A stretch of 64,000 bases of DNA from Betaproteobacteria bacterium. GTDB lineage: Bacteria; Pseudomonadota; Gammaproteobacteria; Burkholderiales; Casimicrobiaceae. Each line of letters starts with the position of its first letter. The stretch's first letter is position 1. Shown here one piece after another: positions 1 through 64,000 of the stretch. A program made the position numbers and the translations under genes. The notes under the pieces are model-generated. The model saw only the letters and a list, made by a program, of their open reading frames with translations, ran no database searches and was not told where the DNA came from. The stretch spans positions 1 through 64,000 of the forward strand of contig WRFN01000011.1 of the NCBI GenBank assembly GCA_009778785.1, written 5' to 3'.

Positions 1-1824
1 ATCGACGGTATAGGTAAACGTTGCCGCCGTTGCCGAGGTGAACGTCAACGTCGCCGTTCCCGCTTTGGTTTTGACGACATTGTTGCTGTTGAAAGGCAAA
101 ACTCCCCACGCCGGTCCCGTCAAACGATAAACGTCCAGAGTAACCTTGTCGTTGGCGACCCAGCCATCAGCGCCCTCGAAGATGTACCAGAACGCTTTAC
201 CGGAACTGTCGTAGGTGTACCAGGGAACAAAGATGTAGCGGGAATTGGTGGGAAAGTTCAGAAGAACCGTCAGCCCCCAACCGCTTTCATCCGCTTTCAT
301 CCATTGGCCGGTGTATTGACGGGTGGGGCCGTAGTTGCTAGACGGCGGGGTCGTGGCCGGATCCAGCCATTGTTTGATCGAGTTATAAACCAGTGAAATG
401 CTCGAATAGCAAAAAACGTTATTGCTGGTGATATAGGACCTGCCAACATCAGAACAAGATGCGCCTGCCGCGCCGCTCGACAGCCCGCCTCGTAAATAAT
501 AGGCGCCGTTCGATAAGGTAAACACGCCCGAGCCGCTACTGGCAGATTCAACAAGTCCCTCCGACCAACTGACCAAAGTCAAGTTGGCATTATCGATATT
601 ATTAAAGTAACGGCTAAAAACGGCGTCACAGGTTTTCCCTTCCCCTTTGCCGGCGCTGACTTTTTTGACATCCCTGCTGGGGTGATGAATACCGATCATG
701 GCGCCGCTGGTAAAGCGGTTGGAATCCCATCCGGCAAAGTAAGCGTTCGCCGGCACGCTGTCGTTGAGGCGAAGCAACAAGGTATCTGTGGATATTTGGT
801 TATGCAGGATTTGCGCCCCACCGGTTCGGGTCGTGTAATTCGAGTTTTTCTGGGAACCGCCGCAACTGGAAGCTTCGTCAAACCAAAAGGTGTTGAGGGT
901 GTTCATCAAGGATTGGGCGCTGGCGCCTGCAGAAGAAACCGCACAGTGCGCAGCACTCCAGAAATAGGCGATTTGCGAATTATCGGAGCTGTTCAACAAA
1001 GTTCCCGTGCAACCGTAAGAGTACACAGCATCTGTAACCACAGTTCTGGCGACGGCTTTGGACGCATTCTGAAAACCCGTGCCAAGAGAGCTGAATTTAC
1101 AGGCAACATCAACTTCGCAGGACAGGGATGCCTGAATAACTTGAGCGGTGCTGAGCCCATCTTGCGCCGATGTGAAGATGTGTGACGCGCCGCCTAAACG
1201 AATGTTGACATCGCTCGGACTCACCGACGAAGGCAGGTAGATTTCGATGTTTTGAGTTTCGCCCTCGGTAACCGGCGTCCAATAAACATGACTGTCGCTG
1301 AGCAAGGCTTTGACTTCCTGACCGCTGACCACGCCGATGATTCGGTCCGGCTCGGCGGAACCGGAGAAACGCAACTCGGCGTTGTCGGGCAAGGCGCGAA
1401 TCCGCAAACTGACACGCAATTCCTTGGCTTCGGGGGAAGTGATCGCCCATTGTGCAACGTAGCCGTTGCCATTGCTTTGCCAGTTCAGGGCAGCGGGAGT
1501 GTCGGCGATTTCGGTGTCAGCGTTGCGGTTGACGCCAATTTTGATGGGATAGGCTTGAAGGTAGCCGTTTGCATCCGGCGCATTTTCTTCCTGCAGGGCT
1601 TTCAGCGCCGTTGCGGGCAAGGGCATAAAGGTAACGGCGGTGGCGTTGCTGACGTTCGACGCCGCGCGCCAAGCAACCACGGCTTCGGCTTTGGCCGAAG
1701 TGACCGGCGCGCCTTCAACGCGCAAAACCTCGTCGGAGGAAAACGCCGTTGAAGCGAACAGCGCCAGCGTTGCGCCAAGCAACCCGAGAGCAACAGAAAG
1801 GAGAGAGTGACGAAGAATGTTCAC
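1..1824 (-). CDS. secreted lysyl-endopeptidase-like serine protease (3' end outside window)
   Basis: This gene is missing from the ORF track because it starts with GTG at 1824 and is open to the window edge (about 608 codons visible). It begins with a hydrophobic signal peptide (about residues 5-29). A trypsin-fold (S1) region follows, with the catalytic His in SAAHC (about 293), a likely Asp in STDTLLLRL (about 347) and the likely nucleophile Ser in SASSGSGVF (about 428). Several cysteines could form disulfides. This resembles Achromobacter-type lysyl endopeptidases. After the protease domain comes a segment with the motif ADESGWGLTV and aromatic-rich text, like the GWG-type C-terminal modules of secreted betaproteobacterial and Xanthomonas-group proteins. 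It is probably exported and degrades extracellular protein. The substrate preference is inferred from family resemblance only. Confidence 0.75.
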   Translation of the reverse strand, partial: MNILRHSLLSVALGLLGATLALFASTAFSSDEVLRVEGAPVTSAKAEAVVAWRAASNVSNATAVTFMPLPATALKALQEENAPDANGYLQAYPIKIGVNRNADTEIADTPAALNWQSNGNGYVAQWAITSPEAKELRVSLRIRALPDNAELRFSGSAEPDRIIGVVSGQEVKALLSDSHVYWTPVTEGETQNIEIYLPSSVSPSDVNIRLGGASHIFTSAQDGLSTAQVIQASLSCEVDVACKFSSLGTGFQNASKAVARTVVTDAVYSYGCTGTLLNSSDNSQIAYFWSAAHCAVSSAGASAQSLMNTLNTFWFDEASSCGGSQKNSNYTTRTGGAQILHNQISTDTLLLRLNDSVPANAYFAGWDSNRFTSGAMIGIHHPSRDVKKVSAGKGEGKTCDAVFSRYFNNIDNANLTLVSWSEGLVESASSGSGVFTLSNGAYYLRGGLSSGAAGASCSDVGRSYITSNNVFCYSSISLVYNSIKQWLDPATTPPSSNYGPTRQYTGQWMKADESGWGLTVLLNFPTNSRYIFVPWYTYDSSGKAFWYIFEGADGWVANDKVTLDVYRLTGPAWGVLPFNSNNVVKTKAGTATLTFTSATAATFTYTVD

Positions 1825-1907
1825 GGTAATTTCTTTCTTCCATAGGGACAGCAGGGGGTAGAATTTCAGGATATATGAATCATGGAAGGAAAACAAGCGT
1901 CCAAAAC

Positions 1908-1937
1908 AAAAGCCCCGCTTTTTCAAGCGAGGCTTTT
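1908..1937 (-). terminator. Rho-independent terminator after tRNA-Arg
   Basis: A near-perfect hairpin (AAAAGCCCCGCTT / AAGCGAGGCTTTT, loop TTTC) lies just 3' of the minus-strand tRNA and ends in a T-rich arm. The promoter of the protease gene should lie between this hairpin and position 1824. Confidence 0.8.
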
Positions 1938-1943
1938 GAGAAA

Positions 1944-2020
1944 TGGCGCGCCCGGCAGGATTCGAACCCACGACCCCCTGGTTCGTAGCCAGGTACTCTA
2001 TCCAACTGAGCTACGGGCGC
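1944..2020 (-). tRNA. tRNA-Arg (ACG)
   Basis: A full cloverleaf of 77 nt including encoded CCA. The acceptor arm is GCGCCCG/CGGGCGC, the D arm is AGCTCAGTTGGAT, the anticodon loop CTACGAA gives ACG, and the T loop is TTCGAAT. The A34 of this tRNA is normally edited to inosine to read CGN codons. Confidence 0.97.
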
Positions 2021-2123
2021 AAGGCGCGCATTATAGCAAATCCGGCGGGTAAGCGGGCGATTTTCGACAGGCATATCTCGACAGGATATTTTCGCGGGAA
2101 TGGCTACCAATGAGGCGCTAGCC

Positions 2124-3353
2124 TCACGGCGTCGCCTTCCCTTTTCCCTGTTCCCGCACTTCTTGTGCTTCGCGCGACATCGGGAACCAGCCCTTCTCGG
2201 AATCGGCGCCGGTCACGGCCATGATGAGTCGAAGGGTGGCGAACGCCAGCGATGACAGCAGCCGCGTCATCAGCGTGCGTTGTTGCCACTGCGCCGCCAG
2301 CACCGGTTGCGCGCCGTCGTCGATCAGTTTCAACAGCGCGCCGCGCAGTTGCTCGGCGAACGCTTGATTGTTGACGACGAGGTTGGCTTCGCGCGCCATC
2401 AAAAAAGAATACGGGTCGATGTTCGATGAACCGATAGTGGCGAAATCATCGTCGATCACAGCAACTTTGGCGTGCAGGAACGAACGATGGTATTCCTGAA
2501 TTTCGATACCGGCGTTGAGCCATCTTTCGTAGAGCGTGCGCACCGCGTAGTGCATGAGTTTGTATTCGACGCGCCTTTGCAAGAGCAGCGTAACTTTGAC
2601 GCCGCGGCGAGCAGCGGCGATCAGCGCTTTTTGAAAACGCCAGCCCGGAAAGAAATAAGCGCAGGCGATGATCGCTTCGCGGCGAGCGCGTCCCAGCGCC
2701 GCCAAATAAGCGCGCTCGATGGCGTGGCGATGATTCAGGTTGTCGCGGACGACGAGTTTCGCCCGAATCGTGCCGACGGGTTCGGTGACAGCGGGAAGAT
2801 CATCGTCTTCTTCGAGACTGATGTCGTGCAGTTGGGACAACTCCACCAGCGCGCGAACGCGGCGCATGGTTTGCACGATGTCCGCCAGAATCGGCCCTTC
2901 GACGCGCACGGCAAAGTCGATGCGCGGGGGGGTGTGGCCGGGCGTGTTCATGTCGTCGATGATGTTGATGCCGCCGATGAAGGCCACCTTGCCGTCGATG
3001 TGACAAAGTTTGCGATGCAAGCGGCGCAAACGGCGAAAACGAAACGGCTGGCGCTCCACTTCCGGGCGATAAAGCAGCAAGTCCACCCCGGCGGAAGTTA
3101 ATTCGCGCTCTAGCGTTTTTGACAAATAAAGTCGCGCCCCCCAACCGTCGATCAGCACGCGCACATCGACGCCGCGCCGCACGGCGCGAATCAGCGCCTC
3201 GGCAACAGCGCGACCGCTGGCATCGTCGGCAAAGAGATACGTTTCGAGCCAGATTTCGTGTTGGGCGGCGTCAAAAGCGTCGATCAGCGCCGGAAAAAAA
3301 TCGCCGCCGCCGCGCAACAAATGAACTGAATGTCCGGTCGCGAGATTTTGCAT
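2124..3353 (-). CDS. clsB: cardiolipin synthase B-type phospholipase D enzyme
   Basis: This 409-residue protein has two HKD phospholipase D motifs: HRKLCHID (H113, K115, D120) and HAKVAVID (H294, K296, D301) followed by GSSN. The length and motif spacing fit E. coli ClsB (YbhO), which makes cardiolipin at the inner membrane by transesterification of phospholipids. The ORF track starts at 3563, but ATG 3353 is better: it follows the stop of the upstream gene by one base and the protein then aligns in length with the family. The gene pair EEP (ybhP-like) then clsB matches the E. coli ybhP-ybhO order, so the two are probably one operon. Confidence 0.9.
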   Translation of the reverse strand: MQNLATGHSVHLLRGGGDFFPALIDAFDAAQHEIWLETYLFADDASGRAVAEALIRAVRRGVDVRVLIDGWGARLYLSKTLERELTSAGVDLLLYRPEVERQPFRFRRLRRLHRKLCHIDGKVAFIGGINIIDDMNTPGHTPPRIDFAVRVEGPILADIVQTMRRVRALVELSQLHDISLEEDDDLPAVTEPVGTIRAKLVVRDNLNHRHAIERAYLAALGRARREAIIACAYFFPGWRFQKALIAAARRGVKVTLLLQRRVEYKLMHYAVRTLYERWLNAGIEIQEYHRSFLHAKVAVIDDDFATIGSSNIDPYSFLMAREANLVVNNQAFAEQLRGALLKLIDDGAQPVLAAQWQQRTLMTRLLSSLAFATLRLIMAVTGADSEKGWFPMSREAQEVREQGKGKATP

Positions 3354-3354
3354 G

Positions 3355-4116
3355 TCAGCGGTGCGATGAAAGAAAGCGCGGAAGAACTTCCAGTTCCGCC
3401 GATAACGCTGCGTGATCTGACGCGCGCAACGCTCGTTGCGTGTAATGAATGCGGGCATCGCGAACATCGAGGCCGCGCACGTAGATGCGATCCAGCGGCA
3501 GAACGGGCAGAAACGAAGGAAAGGTTCGCGCCGGTTTTCCTTGCAAAGTAGCGAAAACGTCAATAGCGCGCAACGCTTCGCAGAGATAGCGATGGCCTTT
3601 GCGGTGCCAGTCGTTGAAATCGCCGGCGATCAACAGCGGCTCATCGGGCGGAATCAACGCTTCAACCCGCGCCACCATCGCCGCCAGTTGCCGCCGCCGC
3701 CAATGTTCAAAAAGGCCGAGATGAACGTTGAGGCAATGCAGACGCGGCATCGTTTTCCCGGCGTTGAGCACGCAATGCAGAAGACCGCGCCGTTCGAGCC
3801 AGTGCGCCGAGATGTCTTCGTTTTCCTGATAAATGATCGGGTAACGCGACAACAGCGCGTTACCGTGATGGCCGTGTTGCGCTTCGACGTTTTTACCGTA
3901 AGCGGTGAACCAGTACGAATCCGCGAGAAATTCGTGTTGCGGCAAATGAAGGGAACGTGAGCCAGAAGCCTCCGGTTGGGTGCCGCACACTTCCTGCAAG
4001 AAAACCACGTCGGCGTCGAGCGCGCGCAAGTGATCGCTCAACTCCGGCATCTTGGAACGGCGACGCAATTGCGAAACGCCTTTGTGAATGTTGTAGGTTG
4101 CGACAGAAAGGCGCAT
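3355..4116 (-). CDS. endonuclease/exonuclease/phosphatase family protein, YbhP-like
   Basis: A 253-residue protein of the EEP superfamily. It opens with the family signature TYNIHKG, has a Glu in FLQEV, GDFNDWH in the middle and SDHAAL near the C-terminus, which together form the metal-dependent phosphodiesterase site. No signal peptide is visible. In E. coli the homologous gene ybhP sits beside clsB, and the same pairing here suggests a role in phospholipid or phosphodiester turnover, although the substrate is unknown. Only one base separates its stop codon from the clsB start, so the genes are likely translationally coupled. Confidence 0.85.
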   Translation of the reverse strand: MRLSVATYNIHKGVSQLRRRSKMPELSDHLRALDADVVFLQEVCGTQPEASGSRSLHLPQHEFLADSYWFTAYGKNVEAQHGHHGNALLSRYPIIYQENEDISAHWLERRGLLHCVLNAGKTMPRLHCLNVHLGLFEHWRRRQLAAMVARVEALIPPDEPLLIAGDFNDWHRKGHRYLCEALRAIDVFATLQGKPARTFPSFLPVLPLDRIYVRGLDVRDARIHYTQRALRASDHAALSAELEVLPRFLSSHR

Positions 4117-4239
4117 GGCAATCGGTTAAGACAAAAACTTTCCAATAAGACAGTATCGCGCCAATCACGCCACGACGCAATGAATGCCATGACGTTCGCC
4201 GCGCGGGCAAAGTAACAAATGATCCGAAGGCGATATTTT

Positions 4240-5160
4240 TCAATCCTCTTTGTTGAGCAACTTGCGAGCGGCAGCCAGAATTTTCTTTTGCTCTTTGGGG
4301 TTTTTGGGGCGCTTGAGTCGAAGCGATTCCAGCGCGTCGATAATCGTCACGGCGACAATGGCACGGGTAAACCATTTGTTGTCGGCGGGAACGATGTACC
4401 AGGGCGCCCACGGTTGCGCCGTCGCCCGAATCGTTTCTTCATACGCAGCCATGTATTGCTCCCACCGCGCGCGCTCCTGAATGTCGCTCTCGGAAAATTT
4501 CCAGTTTTTGCTTTTTTCGTTGATGCGTTCCAGCAAACGCTTCTTCTGTTCCTCTTTCGACAGATGCAGATAAAACTTGAGAACGAGCACGCCGTTGCGT
4601 GTTAAATGGCGCTCGAACGCGTTGATGTCCTCATAGCGTTCCGACCAGATTTTTTTCGTCACCAGCGAAGGCGGCAAATTCCGCGCCTGCAAAAACTGGG
4701 GGTGAATGCGCGGCGCCAACACGTCCTCGTAATGCGAGCGATTGAAAATCCCGATCATTCCCGCTTCGGGAACACGCTGCGCGCAACGCCACAAAAAAGT
4801 GTGCAACAACTCGGCGCCCGTCGGAACTTTGAACGACGTAACTTCGCAGCCTTGCGGGTTGATGCCGGACATCACATGCTTGATGGTGCCGTCTTTGCCC
4901 GCCGCATCCATCGCCTGCAAAACGATCAGCACCGACCAGCGTTTCTGCGCGTACAATTTTTCCTGCAACGTCGCCAACTGGGCATTGGCGAAATCGAGAA
5001 ACGTTTTCGCTTGCCACTGAATTTCTATGACGCTTTTGGCGGCGCCGCCGGTATCGCCGGGTGAAATCTGGTTGAGCCGAAACGTCCGGCCTTGTTCGAT
5101 GCGGTAGGCGCGCGAAACCCGTCGGGCGGCATCCATGATTTTTTCAAGAGGCGGCGACAT
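4240..5160 (-). CDS. ppk2: polyphosphate kinase 2 family protein
   Basis: A 306-residue PPK2-type nucleotide kinase. A Walker A-like loop DAAGKDG sits at residues 85-91, the Walker B/lid region contains NRSHYEDVL, and basic arginines typical of the family follow. PPK2 enzymes move phosphate between polyphosphate and nucleoside mono- or diphosphates in the cytoplasm. The single-domain form seen here could be a class I (NDP) or class III enzyme; I cannot tell which from sequence alone. A strong Shine-Dalgarno sequence (AAGGAGG) precedes ATG 5160. It stands alone, divergent from the next operon. Confidence 0.9.
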   Translation of the reverse strand: MSPPLEKIMDAARRVSRAYRIEQGRTFRLNQISPGDTGGAAKSVIEIQWQAKTFLDFANAQLATLQEKLYAQKRWSVLIVLQAMDAAGKDGTIKHVMSGINPQGCEVTSFKVPTGAELLHTFLWRCAQRVPEAGMIGIFNRSHYEDVLAPRIHPQFLQARNLPPSLVTKKIWSERYEDINAFERHLTRNGVLVLKFYLHLSKEEQKKRLLERINEKSKNWKFSESDIQERARWEQYMAAYEETIRATAQPWAPWYIVPADNKWFTRAIVAVTIIDALESLRLKRPKNPKEQKKILAAARKLLNKED

Positions 5161-5264
5161 GAGATTTCCTCCTTTAAACGTTGAAACGAGGTGACTTGTT
5201 CAGAACACCCTCAACAGCGTATCATAAGAAGCACCGATTTGTCGTAAGCGTAAGGAGAGGATTC

Positions 5265-5525
5265 ATGAAAATTCTGAGTATCAGCGCTTGTTCCGACTGG
5301 TTTTTTTGCGGCAAAGGCGCTCGCAATGAAGACCTCGTCATCAAGGTCGCGGCTTGGGGCGTTCGAGAGAGCGGCGAAGTGGTGGGGCTGATCGCCGCCG
5401 CCAACGCCGTGACCGGCGACCATGTGCCGCGCCTCGCCGAGCCGCCCGCCGATGCCAAGGGCGTTTATCTGCCGGAAGAAAAACTGACGCACGCGCAAAA
5501 AGTCAAAGCGGGACTTCGGTTATAA
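5265..5525 (+). CDS. small hypothetical protein
   Basis: An 86-residue protein I do not recognise. The ORF track starts at 5181, but ATG 5265 is preceded by AAGGAGAGG at ideal spacing, so it is the likely start. The product is soluble, without a signal peptide or membrane segment. It has a Cys/Trp-rich start (ACSDWFFCGKG) and a C-terminal EEKLTHAQKVKAG stretch. It ends four bases before the exonuclease gene, so the two form an operon and may act together. Confidence 0.65.
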   Translation: MKILSISACSDWFFCGKGARNEDLVIKVAAWGVRESGEVVGLIAAANAVTGDHVPRLAEPPADAKGVYLPEEKLTHAQKVKAGLRL

Positions 5526-5529
5526 CGCG

Positions 5530-6303
5530 ATGACGCCGATTCTCGTTTTCGACATCGAAAGCATTCCCGATGTTGCCGGAATGCGCCGAGTTCACCGCTT
5601 GCCGCCTGAACTCACCGACCAGGATGTGCTCGATTGGTATGGACAACAGCGTCGCGCCGCCACCGGCAGCGATTTCGCCCATCTTTATTTTCAGAAAATC
5701 GTCGCGATTGCCTGCGTGTTGCGCAACGACAAGGGTTTGCAAATCTGGTCGCTCGGTCAACCCGACGACGGCGAAGACGTTTTGATTCGCCGCTTCTTCG
5801 AGGGCATCGAACGCTTCGTGCCGCAACTCGTTTCGTGGAACGGCGGCGGCTTCGATCTGCCGGTGCTGCATTATCGGGCGATGCTGCACGGCGTCACGGC
5901 GGCGCGCTACTGGGAATGGGGTGACGACGACCGCGATTTCAAGTACAACAATTACCTCAACCGTTATCACACCCGTCACATCGACTTGATGGACGTGCTG
6001 GCGCAATACCAGCCGCGCGCCAACGCCGGACTCGACGCGATGGCGCGCTTGTGCGGCTTCCCCGGCAAACTGTTGATGGACGGCGGTGATGTCGGCAAAG
6101 CTGTCGCCGAAGGAAAAATCAGCGAAGTTCGCAACTACTGCGAATGCGACACACTGAACACCTATCTGCTCTTTCAACGCTTTCAGTTGATGCGCGGCGT
6201 GTTGACCGCATCAACCTACGAAGACGAAATGGCGCTGGTGCGCGAGCGCCTGCAAACCGACGACGCCGAACATTGGCGCGAGTTTTTGAGGGAGTGGGGA
6301 TAG
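5530..6303 (+). CDS. predicted 3'-5' exonuclease related to the PolB proofreading domain
   Basis: A 257-residue DEDD-type nuclease. Exo I is FDIES (D8, E10), Exo II is in SWNGGGFDLP, and Exo III is in YCECDTLNTY near residue 207. This pattern fits the stand-alone PolB-like exonuclease family (COG3298/PF10108), which carries no polymerase domain. The expected reaction is hydrolysis of single-stranded DNA ends with two metal ions in the cytoplasm. It follows the small ORF with only a four-base gap. The biological role of this family is poorly known. Confidence 0.85.
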   Translation: MTPILVFDIESIPDVAGMRRVHRLPPELTDQDVLDWYGQQRRAATGSDFAHLYFQKIVAIACVLRNDKGLQIWSLGQPDDGEDVLIRRFFEGIERFVPQLVSWNGGGFDLPVLHYRAMLHGVTAARYWEWGDDDRDFKYNNYLNRYHTRHIDLMDVLAQYQPRANAGLDAMARLCGFPGKLLMDGGDVGKAVAEGKISEVRNYCECDTLNTYLLFQRFQLMRGVLTASTYEDEMALVRERLQTDDAEHWREFLREWG

Positions 6304-6403
6304 CAGGGATCGGTGCAGGAGCGGAAACTTGTCGTCCAGAAGGGACAATTATCTCGGCGCGCTTATCGTCCATTTGTGGTGGGAGTTCCGCTACAGATTT
6401 CGC

Positions 6404-7018
6404 TCAATTCCGATGTTTCGCCCATTGGGCGTGGATCGCTTCGGTGATGGACAACGCGCGCGAACCGGCGCGCAAGGTGAAGGGCGTGTCCGCTTGTAGC
6501 GTGCCGAGTTGCTCCACCGCCAGATAGAAGCCGCAGTACGCTTCGCGCACCATTAGCCGAGACGCTTCGGCAAAACCCATGATGGCGTTGAATTTGTAGC
6601 ACGGTTGGCGTGGCGCGGTGACGCGCAACACACAAGCGGAGTTTTCCCAGTGCAGCGTGTCGCCAACCCACACGTCGCGCTCCGAAATGCCTTCGATGGT
6701 CAGGTTTTCGCCCATGAAACCGGGCGGCAATTCGTTCGCGGCTTCGGCTTCATTCAATAGCGGCACACCGTGCGCGCGTCGTTGTGCGCACCAGTACGGC
6801 CTGTGTTCGACAGGGTAGGCATAGACGGCTTTTTGCAGTCCACCGTGTGCGCTCAAGTTCGCTTGCTCATCGCCTGCCAAGCCCAACGCGCCCACGGTTA
6901 TCGCGCCTTGCAGCGGACGTTTGACGATGCCCGAAAGTACGGTGCGTCCGGCAGCGACCAACGGTTGGGCGCTGCCGACGCAGATGTGGCGCAAGTGACC
7001 GTGAAGTTCAAGATTCAT
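6404..7018 (-). CDS. MOSC domain protein, YiiM-like
   Basis: A 204-residue MOSC protein. It shows the family features GDEQAN, HGGLQKAVYAYP and GFMGENLTIEG, and a conserved Cys in APRQPCYKF. YiiM-type MOSC proteins reduce N-hydroxylated bases such as 6-hydroxylaminopurine using molybdenum cofactor bound to the conserved Cys. This is family knowledge; the substrate here is not shown. The gene lies where many betaproteobacteria carry pdxA downstream of surA, which is notable given the pdxST pair elsewhere in this window. Confidence 0.85.
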   Translation of the reverse strand: MNLELHGHLRHICVGSAQPLVAAGRTVLSGIVKRPLQGAITVGALGLAGDEQANLSAHGGLQKAVYAYPVEHRPYWCAQRRAHGVPLLNEAEAANELPPGFMGENLTIEGISERDVWVGDTLHWENSACVLRVTAPRQPCYKFNAIMGFAEASRLMVREAYCGFYLAVEQLGTLQADTPFTLRAGSRALSITEAIHAQWAKHRN

Positions 7019-7089
7019 TCAGTAACGGCAGAATAGTAGCGCGAAGACAAGGGGTGGGCACAGCGCTTTGCGCCTTGCCCACCTTACCA

Positions 7090-8484
7090 TTATTTCTCGC
7101 TGGTTTTGTATTCGACGTAAGCGCGATCGCGCGTTTGCATGAGAAAGTCTTCAAACGCTTCATCGCTCTTGCGTTGCCGCAGCGCTTGCCGCGCTTGCTC
7201 GTGCTGGTTTTCTTTAGTGATATCTTGCTGACGTCGCTCGATCACTTCGATCAGATGCCAACCGAACGGCGTGCGAATGGGCACAGAAACTTTTCCCGGT
7301 TGCAGCGCTTTCATTGCGCGCTCGAAATCGGGCACGGTGTCGCCGGGGTTGAGCCAACCCAAATCGCCGCCGCGTGAACTGGAAGCGTCTTCGGACATCA
7401 GCCGCGCCACGGTTTCAAAAGATTCGCCGTCTTCGATGCGCTGTTGGGCGCGCTCGATTTTTTGTCGGGCGTCGTCTTCGGAAGTGGTTTCGGAAACACG
7501 CGCCAGAATGTGGCGGGCGTGGGTTTGCTCGACCACTTTCGGTTCATTGCGGCTGCGCGAGTCGTTCAGTTTCAGAATGTGAAAACCGGCCGGACTGCGC
7601 AGAATGTCTGAAACTTGATCTTTCTTCATGGTGCGCACGGCGTCGGCGAACAGAGTCGGCAAACGCGCCAGTGTTCGCCAGTCGAGCATGCCGCCGGCCA
7701 GCGCGTCAGAAGCGTCCGACATGGCAGCGGCGGTTTGCGCGAAGTCGGCGCCGTCGCGCAATTTTTTGAGGATGTCTTCGGCGCGAGCGTGGCGTGTTTC
7801 GATAACATCGGGTGTGGCCTGACCGGGAAGACTGACGAGAATGTGCGAAATCAGGTATTCGTTTTCGCCGCCGGCTTGGGTTTCAATCAGCTTGAGATAA
7901 GCGTCCACTTCGGCATCGGTCACGACGATGTGGCTGTCCACTTCGCGGTCGCGCAGACGCTGCATGGAGATTTGTCGCCGCAATTCTTCGCGGTAAAACG
8001 GAAACGGGATGTTCTCCTTCGCCAACTCGGCTTTCAATTCGTCAAGCGTCATTTTGTTTTCTTGCGCGACGCTGTTGATGGCGCGATCGATCATCGTGTC
8101 GTCAACGCGAACGCCGGTTTCTTTGGCGTATTGCATTACCGCTTTTTCAGTGATCAGACGTTCGATGATTTGATGTTCGAGTTCGCTGTCGGGCGGCGGC
8201 GTGACGTTGGCGGCTTTCATCCGTTTCAGAATGGTGTTTTTTTGCGTGTCAATGTCGTACTGCGTGATGGCTTCGTCGTTGACGATTAAAACGAGGCGGT
8301 CGAGCATTTCCGGTTTTGTTGCGCTTGGGGTTTTGGGCGCGGGCGTCGGCTTTTGTTCCGTCGATGCTGGCGTCGCTTGTGTTGGCTCTGTCTGCGCGAC
8401 GGCGAGGCCGTCGAACAACAGCGCGCTCGTCAAAGCCGCCGAGGCAACGAGCAAGTAAGAAAGAAACGTGCGGTAAGGTTTCAT
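7090..8484 (-). CDS. surA: periplasmic chaperone / peptidyl-prolyl isomerase SurA
   Basis: A 464-residue protein with a signal peptide (first about 30 residues), a SurA N-terminal chaperone domain and two parvulin domains (roughly residues 195-300 and 310-410; see ISHILVS and THARHILARVS). SurA escorts unfolded outer-membrane proteins, including LptD, across the periplasm. The track starts at a TTG at 8496 that overlaps the end of lptD. ATG 8484 is chosen because GAGG lies six bases upstream. The gene follows lptD in the classic order. Confidence 0.93.
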   Translation of the reverse strand: MKPYRTFLSYLLVASAALTSALLFDGLAVAQTEPTQATPASTEQKPTPAPKTPSATKPEMLDRLVLIVNDEAITQYDIDTQKNTILKRMKAANVTPPPDSELEHQIIERLITEKAVMQYAKETGVRVDDTMIDRAINSVAQENKMTLDELKAELAKENIPFPFYREELRRQISMQRLRDREVDSHIVVTDAEVDAYLKLIETQAGGENEYLISHILVSLPGQATPDVIETRHARAEDILKKLRDGADFAQTAAAMSDASDALAGGMLDWRTLARLPTLFADAVRTMKKDQVSDILRSPAGFHILKLNDSRSRNEPKVVEQTHARHILARVSETTSEDDARQKIERAQQRIEDGESFETVARLMSEDASSSRGGDLGWLNPGDTVPDFERAMKALQPGKVSVPIRTPFGWHLIEVIERRQQDITKENQHEQARQALRQRKSDEAFEDFLMQTRDRAYVEYKTSEK

Positions 8485-8492
8485 AGCGAGCC

Positions 8493-10943
8493 TCAAAATT
8501 CAGGGTAAGTCGTATAGCTGGGTGTTTTGTCGAGCCGCGTCGGATCGTCGGAAGTCGTGTAGCCGGGAACGCTGCGGCGCAACACTTCAAGCGGCGACGG
8601 GCCGACACGTCCCAAGCCGCTCAACTCCAGTTGCAAGAAGAAAGAAGTGTTGGTCTGCGAAACGGTCGTGGCCAAGCGGTGGAGGGCAGCGCGAATGATC
8701 CAGCAATCGGCATTGTATTCGAGGCCGCCGATAACCTCCAGCGTTTTTGAATCGACGAGCGAATAATTCCAGCGGGCTACCGCGCTCCAGCGCTGCGTCA
8801 GCGGCCATTGCGCGGCGAGATCGAATTGTTTGAGTTCCGTCAGCCCCTTGTCCGGGTCCTGATACTGCCGCGTGTAACGCCAACTGCCAGACAAGGCTTT
8901 CCCCGGCGACGGCATCCAGCGAGCGCTGACGTTGAATTGTTCGTACTGGGACGTGTCGAAATTGTACTGGGTCAGCACCGACGCCGACCAAGTGTGCGAG
9001 AGCCGCGCTTCTGCGCCGAACAAGAAGTCGGAACTGTCAGCGGAGCGCGGCACTTCACCCGGCAGCACGACGCGCTGATCGGAAAAATAAAAACGCTCGC
9101 CTGCCATCAAACGCAAAATTTCCGCCCCGCTGTCGCCCAGAATGCGCGACGTCATCGCCAACGTTACTTGATTGGCGTCGCCGAAACGGTCGCTGCCGAT
9201 GTAGCGGTTTTCGCTAAACAACTGGGAGAAATTGAAATCGTCGAGCGTGGTGTCGAACACCGGCATCTTGTCCTGATTGCGATACGGAACGTAAACATAA
9301 AAGAGGCGCGGCTCCAGTGTTTGCACATAGCGCGATCCGAAGAGCGAACCTTCGCGCTCGAAAGTCAGGCCGCTGTCGAAACTCATCACCGGAATGGAGA
9401 CGCCCAGCGTTTTGCCGGTGGTCGGCGCAGTGGTGTTGGAATCCAGCCAGTAATTGCGCTGCTGAATGCCGGCGCGAGCCGTCACGAACCAACCCAACTC
9501 CTGCTTCTTCCAGGCAATGGTCGGCTGAATCGTGAAGCGATCTCCCTGTGTCAGATCGATATGCGTGAAGCGGGTGTATTCGGCAGAGCCCGAAAGGCTG
9601 AGATCAAGCGAACGCAAGCTCGGCAACATCCAGTCGCTCATCGAAACGAGCACTTGCGGGGCGCGGTTGTACGGCGGTTGAATGTACGCGCTGCTGTCTT
9701 GCAAGGTCTGGAAATTCTGCACGCGCGCCAGCACCGAGAACGGCGCTTGAAACATGCGGATACCGGCTTCGCGCGACAGCGTGGTTTGCGAAGTCACTGC
9801 CAGCCGGTCGGCGAGGTCGGCGAAATAATTGTCGTCAGAAACTTTGGTCGCATCGACGTAAGCGTTCATCCACGGCGTCAAGCCTTGTTCGTGTTTCCAC
9901 GACATCAAGTAACGCGAAGTGCCGGTTTGCTGATCGTCCGGCAAGTATTCGCCGTTGATCTCGCCACGCATCGACAACGCGCCGCCAAACAGGTAGCGAA
10001 ATTGTCCGCCCAACTGCAAGCCGCGGTTGGTCATGATACGCGGCGAAATCGTGGCGTCGTAGTTGGGCGCAAGGTTGAGGTAATAAGGAATCATGAACTC
10101 GAAACCGCGAGCGTTCGACGAGCCGAACGTCGGCGTCAGAAAACCGGATTTGCGTTGATTGTTCAGTGGAAACTCCAGCCAGGGCGAGTAGAAGAGCGGC
10201 ACGTTCATGAAGCGCACCGAAGCGCCGTAAGCGGTGCCGACCGAACGCTGCGTGTCGATCTTCATCGTGTCGGCGTACAAAAACCAATCATTGCGCGGCG
10301 CTTGGCAAGTGGTGAAACGGCCTTGACTCAGCGTGTAAGCATCGGGGCCGTCGAAAGTCAGCGTTTTCGCGTCGCCGCGACCGCCGACCTCATCGACGTA
10401 AAACGACGGCGCTTGCAAGGTGCCGGTCGCTTCGCCGCGCGTGTAATCGATCTCGGGACCGGCAACCCAACTGCCGTAGCGACGCACCACCACGTTGCCG
10501 CGCGCTTGCAGCGTATCGGTGTCCTGATCGTAGCGCATCCAGTCGGCAAGCACCGTCTCCCGATGCGCGCGCAACTCGACGTGACCGCTCGCTTCGATTT
10601 GCCGACCGATGCCCTCGGTGCGGTCGGCGCGCAGGAAAACGGCGCCCTGCTCGGTTTTGGCATGCCCGACGGGTTGCAAGCCGGGCAGAGAACCTTGTTG
10701 CGACGTTGAATGTTGCGGTGGCGGCGTCGTTGGCACGATCGGATCAAACGCCGATAACGAGCGCGCGTCCCGCAGCTTGAGCGGCGGTGGGGAAGGCGGC
10801 GCGGAAACCGTTTCGACATCGGCGGCTTGCGCCGACGCGCACGGCGCCGCCAGCAACCATCCGGCGCTTGCCGCGATGAAAAGCGTGTGCTGGGTTGTTC
10901 GCTGCAAAGTCCGCCGCAATGACATGAAAATCGACACCGACAC
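8493..10943 (-). CDS. lptD: LPS-assembly outer membrane protein LptD
   Basis: An 816-residue protein with a signal peptide ending near ASAQA, a periplasmic OstA/LptA-like jellyroll region (about residues 90-240) and a large C-terminal beta-barrel. With LptE it inserts LPS into the outer leaflet. A Cys in TTCQAPRNDW and another in NADCW occupy the regions where E. coli LptD makes its essential disulfides, so one inter-domain disulfide is plausible. The track start is GTG 10943; ATG 10925 is an alternative, and neither has a clear Shine-Dalgarno sequence. It is divergent from amgK. Confidence 0.95.
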   Translation of the reverse strand: MSVSIFMSLRRTLQRTTQHTLFIAASAGWLLAAPCASAQAADVETVSAPPSPPPLKLRDARSLSAFDPIVPTTPPPQHSTSQQGSLPGLQPVGHAKTEQGAVFLRADRTEGIGRQIEASGHVELRAHRETVLADWMRYDQDTDTLQARGNVVVRRYGSWVAGPEIDYTRGEATGTLQAPSFYVDEVGGRGDAKTLTFDGPDAYTLSQGRFTTCQAPRNDWFLYADTMKIDTQRSVGTAYGASVRFMNVPLFYSPWLEFPLNNQRKSGFLTPTFGSSNARGFEFMIPYYLNLAPNYDATISPRIMTNRGLQLGGQFRYLFGGALSMRGEINGEYLPDDQQTGTSRYLMSWKHEQGLTPWMNAYVDATKVSDDNYFADLADRLAVTSQTTLSREAGIRMFQAPFSVLARVQNFQTLQDSSAYIQPPYNRAPQVLVSMSDWMLPSLRSLDLSLSGSAEYTRFTHIDLTQGDRFTIQPTIAWKKQELGWFVTARAGIQQRNYWLDSNTTAPTTGKTLGVSIPVMSFDSGLTFEREGSLFGSRYVQTLEPRLFYVYVPYRNQDKMPVFDTTLDDFNFSQLFSENRYIGSDRFGDANQVTLAMTSRILGDSGAEILRLMAGERFYFSDQRVVLPGEVPRSADSSDFLFGAEARLSHTWSASVLTQYNFDTSQYEQFNVSARWMPSPGKALSGSWRYTRQYQDPDKGLTELKQFDLAAQWPLTQRWSAVARWNYSLVDSKTLEVIGGLEYNADCWIIRAALHRLATTVSQTNTSFFLQLELSGLGRVGPSPLEVLRRSVPGYTTSDDPTRLDKTPSYTTYPEF

Positions 10944-11059
10944 TTGGGTGAAAATGCGTTATTCTAGCCGACTCGATGGTTTTCGTTTGTTCTTGATGAA
11001 ATTGTTGGGCGCTTTGTGGTGACGCGCCCGGTGCCGACGCCGTTTTTTTGCGATTTTTC

Positions 11060-12109
11060 ATGCCGAAGTTATCTCACTCCCTCGATGCCGCCCGCGCCGC
11101 TGCTTTGGCGGCCTGGCTGGACGCGCAGTTCGACGGCGCGGCTTACGCCATGACGCCCGCTTCGGCGGACGCCAGTTTCCGCCGCTATTTTCGCGTGACC
11201 TTTCCGTCGTCACCGCCGGTATCGCAGGCGGGTCGGCCTTCGCTGATCGTGATGGACGCGCCGCCCGACAAGGAAGACTGCCGCCCGTTCATCAAGGTGG
11301 CGGGTTTGCTGCGCGGCTGCGGCGTCAATGCGCCGGAGATTTTCGCGCAGGATGTGGCGCAGGGATTTTTGTTGCTCGCCGATCTGGGCGACACCACTTA
11401 TCAAACGGCGCTGGAGCGCGGCGCGAACGCGCAAGCGCTGTATCGGGACGCGATCACGGCGTTGGCGGCTTTTCAGCGCATCGAAGCGCCCGCGTTGCCC
11501 GCTTACGACGAAGCGTTGTTGCGTCGTGAACTCGACCTTTTCCCCGATTGGTTCGTCGCCCGACATTGCGGGCACGAATGGCGCGACGCCGAGCGGGCGA
11601 TGCTGGAACGCACCTTTGCGTTGCTGATCGCCGCCGCGCGCACGCAGCCGCAAGTGTTCGTGCATCGCGATTACCACGTTCGCAATTTGATGGACGTGGC
11701 GGAAAACCGCCCCGGCGTCCTCGATTTTCAAGATGCGGTGGTCGGCCCGATCACTTACGATCTGGTGTCGCTCTTGCGCGATGCTTACGTGGCGTGGGAC
11801 GAAGAACAACAACTCGATTGGGCGATCCGCTATTGGGAACGCGCCCGTGCCGTTGGTTTGCCGGTGGCGGCACGCTTCGACGATTTCTGGCGCGACTTTG
11901 AATGGATGGGCGTGCAACGCCATTTAAAAGTCGTCGGGATTTTTGCGCGCTTGTGGCATCGCGACGGCAAAAACGCTTACCTCGCCGACGTGCCGCGCGT
12001 GTTGGGCTATTTGCGACAAGCCTGCGCGCGCTACACCGAACTGATGCCGTTGCTGCGTTTTCTCGATGTTCTCGAAAAACGCGAGCCGGTGATCGGCTAT
12101 ACTTTTTGA
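11060..12109 (+). CDS. amgK: N-acetylmuramate/N-acetylglucosamine kinase AmgK-like
   Basis: An aminoglycoside-phosphotransferase-fold kinase of 349 residues. The Brenner-type catalytic loop is seen in FVHRDYHVRNLM and the metal-binding Asp in GVLDFQDAV. In the known pathway AmgK phosphorylates cell-wall MurNAc (and GlcNAc) at C1 so it can be re-used for peptidoglycan synthesis without going back to GlcN-6-P. The assignment rests on the adjacent murU gene, seven bases downstream. The track uses a TTG at 11048; ATG 11060 is preferred. Confidence 0.85.
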   Translation: MPKLSHSLDAARAAALAAWLDAQFDGAAYAMTPASADASFRRYFRVTFPSSPPVSQAGRPSLIVMDAPPDKEDCRPFIKVAGLLRGCGVNAPEIFAQDVAQGFLLLADLGDTTYQTALERGANAQALYRDAITALAAFQRIEAPALPAYDEALLRRELDLFPDWFVARHCGHEWRDAERAMLERTFALLIAAARTQPQVFVHRDYHVRNLMDVAENRPGVLDFQDAVVGPITYDLVSLLRDAYVAWDEEQQLDWAIRYWERARAVGLPVAARFDDFWRDFEWMGVQRHLKVVGIFARLWHRDGKNAYLADVPRVLGYLRQACARYTELMPLLRFLDVLEKREPVIGYTF

Positions 12110-12116
12110 GACGACG

Positions 12117-12899
12117 ATGAAAGCGCGCGCGATGATACTGGCTGCCGGTCGCGGCGAGCGCATGCGACCGTTGTCCGACCACACGCCGAAACCGTTGTTG
12201 ACGGCGGGCGGAAAACCGTTGATCGTCTGGCAGATTGAAGCGCTGGCGCGAGCCGGATTTCACGAAATCGTGATCAATGTCGCCTGGAAAAACGCGCAAA
12301 TCGAAGCGGCGCTCGGCGACGGCGCGGCGTGGCAGGTTCGCCTTCTGTATTCGCGGGAAAATCCGGCGCTGGAAACGGCTGGTGGCATCGCGCACGCGCT
12401 GCCGTTGCTCGAACCGGGGCCGGTGCTGATCGTGAGCGCCGATGTCTGGAGCGCTTTCGATTACCGCGCGCTCTTGCCGCAGATCGAAAAAATGCTGGAT
12501 GGCAAAGGGCGTGAAAAAAACGCCGCACATAAAAACAGCGCGGCGCATCTGGTGATGGTGCCCAATCCGCCGTATCATCCCGAAGGCGATTTCGCGTTGA
12601 ATCGCGGGGGCTTGCTGGAGCTTCAACCGGTCGGGCTGACCCTGAGTCAAAATGAAGGGGCGAGAGAGGAAAAATCCAGTGAGCCTCTGACCTTCGGCAA
12701 CATCGGCATTTACCATACCCGTTTGTTCACAAACATCGCGCCCGATGTGCCGCAAAAGCTGACGCCGTATTACCGGCAATGGGTCGCGCAAGGCTTTGTT
12801 TCCGGCGAACGCTACGACGGCCTCTGGTTCAACGTCGGCGCGCCGGAAGATTTGGCGGCGCTGGATCAGACGCTGATAACAGGAAAAGATAAGCGATGA
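12117..12899 (+). CDS. murU: N-acetylmuramate-1-phosphate uridylyltransferase MurU
   Basis: A 260-residue nucleotidyltransferase with the sugar-phosphate signature LAAGRGERMRPLSDHTPKP at the N-terminus, and GNIGIYH and WFNVGAPEDL near the C-terminus. MurU converts MurNAc-1-P and UTP to UDP-MurNAc, which MurC can use directly, giving a fosfomycin-insensitive recycling route. The pair with amgK is the standard arrangement. Its stop codon overlaps the start of the next gene (ATGA), so the orphan lipoprotein downstream is in the same operon. Confidence 0.92.
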   Translation: MKARAMILAAGRGERMRPLSDHTPKPLLTAGGKPLIVWQIEALARAGFHEIVINVAWKNAQIEAALGDGAAWQVRLLYSRENPALETAGGIAHALPLLEPGPVLIVSADVWSAFDYRALLPQIEKMLDGKGREKNAAHKNSAAHLVMVPNPPYHPEGDFALNRGGLLELQPVGLTLSQNEGAREEKSSEPLTFGNIGIYHTRLFTNIAPDVPQKLTPYYRQWVAQGFVSGERYDGLWFNVGAPEDLAALDQTLITGKDKR

Positions 12900-13627
12900 A
12901 GATGAAGGTTATCATTCTTTTGGGGATCATTGTGATTTTACTCAGCAGTTGTGTTCCCGTGCTGTCGTACTCGGTAACGCCATATGCCGGTTCACTGGAT
13001 CGATGCCTCGACATACAAGGGACTTATATGGAGCTCTATAAAGAGAAGCTTTATAAAGAAGGGGGGGGGTTCGGTGAGTTAAGTGATTTTCTTCCTCGTC
13101 GCTTCGACAGAGAAAGCAACAAAGAAGGTTTTCGATATTTCTATCGAGGGGAGAAGAAACTGAACTTGATCGATACATGGATTACTTTTCGCTTTCTCGA
13201 CAGTCAGCGGTTAGAGGCGACGGTTTTTAATATTGAAGGTCAATCTTTTACGATGGTATTCAACATGCAGGAGAGAGACCAGGAATCAAACTGGAGGAAA
13301 GAAGAAAAGTTCTCTTGCGACGCCTCATCGTGGCAAAAATCTTTCACTGATTTTTCCATGGGGGAGGGCGGAAGAAGCAAATCTCGACGCTTTATGGAGA
13401 TCACCAGGTATTCTTCCGGCGTCTTAAAGATGGAGGACAAACGAGATAGGTGGAGCGGATATTTTGGCTTGTATATGAAATTGAGCGACCCGTTGATTGC
13501 CGGAGAAATGGTCAGTTATTTCCGCAAAGTCGATCTGACCGTTGACGACATTCGCGCAATGAATGACAAAGCGAAGCGAGCGATTTACGATCAACTGGCT
13601 ACCAACCCGCCGCCGGAAAGTCCGTAG
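12896..13627 (+). CDS. orphan lipoprotein, family member 1 (with G9 tract)
   Basis: A 243-residue predicted lipoprotein: a short hydrophobic signal and the lipobox LLSSC (Cys19). It is a clear paralogue of the genes at 45309..46046 and 44591..45303. Shared features are GSLDRCL...GTY near the N-terminus, an F-[RQ]-F-[LI]-D-x-Q motif, a Cys-x6-W motif, and the strongly conserved C-terminal YFRKVDLTVDDIRAMNDKAK. The function is unknown. Codons 55-57 contain a run of nine G (13061..13069), a possible slippage site; here the frame is intact. The coding sequence is AT-richer than murU, with which it overlaps by four bases. Confidence 0.8.
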   Translation: MKMKVIILLGIIVILLSSCVPVLSYSVTPYAGSLDRCLDIQGTYMELYKEKLYKEGGGFGELSDFLPRRFDRESNKEGFRYFYRGEKKLNLIDTWITFRFLDSQRLEATVFNIEGQSFTMVFNMQERDQESNWRKEEKFSCDASSWQKSFTDFSMGEGGRSKSRRFMEITRYSSGVLKMEDKRDRWSGYFGLYMKLSDPLIAGEMVSYFRKVDLTVDDIRAMNDKAKRAIYDQLATNPPPESP

Positions 13628-13740
13628 CGGGCTGATGGATTCCGGTTGCCCGGAGTTCAAACGAATTCCCGCATTGAAGCTGTAAAATTGGGTTGTCTGA
13701 TGTTGTTACCCTCTTTACTTTTAGAAATACGATCCATTCC

Positions 13741-15783
13741 ATGAATAATCCACTGTTGGTTTCTTCGGGGCTTCCCCGCTTTTCCGATATTCGCCCCGAG
13801 TATGTGGCGCCGGCGCTGGCGCAGCGCTTGCAGGAAGCGCGCGAAGCAGTCGAACAGGCGGTTGCTTGTGACGAGCCGCCGACTTGGGAGAATCTGGCCG
13901 CGCCGCTTTCGGAAGAGCTCGACCGCCTTGAGCAAATGTGGGGCGCGGTGTCGCACCTGAACGCCGTCGTCAGTACGCCGCCGTTACGCGACGCTTACAA
14001 CACCGGCCTGCCGTTGCTGACCGCGTTTCACAGCGAAGTGTCGCAGGACGCGCGCTTGTTCGCGCGCTATCGGGCATTGCGTGACGCTTCGTTGTTTGCA
14101 ACGTTGCCGGAAGCGCAACGCAAAGCAATCGACAACGCCTTGCGCGATTTTCGTTTGGGCGGCGTCGATTTGCCGGAGCCGCAACGCGCGCGCTTCAAGG
14201 CGTTGCACGAGGAAGAAGCGCAGTTGTCGGCTACGTTTGACGATCATTTACTCGACGCGACGCAGGATTTTTCGCTCCTCGTCACCGATGAAAAAGAGCT
14301 TGCCGGCCTTCCAGCGGATGTGATTGCCGAAGCGCGCGCGCAAGCCGAGAAAAACCAGCAGGCGGGCTGGCGCTTGACGTTGCTGTCGCCGTGTTACCGG
14401 CCGGTGATGCAATACGCCGAGCATCGTCCCTTGCGCGCGGCGTTGCATCGCGCTTACGCGACGCGCGCGTCCGAGTTGGGCGTCGATCCGGCGCGCGACA
14501 ATACGGCGCTGATTCAGCAGTTGTTGACGCTGCGCGCTGAAGAAGCCGCTTTGCTCGACTACCCGCATTACGGCGCAGTTTCGCTGGTGCCGAAAATGGC
14601 CGATAGCGTGGACGAAGTGCTGGCTTTTCTCAATGATTTGGCGAAACGGGTGCGGCCTTTCGCCGAGCGCGATCTGGCCATGCTGAAAACGTTTGCGCGG
14701 GAAGCGCTCGGGCTGGCGGAGATGGAACCGTGGGACGTGGCGTTTGCTTCGGAGAAAATGAAGCAACGCGATTATGCGTTCTCCGATCAGGAAGTGCGCG
14801 CCTATTTTCAGGAAGAGAAAGTTTTGAGCGGTTTGTTTCGGGTGATCGAAACTTTGTACGGCGCTGTCGCGCATGCCGTTCCGGCGGAAACCTGGCATCC
14901 CGATGTTCGCCATTTCGAGTTGCGCGATAAAAGCAGCAATGAAATGATCGGGCGGTTTTACCTCGATCTCTATGCGCGCGAGAAAAAACAAGGCGGCGCC
15001 TGGATGAACGGCGCGCTGCCGTTGCGGATCACACCAGCGGGAACGCAGCGGCCGGTGGTTTATTTGACCTGCAATTTTCCGGCGCCGGTGGACGGCAAAC
15101 CGGCGACCTTCACGCACGATGATGTGTTGACGCTGTTTCACGAATTCGGTCACGGTCTGCATCAACTGCTGACGCGCGAGCCGACGCCGGGCGTCTCCGG
15201 CCTCGAAGGGTTCGAGTGGGACGCGGTGGAATTGCCCAGCCAGTTGATGGAAAATTTCTGTTGGGAATGGGAAGTGGTCGAAGCGATGAGCGGGCACGTT
15301 GAAACGGGCGTGCCTTTGCCGCGTGCGTTGTTCGACAAAATGCTGGCGGCGCGCCACTTTCAGGCCGGATTGATGCTGCTCCGACAAATCGAATTCGGTT
15401 TGTTCGACATGCGGCTGCACGCGACGCCGCTGGTGCCCGAAGCGCGCGCGGTGCTGAACAGCGTGCGCCGCGACATCGCGGTGATGCGCTACGCCGACTA
15501 CGATCGTTTCGAGAACAGCTTCGGGCACATTTTTGCGGGCGGCTACGCCGCCGGTTACTACAGCTATTTGTGGGCGGAAGTGCTGTCGTCGGACGCTTAC
15601 AGCCTGTTTGAAGAGGCGGGCGGGCTTTCGGCGGGGGTCGGTCGGCGGCTGCGCGACGAGATTCTCGGGCGCGGAAGTGTGCGAAATGCGCTACAGTCGT
15701 TCATTGCGTTTCGCGGTCGGCCGCCCCAAATGGACGCCTTTTTGCGACATAATGGCATCATTGAGGCTACCAAGGAGACCTGA
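13741..15783 (+). CDS. prlC: oligopeptidase A (M3 metallopeptidase)
   Basis: A 680-residue M3-family zinc peptidase. The HEFGH motif lies at residues 467-471, followed by the third ligand Glu in LEGFEWDAVELPSQLME. PrlC degrades short peptides and cleaved signal peptides in the cytoplasm. The track starts at TTG 13693, but ATG 13741 fits the family N-terminus (NNPLL) and length. The next gene begins two bases after its stop, so they are probably cotranscribed. Confidence 0.93.
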   Translation: MNNPLLVSSGLPRFSDIRPEYVAPALAQRLQEAREAVEQAVACDEPPTWENLAAPLSEELDRLEQMWGAVSHLNAVVSTPPLRDAYNTGLPLLTAFHSEVSQDARLFARYRALRDASLFATLPEAQRKAIDNALRDFRLGGVDLPEPQRARFKALHEEEAQLSATFDDHLLDATQDFSLLVTDEKELAGLPADVIAEARAQAEKNQQAGWRLTLLSPCYRPVMQYAEHRPLRAALHRAYATRASELGVDPARDNTALIQQLLTLRAEEAALLDYPHYGAVSLVPKMADSVDEVLAFLNDLAKRVRPFAERDLAMLKTFAREALGLAEMEPWDVAFASEKMKQRDYAFSDQEVRAYFQEEKVLSGLFRVIETLYGAVAHAVPAETWHPDVRHFELRDKSSNEMIGRFYLDLYAREKKQGGAWMNGALPLRITPAGTQRPVVYLTCNFPAPVDGKPATFTHDDVLTLFHEFGHGLHQLLTREPTPGVSGLEGFEWDAVELPSQLMENFCWEWEVVEAMSGHVETGVPLPRALFDKMLAARHFQAGLMLLRQIEFGLFDMRLHATPLVPEARAVLNSVRRDIAVMRYADYDRFENSFGHIFAGGYAAGYYSYLWAEVLSSDAYSLFEEAGGLSAGVGRRLRDEILGRGSVRNALQSFIAFRGRPPQMDAFLRHNGIIEATKET

Positions 15784-15785
15784 TC

Positions 15786-16424
15786 ATGTCTGCTTTCTCA
15801 TTTTTGCGTTACGCCGTGCCGATGGCCTTGCTGCTGGCTCTGGCTTTCGGCGCCAACGCCCAAACCCTTTATCGCTACGTCGATGCCGATGGTCGCGTCG
15901 TCTATACCGACAAACCGCCGCCGCCTTCCGCCAAAGACGCACAAATCAAGAACATGGACGCCAACATTGTCGAGAGCGACAAGATTTCGATGAGCACGCG
16001 GCAGGCGATGGAGCGCTTTCCGGTGACGCTGTACGCTTTCTCGTGCGGGCAACTGTGCGAAGACGCCGAAGCGTTGCTGCAAAAGCGCGGCATTCCTTAC
16101 ACCTTTGTCAACACGCAAAGTCAGGACGGCTCCGAAAAGTTGACGAAGCTGACCGGTGGTACACAAGTGCCGGTGTTGCAAGTGGGGGTAGATTTCGTCA
16201 AGGGATTCAACGAAGCAGCTTGGCAGCAAAAGCTCGATCAGGGCGGTTACAGCAAAGATGCCGGAGTGAAAACCGATGTGAAGCACACGGCGGCAAAGCC
16301 GGAGCCGAAGACGGAACCACCGAAGGCCAATGCCGCCGCAACGCCAAAATCGGATGCTGTGCCGCCGCCGATAGCGCCGTCGGATGCCGCACCGCCGCCG
16401 CCTTCCGATAATTCGGGAACGTGA
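15786..16424 (+). CDS. exported DUF4124 + glutaredoxin-like protein
   Basis: A 212-residue protein. A signal peptide ends near ANAQ, followed by a DUF4124 domain (YRYVDADGRVVYTDKPPP). A glutaredoxin-like fold comes next (about residues 80-150) with CGQLC in place of the usual CPYC, so the two cysteines are spaced CxxxC. GGTQVPVLQVG is the cis-Pro segment. The tail is Lys/Pro/Ala-rich. It is presumably a periplasmic thiol protein; its redox activity with this altered spacing is uncertain. It sits directly behind prlC. Confidence 0.8.
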   Translation: MSAFSFLRYAVPMALLLALAFGANAQTLYRYVDADGRVVYTDKPPPPSAKDAQIKNMDANIVESDKISMSTRQAMERFPVTLYAFSCGQLCEDAEALLQKRGIPYTFVNTQSQDGSEKLTKLTGGTQVPVLQVGVDFVKGFNEAAWQQKLDQGGYSKDAGVKTDVKHTAAKPEPKTEPPKANAAATPKSDAVPPPIAPSDAAPPPPSDNSGT

Positions 16425-16442
16425 CGGCGACCTGAAAGAAGC

Positions 16443-16469
16443 GCAAAGGCGGCCACAGGCCGCCTTTGC
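16443..16469 (+). terminator. perfect 12-bp inverted repeat, possible terminator
   Basis: GCAAAGGCGGCC and GGCCGCCTTTGC are separated by three bases between the glutaredoxin-like gene and the exonuclease III gene. There is no good T run after it, so it may be a weak terminator or an mRNA-protecting hairpin. Confidence 0.55.
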
Positions 16470-16495
16470 ATGTTAGCCGCTATCGAAAAATCACC

Positions 16496-17269
16496 ATGAA
16501 AATCGCCGCCTGGAACGTCAATTCGCTGAATGTGCGCTTGCCGCGCTTGCTGGCCTGGTTGGAAAAGCAAACGCCGGACATCGTTTGTTTGCAAGAAACC
16601 AAATGTGAGGATGTTCGTTTTCCGCAGGAGATTTTGCGGGAAGCCGGTTATCAAAATTGTTTTCACGGCCAGAAAACGTACAACGGCGTGGCGATTCTGG
16701 CGCGGCGCGAATTGCCGATGAGCGACGTTGGCCGCGGCATCGAAGATTACGACGACCCGCAAGCGCGCGTGATCGCGGCGACGGTGGCCGATGTGCGGGT
16801 GGTTTGCGTTTACGTGCCGAACGGGCAAGCGGTGGGCAGCGAAAAGTTTGAATACAAGATGCAGTGGTGTCGCCACTTGCGACGTTATTTGCAAGAGACA
16901 TTGACGCAACATCCGAAGCTCGTCGTCGCCGGTGATTTCAACATCGCGCCGGAAGATAGCGACGTGCACGATCCCGATGCCTGGCGCGGTCAGATTCTGT
17001 GTTCCGATGAAGAGCGCGCGACCTTCCGCGCGTTTCTTTCGCTGGGACTGTTCGACAGCTTTCGTTTGTTCGAGCAACCGCCCAACGTCTTTACTTGGTG
17101 GGATTACCGACAATTGGGCTTTGTTAAAAATCGCGGCCTTCGTATCGATCACCTGCTGATTTCCGAAGCATTGCGGTCGTCGTGCGTCGCCAGTGTCGTT
17201 GATCGCGATGAGCGCAAAGGCGAGAAGCCGTCGGATCACGCGCCGGTGATGGCAACATTGAAGGGTTAA
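16496..17269 (+). CDS. xth: exodeoxyribonuclease III
   Basis: A 257-residue EEP-fold DNA repair enzyme. It starts MKIAAWNVNSLNVR and has the catalytic Glu in CLQETKCED, then YVPNG, GDFNIAP, WWDYR, IDHLL and the terminal SDHAPV motif. It removes AP sites and 3' blocks in base excision repair. The start at ATG 16496 is the family-typical one; the track's TTG at 16466 lies in the upstream hairpin. A thioesterase gene follows after four bases. Confidence 0.95.
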   Translation: MKIAAWNVNSLNVRLPRLLAWLEKQTPDIVCLQETKCEDVRFPQEILREAGYQNCFHGQKTYNGVAILARRELPMSDVGRGIEDYDDPQARVIAATVADVRVVCVYVPNGQAVGSEKFEYKMQWCRHLRRYLQETLTQHPKLVVAGDFNIAPEDSDVHDPDAWRGQILCSDEERATFRAFLSLGLFDSFRLFEQPPNVFTWWDYRQLGFVKNRGLRIDHLLISEALRSSCVASVVDRDERKGEKPSDHAPVMATLKG

Positions 17270-17273
17270 GAAC

Positions 17274-17693
17274 ATGGATCTCGACATCGAGCGCATTCGC
17301 ACTTTTTTCACAAAGGATCGTTTCGCTACCAACGCGGGCATCGTGATCGACACGGTGACGCCGGAAGAAGTGCTGTGCAGCATGCCGATCACGAGCGAAC
17401 ATTTGAATTCGAGCGGCACGGTTCATGGCGGCGCGATTTTCACACTGGCCGATTTGGCTTTTGCCGTGCACTCCAATCTGCGCCGGTTCCGCGGCGAAAA
17501 AGTGGGCATCACGGTGGGGCAGTCGATCAGTGTTTCCTATCTTGCGGCATCCAAGGGATCGCGCTTGATCGCGCGCTCGGTTTGCCTTTCGCAAGGAAAG
17601 AACGTGTCGGTGTATCGCGTCGAAGTGCGGGACGATCTGGGCAACTTCATAGCGGACATGCGGGGGAACGGGTTTACGAAAGCGACAGAATAA
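17274..17693 (+). CDS. PaaI-family hotdog thioesterase
   Basis: A 139-residue hotdog-fold protein with the PaaI-type active-site segment NSSGTVHGGAIFTLAD (about residues 44-59). Such enzymes hydrolyse acyl- or aryl-CoA thioesters as tetramers in the cytoplasm. The physiological acyl-CoA is not evident. The gene is four bases after exonuclease III, an operon link with no obvious functional logic. Confidence 0.85.
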   Translation: MDLDIERIRTFFTKDRFATNAGIVIDTVTPEEVLCSMPITSEHLNSSGTVHGGAIFTLADLAFAVHSNLRRFRGEKVGITVGQSISVSYLAASKGSRLIARSVCLSQGKNVSVYRVEVRDDLGNFIADMRGNGFTKATE

Positions 17694-17804
17694 ATTTCTC
17701 TCTTGGGAGGAGTGAATGCCGAAGGCGGACGGGGTAGTTAAGACGTGTCGGCACCCCCCGCCAACTTTCGTGGGCACTCCCTTTCAAAAAGGGAGCGGTT
17801 AACC

Positions 17805-18899
17805 TCAGACGTTAAACAGAAAGTTCATCACGTCGCCGTCTTTCACGACGTATTCTTTGCCCTCGGCGCGCATTTTGCCCGCTTCTTTGGCGCCGTGTTC
17901 GCCGTTGTGCGCGATAAAATCTTCGTAAGCAATTGTTTGAGCGCGAATAAAGCCTTTTTCAAAATCGGTGTGAATCACGCCTGCCGCGCGCGGCGCGGTA
18001 TCGCCGACGTGAATCGTCCAGGCGCGCACTTCTTTCGGTCCTGCCGTGAAGTAGGTTTGCAAGCCGAGCAATTTATAACCGGCGTGAATCACGCGATCCA
18101 GCCCCGGTTCGGTCAGCCCCATATCGTCGAGAAACACTTTTTTATCGTTGTCGTCGAGGTCGGCAATTTCGGCTTCAAGCGCTGCACAGACGGGAACGAC
18201 CACGGCGTTTTCTTTGGCAGCGTAATCTTCAACCGCTTTCAGCAGCGGGTTGTCGTGAAAGCCATGTTCGTCAACGTTGGCAACGTACATTGTCGGCTTC
18301 ATCGTCAGCAGAAAAAATGGTTTCAACAACTCTTTTTCTTCGTCGTACAAATCGGCGGTGCGGGCGGGGCGACTCTCGTTCAACACGGCCAGCACTTTTT
18401 GCAGCACTTCAAACAAGCGCTTGGCGTCTTTGTCGCCGCCGGCGCGCGCCACTTTTTCCACTTTGCTGATTTGTTTTTCGACGGCCGCCAGATCGGCCAG
18501 CGCCAACTCGGTGTGAATCGTTTCGATGTCGGAAACCGGATCGACTTTGCCGGAAACGTGCACGACATTCTCGTTCTGGAAGCAACGAACAACATGCGCG
18601 ATGGCATCGGTTTCGCGGATGTTGGCGAGGAACTGGTTGCCGAGCCCTTCGCCTTTGGACGCGCCCGCCACCAGCCCGGCGATATCGACGAATTCGACGA
18701 TGGCGTGCTGGATTTTTTGCGGATGCGAAATTTTTGCCAACGCGTCCAAACGCGGATCGGGCACTTCGACAATGCCGATGTTCGGCTCGATGGTGCAGAA
18801 CGGATAATTTTCAGCAGCGATGCCCGCTTTGGTCAGCGCGTTGAAGAGGGTGGACTTGCCAACGTTCGGCAAGCCGACGATGCCGCAGCGTAAACTCAT
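17805..18899 (-). CDS. ychF: redox-regulated ribosome-binding ATPase YchF
   Basis: A 364-residue OBG-family P-loop protein. The G1 motif GLPNVGKST (residues 8-16) opens it, followed by DIAGLV; the NVDEHG segment replaces the usual NKxD, which explains the ATP preference of the family. A C-terminal TGS-like domain ends in [13 protein letters not shown]. Binding to the ribosome/50S subunit is known for the family. Its start overlaps the end of pth by four bases (ATGA), giving the common pth-ychF operon. Confidence 0.97.
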
Positions 18900-19579
18900 G
18901 AGGACTCCTTGGGTGAAGACGCGGCGCTCGTCGCATCAGCAGCGCCGGGTTCGGCCGATTTTTTAACAGCGTCGGCACGGTTCGCGGTTTTGACCGCATC
19001 GGGATCGGTGTGCAGCCGCATCGTTGCTTGCGCCATGTCGCCTTGCGACAGGAGCGGCCACACTTCCACCGCGCGAGCGATGGCGTCGTTGATGGCGCGC
19101 AATTCTTCAACGCGCGGCGGTTTCAAGACGTAATCGGCCACCGGTTGTTGCGGAATTTCGGAATCACGCGGATGGCCGATGCCGAAACGCAAGCGCCAGA
19201 AAGCGGCGCTGCCCAGTTGTTGTTGAATGTCGCGCAGTCCGTTGTGTCCGGCGTGGCCGCCGCCTTGCTTCAAGCGCACGGCGCCCGGCAACAAATCGAG
19301 TTCGTCGTGCGCGACCAGAATTTCCTCCGGCGCGACATCGAAAAATCGCGCCAGCGCGCCAACGGCGCGACCGGAAAGATTCATGTAAGTTGCGGGCTTC
19401 AGCAAGCGCAAATCGCTGGACGCTTTGGCAACGTCGCCCGAAAATTTGGTTTCGCTGGCAAAGTTGGCGCCCAGCCGCAACGCCATCGCGTCGGCCCACC
19501 AGAAGCCGGCGTTGTGTCGCGTGGCCGCGTACTCGCGACCGGCGTTGCCCAGCCCAACCAGCAAACGAAAAGGCATCAT
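18896..19579 (-). CDS. pth: peptidyl-tRNA hydrolase
   Basis: A 227-residue protein. It has the family motifs [20 protein letters not shown] (catalytic His in the RHNAGF segment), [17 protein letters not shown] and [12 protein letters not shown]. It recycles peptidyl-tRNA released by stalled ribosomes. A low-complexity Ala/Lys-rich extension of about 30 residues follows the catalytic domain, making it longer than the E. coli enzyme. It lies between rplY and ychF, a standard grouping. Confidence 0.96.
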
Positions 19580-19601
19580 GCGCGCTTAACCCTGAAATGA
19601 A

Positions 19602-19635
19602 AAACCCGCCGCAGCAAGATCGTCGCGGCGGGTTT
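19602..19635 (-). terminator. Rho-independent terminator of rplY
   Basis: An 11-bp stem AAACCCGCCGC/GCGGCGGGTTT with a 12-nt loop. Read on the minus strand it ends in TTTTTCATTT. It separates rplY from pth, so pth may need its own promoter or read-through. Confidence 0.8.
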
Positions 19636-19650
19636 GATTGGTCGCTCGGA

Positions 19651-20310
19651 TTAACTTTCCGCCGTGGGCGCCGCTTGTGCGGTCGTCACCGGTTCGCCCG
19701 GCGCGGTGACCGCTTCTTCTTCGACCACTTCCTTGACGACGCTGGCGCCGACCACGGTCGGATCCAGCCCGCGCTGCATGATCGCGGAGACGCCTTCCGG
19801 CAGCTTCAACGCCGAGACGTGCAGCGTTTCGCCGACGTTCATTTCGGAGAGATCGACTTCGATGAACTCCGGCAAGTCTTTCGGCAAGCAGGAAATGTCC
19901 AGCTCGTTGATGATTTGATTGATCAACGCGCCGCCGAGTTTCACCGCCGGTGAGGATTCGGCGTTGACGAAGTGCAACGGCACCCGCATGTGAATCTTCT
20001 TGTTGCCTTCGACCCGTTGAAGGTCAATGTGCAACACTTGTTGCCGGTACGGGTGCATTTGCACGTCGCGCAGCAGCGCGCGCACTTCCTTGTCGTTGTC
20101 GAGCTTGACGGTCAGAATCGACGAGTGAAACGCTTCTTTGCGCAGCGCGTGATAAAGCGTGTTGTGATCGAAAGAAACTGGCGTCGGAGCACTGTCGCCG
20201 CCGTAAATGATGCCGGGGACGTTACCGCCGCGACGCAAACGACGGCTGGCGCCGCGACCTTCTTCCTTGCGCGATTGCGCGCTGATTTCCAAAACGGCTT
20301 GATTGGCCAT
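19651..20310 (-). CDS. rplY: 50S ribosomal protein L25 (CTC form)
   Basis: A 219-residue long form of bL25: an N-terminal 5S rRNA-binding domain (SRKEEGRGASRRLRRGG, GGDSAPTPVSF) plus the C-terminal CTC domain (PEFIEVDLSEMNVGETLHVS) and an acidic/Ala-rich tail. The protein stabilises 5S rRNA and responds to stress. In many betaproteobacteria prs sits upstream; here a TonB-like gene diverges instead. Confidence 0.95.
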   Translation of the reverse strand: MANQAVLEISAQSRKEEGRGASRRLRRGGNVPGIIYGGDSAPTPVSFDHNTLYHALRKEAFHSSILTVKLDNDKEVRALLRDVQMHPYRQQVLHIDLQRVEGNKKIHMRVPLHFVNAESSPAVKLGGALINQIINELDISCLPKDLPEFIEVDLSEMNVGETLHVSALKLPEGVSAIMQRGLDPTVVGASVVKEVVEEEAVTAPGEPVTTAQAAPTAES

Positions 20311-20463
20311 GAGGCTACTCCTTGATGTCTGCGGCCTCCCGGTCGGTGGCGGTGAAATGCCGTCAGGATCGGTCGTCCGCGGTTGGCGACGTGCCCCACA
20401 AGAGCGTAGGGCGGAAAATTTATAATTATATCAGATTTTGCCAGTGATTTTGCCAACAACCGA

Positions 20464-21651
20464 GTGCGGCGGATGGGGGTTATGACAGCGTCGCCCGCGC
20501 ACAGGGAAATTCAGGCCGTCATCGCCGAATGCCTGATGCCCGTGTACAATACTTTTTTCTTGCTTTCGGATTACGCGCGTTTCGTGTCAAAGCATTCTGC
20601 TCGCCCTCCTTCGCGGCCTTCTTCGCCACCGCCGGTGTCGAGGAAACCGTCGTCGGCTGCACCGCGCAAGCCGCAGCTTGCGCCGCCATCGGCGCTGCCG
20701 CCGTCGGTCAAGTCGCTACCCACGCCGCTCGGCACGCCGGTACTGCCGGATTGTGTCTGGCCGGTTCAGCCCGCCTCGGGAATTCAGGGACTGCTCGCCA
20801 ACAAATTTTTTCTGAAAGTTCTGGGCATTTCGCTGCTGCTCCATATGGGGATAATGACCGTCCATTTCTCACACGAGCTTAGCAACCAGTGGAACCAGCA
20901 TCAAGTGATGGAAGTGGTGCTGGTCAACAGCGCCACCAAAGAAGCGCCGACCAAAGCCGAAGTGCTGGCGCAAGCCAACCTCGATGGCGGCGGCAATACC
21001 GACGAAGACCGTCAAGCCAAAACGCCGTTGCCGAAGTTGCCCAAAGACAGTCAGAAAACCGAACTCGAAGCAACCGTCGAAAAAAGAGAAGAACTGGAAA
21101 AAACGGCTCAGCAGTTGATGGTACAACAACAAGCCGTCAAAAAAGAAGACGTGGAGACGCCGCAAGAACAAACGCCGCCGGCGCCGGAACGTCCCGACGC
21201 GAACAAGCTGATGAATCAAACCGTGGAATTGATGCAGTTGGAAGCGCAAATCCAGAAAGAGATGGACGCCTATCAAAAACGACCTCGCAAATACTTCGTC
21301 GGCTCGCGCGCGCAGGAATACCGCTTCGCCCGTTACATCGAAGATTGGCGCATCAAAGTCGAACGCATCGGCAACTTGAACTACCCCGAAGCCGCGCGCC
21401 GCGAACAACTTTACGGCAGCCTGAGAATGACCGTCGCCATCAACAGCGACGGTTCCGTCAACGATGTCACCATCGACCAAAGTTCGGGACACCGCATCCT
21501 CGACGCCGCCGCTCAAAAAATCGTTGAAATGGCGTCACCTTACGGCGTCTTTCCGCCCGACATTCGCGACAGTGTGGATATTCTCTACATTACCCGCACC
21601 TGGTCGTTCACCCGCGGCAGCGGCTTGGAGACGCACGCGGCGGAACGGTAG
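20464..21651 (+). CDS. TonB-family energy transducer with long Pro-rich cytoplasmic N-terminus
   Basis: A protein of up to 395 residues. A Pro/Ser-rich N-terminal part (about residues 45-95) precedes the single membrane segment FFLKVLGISLLLHMGIMTV (about 114-135). A Gln/Glu/Lys-rich periplasmic coil follows, then a C-terminal TonB domain with NYPEAARREQLYGSLRMTVA and SSGHRILDAAA. Canonical TonB has almost no cytoplasmic segment, so this architecture is unusual. No exbB/exbD genes are adjacent. Start is uncertain: GTG 20464 (track), ATG 20473 or ATG 20536. Confidence 0.8.
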   Translation: MRRMGVMTASPAHREIQAVIAECLMPVYNTFFLLSDYARFVSKHSARPPSRPSSPPPVSRKPSSAAPRKPQLAPPSALPPSVKSLPTPLGTPVLPDCVWPVQPASGIQGLLANKFFLKVLGISLLLHMGIMTVHFSHELSNQWNQHQVMEVVLVNSATKEAPTKAEVLAQANLDGGGNTDEDRQAKTPLPKLPKDSQKTELEATVEKREELEKTAQQLMVQQQAVKKEDVETPQEQTPPAPERPDANKLMNQTVELMQLEAQIQKEMDAYQKRPRKYFVGSRAQEYRFARYIEDWRIKVERIGNLNYPEAARREQLYGSLRMTVAINSDGSVNDVTIDQSSGHRILDAAAQKIVEMASPYGVFPPDIRDSVDILYITRTWSFTRGSGLETHAAER

Positions 21652-21660
21652 CGTTTAGGC

Positions 21661-21692
21661 GCCCGCGTAGGGGTGGCATCCTGCCGCCCGCC
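21661..21692. repeat. REP-like intergenic repeat, copy 1
   Basis: Contains GTAGGGGTGGCATCCTGCCG, matching the other five copies of the TAGGGGCGGC..TCTGCCGCCC family in this window. It lies 9 bases after the TonB-like gene. Confidence 0.7.
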
Positions 21693-21887
21693 TATAACGG
21701 CTTCCTTCGTCGGATTTCGCTGCGCTCTACTCTCTCTGCCGGAAAAACCCCGATGCTCATCATTGGAGCTATGATGCATAAACTCATTTATGCCGCTTTC
21801 GGCGCGCTTCAATCCATGCGGCCTTCCAATTCGGCTTTGCGTGGAGGTGACTTCGATAACAGTATCTTGGTATCGATCGGTATTACC

Positions 21888-21932
21888 GGAGAGATGGCCG
21901 AGCGGCTGAAGGTACCTGACTCGAAATCAGGC
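21888..21932 (+). pseudogene. truncated tRNA-Ser (CGA) 5' half
   Basis: A 45-nt stretch matches the 5' half of a bacterial tRNA-Ser: GGAGAGATGGCCGAGCGG (acceptor and D arm), then an intact anticodon stem-loop CTGACTCGAAATCAG with anticodon CGA. No long variable arm, TTCGAAT T loop, TCTCTCC acceptor strand or CCA follows. It is a broken tRNA, perhaps left by recombination or element excision. Nothing else in the 385-bp gap except REP copy 1 and the ilvE ribosome-binding site is recognisable. Confidence 0.75.
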
Positions 21933-22036
21933 ACAGATAGTTCGTTCGCATAAATCGACATGACAATCATTCCGGTTGCTCTTTCGGGATGGCGGCGCTT
22001 CCGCTAGAATTCTTTATTCACCTCAAGGAGAGCAAT

Positions 22037-22966
22037 ATGGCTCAAGCGATGGCAGACCGCGATGGTTGGATCTGGTACGACGGAAAAATGGTGCCGTGGC
22101 GTGAAGCCACGACGCATGTGCTCACGCACACGCTGCATTACGGGATGGGCGTTTTTGAAGGCGTGCGTTGTTATGAAACGGCGAAGGGGCCGGTGATTTT
22201 CCGTTTGCGCGATCACACGGATCGTCTCTTTCGATCAGCGCACATTTTCAACATGAAAATGCCGTTCACCAAAGACGAGATCGATGCCGCGCATGTCGCC
22301 GCGATCCGCGATAACAAGTTGAAATCCGGCTACATTCGGCCACTGGCGTTTTACGGCGCAAACGCGATGGGTGTTGCCGCCTCTTCCAATCCGGTGCACG
22401 TCATCGTTGCCGCTTGGGCGTGGGGCTCGTATCTCGGCGAAGAGGGCATGGCCAAAGGTATTCGCGTCAAGACCAGTTCGTTCACACGCTACCCCGTCAA
22501 CGTTCACATGGCTGGCGCCAAAGCGTGCGCGAATTATCTCAATTCGATCATGGCCAATCAGGAAGTGACCATCGAAGGTTACGATGAAGCGTTGTTGCTT
22601 GATGCTGCCGGTTTCGTTGCCGAAGGCCCGGGCGAAAACATTTTCATCGTCAACAACGGCGCGATGCACACGCCCGATTTGTCGTCCGGCGCTTTGAACG
22701 GCATCACCCGCGACACAGTGATCCGGCTCGCCCGCGAAATGGGCATCGAGGTGAAAGAGCGCCGCATCACCCGCGACGAAGTGTATTGCGCCGACGAAGC
22801 GTTTTTCACCGGCACTGCCGCCGAGGTCACGCCGATTCGTGAACTCGACCACCGTCAAATCGGCATCGGTCGCCGCGGCCCCGTCACCGAAAAATTGCAA
22901 GCGCGCTTTTTTGAGATTGTGCAAGGACGCGATTCATCGAAAGCCGCGTGGCTGACTTACGTTTGA
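22037..22966 (+). CDS. ilvE: branched-chain amino acid aminotransferase
   Basis: A 309-residue class IV PLP enzyme. Motifs are THTLHYGMGVFEGVR, RPLAFYG, the PLP Lys in MAGAKACANY (K162), and FVAEGPGENIF with EVTPIRELD toward the end. It performs the last step of Val, Leu and Ile synthesis with glutamate as donor. ATG 22037 is chosen over the track's 21989 because AAGGAGAGC precedes it at the right spacing. waaF follows in the same direction after 19 bases. Confidence 0.95.
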   Translation: MAQAMADRDGWIWYDGKMVPWREATTHVLTHTLHYGMGVFEGVRCYETAKGPVIFRLRDHTDRLFRSAHIFNMKMPFTKDEIDAAHVAAIRDNKLKSGYIRPLAFYGANAMGVAASSNPVHVIVAAWAWGSYLGEEGMAKGIRVKTSSFTRYPVNVHMAGAKACANYLNSIMANQEVTIEGYDEALLLDAAGFVAEGPGENIFIVNNGAMHTPDLSSGALNGITRDTVIRLAREMGIEVKERRITRDEVYCADEAFFTGTAAEVTPIRELDHRQIGIGRRGPVTEKLQARFFEIVQGRDSSKAAWLTYV

Positions 22967-22985
22967 TGATGGCTCGCGTTCGCTC

Positions 22986-24035
22986 ATGACTTCGCTCGAG
23001 CCGCGCATTCTGATCGTTGCCCCGTCGTGGGTCGGCGATGCGGTGATGGCGGAGCCGCTGACGGCGTTGCTGAAAGAACGCTATCCGCACAGCGTTATCG
23101 ACGTTTTCGCGCCGCTCTGGTGCGCGCCAGTGTATGCGCGCATGCGTTACGTGCATCGCGTGATCGAGAATCCGCTGTTGCACGGCCCGCTCAACTGGCA
23201 GAAGCGCAAGCAGTTGGCGGTAACGCTCGCCGTCACGCATTACACGCACGCTTTCGTGTTGCCCAACAGTTGGAAGTCGGCGTTGATTCCCTACTTCGCA
23301 CGCATTCCGGCGCGGATCGGCTACACCGGCGAAGCGCGCTTCAAGTTGTTGAACGACCGTCGGCAATTGTTGCCGAAATTGTTTCCGCGCCTCGTCGATC
23401 GTTTCGCGGCGCTTTCTTATCCGAAAGGAACGGCGCCCGACAAAATCAAAACGCCGATGCCGGTGTTAACGCCGCGACAAGATTTGCAACGCGCCGCGCT
23501 CGATGCGTTGCATCTTTCTGTCGGCCCGGCGCCAGTGGCCATTTTTTGCCCGGGCGCCGAATACGGCCCGGCCAAGCGTTGGCCTGCCGAATACTTCGCC
23601 GAGTTGGCACTGCGCTTGATTCACGAAGGCTTCGTGGTTTGGCTTGTCGGTTCGCCGAAAGATCGAGCGATCACCGATGAGATCGTCGCCGCCGCTCGCG
23701 CCAACGCGCAAAGCGATGACGTGCCGCAGTTGTACGATCTTGTCGGCAAAACCGACTTGAGCGCCGTCGTCGATCTTCTCGCGGTGGCTCGCGTCGTCGT
23801 CAGCAACGATTCGGGGCTGATGCACATTGCGGCGGCGTTAGGCGTGCCGCTGGTGGCGCTGTTCGGCTCGTCGTCACCGGCTTACACACCGCCGTTGTCG
23901 CCGCACGCCCGCATCGCCCGCATCGACATCGAATGCAGCCCCTGTTTTCAACGCGAATGCCCGCACAATCATTTCAAGTGTATGCGCGACCTGACGCCGC
24001 AGATGGTTTATCAACAGATGGTGGCGTTGCGGTAG
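22986..24035 (+). CDS. waaF: ADP-heptose:LPS heptosyltransferase II
   Basis: A 349-residue GT9 glycosyltransferase. Typical features are the N-terminal APSWVGDAVMA, the PNSWKSALIPY segment, CPGAEYGPAKRWP, SNDSGLMHIAAALGVPLVALFG (nucleotide-sugar site) and the terminal CSPCFQRECPHNHFKCM. It adds the second heptose to the LPS inner core at the inner membrane. The remaining core genes are scattered: hldD at 24.9 kb and waaC/waaA at 48-50 kb. Confidence 0.95.
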   Translation: MTSLEPRILIVAPSWVGDAVMAEPLTALLKERYPHSVIDVFAPLWCAPVYARMRYVHRVIENPLLHGPLNWQKRKQLAVTLAVTHYTHAFVLPNSWKSALIPYFARIPARIGYTGEARFKLLNDRRQLLPKLFPRLVDRFAALSYPKGTAPDKIKTPMPVLTPRQDLQRAALDALHLSVGPAPVAIFCPGAEYGPAKRWPAEYFAELALRLIHEGFVVWLVGSPKDRAITDEIVAAARANAQSDDVPQLYDLVGKTDLSAVVDLLAVARVVVSNDSGLMHIAAALGVPLVALFGSSSPAYTPPLSPHARIARIDIECSPCFQRECPHNHFKCMRDLTPQMVYQQMVALR

Positions 24036-24096
24036 GAAAACGCTGAACCATTCCAGACCGTTCGGGCTGGGCTTGTCGAAGCCTCAGAGAATTCAC

Positions 24097-24127
24097 CGTT
24101 CGCCCTTCACAAGCTCAGGGCGAACGG
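24097..24127. repeat. palindromic intergenic repeat with CTCAGGGCGAACGG arm
   Basis: CCGTTCGCCCT and AGGGCGAACGG form an inverted repeat. Just upstream is GCTTGTCGAAGCCTCAG. This belongs to the widespread (TTCGACAGGCTCAGG-type) bacterial intergenic repeats; related copies lie at 41317 and 50611. The 24036..24260 gap also holds a GTTTCGTCGTTTTGCTCCTC stretch and a CTCTCCCGCAAGCGGGGGAGG palindrome, but no gene. Confidence 0.65.
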
Positions 24128-24260
24128 AATAAATCGGCGCATCCCTGAAACTGCTTTGATTCAGATAATAAAGCTCTGGATTGTTTCGTCGTTTTGCTCC
24201 TCGCAATGACCCTCTCCTGCCCTTCGCCACCCTCTCCCGCAAGCGGGGGAGGAGAAATAA

Positions 24261-24285
24261 AAAGAGCCGGAAACTCCGGCTCTTT
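24261..24285 (-). terminator. terminator of the ComEA-like gene
   Basis: The 11-bp stem AAAGAGCCGGA/TCCGGCTCTTT with an AAC loop is followed on the minus strand by a T run. It could also stop transcripts from the plus side. Confidence 0.8.
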
Positions 24286-24301
24286 TTCCCCTGAACACTC
24301 A

Positions 24302-24721
24302 TTATTTTGCCGCTGCGGGTGCTGCTGGCGCAGGGGCAGGCGCGGGAGCCGGTGCAGCCGGAGCAGGTGCGGGTGCAGGCGCCTCTTGTGCTTTCGCCCT
24401 ATTATGATGATGATGCGCCGCATGATCGGCGTGTTCTTTCTTGGCGGGTGCTTTGGCAGCTTCGCCGGAGACGGTCACGTTGTCGCCCAGTTTGCTGATC
24501 GTTTTCTTGCCGATCCCCTTGACGTGCCGCAAATCTTTAACCGATTTGAATGCGCCGTGTTGGGTACGGTAATCGACGATGGCCTGAGCTTTGTCCGGGC
24601 CGATGCCGTTCAGCGTTTGCAGTTCTTCTTTGGTAGCCGTGTTGATATCGACAGCCGCAAAAGCGCTCAACGAGAGTGCCGCAAACAACGTAAAAATAAA
24701 ACCGAAAATCAATTTCTTCAT
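24302..24721 (-). CDS. exported ComEA-like helix-hairpin-helix protein with His and Ala-Pro tail
   Basis: A 139-residue protein. A signal peptide (LSLSAFAA) is followed by a ComEA-type HhH domain (VDINTATKEELQTLNGIGPDKAQAIVDYR, then LRHVKGIGKKTISKLG), which binds double-stranded DNA without sequence specificity. The tail has an HHHH cluster and a repeated Ala-Pro stretch that may span the cell wall or be disordered. A role in DNA uptake is suggested by the domain only; no other competence genes are nearby. Confidence 0.85.
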   Translation of the reverse strand: MKKLIFGFIFTLFAALSLSAFAAVDINTATKEELQTLNGIGPDKAQAIVDYRTQHGAFKSVKDLRHVKGIGKKTISKLGDNVTVSGEAAKAPAKKEHADHAAHHHHNRAKAQEAPAPAPAPAAPAPAPAPAPAAPAAAK

Positions 24722-24911
24722 AGGAGTCCTTTCAAATCATGAAACAGCGAATCACGCCGATTGCTCGGCACTCTTGCCCCCTCCGGCCACCTGCAACAAC
24801 ACTATCGACGAAACGAATTGTTCGCCTTATGGTGAGAAATGATATAGCTTCGGTTTTGGCAAAACAAGATGGGCGCGGCGTCGAAATTAACGGTTATCGC
24901 TTCACTGTTGT

Positions 24912-25907
24912 TTATTCGGCGCGCGCCAGTGTTTCGATATAACGCGCGACGCCGGTAGCGACATCAAACATTTTTTCCTTGTAACCAACGGCGCGTAATT
25001 TTTTCAGATCGGCTTGGGTGTAGCTCTGATATTTACCCACCAGTTGCGGCGGAAACGGCACATATTCGATCGCGCCCGCCGCCACCCATTCCTTCAAACT
25101 GCGCGCGGCTTTGCCGTCGCGCTGCGCCAACGCATTCAGCGTCGCCAGCGCCACGGCGTTGAAGCTCTCGGCGCAACCCGTGCCGAGGTTGAAAATTCCG
25201 GAGTATTGCGGGTGATCGAGGAAGTAAAGGTTCACCTTTACCACGTCTTCGACCGACACGAAATCGCGTTGTTGTTCTCCGGCGGCGTAGCCGTCCGAGC
25301 CTTCAAACAATTTTATCTTTCCTTCTTGCCGATACTGGTTGAAGAAATGCCAAGCCACCGAAGCCATGCGGCCTTTGTGTTGTTCGCGCGGACCATAGAC
25401 GTTGAAGTAGCGCAAGCCGACGATGGGCGAGGTTCGATCCGGCAACACCCGACGCACCGCTTGATCGAAAAGAAACTTCGAGTAACCGTAAACATTGAGC
25501 GGCGCTTCATGGGCGCGTTCTTCTACGAAGGTTTTACCCGCGCCGTAAACCGAAGCGCTCGAAGCGTAAATCAGCGGGATGTCGTTATTTTGGCAGTGTT
25601 CGAGCAGCGCCATCGAGTAGCGGTAGTTATTGCGCATCATGTAGCGCCCGTCGGTTTCCATCGTGTCCGAGCACGCGCCTTGATGCAGCACCGCGCTGAT
25701 GTCGTCTTCCAGTTCGCCTTGTTCGAGGCGGTCGAGAAATTCCTCGCGGTCAAAATAATCGGCAATATCGCAGTCCACCAGATTTTTGAATTTGTCGGCG
25801 CGCGCCAGATGATCGACGGCGATGATGTCGGTTTCACCGCGCGCATTCAGCGCCTTGACCAGATTGGAACCGATGAATCCCGCCGCGCCCGTCACTACGA
25901 TATACAC
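24912..25907 (-). CDS. hldD: ADP-L-glycero-D-manno-heptose 6-epimerase
   Basis: A 331-residue SDR-family epimerase with the Rossmann motif [20 protein letters not shown], the catalytic Tyr-x3-Lys in YGYSKFLFD and [11 protein letters not shown]. It makes the L,D-heptose donor used by WaaC and WaaF. The track begins at TTG 25913, but GTG 25907 gives the family-like [10 protein letters not shown] start with GGAGAGG six bases upstream. It is separated from alr by about 50 bases. Confidence 0.95.
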
Positions 25908-25961
25908 TGCCAACCTCTCCGTTCTTTCAATATTGTGTTGAAACTTCTTTTTAACGAGCCA

Positions 25962-27071
25962 TCAAAGCTCGAAATCGACCCGACCGACTTCGGTGGTGAC
26001 GAAACGCACGCGCGCCGTGACGCCGCACAGCAGTTGATAGGGAATCACGCCCGCCCAGTGCGCCACTTCTTCTACCGGCAAATCTTCGCCCCACAGCAAC
26101 ACCGGGCTGCCGACGCGCGCTTCGGGAATGTCGGTAATATCGACGGTGATCATGTCCATCGACACTCGCCCGGCAATCGTCGCCAGTTTTCCCGCCACCC
26201 GCACCGGCGTGCCGTTGCGCACGGTCATCGGGTAGCCGTCGGCGTAACCGCACGCGATCACACCGATGCGCGTGGGTCGTGTGGTTTTGTAAATGTCGCT
26301 GTATCCCACATACTCTCCTTCAGGGACATCGCGCACGGCAATCAGTTCTGAACGCAACGACATCACGGGCTGCAAATTCAGCGACGCCGCCGTTTGATTC
26401 GGAAAAGGCGAAACGCCGTAAAGCATCAGCCCCGGACGGACGATATCACCGCCGACATCGCCGTAACGCAAGACGCCCGCTGAGTTGGCAATCGAGCGCG
26501 GATACGGCAAGCCCTGACACGCTTCCCTGAAAATCGCCAGCGGCGCTTCGGCGCCCGCCTTGGTTTCCGCTTGCCCGAGGTGCGTCATCAAACGCAGCGC
26601 CGCCACTGCCGAAGACGCATTCAAGCGCTCGCACAGTTCGGCGGTTTCGTCCGGCTCCACGCCCAGACGATTCATGCCGGTGTTGATCTTCAGAAAAACT
26701 TCCAGCGACCGTTTCAACTCGGATTGTTCGAGCGCGGCAACTTGATCGCGGTGATGCACGACGATGGCGATTCGGTGTTGGGAAATTTCCTGCAATTCTT
26801 CTTGCGAGAAAAAACCTTCGAGCAACAACAAGCGTCGCGTGTAGTGCCGTTCCCGCAACGTGATGGCAGCGTCCAGTTCCATCAACGCCAAACCTTCCGC
26901 TTCGCCCAGCGCCGGCAATGCCCGCAGCAGCCCGTGCCCGTAGGCATTGGCTTTGACGACGGCCATGATTTGCGCGCCCTGAACACATTGACGGACACGA
27001 TCGAGGTTGTGACGTAATGCCGCCAGATTGATCTGGGCAACGAGTTGACGCGAGAGTGTAGGCATGGTCAT
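25962..27071 (-). CDS. alr: alanine racemase
   Basis: A 369-residue fold-type III PLP enzyme. The PLP Lys sits in AVVKANAYGHG (K40). Other features are NTGMNRLG, PGLMLYGVSPF, YADGYP and the second catalytic base region RVSMDMITVD. It makes D-Ala for peptidoglycan. ATG 27071 and ATG 27065 are both possible starts. The gene is followed on the same strand by hldD. Confidence 0.95.
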   Translation of the reverse strand: MTMPTLSRQLVAQINLAALRHNLDRVRQCVQGAQIMAVVKANAYGHGLLRALPALGEAEGLALMELDAAITLRERHYTRRLLLLEGFFSQEELQEISQHRIAIVVHHRDQVAALEQSELKRSLEVFLKINTGMNRLGVEPDETAELCERLNASSAVAALRLMTHLGQAETKAGAEAPLAIFREACQGLPYPRSIANSAGVLRYGDVGGDIVRPGLMLYGVSPFPNQTAASLNLQPVMSLRSELIAVRDVPEGEYVGYSDIYKTTRPTRIGVIACGYADGYPMTVRNGTPVRVAGKLATIAGRVSMDMITVDITDIPEARVGSPVLLWGEDLPVEEVAHWAGVIPYQLLCGVTARVRFVTTEVGRVDFEL

Positions 27072-27334
27072 ATTCCCGGTGTGATCGGGAGCGCTTTTGG
27101 CTTTTCCGATTATGCCACACCTGAAGCGTTCTCCGTTCCTTGTCCGCCCCCGATGACGTCGGCGGAAACGATTTGTGTCTCTTGGAGTGCACTAACCTTG
27201 TGCCGAACCCACCTCAGCCGCCGAACTGGCTCTGAGCAAAGTCGAAGAACCAAAACGCCTAAATCTCACCCCCCATTTTCCCGACGATCCGATCAGGGCA
27301 AGCTGATTTATGCTTTCTGGCTTACCCGACCCCG
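27072..27334. other. intergenic region between alr and the candidate sRNA
   Basis: No gene is recognisable here. The plus-strand ORFs in the track (27045..27428 and 27310..27600) lack family resemblance or usable start signals. A CTGAGCAAAGTCGAAGAACC stretch near 27232 is a weak relative of the CTGAGC-type repeats. The alr promoter should lie at its left end. Confidence 0.5.
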
Positions 27335-27434
27335 AAAAAAAGAAAGCCCACCAGGAGGAGGTGGGCCAAAGGGGGTTCTTTTCAGCAGTGCTAAAGCGGA
27401 AAAAACATCAAAACATTTTTGCCGCTAAGTTACT
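27335..27434 (-). ncRNA. candidate GlrR/sigma-54-dependent small RNA (novel)
   Basis: A sigma-54 promoter (27446..27459) predicts a start near 27434, and a Rho-independent terminator ends at 27335, giving an RNA of about 100 nt. Hairpin 1 (27395..27426) pairs AGCGG-C-AAAAA with TTTTT-T-CCGCT around a 10-nt loop. A single-stranded linker with AAAAGAACCCCCUUUGG follows, then the terminator hairpin GCCCACC/GGTGGGC, whose seven-base loop is UCCUCCU. The UUUCUUUUUUU tail could bind Hfq. No open reading frame of note is inside. The loop complements Shine-Dalgarno sequences, so base-pairing regulation is likely. I see no sequence resemblance to GlmY or GlmZ. The call is inference from promoter, terminator and structure. 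Confidence 0.7.
27346..27366 (-). terminator. terminator of the candidate small RNA
   Basis: Minus-strand stem GCCCACC/GGTGGGC with loop TCCTCCT, followed by TTTCTTTTTTT (to 27335). Confidence 0.85.
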
Positions 27435-27445
27435 CTATTATACAA

Positions 27446-27459
27446 GCAGGAATCGTGCC
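27446..27459 (-). promoter_or_regulatory. sigma-54 promoter (-24 GG / -12 GC)
   Basis: The minus strand reads TTGGCACGATTCCTGCTTG, with GG and GC separated by exactly ten bases. This matches the TGGCACG-N4-TTGC consensus in nearly every informative position. It points toward the terminator at 27346, with no CDS between. Confidence 0.85.
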
Positions 27460-27489
27460 AAATATGAATTTATTTTAATTGTTTATTCT

Positions 27490-27502
27490 TTTCAACAAGT
27501 TA
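27490..27502 (+). promoter_or_regulatory. IHF-like site
   Basis: TTTCAACAAGTTA matches WATCAANNNNTTR with one mismatch. It lies between the sigma-54 promoter and the two upstream GlrR-like sites, where IHF bending is usual for bacterial enhancer-binding proteins. Confidence 0.5.
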
Positions 27503-27565
27503 GTGCGACGACCGTCAAATCGTCAAATAGTTTCCTACCCATCGGAATGATTTTATTCACTTTTT

Positions 27566-27583
27566 TGTCTCTAAAAGAAGACG
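27566..27583. promoter_or_regulatory. GlrR-type activator site 1
   Basis: TGTCTCTAAAAGAAGACG matches TGTC-N10-GACA at seven of eight fixed positions. The central 16 bases (GTCTCTAAAAGAAGAC) are identical to site 2. It lies about 130-150 bp upstream of the predicted sRNA start. Confidence 0.7.
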
Positions 27584-27630
27584 GTTTCTATAAGTTTTAA
27601 CTCAACAGTGTGATATTTATACTTTTTTTG

Positions 27631-27648
27631 TGTCTCTAAAAGAAGACA
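27631..27648. promoter_or_regulatory. GlrR-type activator site 2
   Basis: TGTCTCTAAAAGAAGACA is a perfect TGTC-N10-GACA element, 65 bp from site 1 and about 200 bp upstream of the predicted start. The consensus is the one described for GlrR at enterobacterial glmY/glmZ. The glrR gene itself ends about 180 bp away. Confidence 0.75.
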
Positions 27649-27826
27649 AAAGACAGGTAAGGAAGTGAAAAAAGCAAACACTTACTCTTGTTTTTCGTTA
27701 GAAATATTGAGCAACTCATTGATTGCAAAAGGCAAAACCACCCCTTCCCGAAAGCTTGTCTCTCCCTGCCCAAAATCCGGCTTTTTCCCATCTTTTTCAT
27801 GCCATTTTTCCAAAAACCTGAAAAAC

Positions 27827-29173
<1,347 letters not shown>

Positions 29174-29194
29174 AGCGCGATCTTTCTGAGTTAT

Positions 29195-29815
29195 TCACTT
29201 GGACGCGGCCTTGTTGGACGTTGTCTTTTTCGGCGGTGTTTTGGGCGCATCGGGGAGTTGCCCTGCCAACAATTGGCGATCCACATCCCGTAACGCTTCC
29301 AGCTTTTGCATCGCCCGCTGCTTTTCCTGTATCTGCAATTGCAAAACGCTCGCCAGATGCCGTAGCGTCGGCGGCGTTTTTTCGTTCTTCGCCACAGTGT
29401 CGAGCAGAGTTATCGCTCGCTGGTCGTTGACGCCGCCGGGTTGCAGTGACAACAAATACGCCAGCCGGATTCGGTTGCCGTTTCCGCCGCTTTGCCCCGC
29501 CGCCGAGATGCTGTTGTTCAACTCCGTTTGCGATGCCTTGATTTCCTCGGTGCTCAAGCGCGGATAGCGAGCCAAATCATCGAGCAATTTCTGAAACTCG
29601 CTCAACCGTTGCGTCAACAGCTTCATATCTTGCGCTGCCGCTGCTTCGCGCGCCGCCGCGAGACTCTCTTCCGACGGTTGTGCTGACGACGGCGCTTCGG
29701 TCACGGCAACCGGCGGCGTTTCCCCCTGCTCTGCTGATTCGGAAGTAGCCACACACCCGCTCACGAGCAATACCGCCAGCGCCAAATAATATTTTCGATT
29801 AAAAAACGACTTCAT
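29195..29815 (-). CDS. qseG: QseG-like outer membrane lipoprotein
   Basis: A 206-residue lipoprotein with lipobox LVSGC (Cys21) and an Ala/Glu-rich, mostly helical mature part; KAASK repeats mark the C-terminus. In enterobacteria QseG (YfhG) sits between glrK and glrR and contacts the kinase GlrK in the envelope. The track's longer start at 29884 is rejected: ATG 29815 overlaps the kinase stop by one base (TGATG) and begins a proper lipoprotein signal. Assignment relies on position and type; sequence similarity to QseG is weak to the eye. Confidence 0.8.
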   Translation of the reverse strand: MKSFFNRKYYLALAVLLVSGCVATSESAEQGETPPVAVTEAPSSAQPSEESLAAAREAAAAQDMKLLTQRLSEFQKLLDDLARYPRLSTEEIKASQTELNNSISAAGQSGGNGNRIRLAYLLSLQPGGVNDQRAITLLDTVAKNEKTPPTLRHLASVLQLQIQEKQRAMQKLEALRDVDRQLLAGQLPDAPKTPPKKTTSNKAASK

Positions 29816-31287
29816 CAAGAAACCCCTTCGATAGTTTTTTGTCTGCTGATAAGAGGCAGGGTACTGGTCCAAAACGGGAGCCACAAAATCAAACGCGCGC
29901 CGCTGCGGCCATCAGGCCTTTTTTCAGCAACGATGCGACCGCCGTGCGCCAACACGTACTCCCTGGCAATGGTTAGCCCCAACCCGGAACCTTTAATATG
30001 ATTCTCCGACGGCGGAGCGCCCTGAAAGAATGATTCAAAAATATGCTCACGCTCGCTCTCAGGAATCCCCGGACCTTCGTCGATGACTTCCAGTCGGGCA
30101 CAATCTTTATCAACGCCCATCGACAACCGGATTTTTCCCAGCCGTGGCGAATATTTTATGGCGTTAGAAACCAAATTGTCGATGATCGTCGTAATTTTTT
30201 TGGCGTTGCCGGTCACCAGCAACGGCAACAGTTTTTCCTCGAAAGAAATCAGCCGCGCCCACGCTGCCAGCCGGTGCTCACGAACGACATGATGAACGGT
30301 GTCGCTCAAATCCACCGGCAACAACACGTTGGGTTCCATCACCCGCGACTGGTGATACTGCAACAAGTCTTCGATCATCCGCTGCAACGACAGCGTGTTC
30401 TCACGGACGATGTGGACAATCTCGCGCTGCTCTTCTTTCAACTCGCCGCCGATGCCGTCACGTAACAACTCGGTGCCTTCGCGGATCGCCGTCAACGGCG
30501 TTTTCAGTTCGTGCGACATATTGCGCAAAAATTTCGTCTGCTGCTCTTCGAGCGTTTGCAACCGTGCCCGCAACCATTCGAGCCGTTGCCCCAGATAACG
30601 CAAATCCGAAGGTCCTTGTACCTCGATCTCTTTGGAGAAATCGGCGGCGCCCAGTTGTCGGATCGCCTGATCGATTTGTCGAACCGGGCGAGAAATCAAA
30701 AACGTCAGAAAGGCCGCCAGCAGAATGGCAATCACCAGCGCCGTCCACAACCATATCTGCCAATGTCGTCGCCCCGCGTCGGCGGTTTCCTTCAACTGAT
30801 CCACCGACGTCATCGCCACCGCGTAAGCAGTCTGTTGAACGGCCTGCGCGTCCGTCACAAAAGCGCGATAGCCGGCGATGATTTGCGTCGCGCCTTCCTT
30901 GTCACTCCTGTATTTCTGCAAAAGCTGAAAGAGTGTCGCCTCCTCCGCCACCGCATTCTGCAAAGAGTGATCCTTGTCCTCCGAAACCAGTTGCATCAAC
31001 TGCGCTTGCGTATCGGAAAACACTTCGCGCACTCGAATATAATCGTCGAGCACCGCGTGATCTTCGAGAATCGTGTATTGCCGCGCCAGACGCTCCAGCG
31101 ATCCCGCTTGTTCGAGAAACTGCCGTGATAGCCGCGCCACCGCCACCGAACTGTACACACTCTCCCGACTCTGCGACATCAACTCGTTGAGCGCCGCATT
31201 GAGCTTGTAGAGAGCGAAAAAGAGCGGCAGGCTGACCAAAAAGAAGCCCAAGATGATGAATTTGACTAATGAGCGCGGGTAATACAC
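29815..31287 (-). CDS. glrK: sensor histidine kinase GlrK (QseE)
   Basis: A 490-residue membrane kinase. TM1 (about 8-28), a helical periplasmic sensor domain (29-177), TM2 (178-198), HAMP (198-250), a HisKA domain with phospho-acceptor H259 in NMSHELKTPL, and an ATPase domain with N box (DNLVSNAIKYS), G1 box (DEGPGIP) and G2 box (KGSGLGLTIA) follow in order. It should phosphorylate GlrR in response to envelope signals transmitted through QseG. The start is GTG 31287. The gene heads the glrK-qseG-glrR operon and diverges from folA. Confidence 0.92.
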   Translation of the reverse strand: MYYPRSLVKFIILGFFLVSLPLFFALYKLNAALNELMSQSRESVYSSVAVARLSRQFLEQAGSLERLARQYTILEDHAVLDDYIRVREVFSDTQAQLMQLVSEDKDHSLQNAVAEEATLFQLLQKYRSDKEGATQIIAGYRAFVTDAQAVQQTAYAVAMTSVDQLKETADAGRRHWQIWLWTALVIAILLAAFLTFLISRPVRQIDQAIRQLGAADFSKEIEVQGPSDLRYLGQRLEWLRARLQTLEEQQTKFLRNMSHELKTPLTAIREGTELLRDGIGGELKEEQREIVHIVRENTLSLQRMIEDLLQYHQSRVMEPNVLLPVDLSDTVHHVVREHRLAAWARLISFEEKLLPLLVTGNAKKITTIIDNLVSNAIKYSPRLGKIRLSMGVDKDCARLEVIDEGPGIPESEREHIFESFFQGAPPSENHIKGSGLGLTIAREYVLAHGGRIVAEKRPDGRSGARLILWLPFWTSTLPLISRQKTIEGVS

Positions 31288-31335
31288 GATGGCGTCTTCT
31301 TTATGGCAAACTACGAAACGCTCGCCGAGTGTGAA

Positions 31336-31884
31336 ATGTCATATACTGCTACTATACCAGCGATTTTGAACAATACGAACCTTTATCTTCCGTCTTTTCC
31401 GTTTGCCATCATCGCCGCGAAAGCGCGCAACAACGTTATCGGGCAAGCCGGAAACCTGCCGTGGCGTCTGCCCGAAGACCTGCGTCATTTTCGGGAACTG
31501 ACGACCGGTCACGCTGTCATCATGGGACGCAAAACGTGGGCCTCGCTGCCGCGTGCGCTGCCGCAGCGCCAGAACATCGTCGTCACCCGCGACCCCGCCT
31601 ACACCGCCTCCGGCGCCGAAACCGCGCTCACCCTGGAAGCCGCGCTGGCCGCCGTTCGGGAACCTGCACCCGTTTTCTGCATCGGCGGCGCCGAGCTTTA
31701 TCGGCAAGCGCTGCCCCTTTCCGCCGCCCTCTTCCTCACCGAAATCGACGCTGATTTCGACGGCGATACCTTCTTCCCGCCGCTCGATCCCGCCGTCTGG
31801 CGACGCGCCTCCCACGACCCGCACACCCAAACTGCCAGCCCCGGACTGCGCTACGCCTTCAACGTTTACCTTCGGAACGGGTGA
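31336..31884 (+). CDS. folA: dihydrofolate reductase
   Basis: A DHFR with FAIIAAKARNNVIGQAGNLPWRLPEDLRHF (only the folate/NADPH signature parts noted), GRKTWASLP and FCIGGAELYRQALP. It reduces dihydrofolate to tetrahydrofolate. The N-terminus is uncertain. ATG 31303 (track) and ATG 31336 both give an extension of roughly 25-35 residues over typical DHFR, and a TTG near 31369 would remove part of it. Promoter-like TATACT/TATACC sequences lie inside this stretch, which supports a later start. Confidence 0.9.
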   Translation: MSYTATIPAILNNTNLYLPSFPFAIIAAKARNNVIGQAGNLPWRLPEDLRHFRELTTGHAVIMGRKTWASLPRALPQRQNIVVTRDPAYTASGAETALTLEAALAAVREPAPVFCIGGAELYRQALPLSAALFLTEIDADFDGDTFFPPLDPAVWRRASHDPHTQTASPGLRYAFNVYLRNG

Positions 31885-31930
31885 TGAGAAGACATCAGGG
31901 TGGGCTTGACGCCGAACCCTCCTCGCGGTT

Positions 31931-31960
31931 CCGGTAAGGGCGGCATTCTGCCGCCTCGTC
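31931..31960. repeat. REP-like intergenic repeat, copy 2
   Basis: CCGGTAAGGGCGGCATTCTG followed by CCGCC, a diverged copy of the TAGGGGCGGC..TCTGCCGCCC family, in the folA to tRNA-Leu gap. Confidence 0.6.
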
Positions 31961-32069
31961 GCCCCCAACCCACGCGCCATGATCCCCTCATTCCTCTTCA
32001 AATCCTCCCCGCAAACGCCAAAATTTTGCGATAATGCCGCCTCAGCGCAAAAGCGCGCCAACGCATTTG

Positions 32070-32156
32070 GCCGGGATGGCGGAATAGGTAGACGCAGCGG
32101 ACTCAAAATCCGCCGGTAGTGATACTGTGAGGGTTCGAGTCCCTCTCCCGGTACCA
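32070..32156 (+). tRNA. tRNA-Leu (CAA)
   Basis: An 87-nt class II tRNA with encoded CCA. The acceptor is GCCGGGA/TCCCGGT, the anticodon loop CTCAAAA gives CAA, there is a long variable arm, and the T arm is GAGGGTTCGAGTCCCTC. It stands immediately upstream of the R-M system; tRNA genes are common integration points. Confidence 0.96.
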
Positions 32157-32190
32157 AGATAGAATCCAGCAACATCCAAGGAAGTCCGGC

Positions 32191-32230
32191 AAAGCCGCTT
32201 GATGAATTCATCGGGCGGCTTTGTGTTTTT
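32191..32230 (+). terminator. terminator after tRNA-Leu
   Basis: Stem AAAGCCGC/GCGGCTTT with a 16-nt loop followed by TTGTGTTTTT. Confidence 0.75.
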
Positions 32231-32292
32231 CGCACCTTCTCCGACCAATGAGCATCGATTGCAAAAGCTTATCTCTAACACGAGTCGAGTGC

Positions 32293-32339
32293 TACTTATA
32301 GTCTGTAGCACCATAGTCATCTTTCAGGAAAAATATACT
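32293..32339 (+). promoter_or_regulatory. C-box operators and promoter of the C/R genes
   Basis: TACTTATAGTC (32293..32303) and CACCATAGTC (32309..32318) flank TGTAG and match the paired C-boxes of Esp1396I/PvuII-type controller proteins. A -10 box TATACT at 32334..32339 would place the start near 32346, only about 11 bases before the C gene, with no Shine-Dalgarno sequence. Near-leaderless C transcripts are known for such systems. Confidence 0.75.
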
Positions 32340-32357
32340 TTTTAAGCTGTTCTGACG

Positions 32358-32612
32358 ATGCCAAGAGCCCCAAGCTTTTCACTCCGCAGTATTCTTGCTG
32401 AAAATGTCCGTGCTTTTAGAAAAGTTCATGGTCTTTCGCAAGAAGAGTTAGCCGATCATTGCGATTTGCACCGCACATACATCGGTTCGGTGGAACGTGA
32501 AGAGCGTAATGTTTCCTTGAGTACCTTGGAGACCCTTTCCTTGGCTCTCGGTGTTAGCGTCGCGGAACTGTTGACACCGAGAGTAGAGCATGGCTCCAAA
32601 GACCCCTCTTGA
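32358..32612 (+). CDS. restriction-modification controller protein (C protein)
   Basis: An 84-residue XRE-type helix-turn-helix protein. The HTH covers about residues 26-47 (LSQEELADHCDLHRTYIGSVE), and the size is typical of C proteins. By analogy it activates its own gene and the endonuclease gene at moderate level and represses at high level, delaying restriction until methylation is complete. The C-boxes upstream, the overlap with the endonuclease gene (23 bases) and the nearby methyltransferase support this. Confidence 0.9.
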   Translation: MPRAPSFSLRSILAENVRAFRKVHGLSQEELADHCDLHRTYIGSVEREERNVSLSTLETLSLALGVSVAELLTPRVEHGSKDPS

Positions 32613-33696
32613 TTACAAAAAAGCCATTCAAGTATCCGGTTTTGATATTTATCATCCAGTTGAAGTTGGCGACGCCAATTTCTGGATACCCACGTCCCAC
32701 CTAGAAACATTGCTTGATCACGCCCTTTCAGGGCTTGATCTGAATGGATTGGCGTTGCGAACGCGCTCGAAAGCTATCAAGACGGCCGTTTGTGAAGCTC
32801 TTGGCTATCCTGTTCCAAAATCGTTTATAAAAACACAACCACGATTTCCTGGACAGCAACTTGATACCTACACGCAAAAATCAAATAACTTGCAAATCTG
32901 GAATGAGGAACTATCCCCCGCACGGCGTTATGCGATCATTCAAATTTCCGATCGAGACATTGTCTTGAAAGTTAGGGTAGTGACTGGCCAGGATCTTGCG
33001 CTGTTGGATACGACTGGAACAATCACAACAAAATACCAAGCAAAACTTGCTCTGCGCACCTCCACGTTTGAGCTGGTTTCAGATCAAGATACCTCACCTT
33101 TGTTGCCCCATACACATTTGGGAGTGAGGTTTGGCTCGACAATCAGCCCCATAGATGAACCAGAATCTGGCACATTGATGCCCATTCAGGAGATTTTTAA
33201 ACGGTTATCAACGCTGATTGGCACATCGTTTACCGACCCGGGCATGGATCAAGAACGTAATCGCGGTGCAGTACTGCATCGCATGATTTGTAAATGTCTG
33301 GGGTATTGCCGCTATGAAGAAAATGGACAGTTTCCCGATCTTCGCCACCAGTTGTTGGAAGTCAAGCTTCAAACATCGCCCACCATCGATCTGGGACTGG
33401 TGTTGCCCAGTAGTACAGGTTATCTCGATATTCGGAAAATTGGCGATTGTCGCCCTCGATATCGAGATACGCGTTACGCAATTTTTCACGCCACAACGAA
33501 TAACGGGCAAGTAATACTTACCCATTTATTTCTGACGACTGGTGCTAATTTTTTCAAGCGATTTCCACGCTTTAAAGGCAATGGAATCAACGGGAAAATC
33601 CAAATCCCACTACCACGAAATTTTTTCGGCAGGCAACCCAAAAATGCGCCAAATTCGCGCATCAAGATCGGCAATAAGTTGACCGATCTCCGCTGA
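32590..33696 (+). CDS. type II restriction endonuclease (specificity unknown)
   Basis: A 368-residue protein that I assign as the endonuclease from context and one motif. FPDLRHQLLEVKLQ contains P249-D250 and E257-V258-K259, a PD-(D/E)xK-type catalytic centre. A basic C-terminus follows (RNFFGRQPKN). No precise restriction-enzyme family is recognised, so the target sequence is unknown. It starts inside the C gene, so it is cotranscribed with it. Its 3' end overlaps the convergent methyltransferase gene by 87 bases. The AT content is higher than in neighbouring housekeeping genes, a sign of transfer. Confidence 0.8.
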   Translation: MAPKTPLDYKKAIQVSGFDIYHPVEVGDANFWIPTSHLETLLDHALSGLDLNGLALRTRSKAIKTAVCEALGYPVPKSFIKTQPRFPGQQLDTYTQKSNNLQIWNEELSPARRYAIIQISDRDIVLKVRVVTGQDLALLDTTGTITTKYQAKLALRTSTFELVSDQDTSPLLPHTHLGVRFGSTISPIDEPESGTLMPIQEIFKRLSTLIGTSFTDPGMDQERNRGAVLHRMICKCLGYCRYEENGQFPDLRHQLLEVKLQTSPTIDLGLVLPSSTGYLDIRKIGDCRPRYRDTRYAIFHATTNNGQVILTHLFLTTGANFFKRFPRFKGNGINGKIQIPLPRNFFGRQPKNAPNSRIKIGNKLTDLR

Positions 33697-35361
33697 CGGT
33701 GTTTTTGCGTGAATTTCCTTTGCTAAAGCAATGATTTCGACAGATGCTTCACTTTTTGGATTGGGCAATGGAAACAACTCTACATATTGAGTAATGAAGC
33801 GCCGCCTTCCAGCGTAAAGCTTATTATTGAATCGGTGATCATAGAACGCTTCTATGAACGTGGAGTTAGCCACCGCAAGCGCCAACCACAACAAGTCCTG
33901 ATCAATTCCATTATTACATTGTAGCCAATAGCATTCGCCGTTAACAACACCACCGTCCATATCAAGCCAAAAAACTGGTTTGTCGGAAATATCAGGAAAA
34001 ACAAGCTTTGGCAACGACCACGCAGCAGGATTTTGCGGTACCCATAACTCATACCACTGACGACCCGCCTCAATCAAATAAGTGCGCGCCTCAAGCGCCT
34101 CACGGTGCTTTTTTAGGTAACTCTCCGCCTTGGGATAGCGCTTTAAATCAACAGCAGCGCGACCATTTTCCGTAACTTCATGCGGATAAAGAATTTCTTT
34201 GCTGTTTTTTTCGCCCGAATCAATAGCCTTGAAGCGACGTGCGCATTTTCTAGTAATCAAGGGGCGAAGCAATTCAGGCCGTCCGCCAGATAGATTATTC
34301 CAATCGCTACGAATGAAAATCTTATCCGCCGTTGATTTGACGCCAACCCTTATTTTTCCTATTTGCTGAAACGTGCCCCATGTATGAGCATTGACTATTG
34401 TCAACCATTGATCCGTAGCCTGAGTAGCGATACGCCAAACTCCTTCAATATCGCCTCCGTTATCCAAAACACCATGACGAACCCGGAAATGTCGGCCATC
34501 CGCGATTGCAATAACGGCGCTATTATCCATCTTCAATGCTGATAATACATTTGTAGCCTTTCCTTCGGCAACATCACTCGTTTGATAAATTGATGAAAAA
34601 GAAATTTCCTTTGCCGGAAATCGCCGTAAATCAGACTTACCACGAACCAAAAGCACTGCGGGCAAAACAGCGGCGTTGAAAAGTTTAGTGTCGCCAAGAT
34701 CCCAAACATGCAAAATATTAAAACGAGACAGCATGGCACGCCGAACTGCCTGCCCTGATTTTGTGGTCATAAAACGATTGGAGGTAATTATCCCTGCTAC
34801 GCCATTTGCCGCCAATATCTGAGAAATTCCGAGTAAAAATGGATAGTAAAGATCAATTCGACCAGTCAGATCAAAACTTTTGGCTATCTGTTGCGCCTGT
34901 TGCTTACCCATGATTTGTGTGCGCACATATGGCGGGTTAGCGATTACCAAGTGGTAACGCTCTTGCTCCACTCCATCCGCAGAAAACAAATTATCATTGT
35001 TTTGCAGGGTCAAAACATGATCCAAAAAATCCTTCCTCTCTAAACGTATATCCAGATTAGGAAAGCTCTTAAAAAGGCGTCGAGAGGCTCTTTGAATTGC
35101 TTCTGAATTTTTATCATAACCCACCACCTCAACACGTTCTCTAAGAGTAAGTGAAAAGCTTTGGATTAGCACATCAAGTAAAGCCCCATCACCGCATGCG
35201 GGATCAAGAACACGGATTTTTCCGCTCTTGGGCAAGTCAGCTACCTGAAGTATTTTCTCAGAAACAAACTGCGACAAAGACATGGGGGTATAGGTTACGC
35301 CATCAGCTTTCTGCCGATCAACATCGCTGTATCTTGGCACACTAGTTACTATATTAAGCAT
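33610..35361 (-). CDS. type II DNA adenine-N6 methyltransferase
   Basis: A 583-residue methyltransferase with SAM motif I VLDPACGDGALL (about 51-62) and catalytic motif IV NPPY (142-145), in the order I then IV as in gamma-type N6-adenine enzymes. A long C-terminal target-recognition part follows (see NNKLYAGRRRFITQYVELFPLP). It protects host DNA from the partner endonuclease. The start is uncertain: the track uses 35397, but ATG 35361 gives a conventional N-terminus and lies downstream of a candidate promoter and C-box. Confidence 0.88.
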   Translation of the reverse strand: MLNIVTSVPRYSDVDRQKADGVTYTPMSLSQFVSEKILQVADLPKSGKIRVLDPACGDGALLDVLIQSFSLTLRERVEVVGYDKNSEAIQRASRRLFKSFPNLDIRLERKDFLDHVLTLQNNDNLFSADGVEQERYHLVIANPPYVRTQIMGKQQAQQIAKSFDLTGRIDLYYPFLLGISQILAANGVAGIITSNRFMTTKSGQAVRRAMLSRFNILHVWDLGDTKLFNAAVLPAVLLVRGKSDLRRFPAKEISFSSIYQTSDVAEGKATNVLSALKMDNSAVIAIADGRHFRVRHGVLDNGGDIEGVWRIATQATDQWLTIVNAHTWGTFQQIGKIRVGVKSTADKIFIRSDWNNLSGGRPELLRPLITRKCARRFKAIDSGEKNSKEILYPHEVTENGRAAVDLKRYPKAESYLKKHREALEARTYLIEAGRQWYELWVPQNPAAWSLPKLVFPDISDKPVFWLDMDGGVVNGECYWLQCNNGIDQDLLWLALAVANSTFIEAFYDHRFNNKLYAGRRRFITQYVELFPLPNPKSEASVEIIALAKEIHAKTPSAEIGQLIADLDARIWRIFGLPAEKISW

Positions 35362-35382
35362 CGGCTGGCACCCAAAAATGAT

Positions 35383-35401
35383 ACTCACAGTCATCATTTT
35401 A
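35383..35401 (-). promoter_or_regulatory. candidate methyltransferase promoter with single C-box-like site
   Basis: ACTCACAGTC (35383..35392) agrees with the C-box ACTTATAGTC at 8 of 10 positions. A -10-like TAAAAT lies at 35396..35401 on the minus strand. Binding of C protein here would cover the start site and repress the methyltransferase gene, as known for Esp1396I. No convincing -35 box was found. Confidence 0.4.
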
Positions 35402-35616
35402 CATCACCACATGATTTGGCGAAAGTAAAATGCAATGATTGGAACTAAAACATTCGACTGGGCAGCGGTGAATACGTCAGGACTGACGATTTCATCAGCG
35501 GCATGACGCCAATGTACGGCCTTTTGCGATGCGGCGCAAGGGAATACCGGCAGGAAAGGGTTTTGTCGATCTCCTCATTTCTGCCTGTACGGAAATCAAA
35601 CGACTTTCTATATTGC

Positions 35617-36741
35617 TCAATGGGCGGCGGCGCTATCGTCCGACTGCGCCGCTTGCGCGCGAGCGCCTTGATCGAGGTCGATCACGGCATCAACAACGTG
35701 CAAATAGGTTGCGATGTTTTGGTGAAATCGCGTCAGCGCTTCGCGCGCGGCTACCGGATCGCGGTAGCTGGGCGGCGTGAACAAGCTGCCTTTGCCGGTC
35801 GGCAAAGCGATGAAGAAGCGTTTGTCCTCGGTCATCACTTCGGGCGTGCCGTAAATCGTGGCCAAATGAAGAAAGCGTTCCATGAACGCTGGGGTCAGTA
35901 GCGCGCGCGCCGAAACCTGATCCGACGAATGAACTTGAAAGGTCTTGGCGAACGCGGGGTCTTCGAGATGCACGCTTTGCAAACCGTCGAACAAATGTTC
36001 GGCGAAGTTGCTGATCGCGCCTTGCGCCGAAACGACGGTGACACCTTGCAGCCCTCGCGGCAACGTCAACGCGATCATGATGCCGCCGAAGATCAATACG
36101 GTTTGCTTTCCTTCTCGAGCCGTTATGTCCAGATCGAAGATCGACAGCGGGATACCGCGATAATCGCCATGAATTTCATCGGTAGAGTTGGAGTAGTCCC
36201 AATGAGGAAAAAGATGGTAGCGCTTGAATTCGTCCAGCGACGGTTGCGAAGATCGCCATTCGAGATGCCCGCCGAAGCCCGCCAGAAGTGTCGGCATCAC
36301 CCGCTCTTTGAAGAGTTTGTTGTAGGCTTTGACGACAAGTTGCGCAGCCGTCCACGCCCAGAGGCCGCCAAAGGCAGCGCCCACAATGGCAAATTGGATC
36401 ACTTTCCCGACACCAAAAACGACATGATGGCGATCTGTGGTTCCGAAAAGAAACCACGACAAAAGCAGGCTCAGTAAAACGCCGATGGGAACGCTTTTTA
36501 TCCCTACCGAAAAAAGCCGTTCGTAAACCTGTTTCTTGGTTTGTTGCCGCACGGTTTCCAACTCAGCGAGGGTGGCCTTCAGCGCAGCATCGGGTTCATA
36601 AGGCGTGGCCGGTTGGGAATCGGCGAGGGCGTTCGGCCGTCTGCCCGTCATCCCGCCGATGATTGTCTGTAGCGCCTGCTGCGCCTGAGCATAGGCTTCG
36701 GCGTTTTTATCGCGGCGGGGGTCTTCGTGGTCGTCGCTCAT
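35617..36741 (-). CDS. DUF3137 membrane protein
   Basis: A 374-residue protein. A polar N-terminal region (about 80 residues) is followed by two membrane helices (about 103-122 and 133-157), then a large soluble domain containing HWDYSNSTDEIHGDYRGIPL, which fits the DUF3137 family. The function is unknown. It lies 71 bases downstream of lemA on the same strand; the LemA-DUF3137 pairing recurs in many bacteria. The 35402..35616 gap upstream of the methyltransferase contains nothing I recognise. Confidence 0.75.
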   Translation of the reverse strand: MSDDHEDPRRDKNAEAYAQAQQALQTIIGGMTGRRPNALADSQPATPYEPDAALKATLAELETVRQQTKKQVYERLFSVGIKSVPIGVLLSLLLSWFLFGTTDRHHVVFGVGKVIQFAIVGAAFGGLWAWTAAQLVVKAYNKLFKERVMPTLLAGFGGHLEWRSSQPSLDEFKRYHLFPHWDYSNSTDEIHGDYRGIPLSIFDLDITAREGKQTVLIFGGIMIALTLPRGLQGVTVVSAQGAISNFAEHLFDGLQSVHLEDPAFAKTFQVHSSDQVSARALLTPAFMERFLHLATIYGTPEVMTEDKRFFIALPTGKGSLFTPPSYRDPVAAREALTRFHQNIATYLHVVDAVIDLDQGARAQAAQSDDSAAAH

Positions 36742-36812
36742 GGTTTTTCGCTCATCAACGATGGCACGCGCTTACGCTGTCGGCGCCGCCGGTCATCACG
36801 ATCAACCACACG

Positions 36813-37385
36813 TCACAGATAATCCGCCGCGTTCACGGGGCTGCGGTATTCGGCGGGCGCTTCGAAAAAAGGCGGCATCTGGGTCACTCCGGCGAGCGGC
36901 GCGATCATTTGGCCGGGAAAAATCCGGCAAGCGTTGCGCAAACTGACAACGGCGGCGTTGTAAAAGCGACGCGCAGCAGCGACATTGGTTTCCACTTCCT
37001 GATAGGTGGTCTGCGCGTTCATCATTACCGCGTCGCTCTTGAGTTGGGGGTAACTTTCGGCGACGGCAAACAAGCGTCCCAAGCCCGCCGAAAGCTGGTT
37101 CTCGGTGTTGAATTTTTCGGCGAGCGTTTTGGGGTCGGCGTCGCTGAGTTTGCCTTGCGCGGCACTACGAAGCCGCGTGAGGTCGTCCATTAAATCTTTC
37201 TCGTGGCTCAAGAACCGCTTGGCAATTTCGAGCACATTCGGAATCAGTTCGTGACGCTGCGTCAGTTGCACGTCGATGTCCGACAGCGCTTCGTCCACCT
37301 GATTTTTGCGCTTGACGATGGCGACGTACCAAGCGAATACGGCAACAACAATGGCGACCACTACAACGATAAGTATGGTGTTCAT
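36813..37385 (-). CDS. lemA: LemA family protein
   Basis: A 190-residue protein with one N-terminal membrane helix (about 4-22) and a helical bundle that matches LemA: NQVDEALSDIDVQLTQRHELIPN, TYQEVETNVAAARRFYNAAV and FFEAPAEYR. The family is widespread and of unclear function. The N-terminal anchor suggests an inner-membrane protein. It heads an operon with the DUF3137 gene. Confidence 0.92.
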   Translation of the reverse strand: MNTILIVVVVAIVVAVFAWYVAIVKRKNQVDEALSDIDVQLTQRHELIPNVLEIAKRFLSHEKDLMDDLTRLRSAAQGKLSDADPKTLAEKFNTENQLSAGLGRLFAVAESYPQLKSDAVMMNAQTTYQEVETNVAAARRFYNAAVVSLRNACRIFPGQMIAPLAGVTQMPPFFEAPAEYRSPVNAADYL

Positions 37386-37572
37386 GGGATGCTTTCTCTT
37401 AATGCCGGGATGGATATTTCAGGGCGAGATTGAAGTCGATACGGTAAGGTTGACTGTTGACGTTTTGTTCTTCCAAACAAGTTTGCCGAAGCCCCGCGTC
37501 AGGCGGCGCTTCGACAGATTCAGAACGAGCGAACACGGGCGCGCCGTGCTCGCTCACGGAAGCGAAAGCGCG

Positions 37573-38169
37573 TTATTTCCTTTCGTTCCTGTCGTTCTTT
37601 TCCCTGCCTTGTTGCTGCTGAACCGGAGCACCGGAGTGCTGCTGCGGTTGCGGTTGCGGACGTTGTTGCGGGCGCTGTTGCGGCGGCGGCGCGTTATGGC
37701 GCTCGTCCTTGACTACCGGACGACGGTTGTCGTTACGCTGCGGCGCACCACGCCGATCTACCGGCGGACGGCGAACGTCGTTCCGGCGCTCGAAATCGGC
37801 GCGCCGACTATTATAGTAGCTGCGATGGCTCCGGTAATGCGGAACATAAACGTTCTGATACCAGTTGCGATTGACGAAATACACCGGACGATTGCAGGCG
37901 TTGTACATTCCGCAATAGCTGCCCCAACTGGCGTACTGTGCCGGCGGCACATAGAGATAGACCGGCGCCACACCCACTGCGACCGGTTGAATGGCCACCG
38001 GTTGTTGGTACACCAACTGCGGCGGCGGCGCATCGCCGATGTCGATGGCGCCATAGAACCCGGGCGCGCCGACCGACACGGAGACTGATGTTTGCGCCGA
38101 GCTCGCGGCGGCAGCGGCAGCCAGAATCACGCCGACGCTAACGTAGAAAAAACTTTTGACTTTCATCAT
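37573..38169 (-). CDS. exported basic Pro/Gln-rich hypothetical protein
   Basis: A 198-residue protein with a signal peptide ending in AASSAQ. An aromatic middle follows (YLYVPPAQYASWGSYCG, YYNSRR), then a highly basic, Arg/Pro/Gln-rich tail (PPPQQRPQQRPQPQPQQ). The tail looks disordered. The function is not recognised. An AAGGAAG ribosome-binding site precedes the double ATG (38169 or 38166). It is monocistronic, with 187 bases to lemA. Confidence 0.7.
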   Translation of the reverse strand: MMKVKSFFYVSVGVILAAAAAASSAQTSVSVSVGAPGFYGAIDIGDAPPPQLVYQQPVAIQPVAVGVAPVYLYVPPAQYASWGSYCGMYNACNRPVYFVNRNWYQNVYVPHYRSHRSYYNSRRADFERRNDVRRPPVDRRGAPQRNDNRRPVVKDERHNAPPPQQRPQQRPQPQPQQHSGAPVQQQQGREKNDRNERK

Positions 38170-38382
38170 GCTTCCTTTCGTTCAAAAAAAGAGAGGTAAA
38201 TGAGATAGTATGAATTTCGGGTAGGTGTTTGTGCTCACCAAGTACAAATTTCTTTTCACTTTCTTTGACTTGGCGCAAGTTCATCACCCCTGTCGTCGTA
38301 ATCGGCAAACTTGTCTTCAATCCCCGACAGTCCGGTTATGCGCCATGTTCACACATCAATCAAAGCCACCCTGACGCGCCGA

Positions 38383-38982
38383 TCACTGCTCCGCCGGCGC
38401 CTGCACGCGAATCGAATTGTCGTAAGTAATCTTCTGTACAGTGTGCGACTTTTTGCCCAACGCCTCCCCGTCGCTCTCGCTTCCGACCAACTGACCGGCC
38501 GCGTTCAAATAAAACCTGCCGTGACTGATAACGTGCAGGCCGCCCATGTCCATATCGAAATCCGCGTGATAAGCGCGCACGGCCTGACCGTTGAACGTCG
38601 TCATGCCCTCATCGCGCACTTCCTTCGCGTTACGCAACATTTTGTCGCGCATCGACGCTTCCGAGTTCTTCATGTTCGGGCGATTCGGATCGCTCGGCGA
38701 TTTCATCCACTTTCCGTTGCCCGCCCGCATCCAGCGCGCGTCCGGCAACATGATCATCTCGTGCGTGTCCATTTTCATGTGAGACCGATCCGGGCCGTCG
38801 TGCTCCACCACGGATTTGATCACGCTACCCTTCTCGTCGGTAATAGTCATTTCCGCGCGATAGCGCGCGTTTTCCATTTTCTTCATCGCCGCCGACACAT
38901 CGTCGAGAGGAGCGGCCAGCGCAAGCGGCGACAACGCCGCACTGAACGCCACAAGCAAAACCACCGATTGACGCCATGACAT
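38383..38982 (-). CDS. exported hypothetical protein, possibly LolA-like
   Basis: A 199-residue protein with a signal peptide (LSPLALA). The mature part has DVSAAMKKMENARYRAEMTITDEKG, which resembles the start of LolA/LolB-like lipoprotein-binding folds. Met is unusually frequent (HMKMDTHEMIM, DMDMGG). The track starts at 39075, but ATG 38982 is preceded by GGGAGA at good spacing and begins the signal peptide. The fold assignment is tentative. Confidence 0.7.
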   Translation of the reverse strand: MSWRQSVVLLVAFSAALSPLALAAPLDDVSAAMKKMENARYRAEMTITDEKGSVIKSVVEHDGPDRSHMKMDTHEMIMLPDARWMRAGNGKWMKSPSDPNRPNMKNSEASMRDKMLRNAKEVRDEGMTTFNGQAVRAYHADFDMDMGGLHVISHGRFYLNAAGQLVGSESDGEALGKKSHTVQKITYDNSIRVQAPAEQ

Positions 38983-39499
38983 GATTTTCTCCCAGCCCGA
39001 CAGCGAAACAACGCTGCCCGCAAGGCTCACTAAAAAGCCAAATAATTGCCATGAATCATGCCAGAACTGCGCCAACTTTCACAATCGACGCCAAAAGAAA
39101 TGGTTGGGACTCGCTTCGCTGTTGCCGGTAAGCAACAGTCAAGCCCGCGAAGTTTTGTCGATTCCGGATGCTCCGCAGGAGCGGCATCCTGCCGCCCGCA
39201 AAAATTCGTTTGCGCCGAAATGCAGGACGAATCAGGCCGCAGGCCGTTCACCATAGCCCGTCAACTTATCGCGACCATTCTCGATGGACCGATTTTTATC
39301 TGCGGGAGAAAAAAGATAAGATACGTCAACGCGGCGATTCGCCGATGATTGGCGCGATGATTTTTATATTGAAAGAGATACGGCGGACGGCGGCCTTATC
39401 CGCCCACACTTCTTCATGTGCATTGCGGCAGACAAGCCCGGCGTAAAAGGTTTTTCATCGCAGGCGAAATTCAACGCAACATCAGGATAGAGGTGAATC
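38983..39499. other. intergenic region with REP copy, no gene
   Basis: Apart from the REP-like copy at 39171..39200 and the start signals of the two flanking genes, I see no gene or RNA. The ORFs listed by the track here overlap on both strands and show no family features. Confidence 0.5.
39171..39200. repeat. REP-like intergenic repeat, copy 3
   Basis: CTCCGCAGGAGCGGCATCCT followed by GCCGCCCGC, a diverged family copy. Confidence 0.6.
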
Positions 39500-39874
39500 A
39501 TGGCATGGTATGTTGCAAGTGTGATAATGAGCATCAAGAAAAAGGAAGGGAAACAGAAGAACCTGCCTGTTTACGAAAATTTTGTTCTCGTTGAGGGTGA
39601 CGACTCGGATCAAGCATTGGAAAAAACGATCGCTATTGCAAGAAATGAGGCATCTGCCAATGGCAACATGTGGCTCGACGGCAAACCGGCAAGAATGGTG
39701 TTTGAGGGGATCCGAAAACTCATCACCATCAGCAATCCTGTGGACAGGGATTTGGATTCGTCTCCTCCCGCCACGGGAACGGAATTGACTTATTCTCAAT
39801 ATCTGATAAAAACCAAAACGCAACTGAAGCATCTTGTCTCGGGGAAAGCTGTCAACATCAAATACATCGAGTAG
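39500..39874 (+). CDS. DUF4288-like hypothetical protein
   Basis: A 124-residue soluble protein starting MAWYVASVIMSI, with NLPVYENFVLVEGDDSDQAL and the segment MVFEGIRKLITI. The pattern of an N-terminal WY-x-A strand and a central acidic loop resembles the small DUF4288 family; this is tentative. A GAGG ribosome-binding site precedes ATG 39500. It stands alone between two gene-poor stretches and is AT-richer than its neighbours. The 39875..40140 gap after it shows only a short remnant-like frame and a GGTTAAC/GTTAACC inverted repeat. Confidence 0.65.
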   Translation: MAWYVASVIMSIKKKEGKQKNLPVYENFVLVEGDDSDQALEKTIAIARNEASANGNMWLDGKPARMVFEGIRKLITISNPVDRDLDSSPPATGTELTYSQYLIKTKTQLKHLVSGKAVNIKYIE

Positions 39875-40140
39875 CAAGCGTAGAATGGGACGCGCAGCGC
39901 CGTGTCGCAGAAACTCAAAGGGAGTCTCGGAATGAAAATTCAAAACACGGACAAACCCCCTCTTCAATATTTTATTGGATGAACCAGAGGTTAACCGATA
40001 CGGGCATAATGAGTTAACCCGCTTTGGAATTTTGCGTATTGCCGTATCAAATCTGGCATTACGACGGCAAGGCGTAGAAATCGCTTGTTGACCTTGTGGG
40101 TTTGTACAAGAGAGATGAGCACTAATATGAAAGAGAATTC

Positions 40141-40476
40141 ATGATAACCATTCAATGGTCAGATTTTGAGAAAGTCGAACTGCGGGTCGGCACGATCATC
40201 GACGCCAAGTTGAATGCCAAGGCGCACAAACCGGCTTACGTTCTTACCGTCGATTTGGGGTCTATGGGAACACGGCAATCCAGCGCCCAGATCACCGATC
40301 ATTACAGCGCAGAGGAACTCATCGGTCGGCAGGTGTTGTGCGTGTGCAACTTCGAGCCCAAGCGCGTCGCCGGAGTGAAGTCGGAAGTGTTGGTGACGGG
40401 CGTGCACGATATTTCCGGAAAGGTGGTGCTGGCAAGCTTCGATCACCCGGTTCCCGATGGAGAGCGCTTGCTTTAA
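40141..40476 (+). CDS. csaA: CsaA-like tRNA-binding domain protein
   Basis: A 111-residue single-domain protein of the Trbp111/CsaA type (OB fold). Motifs are FEKVELRVGTIIDAK, the SSAQIT segment, QVLCVCNFEPKRVAGVKSEVLV and the C-terminal PVPDGERLL. The fold binds tRNA and, in Bacillus, acts as a secretion-related chaperone. It lies upstream of purC on the same strand with 96 bases between. Confidence 0.9.
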   Translation: MITIQWSDFEKVELRVGTIIDAKLNAKAHKPAYVLTVDLGSMGTRQSSAQITDHYSAEELIGRQVLCVCNFEPKRVAGVKSEVLVTGVHDISGKVVLASFDHPVPDGERLL

Positions 40477-40572
40477 GTTCGCGCCGGATATCACTCGCTT
40501 CTACGTCGATTCCCCGTCTCTGACGCCTGATGCTATGATTTCATTTTCCGTCTCACGAAAAAGGCAAACATC

Positions 40573-41295
40573 ATGATGAAAGGCAAGGAACTCTATCGCG
40601 GCAAGGCTAAAACCGTTTACGCCACCGACAATCCCCATTGGGTCATCATGCATTACCGAGACGATGTTTCTGCCTTCGACGGCGCCAAGCTCGCGCAGCT
40701 CGAGAAAAAAGGGGAAACCAACAATAAAATCAACGCCTTCATTATGGGACGGCTGGAAGAAACCGGCATCAAGACCCATTTCGTCAAGCTGTTGAACGAG
40801 CGCGAATCGCTGGTGCGGGCGATGAAAATGTTGCCGGTCGAATGCGTGGTGCGCAATGTTTGCGCCGGTTCGATGAGCAAGCGGCTGGGCATCGAGGAAG
40901 GCACCCGCTTGCCGGAACCGATTTTCGAGTATTTCTACAAGAGCGACGCGTTGCACGATCCGATGGTCAACGACGACCACATCCGCGTGTTGGGCTGGGC
41001 GAGCGAGGACGACATTCAGCGGATGCGCATTCTCACCCGTCGCGTCAACAAAATCCTGCAACCGCTGTTTGCCAACGCCGGCATTGATCTGGTCGATTAC
41101 AAGCTCGAATTCGGCCGCGCCGTGGATGAACCCGAAGGGCCGCTGTTGCTGGGCGACGAGTTCACGCCCGACGGTTGCCGGTTGTGGGACGCCAAGACCG
41201 GCGAGAAGATGGATAAGGATCGCTTCCGCCGCGACTTGGGCGAAGTGATCGAACATTACCGCGAAGTCGGCAAACGGATCGGCGTGCCGCTGTAA
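40573..41295 (+). CDS. purC: phosphoribosylaminoimidazole-succinocarboxamide synthase
   Basis: A 240-residue SAICAR synthetase: GKELYRGKAKTVYATD (ATP site), DVSAFDG, KTHFVKLL, VECVVRNVCAGS and LLLGDEFTPDGCRLWD. It couples CAIR with aspartate using ATP in purine synthesis. Two consecutive ATGs (40573 and 40576) are possible starts. It is followed by a long gene-poor stretch. Confidence 0.96.
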   Translation: MMKGKELYRGKAKTVYATDNPHWVIMHYRDDVSAFDGAKLAQLEKKGETNNKINAFIMGRLEETGIKTHFVKLLNERESLVRAMKMLPVECVVRNVCAGSMSKRLGIEEGTRLPEPIFEYFYKSDALHDPMVNDDHIRVLGWASEDDIQRMRILTRRVNKILQPLFANAGIDLVDYKLEFGRAVDEPEGPLLLGDEFTPDGCRLWDAKTGEKMDKDRFRRDLGEVIEHYREVGKRIGVPL

Positions 41296-41316
41296 GTTAG
41301 GATGCGCTGATTGACT

Positions 41317-41350
41317 CCGTTCCCCTGAGCCTGTCGAAGGGTGAGCGGAA
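41317..41350. repeat. CTGAGC-TCGAAG type intergenic repeat
   Basis: CCGTTCCCCTGAGCCTGTCG followed by AAGGGTGAGCGGAA. It is related to the copies at 24097 and 50611 and to the widespread bacterial repeat of this type. Confidence 0.65.
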
Positions 41351-41404
41351 GATCGTTGCAGGGCTTGCCCCTTCGACTTTGCTTGGGGGCAAATAGTGTT
41401 TTAG

Positions 41405-41444
41405 CAGGCCGTAGGGGGCGACTTTCTGCCGCCCCTACGGCCTG
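41405..41444. repeat. REP-like intergenic repeat, copy 4 (full palindrome)
   Basis: A 13-bp inverted repeat CAGGCCGTAGGGG/CCCCTACGGCCTG around the core GCGACTTTCTGCCG. This is the most complete copy of the family in the window and shows the whole hairpin. Confidence 0.8.
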
Positions 41445-41786
41445 ATTCACGCGCTATGCGATCTTCCCAAGTCGAGTATCTACAATCAACGAACGCATTC
41501 CGCTTTTGACAAAATTCGCTTTTGACAAACGGTAAGTTTGATCGACGTCAAAATTCTTTTGTTTCATTCTTCGATGAGCAGGCGATTCGTAGCGGGGAGT
41601 GAGATAATCGCGCTACGCATGTAAGAGTCGCTCAAGTTTTTTCATGAACAGCATGAACTTTCACGCTGTCGTTTTTGTTTTGTCGCAAGTTTTTCACGGC
41701 AAACGTTTCTCTGTGTCTCATTGTTCGCGCGGTTCACGATAACTGCGTCGATTCCTGTCTTCGATGCGTTAGCGGTTGGGTCGAAA

Positions 41787-41795
41787 TGCTATAAT
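41787..41795 (+). promoter_or_regulatory. extended -10 promoter
   Basis: TGCTATAAT is a consensus extended -10 element. No strong -35 hexamer is visible, which is usual for this class. The predicted start is near 41802, upstream of a terminator and no CDS. Confidence 0.6.
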
Positions 41796-41801
41796 GAAAA
41801 T

Positions 41802-41897
41802 ATCGAAAGGAATCCGGCTTGATGATCTGCCTGATAACCTGTTAGGGGCAACTGTCCGAAGAGGCTGTAAGGGTGTTTGTTAAAAAACATCTTTTTT
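41802..41897 (+). ncRNA. candidate small RNA or terminated leader
   Basis: An extended -10 promoter and a Rho-independent terminator 75-95 bases downstream delimit a short transcript of about 96 nt with no convincing coding sequence. It includes CAACTGTCCGAAG, a 13-mer of which the 12-base AACTGTCCGAAG recurs near 42448. I recognise no known RNA family. An attenuated leader for something downstream is an alternative, but no good gene follows before 42582. Confidence 0.45.
41872..41897 (+). terminator. Rho-independent terminator
   Basis: Stem GGTGTTT/AAACATC with loop GTTAAA, followed by TTTTTT. Confidence 0.7.
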
Positions 41898-42581
41898 ATA
41901 TTTGAGTCGGATCGAGAATGCCGTCATGCACCAGAAACAGGCAAGACCGAAGGGGTTGAAGACGATGTTGCAGGAAAATTGGAGACAGCGCCGGGAAAGC
42001 CAGCCGACCGGACGAGTACCCGTCGCAGCGACGTGTCTCCCATCGCCGACGCCCGTTCCAACACGGTTCGCCCGCTCCCGACAAGTTCAATTGTCACAAA
42101 AATGTCTGAACTTATCCCGCTCGCTTGCCCGGAACCGTCCGGCGGCGGAAAAGCAATGGAATTTTTCCGAAAGAGTGTCTCTTTCTTTCCAGCCTGAACA
42201 CTCCCGACAGGGGTCGCAAAGGCGTAAAGCCAAGCTAAAAAATCTATTAGCTGTTAAAGTAATAGGTTGTAGCATGGCCTCTCCGTTTTTGGGTGGCAAT
42301 ACCGTAGTCATTGAGCGTTCGACGACACGGAAATCGTCCGATTATGGGTTTGTCGTGCGGCGAAATACCGGTGAAGTGCCCGTTTGCACTGCCGGATGGC
42401 TTGCGACACAAGGCGTGTCAGCTTGCGGCGACAAACCGCAGCGACAACTGTCCGAAGGAGACCGACGTTTGAATTGGTTCGGAGATTGTGTCGGCGCTGT
42501 TCAGGCCATCGGATGAGTAAGATACAGATCTGGAACTGGAGCTTTTTAATTTAACCAAGGAATCATAGCCAAGGAATCATT
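41898..42581. other. gene-poor region, doubtful ORF
   Basis: The track ORF 41902..42516 starts with TTG without a ribosome-binding site and has no recognisable domain, so I do not call it. The stretch 42225..42275 has a perfect hairpin AGCTAA/TTAGCT and a GTCGCAAAGGC motif slightly reminiscent of c-di-GMP-I riboswitches, but the fit is not good enough for a call. Just before the next gene the 12-mer CCAAGGAATCAT is repeated in tandem (42555 and 42569), doubling the ribosome-binding site. Confidence 0.4.
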
Positions 42582-43220
42582 ATGAAAAAAACTCTGTTTG
42601 CGCTCGCAAGCGTGACACTGTTCGCTTGGTCGCTGTTTGCCAGTGCCGCCGATTCGGCAAAGGTCGAGTTCAAGGGCATTCCTTTTGGGGCTTCGCAAGA
42701 GACTTTGCTCAAGAAATTCTCGGACTTCAAGTGCGCTGGCGGGACGTGTAATCTCTACGTCGATACCGAAGCCGAAAAAAAATGTCAGGAGAACAGGGGC
42801 AACGACCCGAAGGACATCATCAACATCAAGCGGACTCTGGATTGCCAACGCGAGTACCGGAATCAGATGCGGTACGGTCCGGCGGCGGTTCAGGCCTACA
42901 TCGTGAAGTTTGAAGGCGACAAATTGGGCTATGTGTCGATTATTTTCCATTCCAACTGGTACCGTGATGTCCGCGATGCGCTGGTTGAGAAGTTCGGCTC
43001 GCAGGCCGACGAAAAAATGGAAACCGTCCAGAACCGGTTTGGCGACAACTTCGAGAATCACATGGTGACTTGGAAACTCGGCAACGATTTCGTGCAAATC
43101 GAAGAACGCGGCGCCGGAATCGACTCGGCGGCGGTTCGTCTGGTCTCCGGCACATTCGCGGGCATCGACCAGGAAAAGATGAGAAGAGAAAGAGCGCGCG
43201 AAGCGGCGAGAGACCTCTGA
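42582..43220 (+). CDS. exported hypothetical protein
   Basis: A 212-residue protein with a signal peptide (SLFASAA). The mature part begins VEFKGIPFGASQETLLKKF, the kind of start seen in small exported proteins that bind or sense metabolites, but no family is recognised. Two pairs of cysteines (CAGGTC, and C plus C in the next 25 residues) could form disulfides. The C-terminus is Arg/Glu-rich. ATG 42582 follows AAGGAATCATT. A terminator lies 52 bases downstream. Confidence 0.7.
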   Translation: MKKTLFALASVTLFAWSLFASAADSAKVEFKGIPFGASQETLLKKFSDFKCAGGTCNLYVDTEAEKKCQENRGNDPKDIINIKRTLDCQREYRNQMRYGPAAVQAYIVKFEGDKLGYVSIIFHSNWYRDVRDALVEKFGSQADEKMETVQNRFGDNFENHMVTWKLGNDFVQIEERGAGIDSAAVRLVSGTFAGIDQEKMRRERAREAARDL

Positions 43221-43271
43221 TAGAAACGAGACTGTTCAAACAATTTGTTGCATTCGTGCAACAGCGGGAAA

Positions 43272-43297
43272 GCCGGCTTTATGCCGGCAATCTTTTT
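43272..43297 (+). terminator. terminator
   Basis: Stem GCCGGC/GCCGGC with a five-base loop followed by AATCTTTTT, after the exported hypothetical gene. Confidence 0.7.
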
Positions 43298-43416
43298 GTT
43301 CGCGCGGAAATTCAAGCCGCGATGTCTGAAAACATCGCCATCGGCAAGCGTCGGCGGAGCAGATGAGTCTGCCCCGCCGATGATTTTCTGATCCCTCCCT
43401 TTCTTGCCCACCGCCC

Positions 43417-44487
43417 ATGCGCACCCATGCCCCCATTGCCGCCCATCCGGTTGCCCGCTGGCTGATTCTGATCACGCTGGCGGTCGGCATCTATTTCTTT
43501 CACGTCTTTCTGGTGCCGATTCTGGCGGCGCTCATCATCGCGTTCGCCTCGTGGCCGCTGTACGAAAAACTGGTGGCGCGCTGCCATGGAAAAACGTGGC
43601 TGTCCGCCGGCATCGTTACCTTTCTGGTGTTGCTACTGATCGTTGTGCCGCTGGTCATCGTCGTGTTTTACACCACCCGCGAAATCCAGCAATGGGTCGG
43701 CTGGCTGACCTCCGTCAACCGCTTCGGGGCAGAGTCGCCCGTCTGGCTGACGCAGTTACCCGGCGTCGGCACGTATCTGGCGGAATGGTGGGACGAAACC
43801 CTGAACCACCCGCACGCCATCAGCGATCTGGCGCAAATGGTCGGCTTGGGGCAACTCGCCAACATTTCGCGCGTGGTCATCACCTTTGGCGGCCAGTTGT
43901 TCTCGGTGCTGCTGGTCCTGCTGTTCATGCTGATCACCCTGTTCTTCGTGTACAAGGACGGCCACACCCTCGCGCAACAACTCGACAAAATCGGCGAGCG
44001 CATTTTACCCAACCGCTGGCATCGCGTGTCGCGCGTCGTACCGACAATGGTCAGCGCCACCGTTACCGGCATGGTCATCATCGCCATCGGCGAAGGTATC
44101 GTGCTCGGCATAGCTTACCGGATTGCCGGAGCGCCGGCGCCGCTGACTCTCGGCGTCATCACCGCCTTCATGGCCATGATTCCGGGCGGCGCGCCGACAG
44201 CGATGACGCTGGTGTCGCTCTACCTGCTCGGCAGCGGCCATCCGGTGGCGGGCGTCGGCCTGTTTGCGTGGGGCGCGTTTGAATTGTTCGTCGTTGATAA
44301 AACCATCCGCCCGAAACTGGTCGGCGGTCCGGCCAAATTGCCATTCTTGCCGACACTGTTCGGGCTGGTCGGCGGCGTTCAGACGATGGGACTCGTCGGC
44401 TTGTTCATCGGCCCGGTAGTGATGGCGCTGCTGGTGGCGATATGGCGCGAATGGTTGACGGAGGAGGATGAGGCGGCAACCCCGTAG
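43417..44487 (+). CDS. perM: AI-2E family transporter (PerM-like)
   Basis: A 356-residue polytopic membrane protein with about eight predicted helices and the typical AI-2E/PerM layout: three N-terminal helices, a long periplasmic segment (about residues 85-150), then a C-terminal block including PGGAPTAMTL and LPTLFGLVGGVQTMGLVGLFIGP. Family members export small molecules or ions; the substrate is unknown. The stop codon TAG lies inside REP-like copy 5, so the repeat defines the protein's C-terminus (EAATP). Confidence 0.88.
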   Translation: MRTHAPIAAHPVARWLILITLAVGIYFFHVFLVPILAALIIAFASWPLYEKLVARCHGKTWLSAGIVTFLVLLLIVVPLVIVVFYTTREIQQWVGWLTSVNRFGAESPVWLTQLPGVGTYLAEWWDETLNHPHAISDLAQMVGLGQLANISRVVITFGGQLFSVLLVLLFMLITLFFVYKDGHTLAQQLDKIGERILPNRWHRVSRVVPTMVSATVTGMVIIAIGEGIVLGIAYRIAGAPAPLTLGVITAFMAMIPGGAPTAMTLVSLYLLGSGHPVAGVGLFAWGAFELFVVDKTIRPKLVGGPAKLPFLPTLFGLVGGVQTMGLVGLFIGPVVMALLVAIWREWLTEEDEAATP

Positions 44488-44510
44488 GGGCGCCGTTCTG
44501 CCGCCCGCTC
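44481..44510. repeat. REP-like intergenic repeat, copy 5
   Basis: CCCGTAGGGGCGCCGTTCTG followed by CCGCCCGC. It overlaps the last codons and stop of perM. Confidence 0.75.
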
Positions 44511-44590
44511 TTGCCACGCTTCAACTTTCAACGCCTTCGTTCGCCAGTTTCGCCCAACAGGGCGGTTCTTAGAGCGGCTTCGAACTTACT

Positions 44591-45303
44591 TTATTTTTCA
44601 ACCGGACGGCTGGCGGTACGATAGTCGTACTGTTCTATCGCCCGCTTCGCCTTGTCGTTCATTGCGCGAATATCATCAACTGTCAGATCGGCTTTGCGGA
44701 AGTAACCAATAGAAGTGTGTTCAAAAGAGCTGAAGTTAAAAATGAAATTCCATTCGTAAAATTTGGATTCTATCTTTAATGTACCATCCGGCAGTTTGGT
44801 TGTTTTTGCATATTTATAGGAGCGTCTTACTTTAGAGTAGGAAGAGTCACGAACCGCAGCCCACTGCCACGAAGTTTGATTACAAACAAACTTCTCACTC
44901 TCGTTCGACTGGGGATTATCCCCTTTTTGCATATCGGTGATGCTTGTTGAAACTTGCCCATCTTCGTTGAAGAGAGTAATTTCCAAATGTTGATTATCAA
45001 TAAACTGAAACGCCGCCCACATTTTTTTCCCCATATTCCACCCCCCCCCACACCACTCGCTTCCATGACATAATTCGAATGGCGTGAGTTACTAGGTAAA
45101 GCGCCAGGCCCAAAATCTAAAAGTTTACTAGAGTTTTCTGGATAACTGATGTAGTAACTAAAGACTTCGTAAGTCCCTTCGATGTTCAGGCACCGATCAA
45201 GCGAGCCAATATAGAAATCGTCAACAGAATACGACGACATAGAAGCACAGCCGCTTAGTAAACCGACAACCACTCCCGAAAAAACAAGGCCTTTCAATTT
45301 CAT
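44591..45303 (-). pseudogene. orphan lipoprotein family member 2, frameshifted at a G9 tract
   Basis: Two overlapping frames together rebuild a lipoprotein like those at 12896 and 45309. The first (from 45303) has lipobox LLSGC (Cys19) and GSLDRCLNIEGTY. The second (ending 44591) has FIDNQHLEITLF, a Cys-x6-W motif and YFRKADLTVDDIRAMNDKAK. They are out of frame at a run of nine G on the minus strand (45041..45049): the coding frame switches from GVGGGGIW to WGGGWNMGKKMW. One base gained or lost there restores the whole gene. This may be phase variation, a true pseudogene or a sequencing error. Confidence 0.8.
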
Positions 45304-45308
45304 CGCTT

Positions 45309-46046
45309 TTATTCCTTTTCCGGCGGAGGACTGGTAGCAAGCTGATCGTATTGTTCAATCGCCCTCTTCGCTTTGTCGTTCATCGCACGGATGTCATCAA
45401 GGGTCAGATCGACTTTACGGAAGTAGCCGACACCGCCTACAATTGAGCCATCAGACATTTGATTCCTATACCCTCCATAAATCCCAGCGTGCATGTCCGT
45501 TTTGGTCTCTACCCTTAAAGCACCGTCTTGCAGCTTTGTCGTTTTGGCATACCTCCTCCATTTACTGCCAGCCCCTCCATAAGAAACGCTGCTATACGTC
45601 CACTGCCATGAATTTTGATTACAGGTAAACTCTTCGTCTTCGTTCCAGCGAGATTCTACATCCCTTTGCATATCAACGACTCGTATGTAGGCCTGCCCAT
45701 CTTCAGAGAAAACAGTGATTTCCATACGTTGATTGTCGATAAATCGAAAGGTGTACCAACTTTTCTTATCGCCTGTCTTATCTTCCTTTGTTGTCTTTCG
45801 CGAGTAATCAATCTTCCTTCTTGTTTCAACAACATAACGCTGCCCTGACATAAAATAACCAAGCAAAACAGAATCTCCTCCCGGATAATTTCTGTAGTAG
45901 CTTTGGGGTTCGTAAGTCCCCTCGATGTTCAAACACCGGTCGAGCGAGCCAACATAGGAATCAACCGTATATGATGGAAAGGGGAAACAGCCACCAAGAA
46001 AAATGGCGACCACCCCCAAAAGGATGATCGTTTTAGCCCTCATCAT
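45309..46046 (-). CDS. orphan lipoprotein, family member 3
   Basis: A 245-residue predicted lipoprotein with lipobox FLGGC (Cys20), intact in frame and without a G tract. It shares GSLDRCLNIEGTY, FRFIDNQRMEITVF, the Cys-x6-W motif and the C-terminal YFRKVDLTLDDIRAMNDKAK with the other two members. Its start overlaps the stop of the upstream epimerase gene (ATGA), so it rides in an LPS-sugar operon; the frameshifted member lies five bases downstream. The function is unknown. Confidence 0.82.
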   Translation of the reverse strand: MMRAKTIILLGVVAIFLGGCFPFPSYTVDSYVGSLDRCLNIEGTYEPQSYYRNYPGGDSVLLGYFMSGQRYVVETRRKIDYSRKTTKEDKTGDKKSWYTFRFIDNQRMEITVFSEDGQAYIRVVDMQRDVESRWNEDEEFTCNQNSWQWTYSSVSYGGAGSKWRRYAKTTKLQDGALRVETKTDMHAGIYGGYRNQMSDGSIVGGVGYFRKVDLTLDDIRAMNDKAKRAIEQYDQLATSPPPEKE

Positions 46047-47071
46047 TCATTCCTCTGAGTTGTTACTGCGCTCGACTTCCACCACTCTGTATACCACCCC
46101 ACAAACCGCTTCAACCCTTCTTCAAGCGGCGTGTTCGGCGCGAAGCCGGTCACTTCGGTAAGCCGCGACACGTCGGCGTAGGTCGCCACGACATCGCCCG
46201 GCTGCATCGGTTGATTGTCGCGGATCGCTTCTTTGCCGAGAAGGCTAGACAAAGTATCGATGAAGGTTTCGAGCGCCACGGCGTTATTGCCGCCGATGTT
46301 GTAGATCGCGCACGGCGCCGCCGTCACGGGGTCAGCGCTCGGCAAGCGCACGACAACGCGCACCACGCCTTCGACAATATCGTCGATGAACGTATAGTCG
46401 CGCTGCATCTTGCCGTGGTTGAACACTTTAATCGGGCGACCGGACAGGATCGCGTCGGCGAACAACATCGGCGACATGTCGGGACGCCCCCACGGGCCGT
46501 AAACGGTGAAGAAGCGCAAGCCGGTGGTTGGTAGTTTGAACAAATGGCTGTAGCTGTGCGCCATCAATTCGTTGGCCTTTTTCGTCGCCGCGTACAAACT
46601 GACGGGATGATCGGTCGACTGATCTTCGGAAAACGGCAGCGTGTGATTGGCGCCATAGACCGACGACGACGAAGCATAGACCAAATGCCGAACGTGGTTG
46701 TGACGGCAACCTTCGAGAATGTGGCCGAACGCCGTCACGTTGTTGCGAAGATAAACTTCGGGATTCTGAAGCGAGTAACGCACGCCCGGCTGTGCCGCCA
46801 GATGAATGACGTGAGTAAAACCGCTGGCGCGGAAAAAATCGCGCGTGGCGTCGGCGTCGGCCAGATCGAGGCGAAGCAATGAAAACCGCGGCAAGGTCGC
46901 CAAGCGCGTCGCCCGCGCTTCTTTCAGCGCCGGATCGTAATACGGTTCAAAGTTATCAACACCGGTAACGCGCACACCGTGATGGCACAAGCGCTCGGCA
47001 ACGTGCATACCGATGAATCCGGCGCTGCCGGTAACGAGAACATGGTCGTGTTCGGAAAAAGAGACAGTCAT
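46043..47071 (-). CDS. NAD-dependent sugar epimerase, UDP-glucuronate 4-epimerase-like
   Basis: A 342-residue extended SDR enzyme. Motifs are VTGSAGFIGMHVAE (NAD site), HLAAQPGVRYSLQNP, SSSSVYGAN, the catalytic Tyr-x3-Lys in YAATKKANE, and RFFTVYGPWGRPDM. The AQPGVRYS and GPWGRPDM segments are typical of UDP-glucuronate 4-epimerases, so it probably makes UDP-galacturonate for LPS or capsule. Start and stop overlap with both neighbours (ATGA), showing tight coupling with the glycosyltransferase upstream. Confidence 0.88.
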   Translation of the reverse strand: MTVSFSEHDHVLVTGSAGFIGMHVAERLCHHGVRVTGVDNFEPYYDPALKEARATRLATLPRFSLLRLDLADADATRDFFRASGFTHVIHLAAQPGVRYSLQNPEVYLRNNVTAFGHILEGCRHNHVRHLVYASSSSVYGANHTLPFSEDQSTDHPVSLYAATKKANELMAHSYSHLFKLPTTGLRFFTVYGPWGRPDMSPMLFADAILSGRPIKVFNHGKMQRDYTFIDDIVEGVVRVVVRLPSADPVTAAPCAIYNIGGNNAVALETFIDTLSSLLGKEAIRDNQPMQPGDVVATYADVSRLTEVTGFAPNTPLEEGLKRFVGWYTEWWKSSAVTTQRNE

Positions 47072-47889
47072 GATAATGAGTGATCGCTAGAGTTTTTTTC
47101 TTGAGTACTTTTTTCTATCCCGCGCTTTTGCAGCGCGTAGAGTTTGGCGTGTTTGAGAAAGCTGGCGAAAGCGCCGATGGCAATGTGCGCGAAACCGGCC
47201 GCACCGTCGAGAAAACCGCGCTTGATGAAATAGAAACGAAAGAAACGCGCCAACGGTGACGCGAACAACTGCCAACCGCTGGTGCGCGCGCCGGTAGCGA
47301 ACAAGCGCTCGGCTTGCGTCGTCGTGTAGCGATTTTGTTTCGTCAGATAAGCGTCGAGCGATTCGGCGGAAGCATGCAACAAATCGCCGGAGAGCCGCTC
47401 CGTTTTACCGTCAACCAACACCTTCTCATGCACGGCGTCGTCACTCCAGCGCGCTCGCCGCCGGTCGAACAAACGCACCGTCCAATCGGGATAGCCTTCG
47501 CCGTGCGACAACCAGCGGTCGAAAAAACGATTGCGACGACACAGCGCATACGCCGCCGCCCGCTCGCTTTCCGGCTGCGCAAAAACAGCGACGATGGCTT
47601 GCGCCAGCGCATCGCTGATGCGTTCGTCGGCATCTAGGCACAACACCCAATCATTCTGCGCCGCCGTGATCGCCACATTTTTTTGCGAGCCGAAACCCAA
47701 CCACGGCTGCTCGATGAAACGCGCGCCGAGCGACTCGGCAATCCGGCGCGTTCCGTCGGTACTGCCAGAATCGACAATGACGATCTCCGCCGCAAACGGC
47801 ACCGTCGCCAAGCATGCGGCCAGTTCCGCCTCGGCGTTTTGGGTGATGAGCACCAGTGACAAGGGCAACGTTGCAACAGAAGAAGGCAT
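47068..47889 (-). CDS. family 2 glycosyltransferase, LPS core WaaE/KdtX type
   Basis: A 273-residue GT2 enzyme: LVLITQNAEAELAACL, the UDP-sugar site VDSGSTDGT, QKNVAITAAQNDWVLCLDADE (DxD-like), and a membrane-proximal FFRFYFIKRGFLDGAAGF near the C-terminus. This layout is that of the beta-1,4-glucosyltransferases that decorate heptose I of the LPS inner core. It faces away from waaC-waaA across a short divergent region that holds a CTCTCCCACAGCGGGGGAAGG palindrome. Confidence 0.88.
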   Translation of the reverse strand: MPSSVATLPLSLVLITQNAEAELAACLATVPFAAEIVIVDSGSTDGTRRIAESLGARFIEQPWLGFGSQKNVAITAAQNDWVLCLDADERISDALAQAIVAVFAQPESERAAAYALCRRNRFFDRWLSHGEGYPDWTVRLFDRRRARWSDDAVHEKVLVDGKTERLSGDLLHASAESLDAYLTKQNRYTTTQAERLFATGARTSGWQLFASPLARFFRFYFIKRGFLDGAAGFAHIAIGAFASFLKHAKLYALQKRGIEKSTQEKNSSDHSLS

Positions 47890-48080
47890 AAAACAGCGCC
47901 AAATTTTCGGAAAGTATTATTATCGCCCGCTTTTCCGGTTTCGTCGCCTCCACCGAATTTTCTTCCCTCTCCTGCCCTTCAGGCGCCCTCTCCCACAGCG
48001 GGGGAAGGGAAAAATGCGCTTATTGGCGCGAATAACTATACAATGCCGTATTCGGCTCGATAGCGTTACCCGATACCTGC

Positions 48081-49085
48081 ATGCCCTCTTCCATTTTAAT
48101 CATCCGCACCTCCTCGCTGGGCGACGTGGTTTACGCCAGCGCGGTGCTTCATGATATTCGCCAGGCCCTGCCCGACGCGCAGATCGACTGGGTGGCCGAA
48201 GAGGCGTTCACGGCAGTGCCGCAATTGGCGGGCGCGCGGCGGGTGATTCCCTTCGCGTTGCGGCGCTGGCGGCGGCGCTGGCACGACCCGCAAAACTGGC
48301 GCGAGCTTGCCGCGTTCCGACGGACGCTGCGCGAAACGCGCTACGACGTGGTGATCGACCTCAACGAGCAAGTCAAAAGCGCGTTGATTGCGCGGGCGGC
48401 GTTCGGCAGTCGCCACGGTTTCAATCGCGCGTCGATCCGCGAACCGCTGGCGTGTTCGTTTTATCAATTCACGCATGCGGTGCCGCGCACCTTGCATTTT
48501 GTCGAACGCTGTCGGCGACTGGCCGCGAGCGCGTTGAATTACACGCCGGAAGGCGCGCCGTGCTGGCAATGGTCGTGGGAAGATCAACCGCCGCCGGACG
48601 CGCTGTTGATGCCGCCGGAAGTACCTTATGTGATGATGCTGCATGCCACGTCGCGCGCCGACAAATTGTGGCCGGAGGAACGTTGGCGCCGTTTGATTCA
48701 GACGTGCCGCGAGCGCGGGTTGCTGGTGTTGTTGCCGTGGGGCAACGCACAAGAACAGGAACGCAGCGAACGTTTGGCGCTCGGTCACGACAACGCGCGC
48801 GTGCCGCCGCGCGCATCGCTGCCGGAGTTGGGCGCGTTGCTGAAAAAAGCGCGTTGGGTGGCGGGCGTTGATACGGGGCTTACGCATTGGGCGGCGGCGC
48901 TGGGCACGCCGACGGTGGCAATTTTTACTGCAACCTCACCGCGCCAGTTGGGCGTCAACATTCAAGGCGCGCACGCGGTAGATTTGGGCAATATTGGCGC
49001 GCTGCCGGAAGTCGAGACGGTGTTGGAAACAGTTGATGCGTTGACGCAACGCTCAAACGAAACGCAACAGCGAGGGAACGCCTGA
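48081..49085 (+). CDS. waaC: ADP-heptose:LPS heptosyltransferase I
   Basis: A 334-residue GT9 enzyme: ILIIRTSSLGDVVYASAVL at the N-terminus, WVAEEAF, DLNEQVKSALIARAA, and VAGVDTGLTHWAAALGTPTVAIF (sugar-nucleotide site). It adds the first heptose to Kdo-lipid A. Its stop codon overlaps the waaA start by one base (TGATG). Confidence 0.95.
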   Translation: MPSSILIIRTSSLGDVVYASAVLHDIRQALPDAQIDWVAEEAFTAVPQLAGARRVIPFALRRWRRRWHDPQNWRELAAFRRTLRETRYDVVIDLNEQVKSALIARAAFGSRHGFNRASIREPLACSFYQFTHAVPRTLHFVERCRRLAASALNYTPEGAPCWQWSWEDQPPPDALLMPPEVPYVMMLHATSRADKLWPEERWRRLIQTCRERGLLVLLPWGNAQEQERSERLALGHDNARVPPRASLPELGALLKKARWVAGVDTGLTHWAAALGTPTVAIFTATSPRQLGVNIQGAHAVDLGNIGALPEVETVLETVDALTQRSNETQQRGNA

Positions 49086-50356
49086 TGTTTTGGCGCGTGT
49101 GTTATTCGTTGCTCGGCGCGTTGCTTTTGCCGTTGCTGTTGGTTCGCTTGTGGTGGCGCGGTCGAAAAAATCCGGGTTACCGAAAAAACATCGGCGAGCG
49201 TTTCGGGCGTTACACCACGCCGCCATTGCGCAATACACCAAACAACACGATCTGGATTCACGCGGTTTCCGTCGGCGAAACGCGCGCCGCCGCGCCGCTG
49301 ATCGCGTTGCTCGAACAACGCTATCCCGATACGCCCATCGTGTTGACGCACATGACCGCCACCGGTCGTGCCACCGGCGAAGCCTTGTTCGGCAAACGAG
49401 TCACACAGTTATGGCTTCCCTACGATTACCGTTTCGCCGTGCGCGCGTTTCTCGATCACGTTCAACCGAAGTGGGCGCTGTTGATGGAAACCGAAGTGTG
49501 GCCGAATGTGATTGTTGAATGCGCGCGCCGACAGCTTCCCTGTTTTCTGATCAACGCGCGCATGTCGGAGCGCTCCGCCGCGCGTTATGCCTGTTTCGCG
49601 TCCTTCACGCGCCCGCTCTTTGCGGCATTAACCGGCGTTGCCGCGCAAACCGAAAGCGAAGCGCAACGGTTTCGCCAACTCGGCGCGCGCGATGTCGCCA
49701 TCACTGGTAATCTCAAGTTCGATATCGGCGTACCGGAGAACGCGCGGGCGCTGGGTGAAACGCTGCGCTGTCGTTTTGGTCAGCGGCCGATCTGGATCGC
49801 GGCTTCGACGCGCGACGGTGAAGAAGCGTTGTTGCTCGACGCGCTTTCTCGTCAACCCGAAGCGCTGCCGCCGCGAACACTAACCGTGATTGTGCCGCGC
49901 CATCCCGAGCGTTTTGAAACCGTCGCCGAACAGTTGCGCGCGCGCAAGCTGGCGTTCGTCAAACGCAGCGACGAGCGCGACGTGCCGCCGGAAGTTGCCT
50001 TCGTGCTCGGCGATTCGATGGGTGAAATGTTCGCCTACTACATCGCCGCCGACCTCGCTTTCGTCGGCGGCAGCTTGTTGCCGTTCGGCGGGCAAAACTT
50101 GCTGGAACCGTTGGCGGCGGGCATACCGGCATTGATCGGCCAGCATACTTTCAACTTCAAGGCAATCAGCAACACCGCTTGTGAGGTCGGCGCGGTGGCG
50201 CGGGTCAACGACGCCGACGAACTTATCGCCCAAGTCGGCGCGTTATTACGGAATAATGAAACCAGACAAACCATGCGCAATGTCGGTCATCGCTTTTTGG
50301 AAGAACATCGTGGCGCAGCGGAGCGATTGGCTCAGTGGTTGGTAAGGGGCGAGTAG
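49085..50356 (+). CDS. waaA: 3-deoxy-D-manno-octulosonic acid transferase
   Basis: A 423-residue GT30 enzyme with an N-terminal membrane anchor, then NPGYRKNIGERFGRY, IHAVSVGETRAAAPLI (catalytic Glu), METEVWPN, NARMSERSAARY and FVGGSLLPFGGQNLLEP. It transfers Kdo residues to lipid IVA, the first step of LPS core assembly, just before WaaC acts; the gene pair is an operon. Confidence 0.96.
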   Translation: MFWRVCYSLLGALLLPLLLVRLWWRGRKNPGYRKNIGERFGRYTTPPLRNTPNNTIWIHAVSVGETRAAAPLIALLEQRYPDTPIVLTHMTATGRATGEALFGKRVTQLWLPYDYRFAVRAFLDHVQPKWALLMETEVWPNVIVECARRQLPCFLINARMSERSAARYACFASFTRPLFAALTGVAAQTESEAQRFRQLGARDVAITGNLKFDIGVPENARALGETLRCRFGQRPIWIAASTRDGEEALLLDALSRQPEALPPRTLTVIVPRHPERFETVAEQLRARKLAFVKRSDERDVPPEVAFVLGDSMGEMFAYYIAADLAFVGGSLLPFGGQNLLEPLAAGIPALIGQHTFNFKAISNTACEVGAVARVNDADELIAQVGALLRNNETRQTMRNVGHRFLEEHRGAAERLAQWLVRGE

Positions 50357-50431
50357 CGCGGATTACGCAAACTACCGCGCTCTTATTGTTTTGAGTTTCG
50401 CCATGACAAGAAAGTGTTGACAAAAACCCCT

Positions 50432-50521
50432 TGGCGGAAGCGGTGAGATTCGAACTCACGAAGGGCGCGAACCCTCGCCGGTTTTCAAGACCGGTGCATT
50501 CAACCACTCTGCCACGCTTCC
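50432..50521 (-). tRNA. tRNA-Ser (UGA)
   Basis: A 90-nt class II tRNA with encoded CCA. The acceptor is GGAAGCG/CGCTTCC, the anticodon stem-loop CCGGTCTTGAAAACCGG gives TGA, there is a long variable arm GAGGGTTCGCGCCCTT, and the T arm is GTGAGTTCGAATCTCAC. The gene sits in the gap between waaA and the BI-1 gene. Confidence 0.96.
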
Positions 50522-50610
50522 GGGAAATGACAACCGCAGTACCGTAAAGGCACGGCAGAAGGAGCGCATCGTAGCATGTTTGCGCGGTTTTCTCCAAGAG
50601 GTTGAACTTT

Positions 50611-50640
50611 ACTCGCCCTGAGCCAGTCGAAGGGCAATCC
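50611..50640. repeat. CTGAGC-TCGAAG type intergenic repeat
   Basis: ACTCGCCCTGAGCCAGTCGA followed by AGGGCAATCC, related to the copies at 24097 and 41317. Confidence 0.6.
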
Positions 50641-50743
50641 CTTGTCTTTGCTTTGTAAATATCCAGAAATTCGCTCGTGACAACTGCCGTAATCTGGTAC
50701 TCTTATGCGCTGTTGTGATTCTTTTGATTGGAGAAAAGCTCTG

Positions 50744-51448
50744 ATGGAACCCTATTTCCCGACCTCTGTCACCACCCAACCCTCCGACGCTCTGCGTGCG
50801 GAACAGCAAAACCGCGTGTTGCGCAATACTTACGCGCTGTTGGCGCTGTCGCTGTTGCCGACGATCGCCGGCGCCTGGCTCGGCTCGGTATTCAACTTCG
50901 TGTCGTTCTACGTGCGCGCACCCATCTTGACGCCGCTGGTGATGTTCGGCGTGATGATCGGCGCGATGTTCATCGTTTCCCGTTTGCGTAACAGCGCTTG
51001 GGGCATCGTTGCGCTGTTCGCGTTTACTTTTATCGCTGGCTTGGCGACGACGCCGATCCTGACTTACTCGGCTGGATTTCGGAACGGCGGGCAACTGGTA
51101 GCACTGGCAGGCGGGATGACCGCTGCGATTTTCTTCGTGCTGGCTTCCATCGCTTCCGTCGCCAAACGCGATTTTTCGTTCATGGGCAAGTTCCTGTTCG
51201 CCGGATTGATCCTGATCATCATCGCAGGCATTGCTAATTTGTTTTTCGCCGTTCCGGCGTTGACTTTGACGATCTCTTGCGTCGCCGTGCTGATTTTCTC
51301 GGGGTTCATTCTTTACGATGTCAACCAGATCGTGCGCGGCGGTGAAACCAATTACATCATGGCAACGATGCGTTTGTTTCTTGATGTCTGGAACTTGTTC
51401 ATTTCGCTGCTGAACATTTTGCTGATGCTCACCGGGCAACGCGAGTAG
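50744..51448 (+). CDS. Bax inhibitor-1 / YccA family membrane protein
   Basis: A 234-residue protein with a cytoplasmic N-terminus and seven predicted helices, ending with the family motif GFILYDVNQIVRGGETNYI. YccA-type members modulate the FtsH protease; others are calcium leak channels. The track start (50705) is replaced by ATG 50744, which follows TTGGAGAAAAG and matches usual family length. A bidirectional terminator separates it from groEL. Confidence 0.9.
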   Translation: MEPYFPTSVTTQPSDALRAEQQNRVLRNTYALLALSLLPTIAGAWLGSVFNFVSFYVRAPILTPLVMFGVMIGAMFIVSRLRNSAWGIVALFAFTFIAGLATTPILTYSAGFRNGGQLVALAGGMTAAIFFVLASIASVAKRDFSFMGKFLFAGLILIIIAGIANLFFAVPALTLTISCVAVLIFSGFILYDVNQIVRGGETNYIMATMRLFLDVWNLFISLLNILLMLTGQRE

Positions 51449-51471
51449 CGCAGTTTCGATTTAAGCAAAAC

Positions 51472-51500
51472 AAAAAACCCGGGGAATCCCCGGGTTTTTT
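51472..51500. terminator. bidirectional terminator between the BI-1 gene and groEL
   Basis: A 13-bp perfect stem AAAAAACCCGGGG/CCCCGGGTTTTTT with a 3-base loop and T runs in both directions. Confidence 0.92.
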
Positions 51501-51561
51501 GTTGACTGCTTTGCTGTTGGAGCTCGTCGTGAATAAGAAATCTTGCGTTGTTCGCGCTCGA

Positions 51562-53226
<1,665 letters not shown>

Positions 53227-53241
53227 TCAGTATAAAAACGG

Positions 53242-53529
53242 TTAGCCGACGATACCGATCACGTCGTCTTCGCGCATGTGCAAATAATCTTTGCCGTCCA
53301 TTTTGAATTCCTGGCCGGAATATTTGCCGAAGAGCACCTTGTCGCCGGCTTTGACGCCCATCGCGATGACTTTTCCGTGGTCATCGGTCTTGCCCGGGCC
53401 GACGGCGACCACTTCACCCATCGAGGGTTTTTCAGTGGCGGTGTCGGGGATGACGATCCCGCCCGCAGTTTTGCGTTCTTCTTCAACGCGCTTTACGATA
53501 ATTCTGTCATGCAAAGGACGAAGTTTCAT
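53242..53529 (-). CDS. groS: co-chaperonin GroES
   Basis: A 95-residue protein: [14 protein letters not shown], the mobile loop [15 protein letters not shown] and the C-terminal [12 protein letters not shown] 53529 gives the normal family start (track 53589 is too long) and is preceded by CAGGAG. The operon is driven by a CIRCE-controlled promoter. Confidence 0.99.
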
Positions 53530-53626
53530 GTTGGCACTCACTCCTGTGTAAATAGCCTGTAAATAATGTAAGGTTTTGCGAAGCGCCAAAAAATACGGGG
53601 AGGGAGAACACGCCGCCCGCCCGTTA

Positions 53627-53653
53627 TTAGCACTCGCTCGACTTGAGTGCTAA
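53627..53653 (-). promoter_or_regulatory. CIRCE operator (HrcA site)
   Basis: TTAGCACTC-N9-GAGTGCTAA, a perfect match to the CIRCE consensus, about 100 bases upstream of groES. HrcA repressor, not encoded in this window, should bind it and release it on heat shock. Confidence 0.97.
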
Positions 53654-53681
53654 TAATAGGGATGTCGCTAGCGAAAATCAA
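53653..53681 (-). promoter_or_regulatory. groES-groEL sigma-70-type promoter
   Basis: On the minus strand TTGATT, a 17-base spacer and TATTAT form a housekeeping promoter whose start site falls in the CIRCE element. The same stretch reads CTTGATTTT..CCCTATTAT, partly like sigma-32 promoters. Confidence 0.75.
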
Positions 53682-53776
53682 GGCAAAATCAGCACTTTCC
53701 GCTATTTTTTTGTGTTTATGCAAAAGTCATTATTATGGTTCTTGATAGAATAAAGCCTCATCGAAAGAGGCTTTCC

Positions 53777-53863
53777 ATGCCAACGACGATCAAACCCAAA
53801 AAAATCAAATTCACCACCCAAGCCGAAAATCATTCGAGACCTGCGAATCTGCGCGGCGGCTGA
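53777..53863 (+). pseudogene. short ORF, possible antitoxin-like N-terminal remnant
   Basis: A 28-codon frame, MPTTIKPKKIKFTTQAENHS and eight more residues. The opening MPTT-x-KPKK-x-x-FTTQA resembles the N-termini of small antitoxin-like proteins, after which the sequence loses resemblance and stops. An AAAGCCTC/GAGGCTTT hairpin lies directly before it (53752..53774). It is probably a truncated gene, or else a true micro-protein. Confidence 0.4.
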
Positions 53864-53908
53864 CGATCAAAAGAAAACGCCCAGCCGATGAAGGCAGGGC
53901 GTTGAAAC

Positions 53909-53984
<76 letters not shown>

Positions 53985-54087
53985 TCAAGGGCGCGCCGGG
54001 CAAATCATTTTTGCCATGCGCATCCGTAACTTTTAATTATAGCATGCTTTGCGGCCTCTCTAAAACCGGGCTGCGGTACAATTTGCC

Positions 54088-54711
54088 ATGCTCGATTCCG
54101 TCGCTCCCTTGATTTATCTCGCGTCGCAAAGCCCGCGTCGGCAGGCTTTGTTGACACAGATCGGCATAGCCTTCAAGGTGCTCACGCTCGGCGAGAACGT
54201 CATCGCCGAGGTGCCGCGACCGGGCGAAGCGCCCCTCGCTTATGTTCGGCGAATGGCGCGCGCCAAGGCGATCGTCGGGATGCGACATTTGCGCCGACAA
54301 CCGTTGCCGATGCGCGCCGTGCTGGGGGCGGATACGGAGGTGGTTTTGGCCGACCGCATTTTCGGCAAGCCGCGCGACCGACAGGACGCCGCTGCCATGT
54401 TGCAAGCGCTTTCGGGCAAAACGCATGAGGTCATCAGCGCCGTGGCGCTCTGCCTTCCGCTCCGCAAGGGAAGTGCCTTGCGGGTGATGGAGCGCGTCGC
54501 GGTGTCGCGAGTGACGTTCAAATCGCTGCGCGATGAGGAGATCGCGCGTTATCTCGACAGCGGCGAACCGTTCGGCAAAGCCGGGGCTTACGCGATTCAG
54601 GGACGCGCCGGCGCATTCGTGACGCATCTCGACGGCAGCTATTCGGGCGTGGTCGGACTGCCGTTGTTTGAAACGGCGCAGTTGCTCGAAGGTTTGAATT
54701 TTTCCGCCTGA
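54088..54711 (+). CDS. maf: Maf family nucleoside triphosphate pyrophosphatase
   Basis: A 207-residue Maf protein: YLASQSPRRQALLTQIG, GADTEVVLADRIFGKP, LSGKTHEVISAVAL and AYAIQGRAGAFVTHLDGSYSGVVGLP. Maf proteins hydrolyse dTTP/UTP and modified nucleotides to monophosphates. maf followed by rng is the usual betaproteobacterial order. Confidence 0.95.
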   Translation: MLDSVAPLIYLASQSPRRQALLTQIGIAFKVLTLGENVIAEVPRPGEAPLAYVRRMARAKAIVGMRHLRRQPLPMRAVLGADTEVVLADRIFGKPRDRQDAAAMLQALSGKTHEVISAVALCLPLRKGSALRVMERVAVSRVTFKSLRDEEIARYLDSGEPFGKAGAYAIQGRAGAFVTHLDGSYSGVVGLPLFETAQLLEGLNFSA

Positions 54712-54783
54712 TTTTGTACCTCCCGTGCTTGAATCTTTTCTATTCCGCCCGTATCCTGTCGCTTTCCGTTGAAAGCTTATCCG

Positions 54784-56241
54784 ATGCCCCGCGAAATTCT
54801 GGTTAACGTCACGCCGCAGGAAACGCGAGTTGCCGTGCTTGAGCAAGGCATCGTCGAGGAGTTGTACGTCGAGCGCACGCACACCCACGGATTTGTCGGC
54901 AACATCTACCTCGGCAAAGTCGTGCGCGTGTTGCCGGGAATGCAAAGCGCTTTCGTCGATATCGGTCTGGAACGCGCCGCCTTTCTGCACGTTGCCGACA
55001 TCTACGAGAATCGCGTCAAATATGAGGACGATCCCCGCCCGATCGAGCGACTGTTGCACGAAGGCCAGTCGCTGATGGTGCAAGTCATCAAAGACCCAAT
55101 CGGCGCCAAGGGCGCGCGCCTGTCAACACAAGTCAGCCTCGCCGGGCGCCTTCTGGTGTTTCTGCCGCTGGATGCGCACATCGGTATTTCGCAGCGCATC
55201 GAAGACGAGGGCGAACGCGAAACACTGCGCGTGCGTCTGCAAGCGTTGCTGCCGGAAGAGCCGCAAGGCGGGTTCATCATTCGCACGATGGCGGAAATGG
55301 CGACCGAGCACGAGCTGAAAACCGACATCGAATACCTGACGCGCTTGTGGCAAAAAGTGTCGCAGCGCGCCCGCGAACTTTCCGCGCCCGCCCTGCTGTA
55401 TCAGGATTTGTTGTTATCGCAACGGATGCTGCGCGACATCGCATCGGAAGATACGACCACGATTTACGTCGATGACCCTTCGGCGCTGACCGCGATGCAG
55501 GCATTCTCGCAAAATTACACGACGGGGATGACCGAGAAATTGCAGTGGTACATCAGCGAGCGGGCGTTGTTCGACCGTTACGGCGTCGAAGACGAGCTGA
55601 ACAAAGCGCTCTCACGTCGCGTAGATTTGAAGTCGGGCGGTTATTTGATTTTCGATCAAACCGAAGCGCTGACCAGCATCGATGTCAATACCGGCGCGTT
55701 TGTCGATGGCCGCAACTTTGAAGACACCGTGTTCAAAACCAATCTCGAAGCAGCGCACGCCATCGCCCGCCAACTGCGCCTGCGCAACCTCGGCGGCATC
55801 ATCATCATCGACTTCATCGACATGGAGCGCGCCGAACACCGCGACGCCGTTCTCGAAGAATTGAATCGCGCGCTGGAAAAAGACCGCACCCGATTGAGCG
55901 TCAACGGCTTCACCCGTTTGGGACTGATCGAGATGACGCGCAAACGAACCCGTGAATCGCTGGCGCAGATGTTGTGCGAACCGTGCCCGACTTGCTTGGG
56001 GCGCGGCCAAATGAAAACCGCGCAAACCGTGTGCCACGAAGTGCTCCGCGAAATTCAACGCGAAGCGCGACAGTACAGCGCGCGCGAATTTCGCATTCTG
56101 GCGTCGCAATCGGTGATTGATTGTTTTCTCGACGAAGAATCGCAAAGTCTGGTATGGCTCGCCGACCTGATCGGCAAACCCATTTCACTGCAAGTTGAAA
56201 CGCTTTACACGCAAGAGCAGTACGATATCGTGATCGTTTAA
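54784..56241 (+). CDS. rng: ribonuclease G
   Basis: A 485-residue RNase E/G enzyme. An S1 domain (about residues 35-125) includes GNIYLGKVVRVLPGMQSAFVDIG. The catalytic site residues lie in TSIDVNTGAFV and IIIDFIDM, and the Zn-link is CEPCPTCLGRG. It matures 16S rRNA and degrades mRNA. The start is ATG 54784, not the TTG at 54769. It lacks the long C-terminal scaffold of RNase E. Confidence 0.96.
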   Translation: MPREILVNVTPQETRVAVLEQGIVEELYVERTHTHGFVGNIYLGKVVRVLPGMQSAFVDIGLERAAFLHVADIYENRVKYEDDPRPIERLLHEGQSLMVQVIKDPIGAKGARLSTQVSLAGRLLVFLPLDAHIGISQRIEDEGERETLRVRLQALLPEEPQGGFIIRTMAEMATEHELKTDIEYLTRLWQKVSQRARELSAPALLYQDLLLSQRMLRDIASEDTTTIYVDDPSALTAMQAFSQNYTTGMTEKLQWYISERALFDRYGVEDELNKALSRRVDLKSGGYLIFDQTEALTSIDVNTGAFVDGRNFEDTVFKTNLEAAHAIARQLRLRNLGGIIIIDFIDMERAEHRDAVLEELNRALEKDRTRLSVNGFTRLGLIEMTRKRTRESLAQMLCEPCPTCLGRGQMKTAQTVCHEVLREIQREARQYSAREFRILASQSVIDCFLDEESQSLVWLADLIGKPISLQVETLYTQEQYDIVIV

Positions 56242-56257
56242 CCGTGGCGCCAACTTC

Positions 56258-56602
56258 ATGAAACGCATCATCAACGCTTTTCTCTATTCCCTGCAAGGGC
56301 TGGCTGCCGCCTGGCGCGACGAAGCGGCGTTTCGGCAAGTCGCGTTGTTGGCGATCATCGGCATTGTCGCCGCCTGCTTTTTGCCGTTGAGCGCCATCGC
56401 GCGCGTCTTGCTGATTGGCGCGCACGGTTTGACGCTGGTCGTCGAACTGCTCAACACCGCCATCGAAGCGGCGATCGATCGCATCGGCGAAGAACGTCAT
56501 CCGCTTTCCAAAAAAGCCAAGGATTGCGGCAGCGCGACGCAAATGGTCATGCTGATCTTGCTTATCGCGCTGTGGGTGACGGCGTTGTGTGGCGGGATTT
56601 GA
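56258..56602 (+). CDS. dgkA: diacylglycerol kinase
   Basis: A 114-residue membrane protein with three helices. The active-site text is LNAFLYSLQG-like near the N-terminus (NAFLYSLQGLAAAWRDEAAF) and VELLNTAIEAAIDRI with KKAKDCGSATQM. It phosphorylates diacylglycerol during lipid recycling. It follows rng by 16 bases. Confidence 0.96.
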   Translation: MKRIINAFLYSLQGLAAAWRDEAAFRQVALLAIIGIVAACFLPLSAIARVLLIGAHGLTLVVELLNTAIEAAIDRIGEERHPLSKKAKDCGSATQMVMLILLIALWVTALCGGI

Positions 56603-56690
56603 GTCTGGATAAACTTCTCTCTCGATAAGAGAACATCACAACTCCCACCCGCTTTGCGGCCTCCCTCTTTCAAAAGAGGCTTTCAAACTG

Positions 56691-58583
56691 CTACCGATGC
56701 TCGCTGTGATGCAGCGCCACCACTTTCTCCCGTAAATCTCTTGACTCCAGATTCTCCGGCGTCACCACCGGTCCTGCTTGTATTGTAATTTTGGAGAAAA
56801 TACCTCGCAGCTTCCGCATGGCGCGCCCGTTGTGCGAACGCGAAAAGAAACTTCCCCACATGCCGTGCAGCGCCATCGGCACCACCGGAACCGGCGTCTC
56901 CCGCACCATGCGGGAGATACCCGGAAGAAATTTCCCGATTTCGCCGTTTGGCGTCAACCGACCTTCGGGAAAAATGCCGATCACTTCGCCGTCGCGCAGC
57001 GCTTGCGCGGCGAGGATGAACGCTTGTTCTTTGAGCGCGTCGCTCTCTTTGCGCGTCGCCACGGGAATGGTGCGATTCAATTTGAACAGCCAATGCAGCC
57101 CCGGCGTTTGATAAATGTGATGGTCGATGAAAAAGCGGATCGGGCGGCGAACAACGCCTGCCAGAATCACCGAGTCGGCGTAGGTGACGTGGTTACACAC
57201 CAGAATGCAGCCGCCGGTTTCGGGAATGTTTTCCAACCCTTTGGTGCGCACGCGATAAAACGTATGAGTCAGCAACCAGCCGAGACAACGCAGAACGTGT
57301 TGCGGCGCCGCGCTGAAAGCAGCCACGGCCACGAACAAGGTCAACGCTGCCGTCACCATGAAGATTTGCGGAATCGTCAACTTCAACGCGAGCAAGCCGA
57401 TGGCGCCCAACGCCGCCAGCACCATCAGAAACGCGTTCAAAATGTTGTTGGCAGCGATGATGCGCGAGCGCCGCTCGGGGTCGGAGCGAACTTGAATCAG
57501 TACATAGAGCGGAACGGTGTACAAGCCGCCGCAAACGCCCATCGCGATCAAATCGAAAGTGATGCGCCAATGCGCGCGGTTGTCGAAGTAAGCCGCGACG
57601 CCGTTTTGCGTTTCGCTGTGCAGCGACCACGAAATAAAACCGACATCGAAAGCAAAAATCGCCAGCCCCGCCGCGCCGAAGAAAATCAGCGCCGGCTCGA
57701 CCCGCCCACCGGAAAGTCTCTCGCACAACAACGCGCCGATACCCAAACCGATGGAGAAGAAGGCGAGAAGCATCGTCGCCACATGTTCGCTGCCGCCGAG
57801 GATATCTCTCGTGAAGTTGGGAAACAGCGACAGAAAAATGGCGCCGTAAAACCAGAACCACGAAATGCCCAGCATACCCAGCCAGACGACGCGCGTTTTT
57901 CGCGCGGCGTTGATGTTGCGCCAGGTTTCGGTAAACGGATTCCAGTTGATGCGCAATTCCGGCGCTGCCGCCGGCGTCAGCGGAATGGCGCGACTCGTCA
58001 GATAACCAACGAAACCGATCAGCACGCACGCTGCGCCGGAAATGATCGGGCCGTGCGGTTCGATGGCAACCAGCAAGCCGCCGGCAATCGTTCCCAACAG
58101 AATCGCCACGAAAGAGGCGCTCTCTACCAGCCCGTTGCCGCCGACCAATTCTTCTTCGCGCAAATGCTGCGGCAGGATCGCGTATTTGACCGGCCCGAAC
58201 AAGGTCGAATGCAGTCCCATTAAAAACAGCGCGACAAACAGAACCGTCACGTTGCCCAGCCAAAAACCGACGGCGCCCAACACCATGATCGCGGTTTCCA
58301 GCAGTTTCAGAAAACGGATCAGCCGCGATTTCTCGAATTTGTCGGCGATCTGGCCGGCGGTTGCCGAGAACAACATGAACGGCAGGATGAACACTCCCAT
58401 CGCCGCGTTGGTCAACATCGCGCTCGACAATCCGCCTATGCTGCCGATCTGATAAACGATAAACAACGCCATCGCGGTTTTGAAAACGTTGTCGTTGCCG
58501 GCGCCCAGAAACTGGGTCCAGAAAAAGGGGGCAAACCGCCGTTCGCGCAGCAGCCGGAATTGATGAGGAGGCGAAGTGCTCAC
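56691..58583 (-). CDS. MFS transporter fused to 1-acylglycerol-phosphate acyltransferase
   Basis: A 630-residue two-domain protein. The first about 420 residues form an LplT-like MFS transporter (TAGQIADKFEKSR loop, about 12 helices). The last about 200 residues are a PlsC-type acyltransferase with CNHVTYAD (HX4D), FPEGRLTPNGEIG and VVPMALHG. It resembles the LplT/Aas lysophospholipid salvage system but without the acyl-ACP synthetase domain. It should flip and re-acylate lysophospholipids at the inner membrane. Context: dgkA lies next to it on the other strand. Confidence 0.88.
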   Translation of the reverse strand: MSTSPPHQFRLLRERRFAPFFWTQFLGAGNDNVFKTAMALFIVYQIGSIGGLSSAMLTNAAMGVFILPFMLFSATAGQIADKFEKSRLIRFLKLLETAIMVLGAVGFWLGNVTVLFVALFLMGLHSTLFGPVKYAILPQHLREEELVGGNGLVESASFVAILLGTIAGGLLVAIEPHGPIISGAACVLIGFVGYLTSRAIPLTPAAAPELRINWNPFTETWRNINAARKTRVVWLGMLGISWFWFYGAIFLSLFPNFTRDILGGSEHVATMLLAFFSIGLGIGALLCERLSGGRVEPALIFFGAAGLAIFAFDVGFISWSLHSETQNGVAAYFDNRAHWRITFDLIAMGVCGGLYTVPLYVLIQVRSDPERRSRIIAANNILNAFLMVLAALGAIGLLALKLTIPQIFMVTAALTLFVAVAAFSAAPQHVLRCLGWLLTHTFYRVRTKGLENIPETGGCILVCNHVTYADSVILAGVVRRPIRFFIDHHIYQTPGLHWLFKLNRTIPVATRKESDALKEQAFILAAQALRDGEVIGIFPEGRLTPNGEIGKFLPGISRMVRETPVPVVPMALHGMWGSFFSRSHNGRAMRKLRGIFSKITIQAGPVVTPENLESRDLREKVVALHHSEHR

Positions 58584-58680
58584 AATGAATCAAAAGAACG
58601 CAATGGGTTGCATCATGAGAGCTTGACGCCGTTGCGTCAAGTGTTTTGGGAGAAGCGCCCGCCAAAACGCCGTCGCAGAT

Positions 58681-58712
58681 GCCGTAGGGGCGGATTTCTG
58701 CCGTTCGTTCTA
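58681..58712. repeat. REP-like intergenic repeat, copy 6
   Basis: GCCGTAGGGGCGGATTTCTG followed by CCGTTCGTTCTA, a family copy with a degenerate right arm. Confidence 0.7.
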
Positions 58713-58767
58713 CGCCCTTGACGCACTGTCCAGTAAATTTTCGATGAATTCGGCGACTTGTTTCATA

Positions 58768-58857
58768 TCAAGCCTGTGCGAACAACCGAATCATTTCCTC
58801 TGATGGCCGATCAACATCCGCCTCAAACACATCAATGATCAATCTGTCGTCGATCAT
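58768..58857 (-). CDS. putative 29-residue ORF after the EamA gene
   Basis: A short frame starting at ATG 58857 after GAGGGGAGAGCG, an apparent ribosome-binding site, encodes an acidic peptide (MIDDRLIIDVFEADVDRPSE and nine more residues). It lies 21 bases behind the EamA transporter on the same strand. A second frame of 18 codons (58710..58766) begins one base after its stop. No homologue is recognised; it could be the remnant of a larger gene cut off by REP copy 6. Confidence 0.3.
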   Translation of the reverse strand: MIDDRLIIDVFEADVDRPSEEMIRLFAQA

Positions 58858-58878
58858 TGATCGCTCTCCCCTCGCCCG

Positions 58879-59790
58879 TCACGTCTTCAACCGCAACAAC
58901 CGCTGCTTTATCAGCCGCCACGTTTCCGGCACGCCGATCAACGCCAGCGCCAGCAGGATCAGCACCATGCCACTTCCTTCCGCGTTGTCGGGTTTTTCGT
59001 TCAGCAGCCACCACGCCCACAACACGCTCAGCACCGGAATCATCAAGGTTGAAAGTCCGGCAACGCCCGCCGGCAACGCGCGCAAGATGAACAACCACAA
59101 GGCCCAGCATAGCGCTGTCGCCAGCACGGCGTTGAAACCCAGCGCGGCCAGCATGGTCGGCGACCAGATGATGGGCGTTTTGTGAGTGGCGACGGCCAGC
59201 ACCGACAACACGGTGGCGCCGATAGTCATCTGCCACGCCACCAGACTCAGCAGGTCAACGGCTTGATAGCGAAACGCCCGTTTCGCCACGATGGAGGACG
59301 CCGCCCACGACGCGCCCGAAGCCACCGCCAGGAACGAACTCAGCAACGTCCCCTGCCATTGCCACGGCTGGATGACCAGCAGCAATCCCAGCGCCCCCAT
59401 TGCGATAGCAACGTATTGAAGCACGCGCTGTTTTTCGTTCAGAAACAACGCGGCGAACAAGATCGTCCAGAAGGGCATCGTATAGACGAGCACTGCGGTT
59501 TTCCCGGCCCCTCCCGCCGACAACGCCAACTGCGACAGCCCGGTCATCCCGACGGTTTGCAATAATCCGATCAGCAACACCGGTCGCCACGGCGGTGGTT
59601 TCAGCGAACGCCCCGATAACGGCAACAGAATCAGCAACAACAACGCGCCAAGCGCGCAACGCAGCGCCGCGAAGTCGAGCGCGCCGACGTAGAGCAGCAC
59701 CGATTTTGTCACGACCCAGTTGTAGCTCCAGATCATGGTCAGCACGATCAGCGCTAAAACGGCAAGCCCCTGAGCTTTGGAATTTGGCAT
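58879..59790 (-). CDS. EamA/DMT family permease
   Basis: A 303-residue protein with ten predicted helices in two EamA repeats (ALIVLTMIWSYNWVVTKS at the start, then SSFLAVASGASWAASSIVAKR in the middle). The substrate cannot be inferred. It is flanked by the icd terminator upstream and a small ORF downstream. Confidence 0.88.
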   Translation of the reverse strand: MPNSKAQGLAVLALIVLTMIWSYNWVVTKSVLLYVGALDFAALRCALGALLLLILLPLSGRSLKPPPWRPVLLIGLLQTVGMTGLSQLALSAGGAGKTAVLVYTMPFWTILFAALFLNEKQRVLQYVAIAMGALGLLLVIQPWQWQGTLLSSFLAVASGASWAASSIVAKRAFRYQAVDLLSLVAWQMTIGATVLSVLAVATHKTPIIWSPTMLAALGFNAVLATALCWALWLFILRALPAGVAGLSTLMIPVLSVLWAWWLLNEKPDNAEGSGMVLILLALALIGVPETWRLIKQRLLRLKT

Positions 59791-59871
59791 CGGTGAAAGA
59801 CAGCGCAGAAGTTTCGGAAAGGTGAGGCCTGAACATTCTACCCTCTCTCCCGCAGGGGAAGATAGAACTCA

Positions 59872-59905
59872 AAAAAATGGCCTCCGCTGCCGGAGGCCAT
59901 TTTTT
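59872..59905 (-). terminator. terminator of icd
   Basis: A 15-bp stem AAAAAATGGCCTCCG/CGGAGGCCATTTTTT with a 4-base loop and A/T runs on both sides, 21 bases after icd. Confidence 0.93.
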
Positions 59906-59926
59906 GCGTTTCAACTTGCTTCCGAC

Positions 59927-61180
59927 TTACATTCGCTCGATCATCGCCTTTCCGAATCCCGAGCAGGAAACTTGATTGGCGCCTTCCATCAGCCGCGCGA
60001 AATCGTAAGTCACTTGTTTCGCCTGAATCGCTTTTTCCATCGACGAGATGATGAGATCGGCCGCTTCGACCCAACCCATGTGACGCAACATCATTTCCGC
60101 CGAAAGAATGATCGAACCGGGGTTGACGTAATCTTTACCGGCATACTTCGGCGCGGTGCCGTGCGTGGCTTCAAACATCGCCACCGAGTCCGACAGGTTG
60201 GCGCCCGGCGCGATACCGATGCCGCCAACTTGCGCCGCCAGCGCGTCGGAAATGTAATCGCCGTTCAGATTCAGCGTTGCGATCACGCTGTATTCGGCGG
60301 GACGCAGCAGAATTTGTTGCAGGAAGGCGTCGGCAATCACGTCTTTGATCACGATATCTTTGCCGGTCTTCGGATTCGTGACCCGACACCACGGGCCGTC
60401 ATCGATCAACTGCGCGTCGAATTCTTTTTGCGCCAGCCCGTAACCCCAATCGCGGAACGCGCCTTCGGTGAACTTCATGATGTTGCCTTTGTGCACAAAA
60501 GTCACCGACGGTTTGTTGTTGTCGATAGCGTATTGAATCGCTTTGCGCACCAGCCGCTCGGTGCCTTCGCGCGACACCGGCTTGACGCCGATCCCGGAGG
60601 TTTCCGGAAAACGAATTTTCTTGACGCCCATTTCCTTCTGGAAAAAGTCGATGACTTTCTTCGCTTGCGGCGTGCCTTCTTGCCACTCAATGCCCGCGTA
60701 GATGTCTTCCGAGTTTTCGCGGAAGATCACCATGTCGGTTTTTTCGGGCGCTTTGACCGGCGACGGCACGCCTTTGAAGTAACGCACCGGCCGTAAGCAA
60801 ACATACAAATCCAACTCTTGCCGCAGCGCCACGTTGAGCGAGCGGATGCCGCCGCCGACCGGCGTGGTCAACGGTCCTTTGATCGAAACAACGTATTCTT
60901 TCAACGCATGCAGCGTTTCATCCGGCAACCAGGTATCTTTATCGTAAACGTGGGTCGCTTTTTCGCCGGAGTAAATCTCCATCCAACTGATCTTGCGTTT
61001 GCCGCCATAGGCTTTGTTGACCGCCGCATCCACGACCTGAATCATGACCGGTGAAATATCGACACCGATACCGTCGCCTTCAATGTAAGGGATGATCGGA
61101 TGATCGCTGATGTTGAGAGTGAAATCGGCGTTGACGGTAATCTTGTCGCCAGCCGGGATTTTGATGTGCTGGTACTTCAT
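59927..61180 (-). CDS. icd: NADP-dependent isocitrate dehydrogenase
   Basis: A 417-residue enzyme with [14 protein letters not shown], the substrate/phosphorylation loop [13 protein letters not shown] (the Ser modified by AceK in E. coli), THKGNIMKF-like text (VHKGNIMKF) and [13 protein letters not shown]. It oxidises isocitrate to 2-oxoglutarate. ATG 61180, preceded by AGGAGTTT, is chosen over 61216. It diverges from pdxS. Confidence 0.96.
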
Positions 61181-61520
61181 AGAAACTCCTTTTGAGAGGA
61201 TGGTCATGCAAGTCAAACAAGAAGCGCCCGAAGATCAATCACAGGGCGCGCGACAGATAAACTGTAATCATGCACCATGAGCGACGCTCGCGCAAGTCTG
61301 AATTAGCACCACTTTCAATGTGGTTGTTGGCGCGCGTTGCCCTGTTTTTGATTGACGACATTGAAGAATCTTGCGATCCGGTAGAGTATGACTCAGTGCC
61401 TCCTTAGCGGCGATGCCCCCTCCAACGCCATTCCCTGCGAGCAGGTGCCTCAATTTTCCAATATGCCGTTCTGGGTTAAAATAAGCGCCCCCAATGAAAC
61501 AACCCTTAACAGGACAAATC

Positions 61521-62411
61521 GTGAGTGAAGATACAACAGGCACGCTGCGCGTGAAAACCGGCTTTGCCGAGATGATGAAAGGCGGCGTCATCATGGATGT
61601 CGTGACGCCGGAGCAAGCCAGAATCGCCGAGGACGCGGGCGCAGTGGCGGTGATGGCGCTCGAACGGGTGCCGGCGGACATCCGCGCCGTCGGCGGTGTT
61701 GCCCGCATGGCCGACCCGACGATTGTCGAAGCAATTATCAACGCTGTTTCAATTCCGGTCATGGCGAAGTGCCGCATCGGCCATTTCGCCGAAGCGCAAG
61801 TGCTGCAATCGCTCGGCGTGGATTTTATCGACGAGAGCGAAGTGCTGACGCCCGCTGACGAAGAACATCACGTCAACAAGTGGAATTTCGCGGTGCCGTT
61901 CGTATGCGGTTGCCGCAATCTCGGCGAAGCGCTTCGCCGCATCGCCGAAGGCGCAGCGATGGTGCGCACGAAAGGCGAGCCCGGCACGGGCAACGTGGTC
62001 GAGGCCGTTCGCCACATGCGCGCCGTCACCGATCAGATCGCTTCTATTGCCGGCTTGCGCGACGAGCAACTGTTCGCGGCGGCGAAAGAACTGCAAGCGC
62101 CGTACGAACTCGTCGCGTGGGTTGCCAAAAACAAAAAGCTTCCCGTCGTGAATTTCAGCGCGGGCGGTATTGCGACGCCCGCCGACGCCGCGCTGATGAT
62201 GCAACTCGGTTGCGACGGCGTATTCGTCGGTTCGGGCATCTTCAAATCCGGTGATCCGGCGAAGCGCGCCCGCGCCATCGTCGAAGCGACAACGAATTAT
62301 CAGGACGCAGCAACGATTGCGCGGGTTTCGCGCCATCTCGGCGAAGCGATGGTCGGCATCAACATCGATACGATTCCCCCGTCGGAACGCATGCAGGAGC
62401 GGGGCTGGTAA
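61521..62411 (+). CDS. pdxS: pyridoxal 5'-phosphate synthase subunit PdxS
   Basis: A 296-residue TIM-barrel enzyme: [15 protein letters not shown] (catalytic Lys), [42 protein letters not shown] and [14 protein letters not shown]. With PdxT it makes PLP directly from ribose-5-P, glyceraldehyde-3-P and glutamine. GTG 61521, with AGGA six bases upstream, gives the normal N-terminus ([11 protein letters not shown]); the track's ATG 61494 adds nine residues. pdxT follows immediately. The 313-bp region to icd contains both promoters and no other gene; TAAAAT near 61476 may be a -10. Confidence 0.96.
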
Positions 62412-62999
62412 GTGAAGATCGGCCTGTTGGCGCTTCAGGGCGCTTTTCGGGAACACCGCGAGATGGTTGGCGCGCTGGGCGCGTCAACCGTTGACGTGCG
62501 ACGACCGGAAGACCTCGCCGATTGCGACGGCCTCATCATCCCCGGCGGAGAATCCACCGCTATCGCCAAACTCATGGCGCTTTATGGCTTGTACGACGCC
62601 ATCCGTGCGCATCACGCGCAAGGGATGGCGCTCTTCGGCACTTGCGCGGGCGCAATTCTTCTCGCGTCCAAAATCGAAGGCGCGTTGCCCGATCAAGTGC
62701 CGCTCGGCCTGATGGACGTGACGATCAAGCGCAACGCCTACGGACGACAGATCGCTTCGTTCGAAACTTTGCTGCCGTTTGAAGGCGCGGATGGCGGCGA
62801 AGTGCGCGCCGTGTTCATTCGCGCGCCGCGTTTCGCCGAATGGGGCGCGAACGTCAAAGTGCTTTCGACGCACAACGGCGAACCGGTGGCGCTGCGCGAA
62901 GGCCGCTTGCTGGCGGTAGCGTTTCACCCCGAGTTGACGAGCGACACGAGGGTGCACAAGTATTTTTTGGAGAACGTCGTTGGGACGCAAGTCATCTGA
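62412..62999 (+). CDS. pdxT: pyridoxal 5'-phosphate synthase glutaminase subunit PdxT
   Basis: A 195-residue class I glutaminase: ALQGAFREH, IIPGGESTAI (oxyanion loop), the nucleophile Cys78 in LFGTCAGAILL, and His/Glu in FHPELTSD. It supplies ammonia to PdxS. It starts with GTG directly after the pdxS stop codon, with GGAG inside the end of pdxS, so translation is coupled. Confidence 0.96.
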   Translation: MKIGLLALQGAFREHREMVGALGASTVDVRRPEDLADCDGLIIPGGESTAIAKLMALYGLYDAIRAHHAQGMALFGTCAGAILLASKIEGALPDQVPLGLMDVTIKRNAYGRQIASFETLLPFEGADGGEVRAVFIRAPRFAEWGANVKVLSTHNGEPVALREGRLLAVAFHPELTSDTRVHKYFLENVVGTQVI

Positions 63000-63160
63000 T
63001 AAAAGCCATTGCGCAGGCAGGGGTGAGGAACGGGCCGGTGTTGCGTTGTGTTGGAGTTCACTGCGCTCACCGTCAACCTAAGAATGACGACTATTGGATG
63101 CGACGGAGTCTTCCGTGCAAGAGCGCTTCTCGAAGCGCCCCTACCGCTCTGATCCCCAAT

Positions 63161-63190
63161 AAAAAAGCCGCCCCTTTCGGGGCAGCTTTT
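63161..63190 (-). terminator. terminator of the symporter gene
   Basis: Hairpin built from AAAAGCCGCCCC and GGGGCAGCTTTT with one mismatch and a short loop; a T run follows on the minus strand. The 63000..63160 gap holds no gene. Confidence 0.8.
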
Positions 63191-63250
63191 TCTGGTACAT
63201 CGAGACTTGTCCGCGCCGAACAATGTCGGCAGCGGATTGGTCTCTGTTCT

Positions 63251-64000
63251 TTAGTGCGAAGACGCTTTGGAGGCGCCCAGCCCGGTTTCCGAACGAATCT
63301 TCTGATCTTCGAAGTCTTCCTGTTCTTTCTTCGCTTGCGCGCCGGTATCGAGCATGGAGAAGATCCAGATGCAGATGAACGCCAGAGGCATCGAGAAGAT
63401 CGCCGGCGACGAGTACGGGAACGGTGCGCTGCCCTTGGCAAAGCCCAACGTGGCTTCCCAAACGGCGGGCGACAACACGGTCATCGTCAGCGCCGAGATC
63501 AGGCCGATGAAGCCGCCGATCACTGCGCCCTTAGTCGTGCATCTCTTCCAGAGGATCGAGAGGAACAACGCCGGGAAGTTTGCCGATGCCGCGATGGCGA
63601 AGGCCAGCCCCACCATGAAGGCGACGTTCTGTTTCTCGAACGCGATGCCCAGCAAGACGGCGACGATGCCCAGACCGATGGTGGTGATCTTGGAAACACG
63701 CAGTTCTTCTTGCGAAGTGGCTTTGCCCTTCTTGATGACCGAAGCGTAGATGTCATGGGAAACCGCCGACGCGCCGGAGAGCGTCAGCCCCGCTACCACG
63801 GCGAGAATCGTCGCGAATGCCACCGCCGACATGAAGCCGAGGAAGGCATTGCCGCCGACAGCGTTGGCCAAGTGAACCGCCGCCATGTTGGCGCCGCCGC
63901 GCAGTGCGCCGTTCGGGTCAAGGAATTCGGGGTTCTTGCTGACGAAAACGATGGCGCCGAAGCCGATGATGAAGGTCAGCAGGTAAAAATAGCCGATCCA
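63251..64000 (-). CDS. actP: sodium:solute symporter, acetate permease ActP-like (5' part outside window)
   Basis: The C-terminal 249 codons of an SSS-family transporter; the frame stays open to the window edge (beyond the track's 63886). It shows several membrane helices, [17 protein letters not shown], the helix [22 protein letters not shown] and a short polar tail ending in ASKASSH. The SHDIYA and WKRCTTKGA segments are characteristic of ActP/acetate-type members, which import acetate and similar short acids with Na+. Confidence 0.88.

Follow-up and report, generated by a model that had tools for sequence, protein, structure and literature searches.

A candidate GlrR/sigma-54-controlled small RNA behind glrR in a genus of Casimicrobiaceae, likely derived from the 3' end of an mRNA

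The targets of the two-component system GlrKR have been studied in Enterobacteria, and the small RNA (sRNA) GlmY is the best known of them. Does GlrKR also drive an sRNA, of another kind, in the Casimicrobiaceae? The question is raised by a locus behind glrR in a stretch of 64,000 nt, analysed as a whole and hereafter called the window, from what we take to be a termite-gut genus of this family (Burkholderiales), the termite link coming from isolate names. A first-pass annotation had inferred the same GlrKR/sigma-54 wiring as in Enterobacteria, with a different RNA placed behind glrR. This inference held at the level of sequence evidence, transcription not being shown. The features concerned are listed in Table 1.

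Table 1. Features of the glrR-linked locus, in positions of the window
Feature	Position	Strand	Sequence	Remark
Predicted small RNA	27335..27434	-		about 98-100 nt; ends in terminator U tail
Terminator U tail	27335..27344	-	TTCTTTTTTT	
Terminator stem-loop	27345..27367	-	GGCCCACC-UCCUCCU-GGUGGGCU	
Full terminator, as DNA	27367-27335	-	GGCCCACC-TCCTCCT-GGTGGGCT, then TTCTTTTTTT	
Anti-Shine-Dalgarno loop	27353..27359	-	UCCUCCU	
Unpaired conserved stretch	27368..27378	-	GAACCCCCUUU	near invariant in 26 loci
Sigma-54 promoter	27444..27461	-	TTGGCACGATTCCTGCTT	-24 GG 27459-27458, -12 GC 27447-27446
Sigma-54 core element	27461-27446	-	TTGGCACGATTCCTGC	-24 GG and -12 GC present, conserved
Proximal GlrR-type site	27566..27583		TGTCTCTAAAAGAAGACG	TGTC-N10-GACG, single end mismatch
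IHF-like site	27603..27614	-	ATCACACTGTTG	ATCA-N5-TTG, between the GlrR-type sites
Distal GlrR-type site	27631..27648		TGTCTCTAAAAGAAGACA	TGTC-N10-GACA, exact; 65 bp from proximal site
glrR	27827..29173	-		sigma-54-dependent response regulator
qseG-position gene	29195..29884	-		position only
glrK	29815..31287	-		sensor kinase; HAMP, HisKA, HATPase domains

Both the GG-N10-GC sigma-54 promoter and the terminator with its T tail, as read by the first-pass annotation, were confirmed where it had placed them. The stretch of about 100 nt that it had called non-coding, on the minus strand downstream of glrR, held as well: there is no credible open reading frame (ORF), and none of at least 20 aa with a ribosome site was found between promoter and terminator in the window. 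The promoter box has an exact GG-N10-GC and one mismatch vs. TGGCACG-N4-TTGC. Taken alone, the box is within chance, with 28 two-mismatch boxes observed in the window vs. 35.6 expected, and so is the terminator (1 per kb in the window vs. 1.3 expected). Neither being beyond chance by itself, the claim rests on the surroundings of the locus and on its relatives. A further box, TTGAAA/TTGAT, lies at window positions 27495-27489, about 35 nt upstream of the sigma-54 element, and is conserved across the family at the same place.

As for the surroundings, the order glrK-qseG-glrR that had been read from the window held, with the identity of QseG given by position alone; no meaningful family match was obtained for this gene in family-model searches. 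The best NCBIfam model for the glrR product is GlrR (628 bits, vs. 411 for NtrC), although the score is below the GlrR cut-off of 763. The protein is 60% identical to E. coli GlrR, the C-terminal NRTEFYKL region included, while GlrK is 33% identical to its E. coli counterpart. The PEP-CTERM/PrsR sigma-54 promoters are comparable in having an NtrC-type regulator, an upstream regulator site and a sigma-54 box before single genes, but the window regulator fits GlrR far better than PrsR (628 vs. 362 bits). The genes for RpoN, Hfq and RapZ are all present in the host genome. At 32070-35397, the window also holds a tRNA and, after it, a small helix-turn-helix gene, a gene of about 368 aa and a 595-aa N6-DNA-methyltransferase-like gene (NPPY motif), a region possibly representing a restriction-modification island.

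Two GlrR-type sites and an IHF-like site between them had been overlooked by the first-pass annotation, as had the conserved CCCCCUUU and the CCUCC loop described below. The distal site lies at about -213 and the proximal one at about -148, and the predicted +1, at about 27434, was placed 12 nt past the -12 GC. For QseF/GlrR, the published consensus is TGTCN10GACA (PMC8745638). The promoter layout is that of E. coli glmY, where GlrR sites at -197 and -134 (a distance of 63 bp), with a third at -230, precede TTGGCACAGTTACTGC. Among the congeners, the proximal site is conserved in all seven, at about -138, ATCA of the IHF-like site stands at the same place in 7/7 and its full pattern in 6/7, and the spacing of the paired sites is invariant (64-65 bp). 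The sigma-54 box is kept in the seven congeners and in most Casimicrobiaceae members. Sites, promoter and linkage to glrR are established at sequence level, and GlrR control of the promoter is supported by the paired sites, the IHF-like site, the sigma-54 box and this linkage; such control remains an inference from sequence alone, without evidence of transcription.

Concerning the RNA itself, the predicted fold is more stable than all of 200 shuffles (z -4.26). CCCCCUUU is unpaired in the predicted folds, and the predicted fold also contains an unpaired anti-Shine-Dalgarno loop of the CCUCC type. Both belong to a 3' module that, across Casimicrobiaceae, consists of AAU-CCCCC-UU, followed by a GC stem, whose loop spans about 7-13 nt and holds either CUCC or CCUCC, and by a U tail; the CCUCC core of the loop is kept across loci even where the loop differs in length and the stem in sequence. 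Over 26 distinct sequences, 99.4% of the stem cells are paired, with one compensatory double change (A-U/G-C) and one C-G/U-A/U-G position, and slid stem controls gave 40-55% pairing and scores of 0-0.07 vs. 0.169 for the true stem. A covariance model (R1), trained only on non-termite sequences and thus without the window genus, found the window module as its sole match in the window genome (36.7 bits); weak R1 matches outside f1 and f48 (30-38 bits) were excluded from membership. No Rfam match was obtained for the window RNA at gathering or relaxed thresholds. A caveat to the sRNA reading is that the conservation of the module is partly owed to its role as a terminator, and that part needs no further function.

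Within the genus, the order glrR, two GlrR sites, sigma-54 box, variable body and 3' module is kept in seven genomes, even though in one of them (G005) glrR and the remaining elements are split over two contigs. In these genomes the 38 nt of the module are 99.2% identical, whereas conservation of the RNA body is poor and the total RNA ranges from 98 to 207 nt. According to the first-pass annotation, a lack of conservation in relatives that have glrR would have refuted the proposal. This was not the case, since the terminator module is kept in 6/6 near congeners with enough flank and in 21 of 22 assessable family loci. A correction is nevertheless needed: in three deeper congeners (G004, G008 and G009) glrR is present and neither sites nor module were found. 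One more genome, G001, is without glrR in an incomplete assembly.

The family-wide figure comes from an independent set of 23 non-termite Casimicrobiaceae loci fetched by glrR alone, the module being unused; one was cut by a contig end, and nearly all of the 22 assessable loci have the site pair 65 bp apart and the sigma-54 box. When the promoter pattern was searched by itself, other genera showed this layout as well, and in most genera of the family the GlrR-type promoter lies directly behind glrR. Scanning the GTDB species genomes with the module alone yielded 27 loci, 25 of which carry GlrR-type sites or a sigma-54 box, with glrR present in most whose flank reaches far enough. The two Wenzhouxiangella loci, having neither sites nor box, were rejected as chance matches. 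It could be argued that the window locus too is a product of chance and holds no GlrR-controlled gene, the box and the terminator alone being within chance. This is contradicted by all the comparative evidence and is all but ruled out: module identity, fixed site spacing and the unique match of a model from other genera set the locus beyond chance.

Outside the family, an order-wide pattern search, used for context only, gave about 41 matches vs. about 14 in a reversed control. These matches include chance ones and probably also sites of other NtrC-type regulators. Loci L087-L115, from other Burkholderiales, have paired TGTCG-N8-CGACA sites and sigma-54 boxes, many directly behind glrR, and the genes following the promoters are BON-domain-like, bactofilin-like, EF-hand-like or encode small secreted proteins (judged by eye). 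With this reservation on the protein types, they likely form a GlrR envelope regulon.

In other genera of the family, a protein of about 53 aa (MDTFAPEF..YWL...ALEELAERV.AARSVV) is encoded between promoter and module. In most relatives, the module thus stands in the 3' UTR of an mRNA, whereas that of the window has no preceding ORF. The pure-RNA view of the first-pass annotation therefore needs correction: a stand-alone RNA is special to the termite-gut clade, and most relatives make an mRNA. Members of the protein family, with the conserved C-terminus ELAERV.AARSVV, were seen at L119, L121, L124, L125, L129, L131-L135, L137 and L139-L145; no Pfam match was found for the two members tested, and the family is undescribed. 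The existence of this protein in the same transcript of relatives speaks for the possibility that the window RNA encodes an overlooked, very small protein. Against it, no ORF of at least 20 aa with a ribosome site was found between promoter and module in any of the seven termite-gut genomes, and the bodies differ in length and sequence, so that this reading is very unlikely.

The module also accompanies other coding contents. In another family, f48, csbD-like and glycine-zipper genes follow the promoter, which in L151 stands behind glrR, the two proteins being named by eye, and a related module, GAACCCCC...CUCCUCC, is found in the 3' UTR of this operon. In genus g2 (L071-L082), the GlrR-type transcript is not next to glrR; its neighbours, judged from their translations, are a DUF1800-type gene and gpsA, and UUUUCCUCCCCC has its own 3' hairpin with GAUCCCC, ahead of a separate plain terminator; there the C-rich loop motif folds partly closed, which speaks against the sRNA reading. 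As the GlrR transcript has the module together with several different coding contents, the simplest view is that the stand-alone RNA of the window is derived. It is likely that the small RNA arose by loss of the tiny protein from the mRNA, the direction of change being inferred without a tree.

After such a loss, the transcript might be real and controlled by GlrR, and the RNA nonetheless functionless, its module being the mere terminator of a degenerate mRNA. In favour of this are the poorly conserved body, with its length of 98 to 207 nt within the genus, the absence of any target found and the congeners without the locus. However, a bare terminator needs neither an invariant CCCCCUU before the stem nor a CCUCC loop that outlasts changes in loop length and stem, and after the loss of the ORF the module is still 99% identical, with sites and promoter retained. 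A functionless remnant is thus considered unlikely.

Another alternative is a functional counterpart of GlmY/GlmZ, titrating RapZ or activating glmS by pairing. The RNA shares with GlmY the linkage to glrK-qseG-glrR, sites 63-65 bp apart, a near-identical sigma-54 box and a host genome with Hfq and RapZ; binding to RapZ would be an inference. It differs in its place behind glrR rather than before glrK, and its conserved part is a C-rich terminator module that is absent from GlmY. No glmS duplex better than with shuffled sequence was found in six genomes. Membership of the GlmY family was rejected, with no Rfam match at a useful score and no blastn match to E. coli glmY, and a functional counterpart appears very improbable.

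We therefore return to the reading that is likely, namely that the locus encodes a GlrR/sigma-54 sRNA that stems from the 3' end of an mRNA and silences mRNAs at their ribosome-binding sites, its transcript, Hfq binding and targets being unproven. Phosphorylated GlrR would bind the two palindromes at about -213 and -148, IHF would bend the DNA between them, and GlrR would activate the sigma-54 polymerase waiting at 27461-27444. The resulting transcript of about 98 nt would stop at the terminator, and in its 3' module CCCCCUUU and the UCCUCCU loop would remain unpaired. Hfq would sit on the U tail, and the C-rich stretches would pair with G-rich Shine-Dalgarno sequences, so that several mRNAs, probably with envelope functions, would be blocked from translation. 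From the same promoter, relatives would make an mRNA that encodes the protein of about 53 aa and carries the module in its 3' UTR; in the window, the RNA alone would be made. GlrR-dependent transcription, the parts of IHF and Hfq, the pairing and translation block, the targets and the direction of change are all inferred. Perfect targets of CCCCCUUU, searched as AAAGGGGGTT in seven genomes, were no commoner than the reverse, and no match was shared.

Two known systems offer parallels. In NfeR1 (alpha-r14), an alpha-proteobacterial sRNA, unpaired anti-Shine-Dalgarno loop motifs (CCUCCUCCC) silence target mRNAs (PMC10746234). These RNAs and the cuckoo RNAs have the motif CCUCCUCC in a hairpin loop, as does the window hairpin, while stems vary, but the window has one such hairpin, in the terminator, instead of three, and another regulator in another class. 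Membership of alpha-r14 was not met (ar14 model 12.5 bits, E 4.9, threshold 58.8). The sRNA CpxQ originates in the 3' UTR of an mRNA of a two-component envelope-stress system (PMC4817254). Likewise, in the relatives of the window, a transcript that combines a protein with a conserved, terminator-ended 3' RNA module is driven by an envelope-type two-component system; in the window, by contrast, no ORF is left between the promoter and the RNA, and release by RNase and Hfq binding are inferred at most.

The literature searched, with incomplete coverage of journals, contained no account of an sRNA under GlrR control in beta-proteobacteria. On a bolder reading, which we can neither favour nor dismiss, GlrKR would act in this group of beta-proteobacteria via a bifunctional transcript, made of a tiny protein and an anti-Shine-Dalgarno module, from which the termite-gut lineage shed the protein; an mRNA would here be caught becoming an sRNA, as a second, independent invention of a GlrR-controlled RNA beside GlmY. 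As it stands, the locus provides a defined candidate for a GlrR output in beta-proteobacteria, together with an RNA module and a protein family that are both undescribed. It is also a case in which the origin of an sRNA from an mRNA, via the loss of the coding part, can be put to the test.

Follow-up and report, generated by a model that had tools for sequence, protein, structure and literature searches.

Paired sites downstream of glrR in a Casimicrobiaceae genome: a putative GlrR (QseF) enhancer whose target seems to differ in kind between genera

Introduction

GlrR (QseF) is a conserved envelope-sensing regulator; among its small-RNA targets, GlmY and GlmZ of Enterobacteriaceae are known best. 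The Escherichia coli glmY promoter is a known GlrR/IHF-controlled promoter (PMC6075780, PMC8745638, PMC4585118), which QseF and IHF activate from three upstream activating sequences, or UASs (PMC6075780). The GlrR consensus is TGTCN10GACA (PMC8745638). The qseEGF cluster also occurs outside Enterobacteriaceae, in Betaproteobacteria, and its QseG component diverges strongly (PMC12691602). A literature search gave no account of the targets of this cluster outside Enterobacteriaceae. A second system of relevance is ccaF1-CcsR1-4 of Rhodobacter sphaeroides, in which the 3' UTR of a small-protein mRNA contains sRNAs (PMC8625941).

Here we describe a locus in a stretch of 64,000 nucleotides (the window) from a genome of the family Casimicrobiaceae. 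Scanned in the same way as the window, the region upstream of E. coli glmY showed three TGTC-N10-GACA sites without mismatch, at -230, -197, and -134. The IHF consensus occurs in exact form between the second and third of these, a further IHF-like sequence follows closer to the promoter, and the sigma-54 promoter TGGCAC-N5-CTGCA lies at -27.

A pair of GlrR-type sites at fixed spacing

The 16-mer GTCTCTAAAAGAAGAC has exactly two copies in the window, at positions 27567-27582 and 27632-27647. No further copy with up to two mismatches was found there, for a chance expectation of 0.02. Extended to 18-mers, the copies read TGTCTCTAAAAGAAGACG and TGTCTCTAAAAGAAGACA, with one and zero mismatches to TGTC-N10-GACA, respectively, and a start-to-start distance of 65 bp. 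The distal putative UAS (27631-27648) is a perfect palindrome, while the proximal one (27566-27583) matches 7/8 positions and has a CGTC arm in the transcribed orientation. Measured from the predicted start (around 27434), they are some 132-214 bp upstream, and the interval from 100 to 250 bp upstream of that start holds at least two sites of the TGTC-N10-GACA or TGTN12ACA type. A preliminary description of this DNA had reported a 16-base element repeated 65 bp apart, once perfect and once a 7/8 match, 130-215 bp upstream of the start and with an IHF-like site between the copies. All of this is borne out.

On their own, such sites are frequent: allowing one mismatch, the window has 32 of them where 20 are expected, and the 2.1-Mb genome has 43 perfect ones. 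Hence, a lone TGTC-N10-GACA site is no proof, and the significance rests on the pair at its 65-bp spacing. The genome-wide motif scan suggested in the preliminary description found this pair, at the exact spacing and with one mismatch allowed over all 16 fixed bases, in just one place. The same search across 64 genomes of the family returned one match each in 43 (window genome included), and a control with the reversed pattern returned zero, save 2 matches in one genome.

We then tabulated 32 loci. In relatives, the cores of the pair have changed (e.g., TGTCTCTTTTTGGAGACA and TGTCGCATTCGAGCGACA) and the palindrome arms have been kept. The two 16-mers of the window share an identical 10-bp core, while the two copies of each tabulated relative have differing cores; the identity in the window may stem from gene conversion or a recent duplication. 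The spacing is 64-66 bp across the tabulated loci and reaches 67 bp in additional loci described below. The sites had been called phased. The term is loose, since 65 bp amounts to about 6.2 helical turns. The spacing is strongly conserved, but the distance from repeat to promoter varies from 93 to 121 bp among the tabulated loci.

IHF-like sites, sigma-54 promoter, and conservation

The IHF-like site between the UASs, TATCACACTGTTG (27603-27615, minus strand), has one mismatch to WATCAANNNNTTR and starts at offset 15 of the 47-bp spacer, an offset shared by most of the relatives' loci. With at most one mismatch, such a site is present in 22/32 loci, against a mean of 3.0 and a maximum of 7 in shuffled sequences. 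A second one, TTTCAACAAGTTA (27490-27502, plus strand, one mismatch), stands 29 bp upstream of the -24 element. A site between enhancer and promoter recurs, under the same threshold, in 19/32 loci (shuffles: mean 2.8, maximum 7). Both are assigned to IHF by sequence match.

The predicted sigma-54 promoter TGGCACGATTCCTGCT has -24 and -12 elements (27445-27460, minus strand), and RpoN is encoded in the window genome. We looked for a conserved sigma-70 promoter overlapping it and saw none: a TATAAT comes after it in the window, but has no good -35 at a spacing of 16-18 bp, and relatives lack it. Wherever the locus occurs in the genus (7 genomes), the -24/-12 promoter is kept. All seven (the window's included) also keep the repeat pair, so that we met no close relative with the promoter and without the repeats, the observation that would have spoken against the sites. 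The pair recurs downstream of glrR, and ahead of a -24/-12 promoter, in genus-mates as well as in other genera. This phylogenetic pattern makes the sites functional-looking. Three further members of the genus (G004, G008, and G009; loci L023, L027, and L024) have a more diverged glrR (66-72% identity) and lack both the repeat pair and the short unit beside it; their GlrR may have another role.

The glrK-qseG-glrR neighbourhood and the choice of regulator

The minus strand reads, in order, a glrK-like gene, a qseG-like gene, glrR, the enhancer, the sigma-54 promoter, a short unit, a terminator, and the gene at 25962-27071, which we take to be an alanine racemase gene. The glrR (qseF) gene (27827-29173, minus strand) encodes an NtrC-family response regulator of 448 aa that shares 60% identity with E. 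coli GlrR and has an unchanged recognition-helix region (RNRTEFYKL). Its best family is NF011695 (GlrR), at 627.9 bits, yet below the curated cut-off of 763, and its best named GlrR matches are mostly betaproteobacterial. We regard it as an orthologue of GlrR with a matching helix. The glrK (qseE)-like sensor kinase gene (29815-31287, minus strand) encodes a protein that aligns with E. coli GlrK over 447 positions at 33% identity. Between the two, the qseG-like lipoprotein gene (29195-29818, minus strand; the longest ORF starts at 29884) was recognized by its position and its lipobox, MKSFFNRKYYLALAVLLVSGC..., as E. coli QseG and the window lipoprotein gave no sequence match. Hfq, RapZ, and GlmS are also encoded in the window genome.

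The paired motif is not exclusive to GlrR and is common to other NtrC-type regulons. Exact TGTC-N10-GACA pairs 58-78 bp apart were found in 57/300 genomes of the order, some of them before glycosyltransferase-like or exopolysaccharide-type genes. Loci L184-L190 have TGTCG palindromes in pairs, spaced by 66 or 78 bp and in several cases with an IHF-like centre, together with sigma-54 promoters; these elements precede proteins that start with MNPNEHxHLSQSAQLAPSINRGSM or similar. We presume these proteins to be of the exopolysaccharide type, and the loci probably form a further regulon of the NtrC family that follows this enhancer grammar. Where glrR has a sigma-54 promoter beside it in other families of the order, that promoter drives glycine-zipper 2TM proteins (L044, L048), related-looking small envelope-type proteins (L042, L043), or a BON-domain protein (L051).

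One may ask whether the pair in the window answers to a different NtrC-family sigma-54 activator that uses TGTCG/TGTCT palindromes, such as PrsR of exosortase/PEP-CTERM systems, and lies near glrR incidentally. Pairs with a similar spacing of 66-67 bp do precede exopolysaccharide-looking genes across the order, other families included, and the window genome has 14 places that match GlrR, so other activators exist. Yet the next best of these proteins is only 41% identical, the position next to glrR is retained in all family genera examined except g2, and the layout of E. coli glmY matches. PrsR itself we rejected: TIGR02915 is encoded neither in the window genome nor in its 10 genus-mates, and 3/12 other family genomes searched have one. 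Overall, control by a different activator seems quite unlikely.

The two repeats are therefore best read as a GlrR (QseF) enhancer, with a probability that we put at roughly 0.85. The putative binding sites had been proposed from their match to the enterobacterial consensus and from the enhancer layout typical of a sigma-54 activator. This proposal has support from several independent lines: glrR is adjacent, its recognition helix is unchanged, every promoter-bearing genome of the genus keeps the pair, the order of elements is that of glmY, RpoN is present, and PrsR, the single alternative regulator family that we considered, is absent.

The short unit in the window's genus

The preliminary description had placed the sites upstream of an sRNA. 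In the window's genus, this holds in the form of a predicted unit without an ORF and with a terminator; in sister genera, the counterpart is a small-protein gene (see below). In the window, the predicted RNA (27335-27434, minus strand) is about 95 nt long, has no ORF of at least 20 codons, and folds with a z-score of -4.0. Its start was placed 12-13 nt past the -12 GC. It ends in a near-invariant 3' element (27335-27376, minus strand) composed of CCCCCUUU, the hairpin GGCCCACC-UCCUCCU-GGUGGGCU, and a U tract. The predicted intrinsic terminator covers 27335-27367 on the same strand, with the stem-loop at 27345-27367, and its loop is anti-Shine-Dalgarno-like. The 3' element, CCCCCUUUGGCCCACCUCCUCCUGGUGGGC plus the U tract (about 39 nt), is nearly identical in seven genomes of the genus, loop included. 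The rest of the unit is much less constrained: its length to the end of the U tract ranges from 100 to 209 nt, the body varies greatly, there is no conserved ORF, and conservation is seen only at the promoter and the 3' element. The window's RNA is without roughly 90 nt found in relatives. In the tabulation of loci, the terminator was trimmed too early for L012, L144, and L148.

Given the same regulator and enhancer layout, the unit could be a true homologue of GlmY/GlmZ acting with RapZ on glmS, both of which are encoded in the genome; moreover, relatives' RNAs of 180-209 nt come close to the 184 nt of GlmY. Against this, no match to the Rfam GlmY/GlmZ models was obtained at E<=10 for the window, nor at the gathering threshold for relatives, and the homology was rejected on these covariance models. 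The unit also has a different position, after glrR and not before glrK, and sister genera encode a protein from it. Pairing of the RNA with the glmS and alr leaders was no better than with shuffles, and direct pairing with either was likewise rejected. Hence, we find homology to GlmY/GlmZ very improbable.

A small protein in sister genera

In sister genera, the predicted transcript opens with an ORF of 48-57 aa with the consensus MDxFxPEFxxxWL...ALEELAERVxAARSV; in the listed loci, the ends read MDxFSPEF at the N-terminus and ALEELAERVxAARSIV at the C-terminus. In the pairs tested, dN/dS was 0.10-0.59. The protein matched no Pfam or NCBIfam family. The ORF is single-copy in 47/53 genomes of the family outside the window's genus, absent from all 11 genomes of that genus, and, in a sample of 150 genomes of the order, absent from every one outside the family. 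It lies behind paired GlrR-type sites in loci L008-L022, L140-L144, L148, and L202-L213. We also examined 13 extra small-ORF loci with enough upstream DNA, mostly picked because the strict pattern had missed them, and the pair was present at 65-67 bp in 12 of the 13.

The exception in position is genus g2, where the small-protein gene is away from glrR and nevertheless has the same pair, IHF-like sites, and promoter. Because this pair is unlinked to glrR and still precedes the same small-protein gene, the arrangement argues for a trans-acting regulator, and it is the strongest argument for sites that answer to one. The strict pattern maps to a different place in three g2 genomes (G066-G068), two of which have it ahead of a bactofilin gene, and the small-protein gene has a pair of its own. 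In loci L145 and L146 of this genus, the pair upstream of the bactofilin gene is of the GlrR type and has an IHF-like site at its centre; the small-protein gene is elsewhere. In other g2 loci (L140-L144, L148), a long hairpin with a UUUUCCUCCCCC loop stands between the small ORF and the terminator and is possibly a regulatory RNA of the 3' UTR.

The 3' end of the sister-genus unit reads CCCCCUUGCCCGC...CCUCC...GCGGGC followed by a U tract. It looks homologous to the 3' element of the window's genus. The MAFFT alignment behind a cross-genus consensus fold did not bring the stems of both groups into register, and the presumed homology rests on the shared CCCCCUU, the CCUCC loop, and the position.

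The absence of the ORF from 11/11 genus members raises the question of whether the short unit is a degenerating remnant of a decayed small-protein gene, with a promoter and terminator that have lost their function, a scenario compatible with GlrR sites upstream. The poorly conserved RNA body, its shortening in the window, and the three genus members devoid of the unit beside glrR would fit. However, the enhancer arms, the -24/-12 elements, and the 3' element are kept among genomes whose GlrR differs by 5-12%, while the neighbouring sequence is scrambled. Decay would not spare exactly these elements, and we therefore consider it unlikely. The best reading is that the enhancer once served a small-protein mRNA and now serves a non-coding RNA. 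That the mRNA lost its frame, kept enhancer, promoter, and 3' hairpin, and became a stand-alone regulatory RNA, i.e., a GlrR-controlled sRNA beyond GlmY/GlmZ and unrelated to them in sequence, is to us an even bet.

Discussion

From these features we infer a model that runs from GlrR binding and activation, through the transcript itself, to how the RNA acts and to a change that went from mRNA to sRNA. An envelope signal would be received by the GlrK/QseG-type sensor encoded in the adjacent genes, and phosphorylated GlrR would occupy both repeats. IHF would bend the DNA at the inter-repeat site and at the second site nearer the promoter, allowing the GlrR oligomer to reach sigma-54 RNA polymerase at TGGCAC-N5-CTGCT; the resulting open complex would yield a short transcript. 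Its sister-genus version would encode the 48-57 aa protein and then form the terminator hairpin with its CCUCC loop. In the window's genus, where the ORF is gone, the transcript would be a non-coding RNA of about 95-210 nt whose C-rich, anti-Shine-Dalgarno-like loop probably acts on the ribosome-binding sites of mRNAs. Since the CCUCC loop complements Shine-Dalgarno sequences, the RNA is probably a translational repressor, a point far less certain than the enhancer.

The enhancer grammar appears fixed (a UAS, IHF at a fixed offset, a UAS 65 bp on, a second IHF site, and sigma-54) and could be used to find GlrR targets elsewhere. The locus would also exemplify a retained switch that comes to drive a different kind of target. 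From the window and its relatives emerges an undescribed family of small proteins, restricted to this bacterial family in our sample. If our reading is true, they also allow the origin of an sRNA to be traced to a small-protein mRNA.

Among known systems, PrsR/exosortase-type regulons share paired TGTCG-type palindromes 66-67 bp apart before -24/-12 promoters, within the same bacterial order; that PrsR is the regulator of those palindromes is guessed from the genes downstream. They differ in their target genes and in their regulator, which the window genome does not have. The sister-genus unit resembles ccaF1-CcsR1-4 in that a small-protein gene and a C-rich hairpin 3' region follow one promoter. 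The hairpin loops of CcsR1-4 are C-rich, and presumably resemble that of the sister-genus unit. However, ccaF1-CcsR1-4 has another protein family, a promoter that is not of the GlrR/sigma-54 type, and four tandem sRNAs.

The closest system is glmY. The window shares with it the order UAS-IHF-UAS-IHF-sigma-54, with the UASs that flank IHF 63 bp apart in E. coli and 65 bp in the window, the -24/-12 promoter, a short RNA product (predicted in the window), and the linkage to glrK-qseG-glrR. The differences are that the window has two sites and E. coli three, that the RNA gene is downstream of glrR whereas glmY is upstream of glrK, that the window's RNA has no detectable similarity to GlmY, and that the unit of sister genera encodes a small protein. 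As the same scan recovers matching elements in E. coli, the layout of the window therefore follows the grammar of glmY, with two sites.
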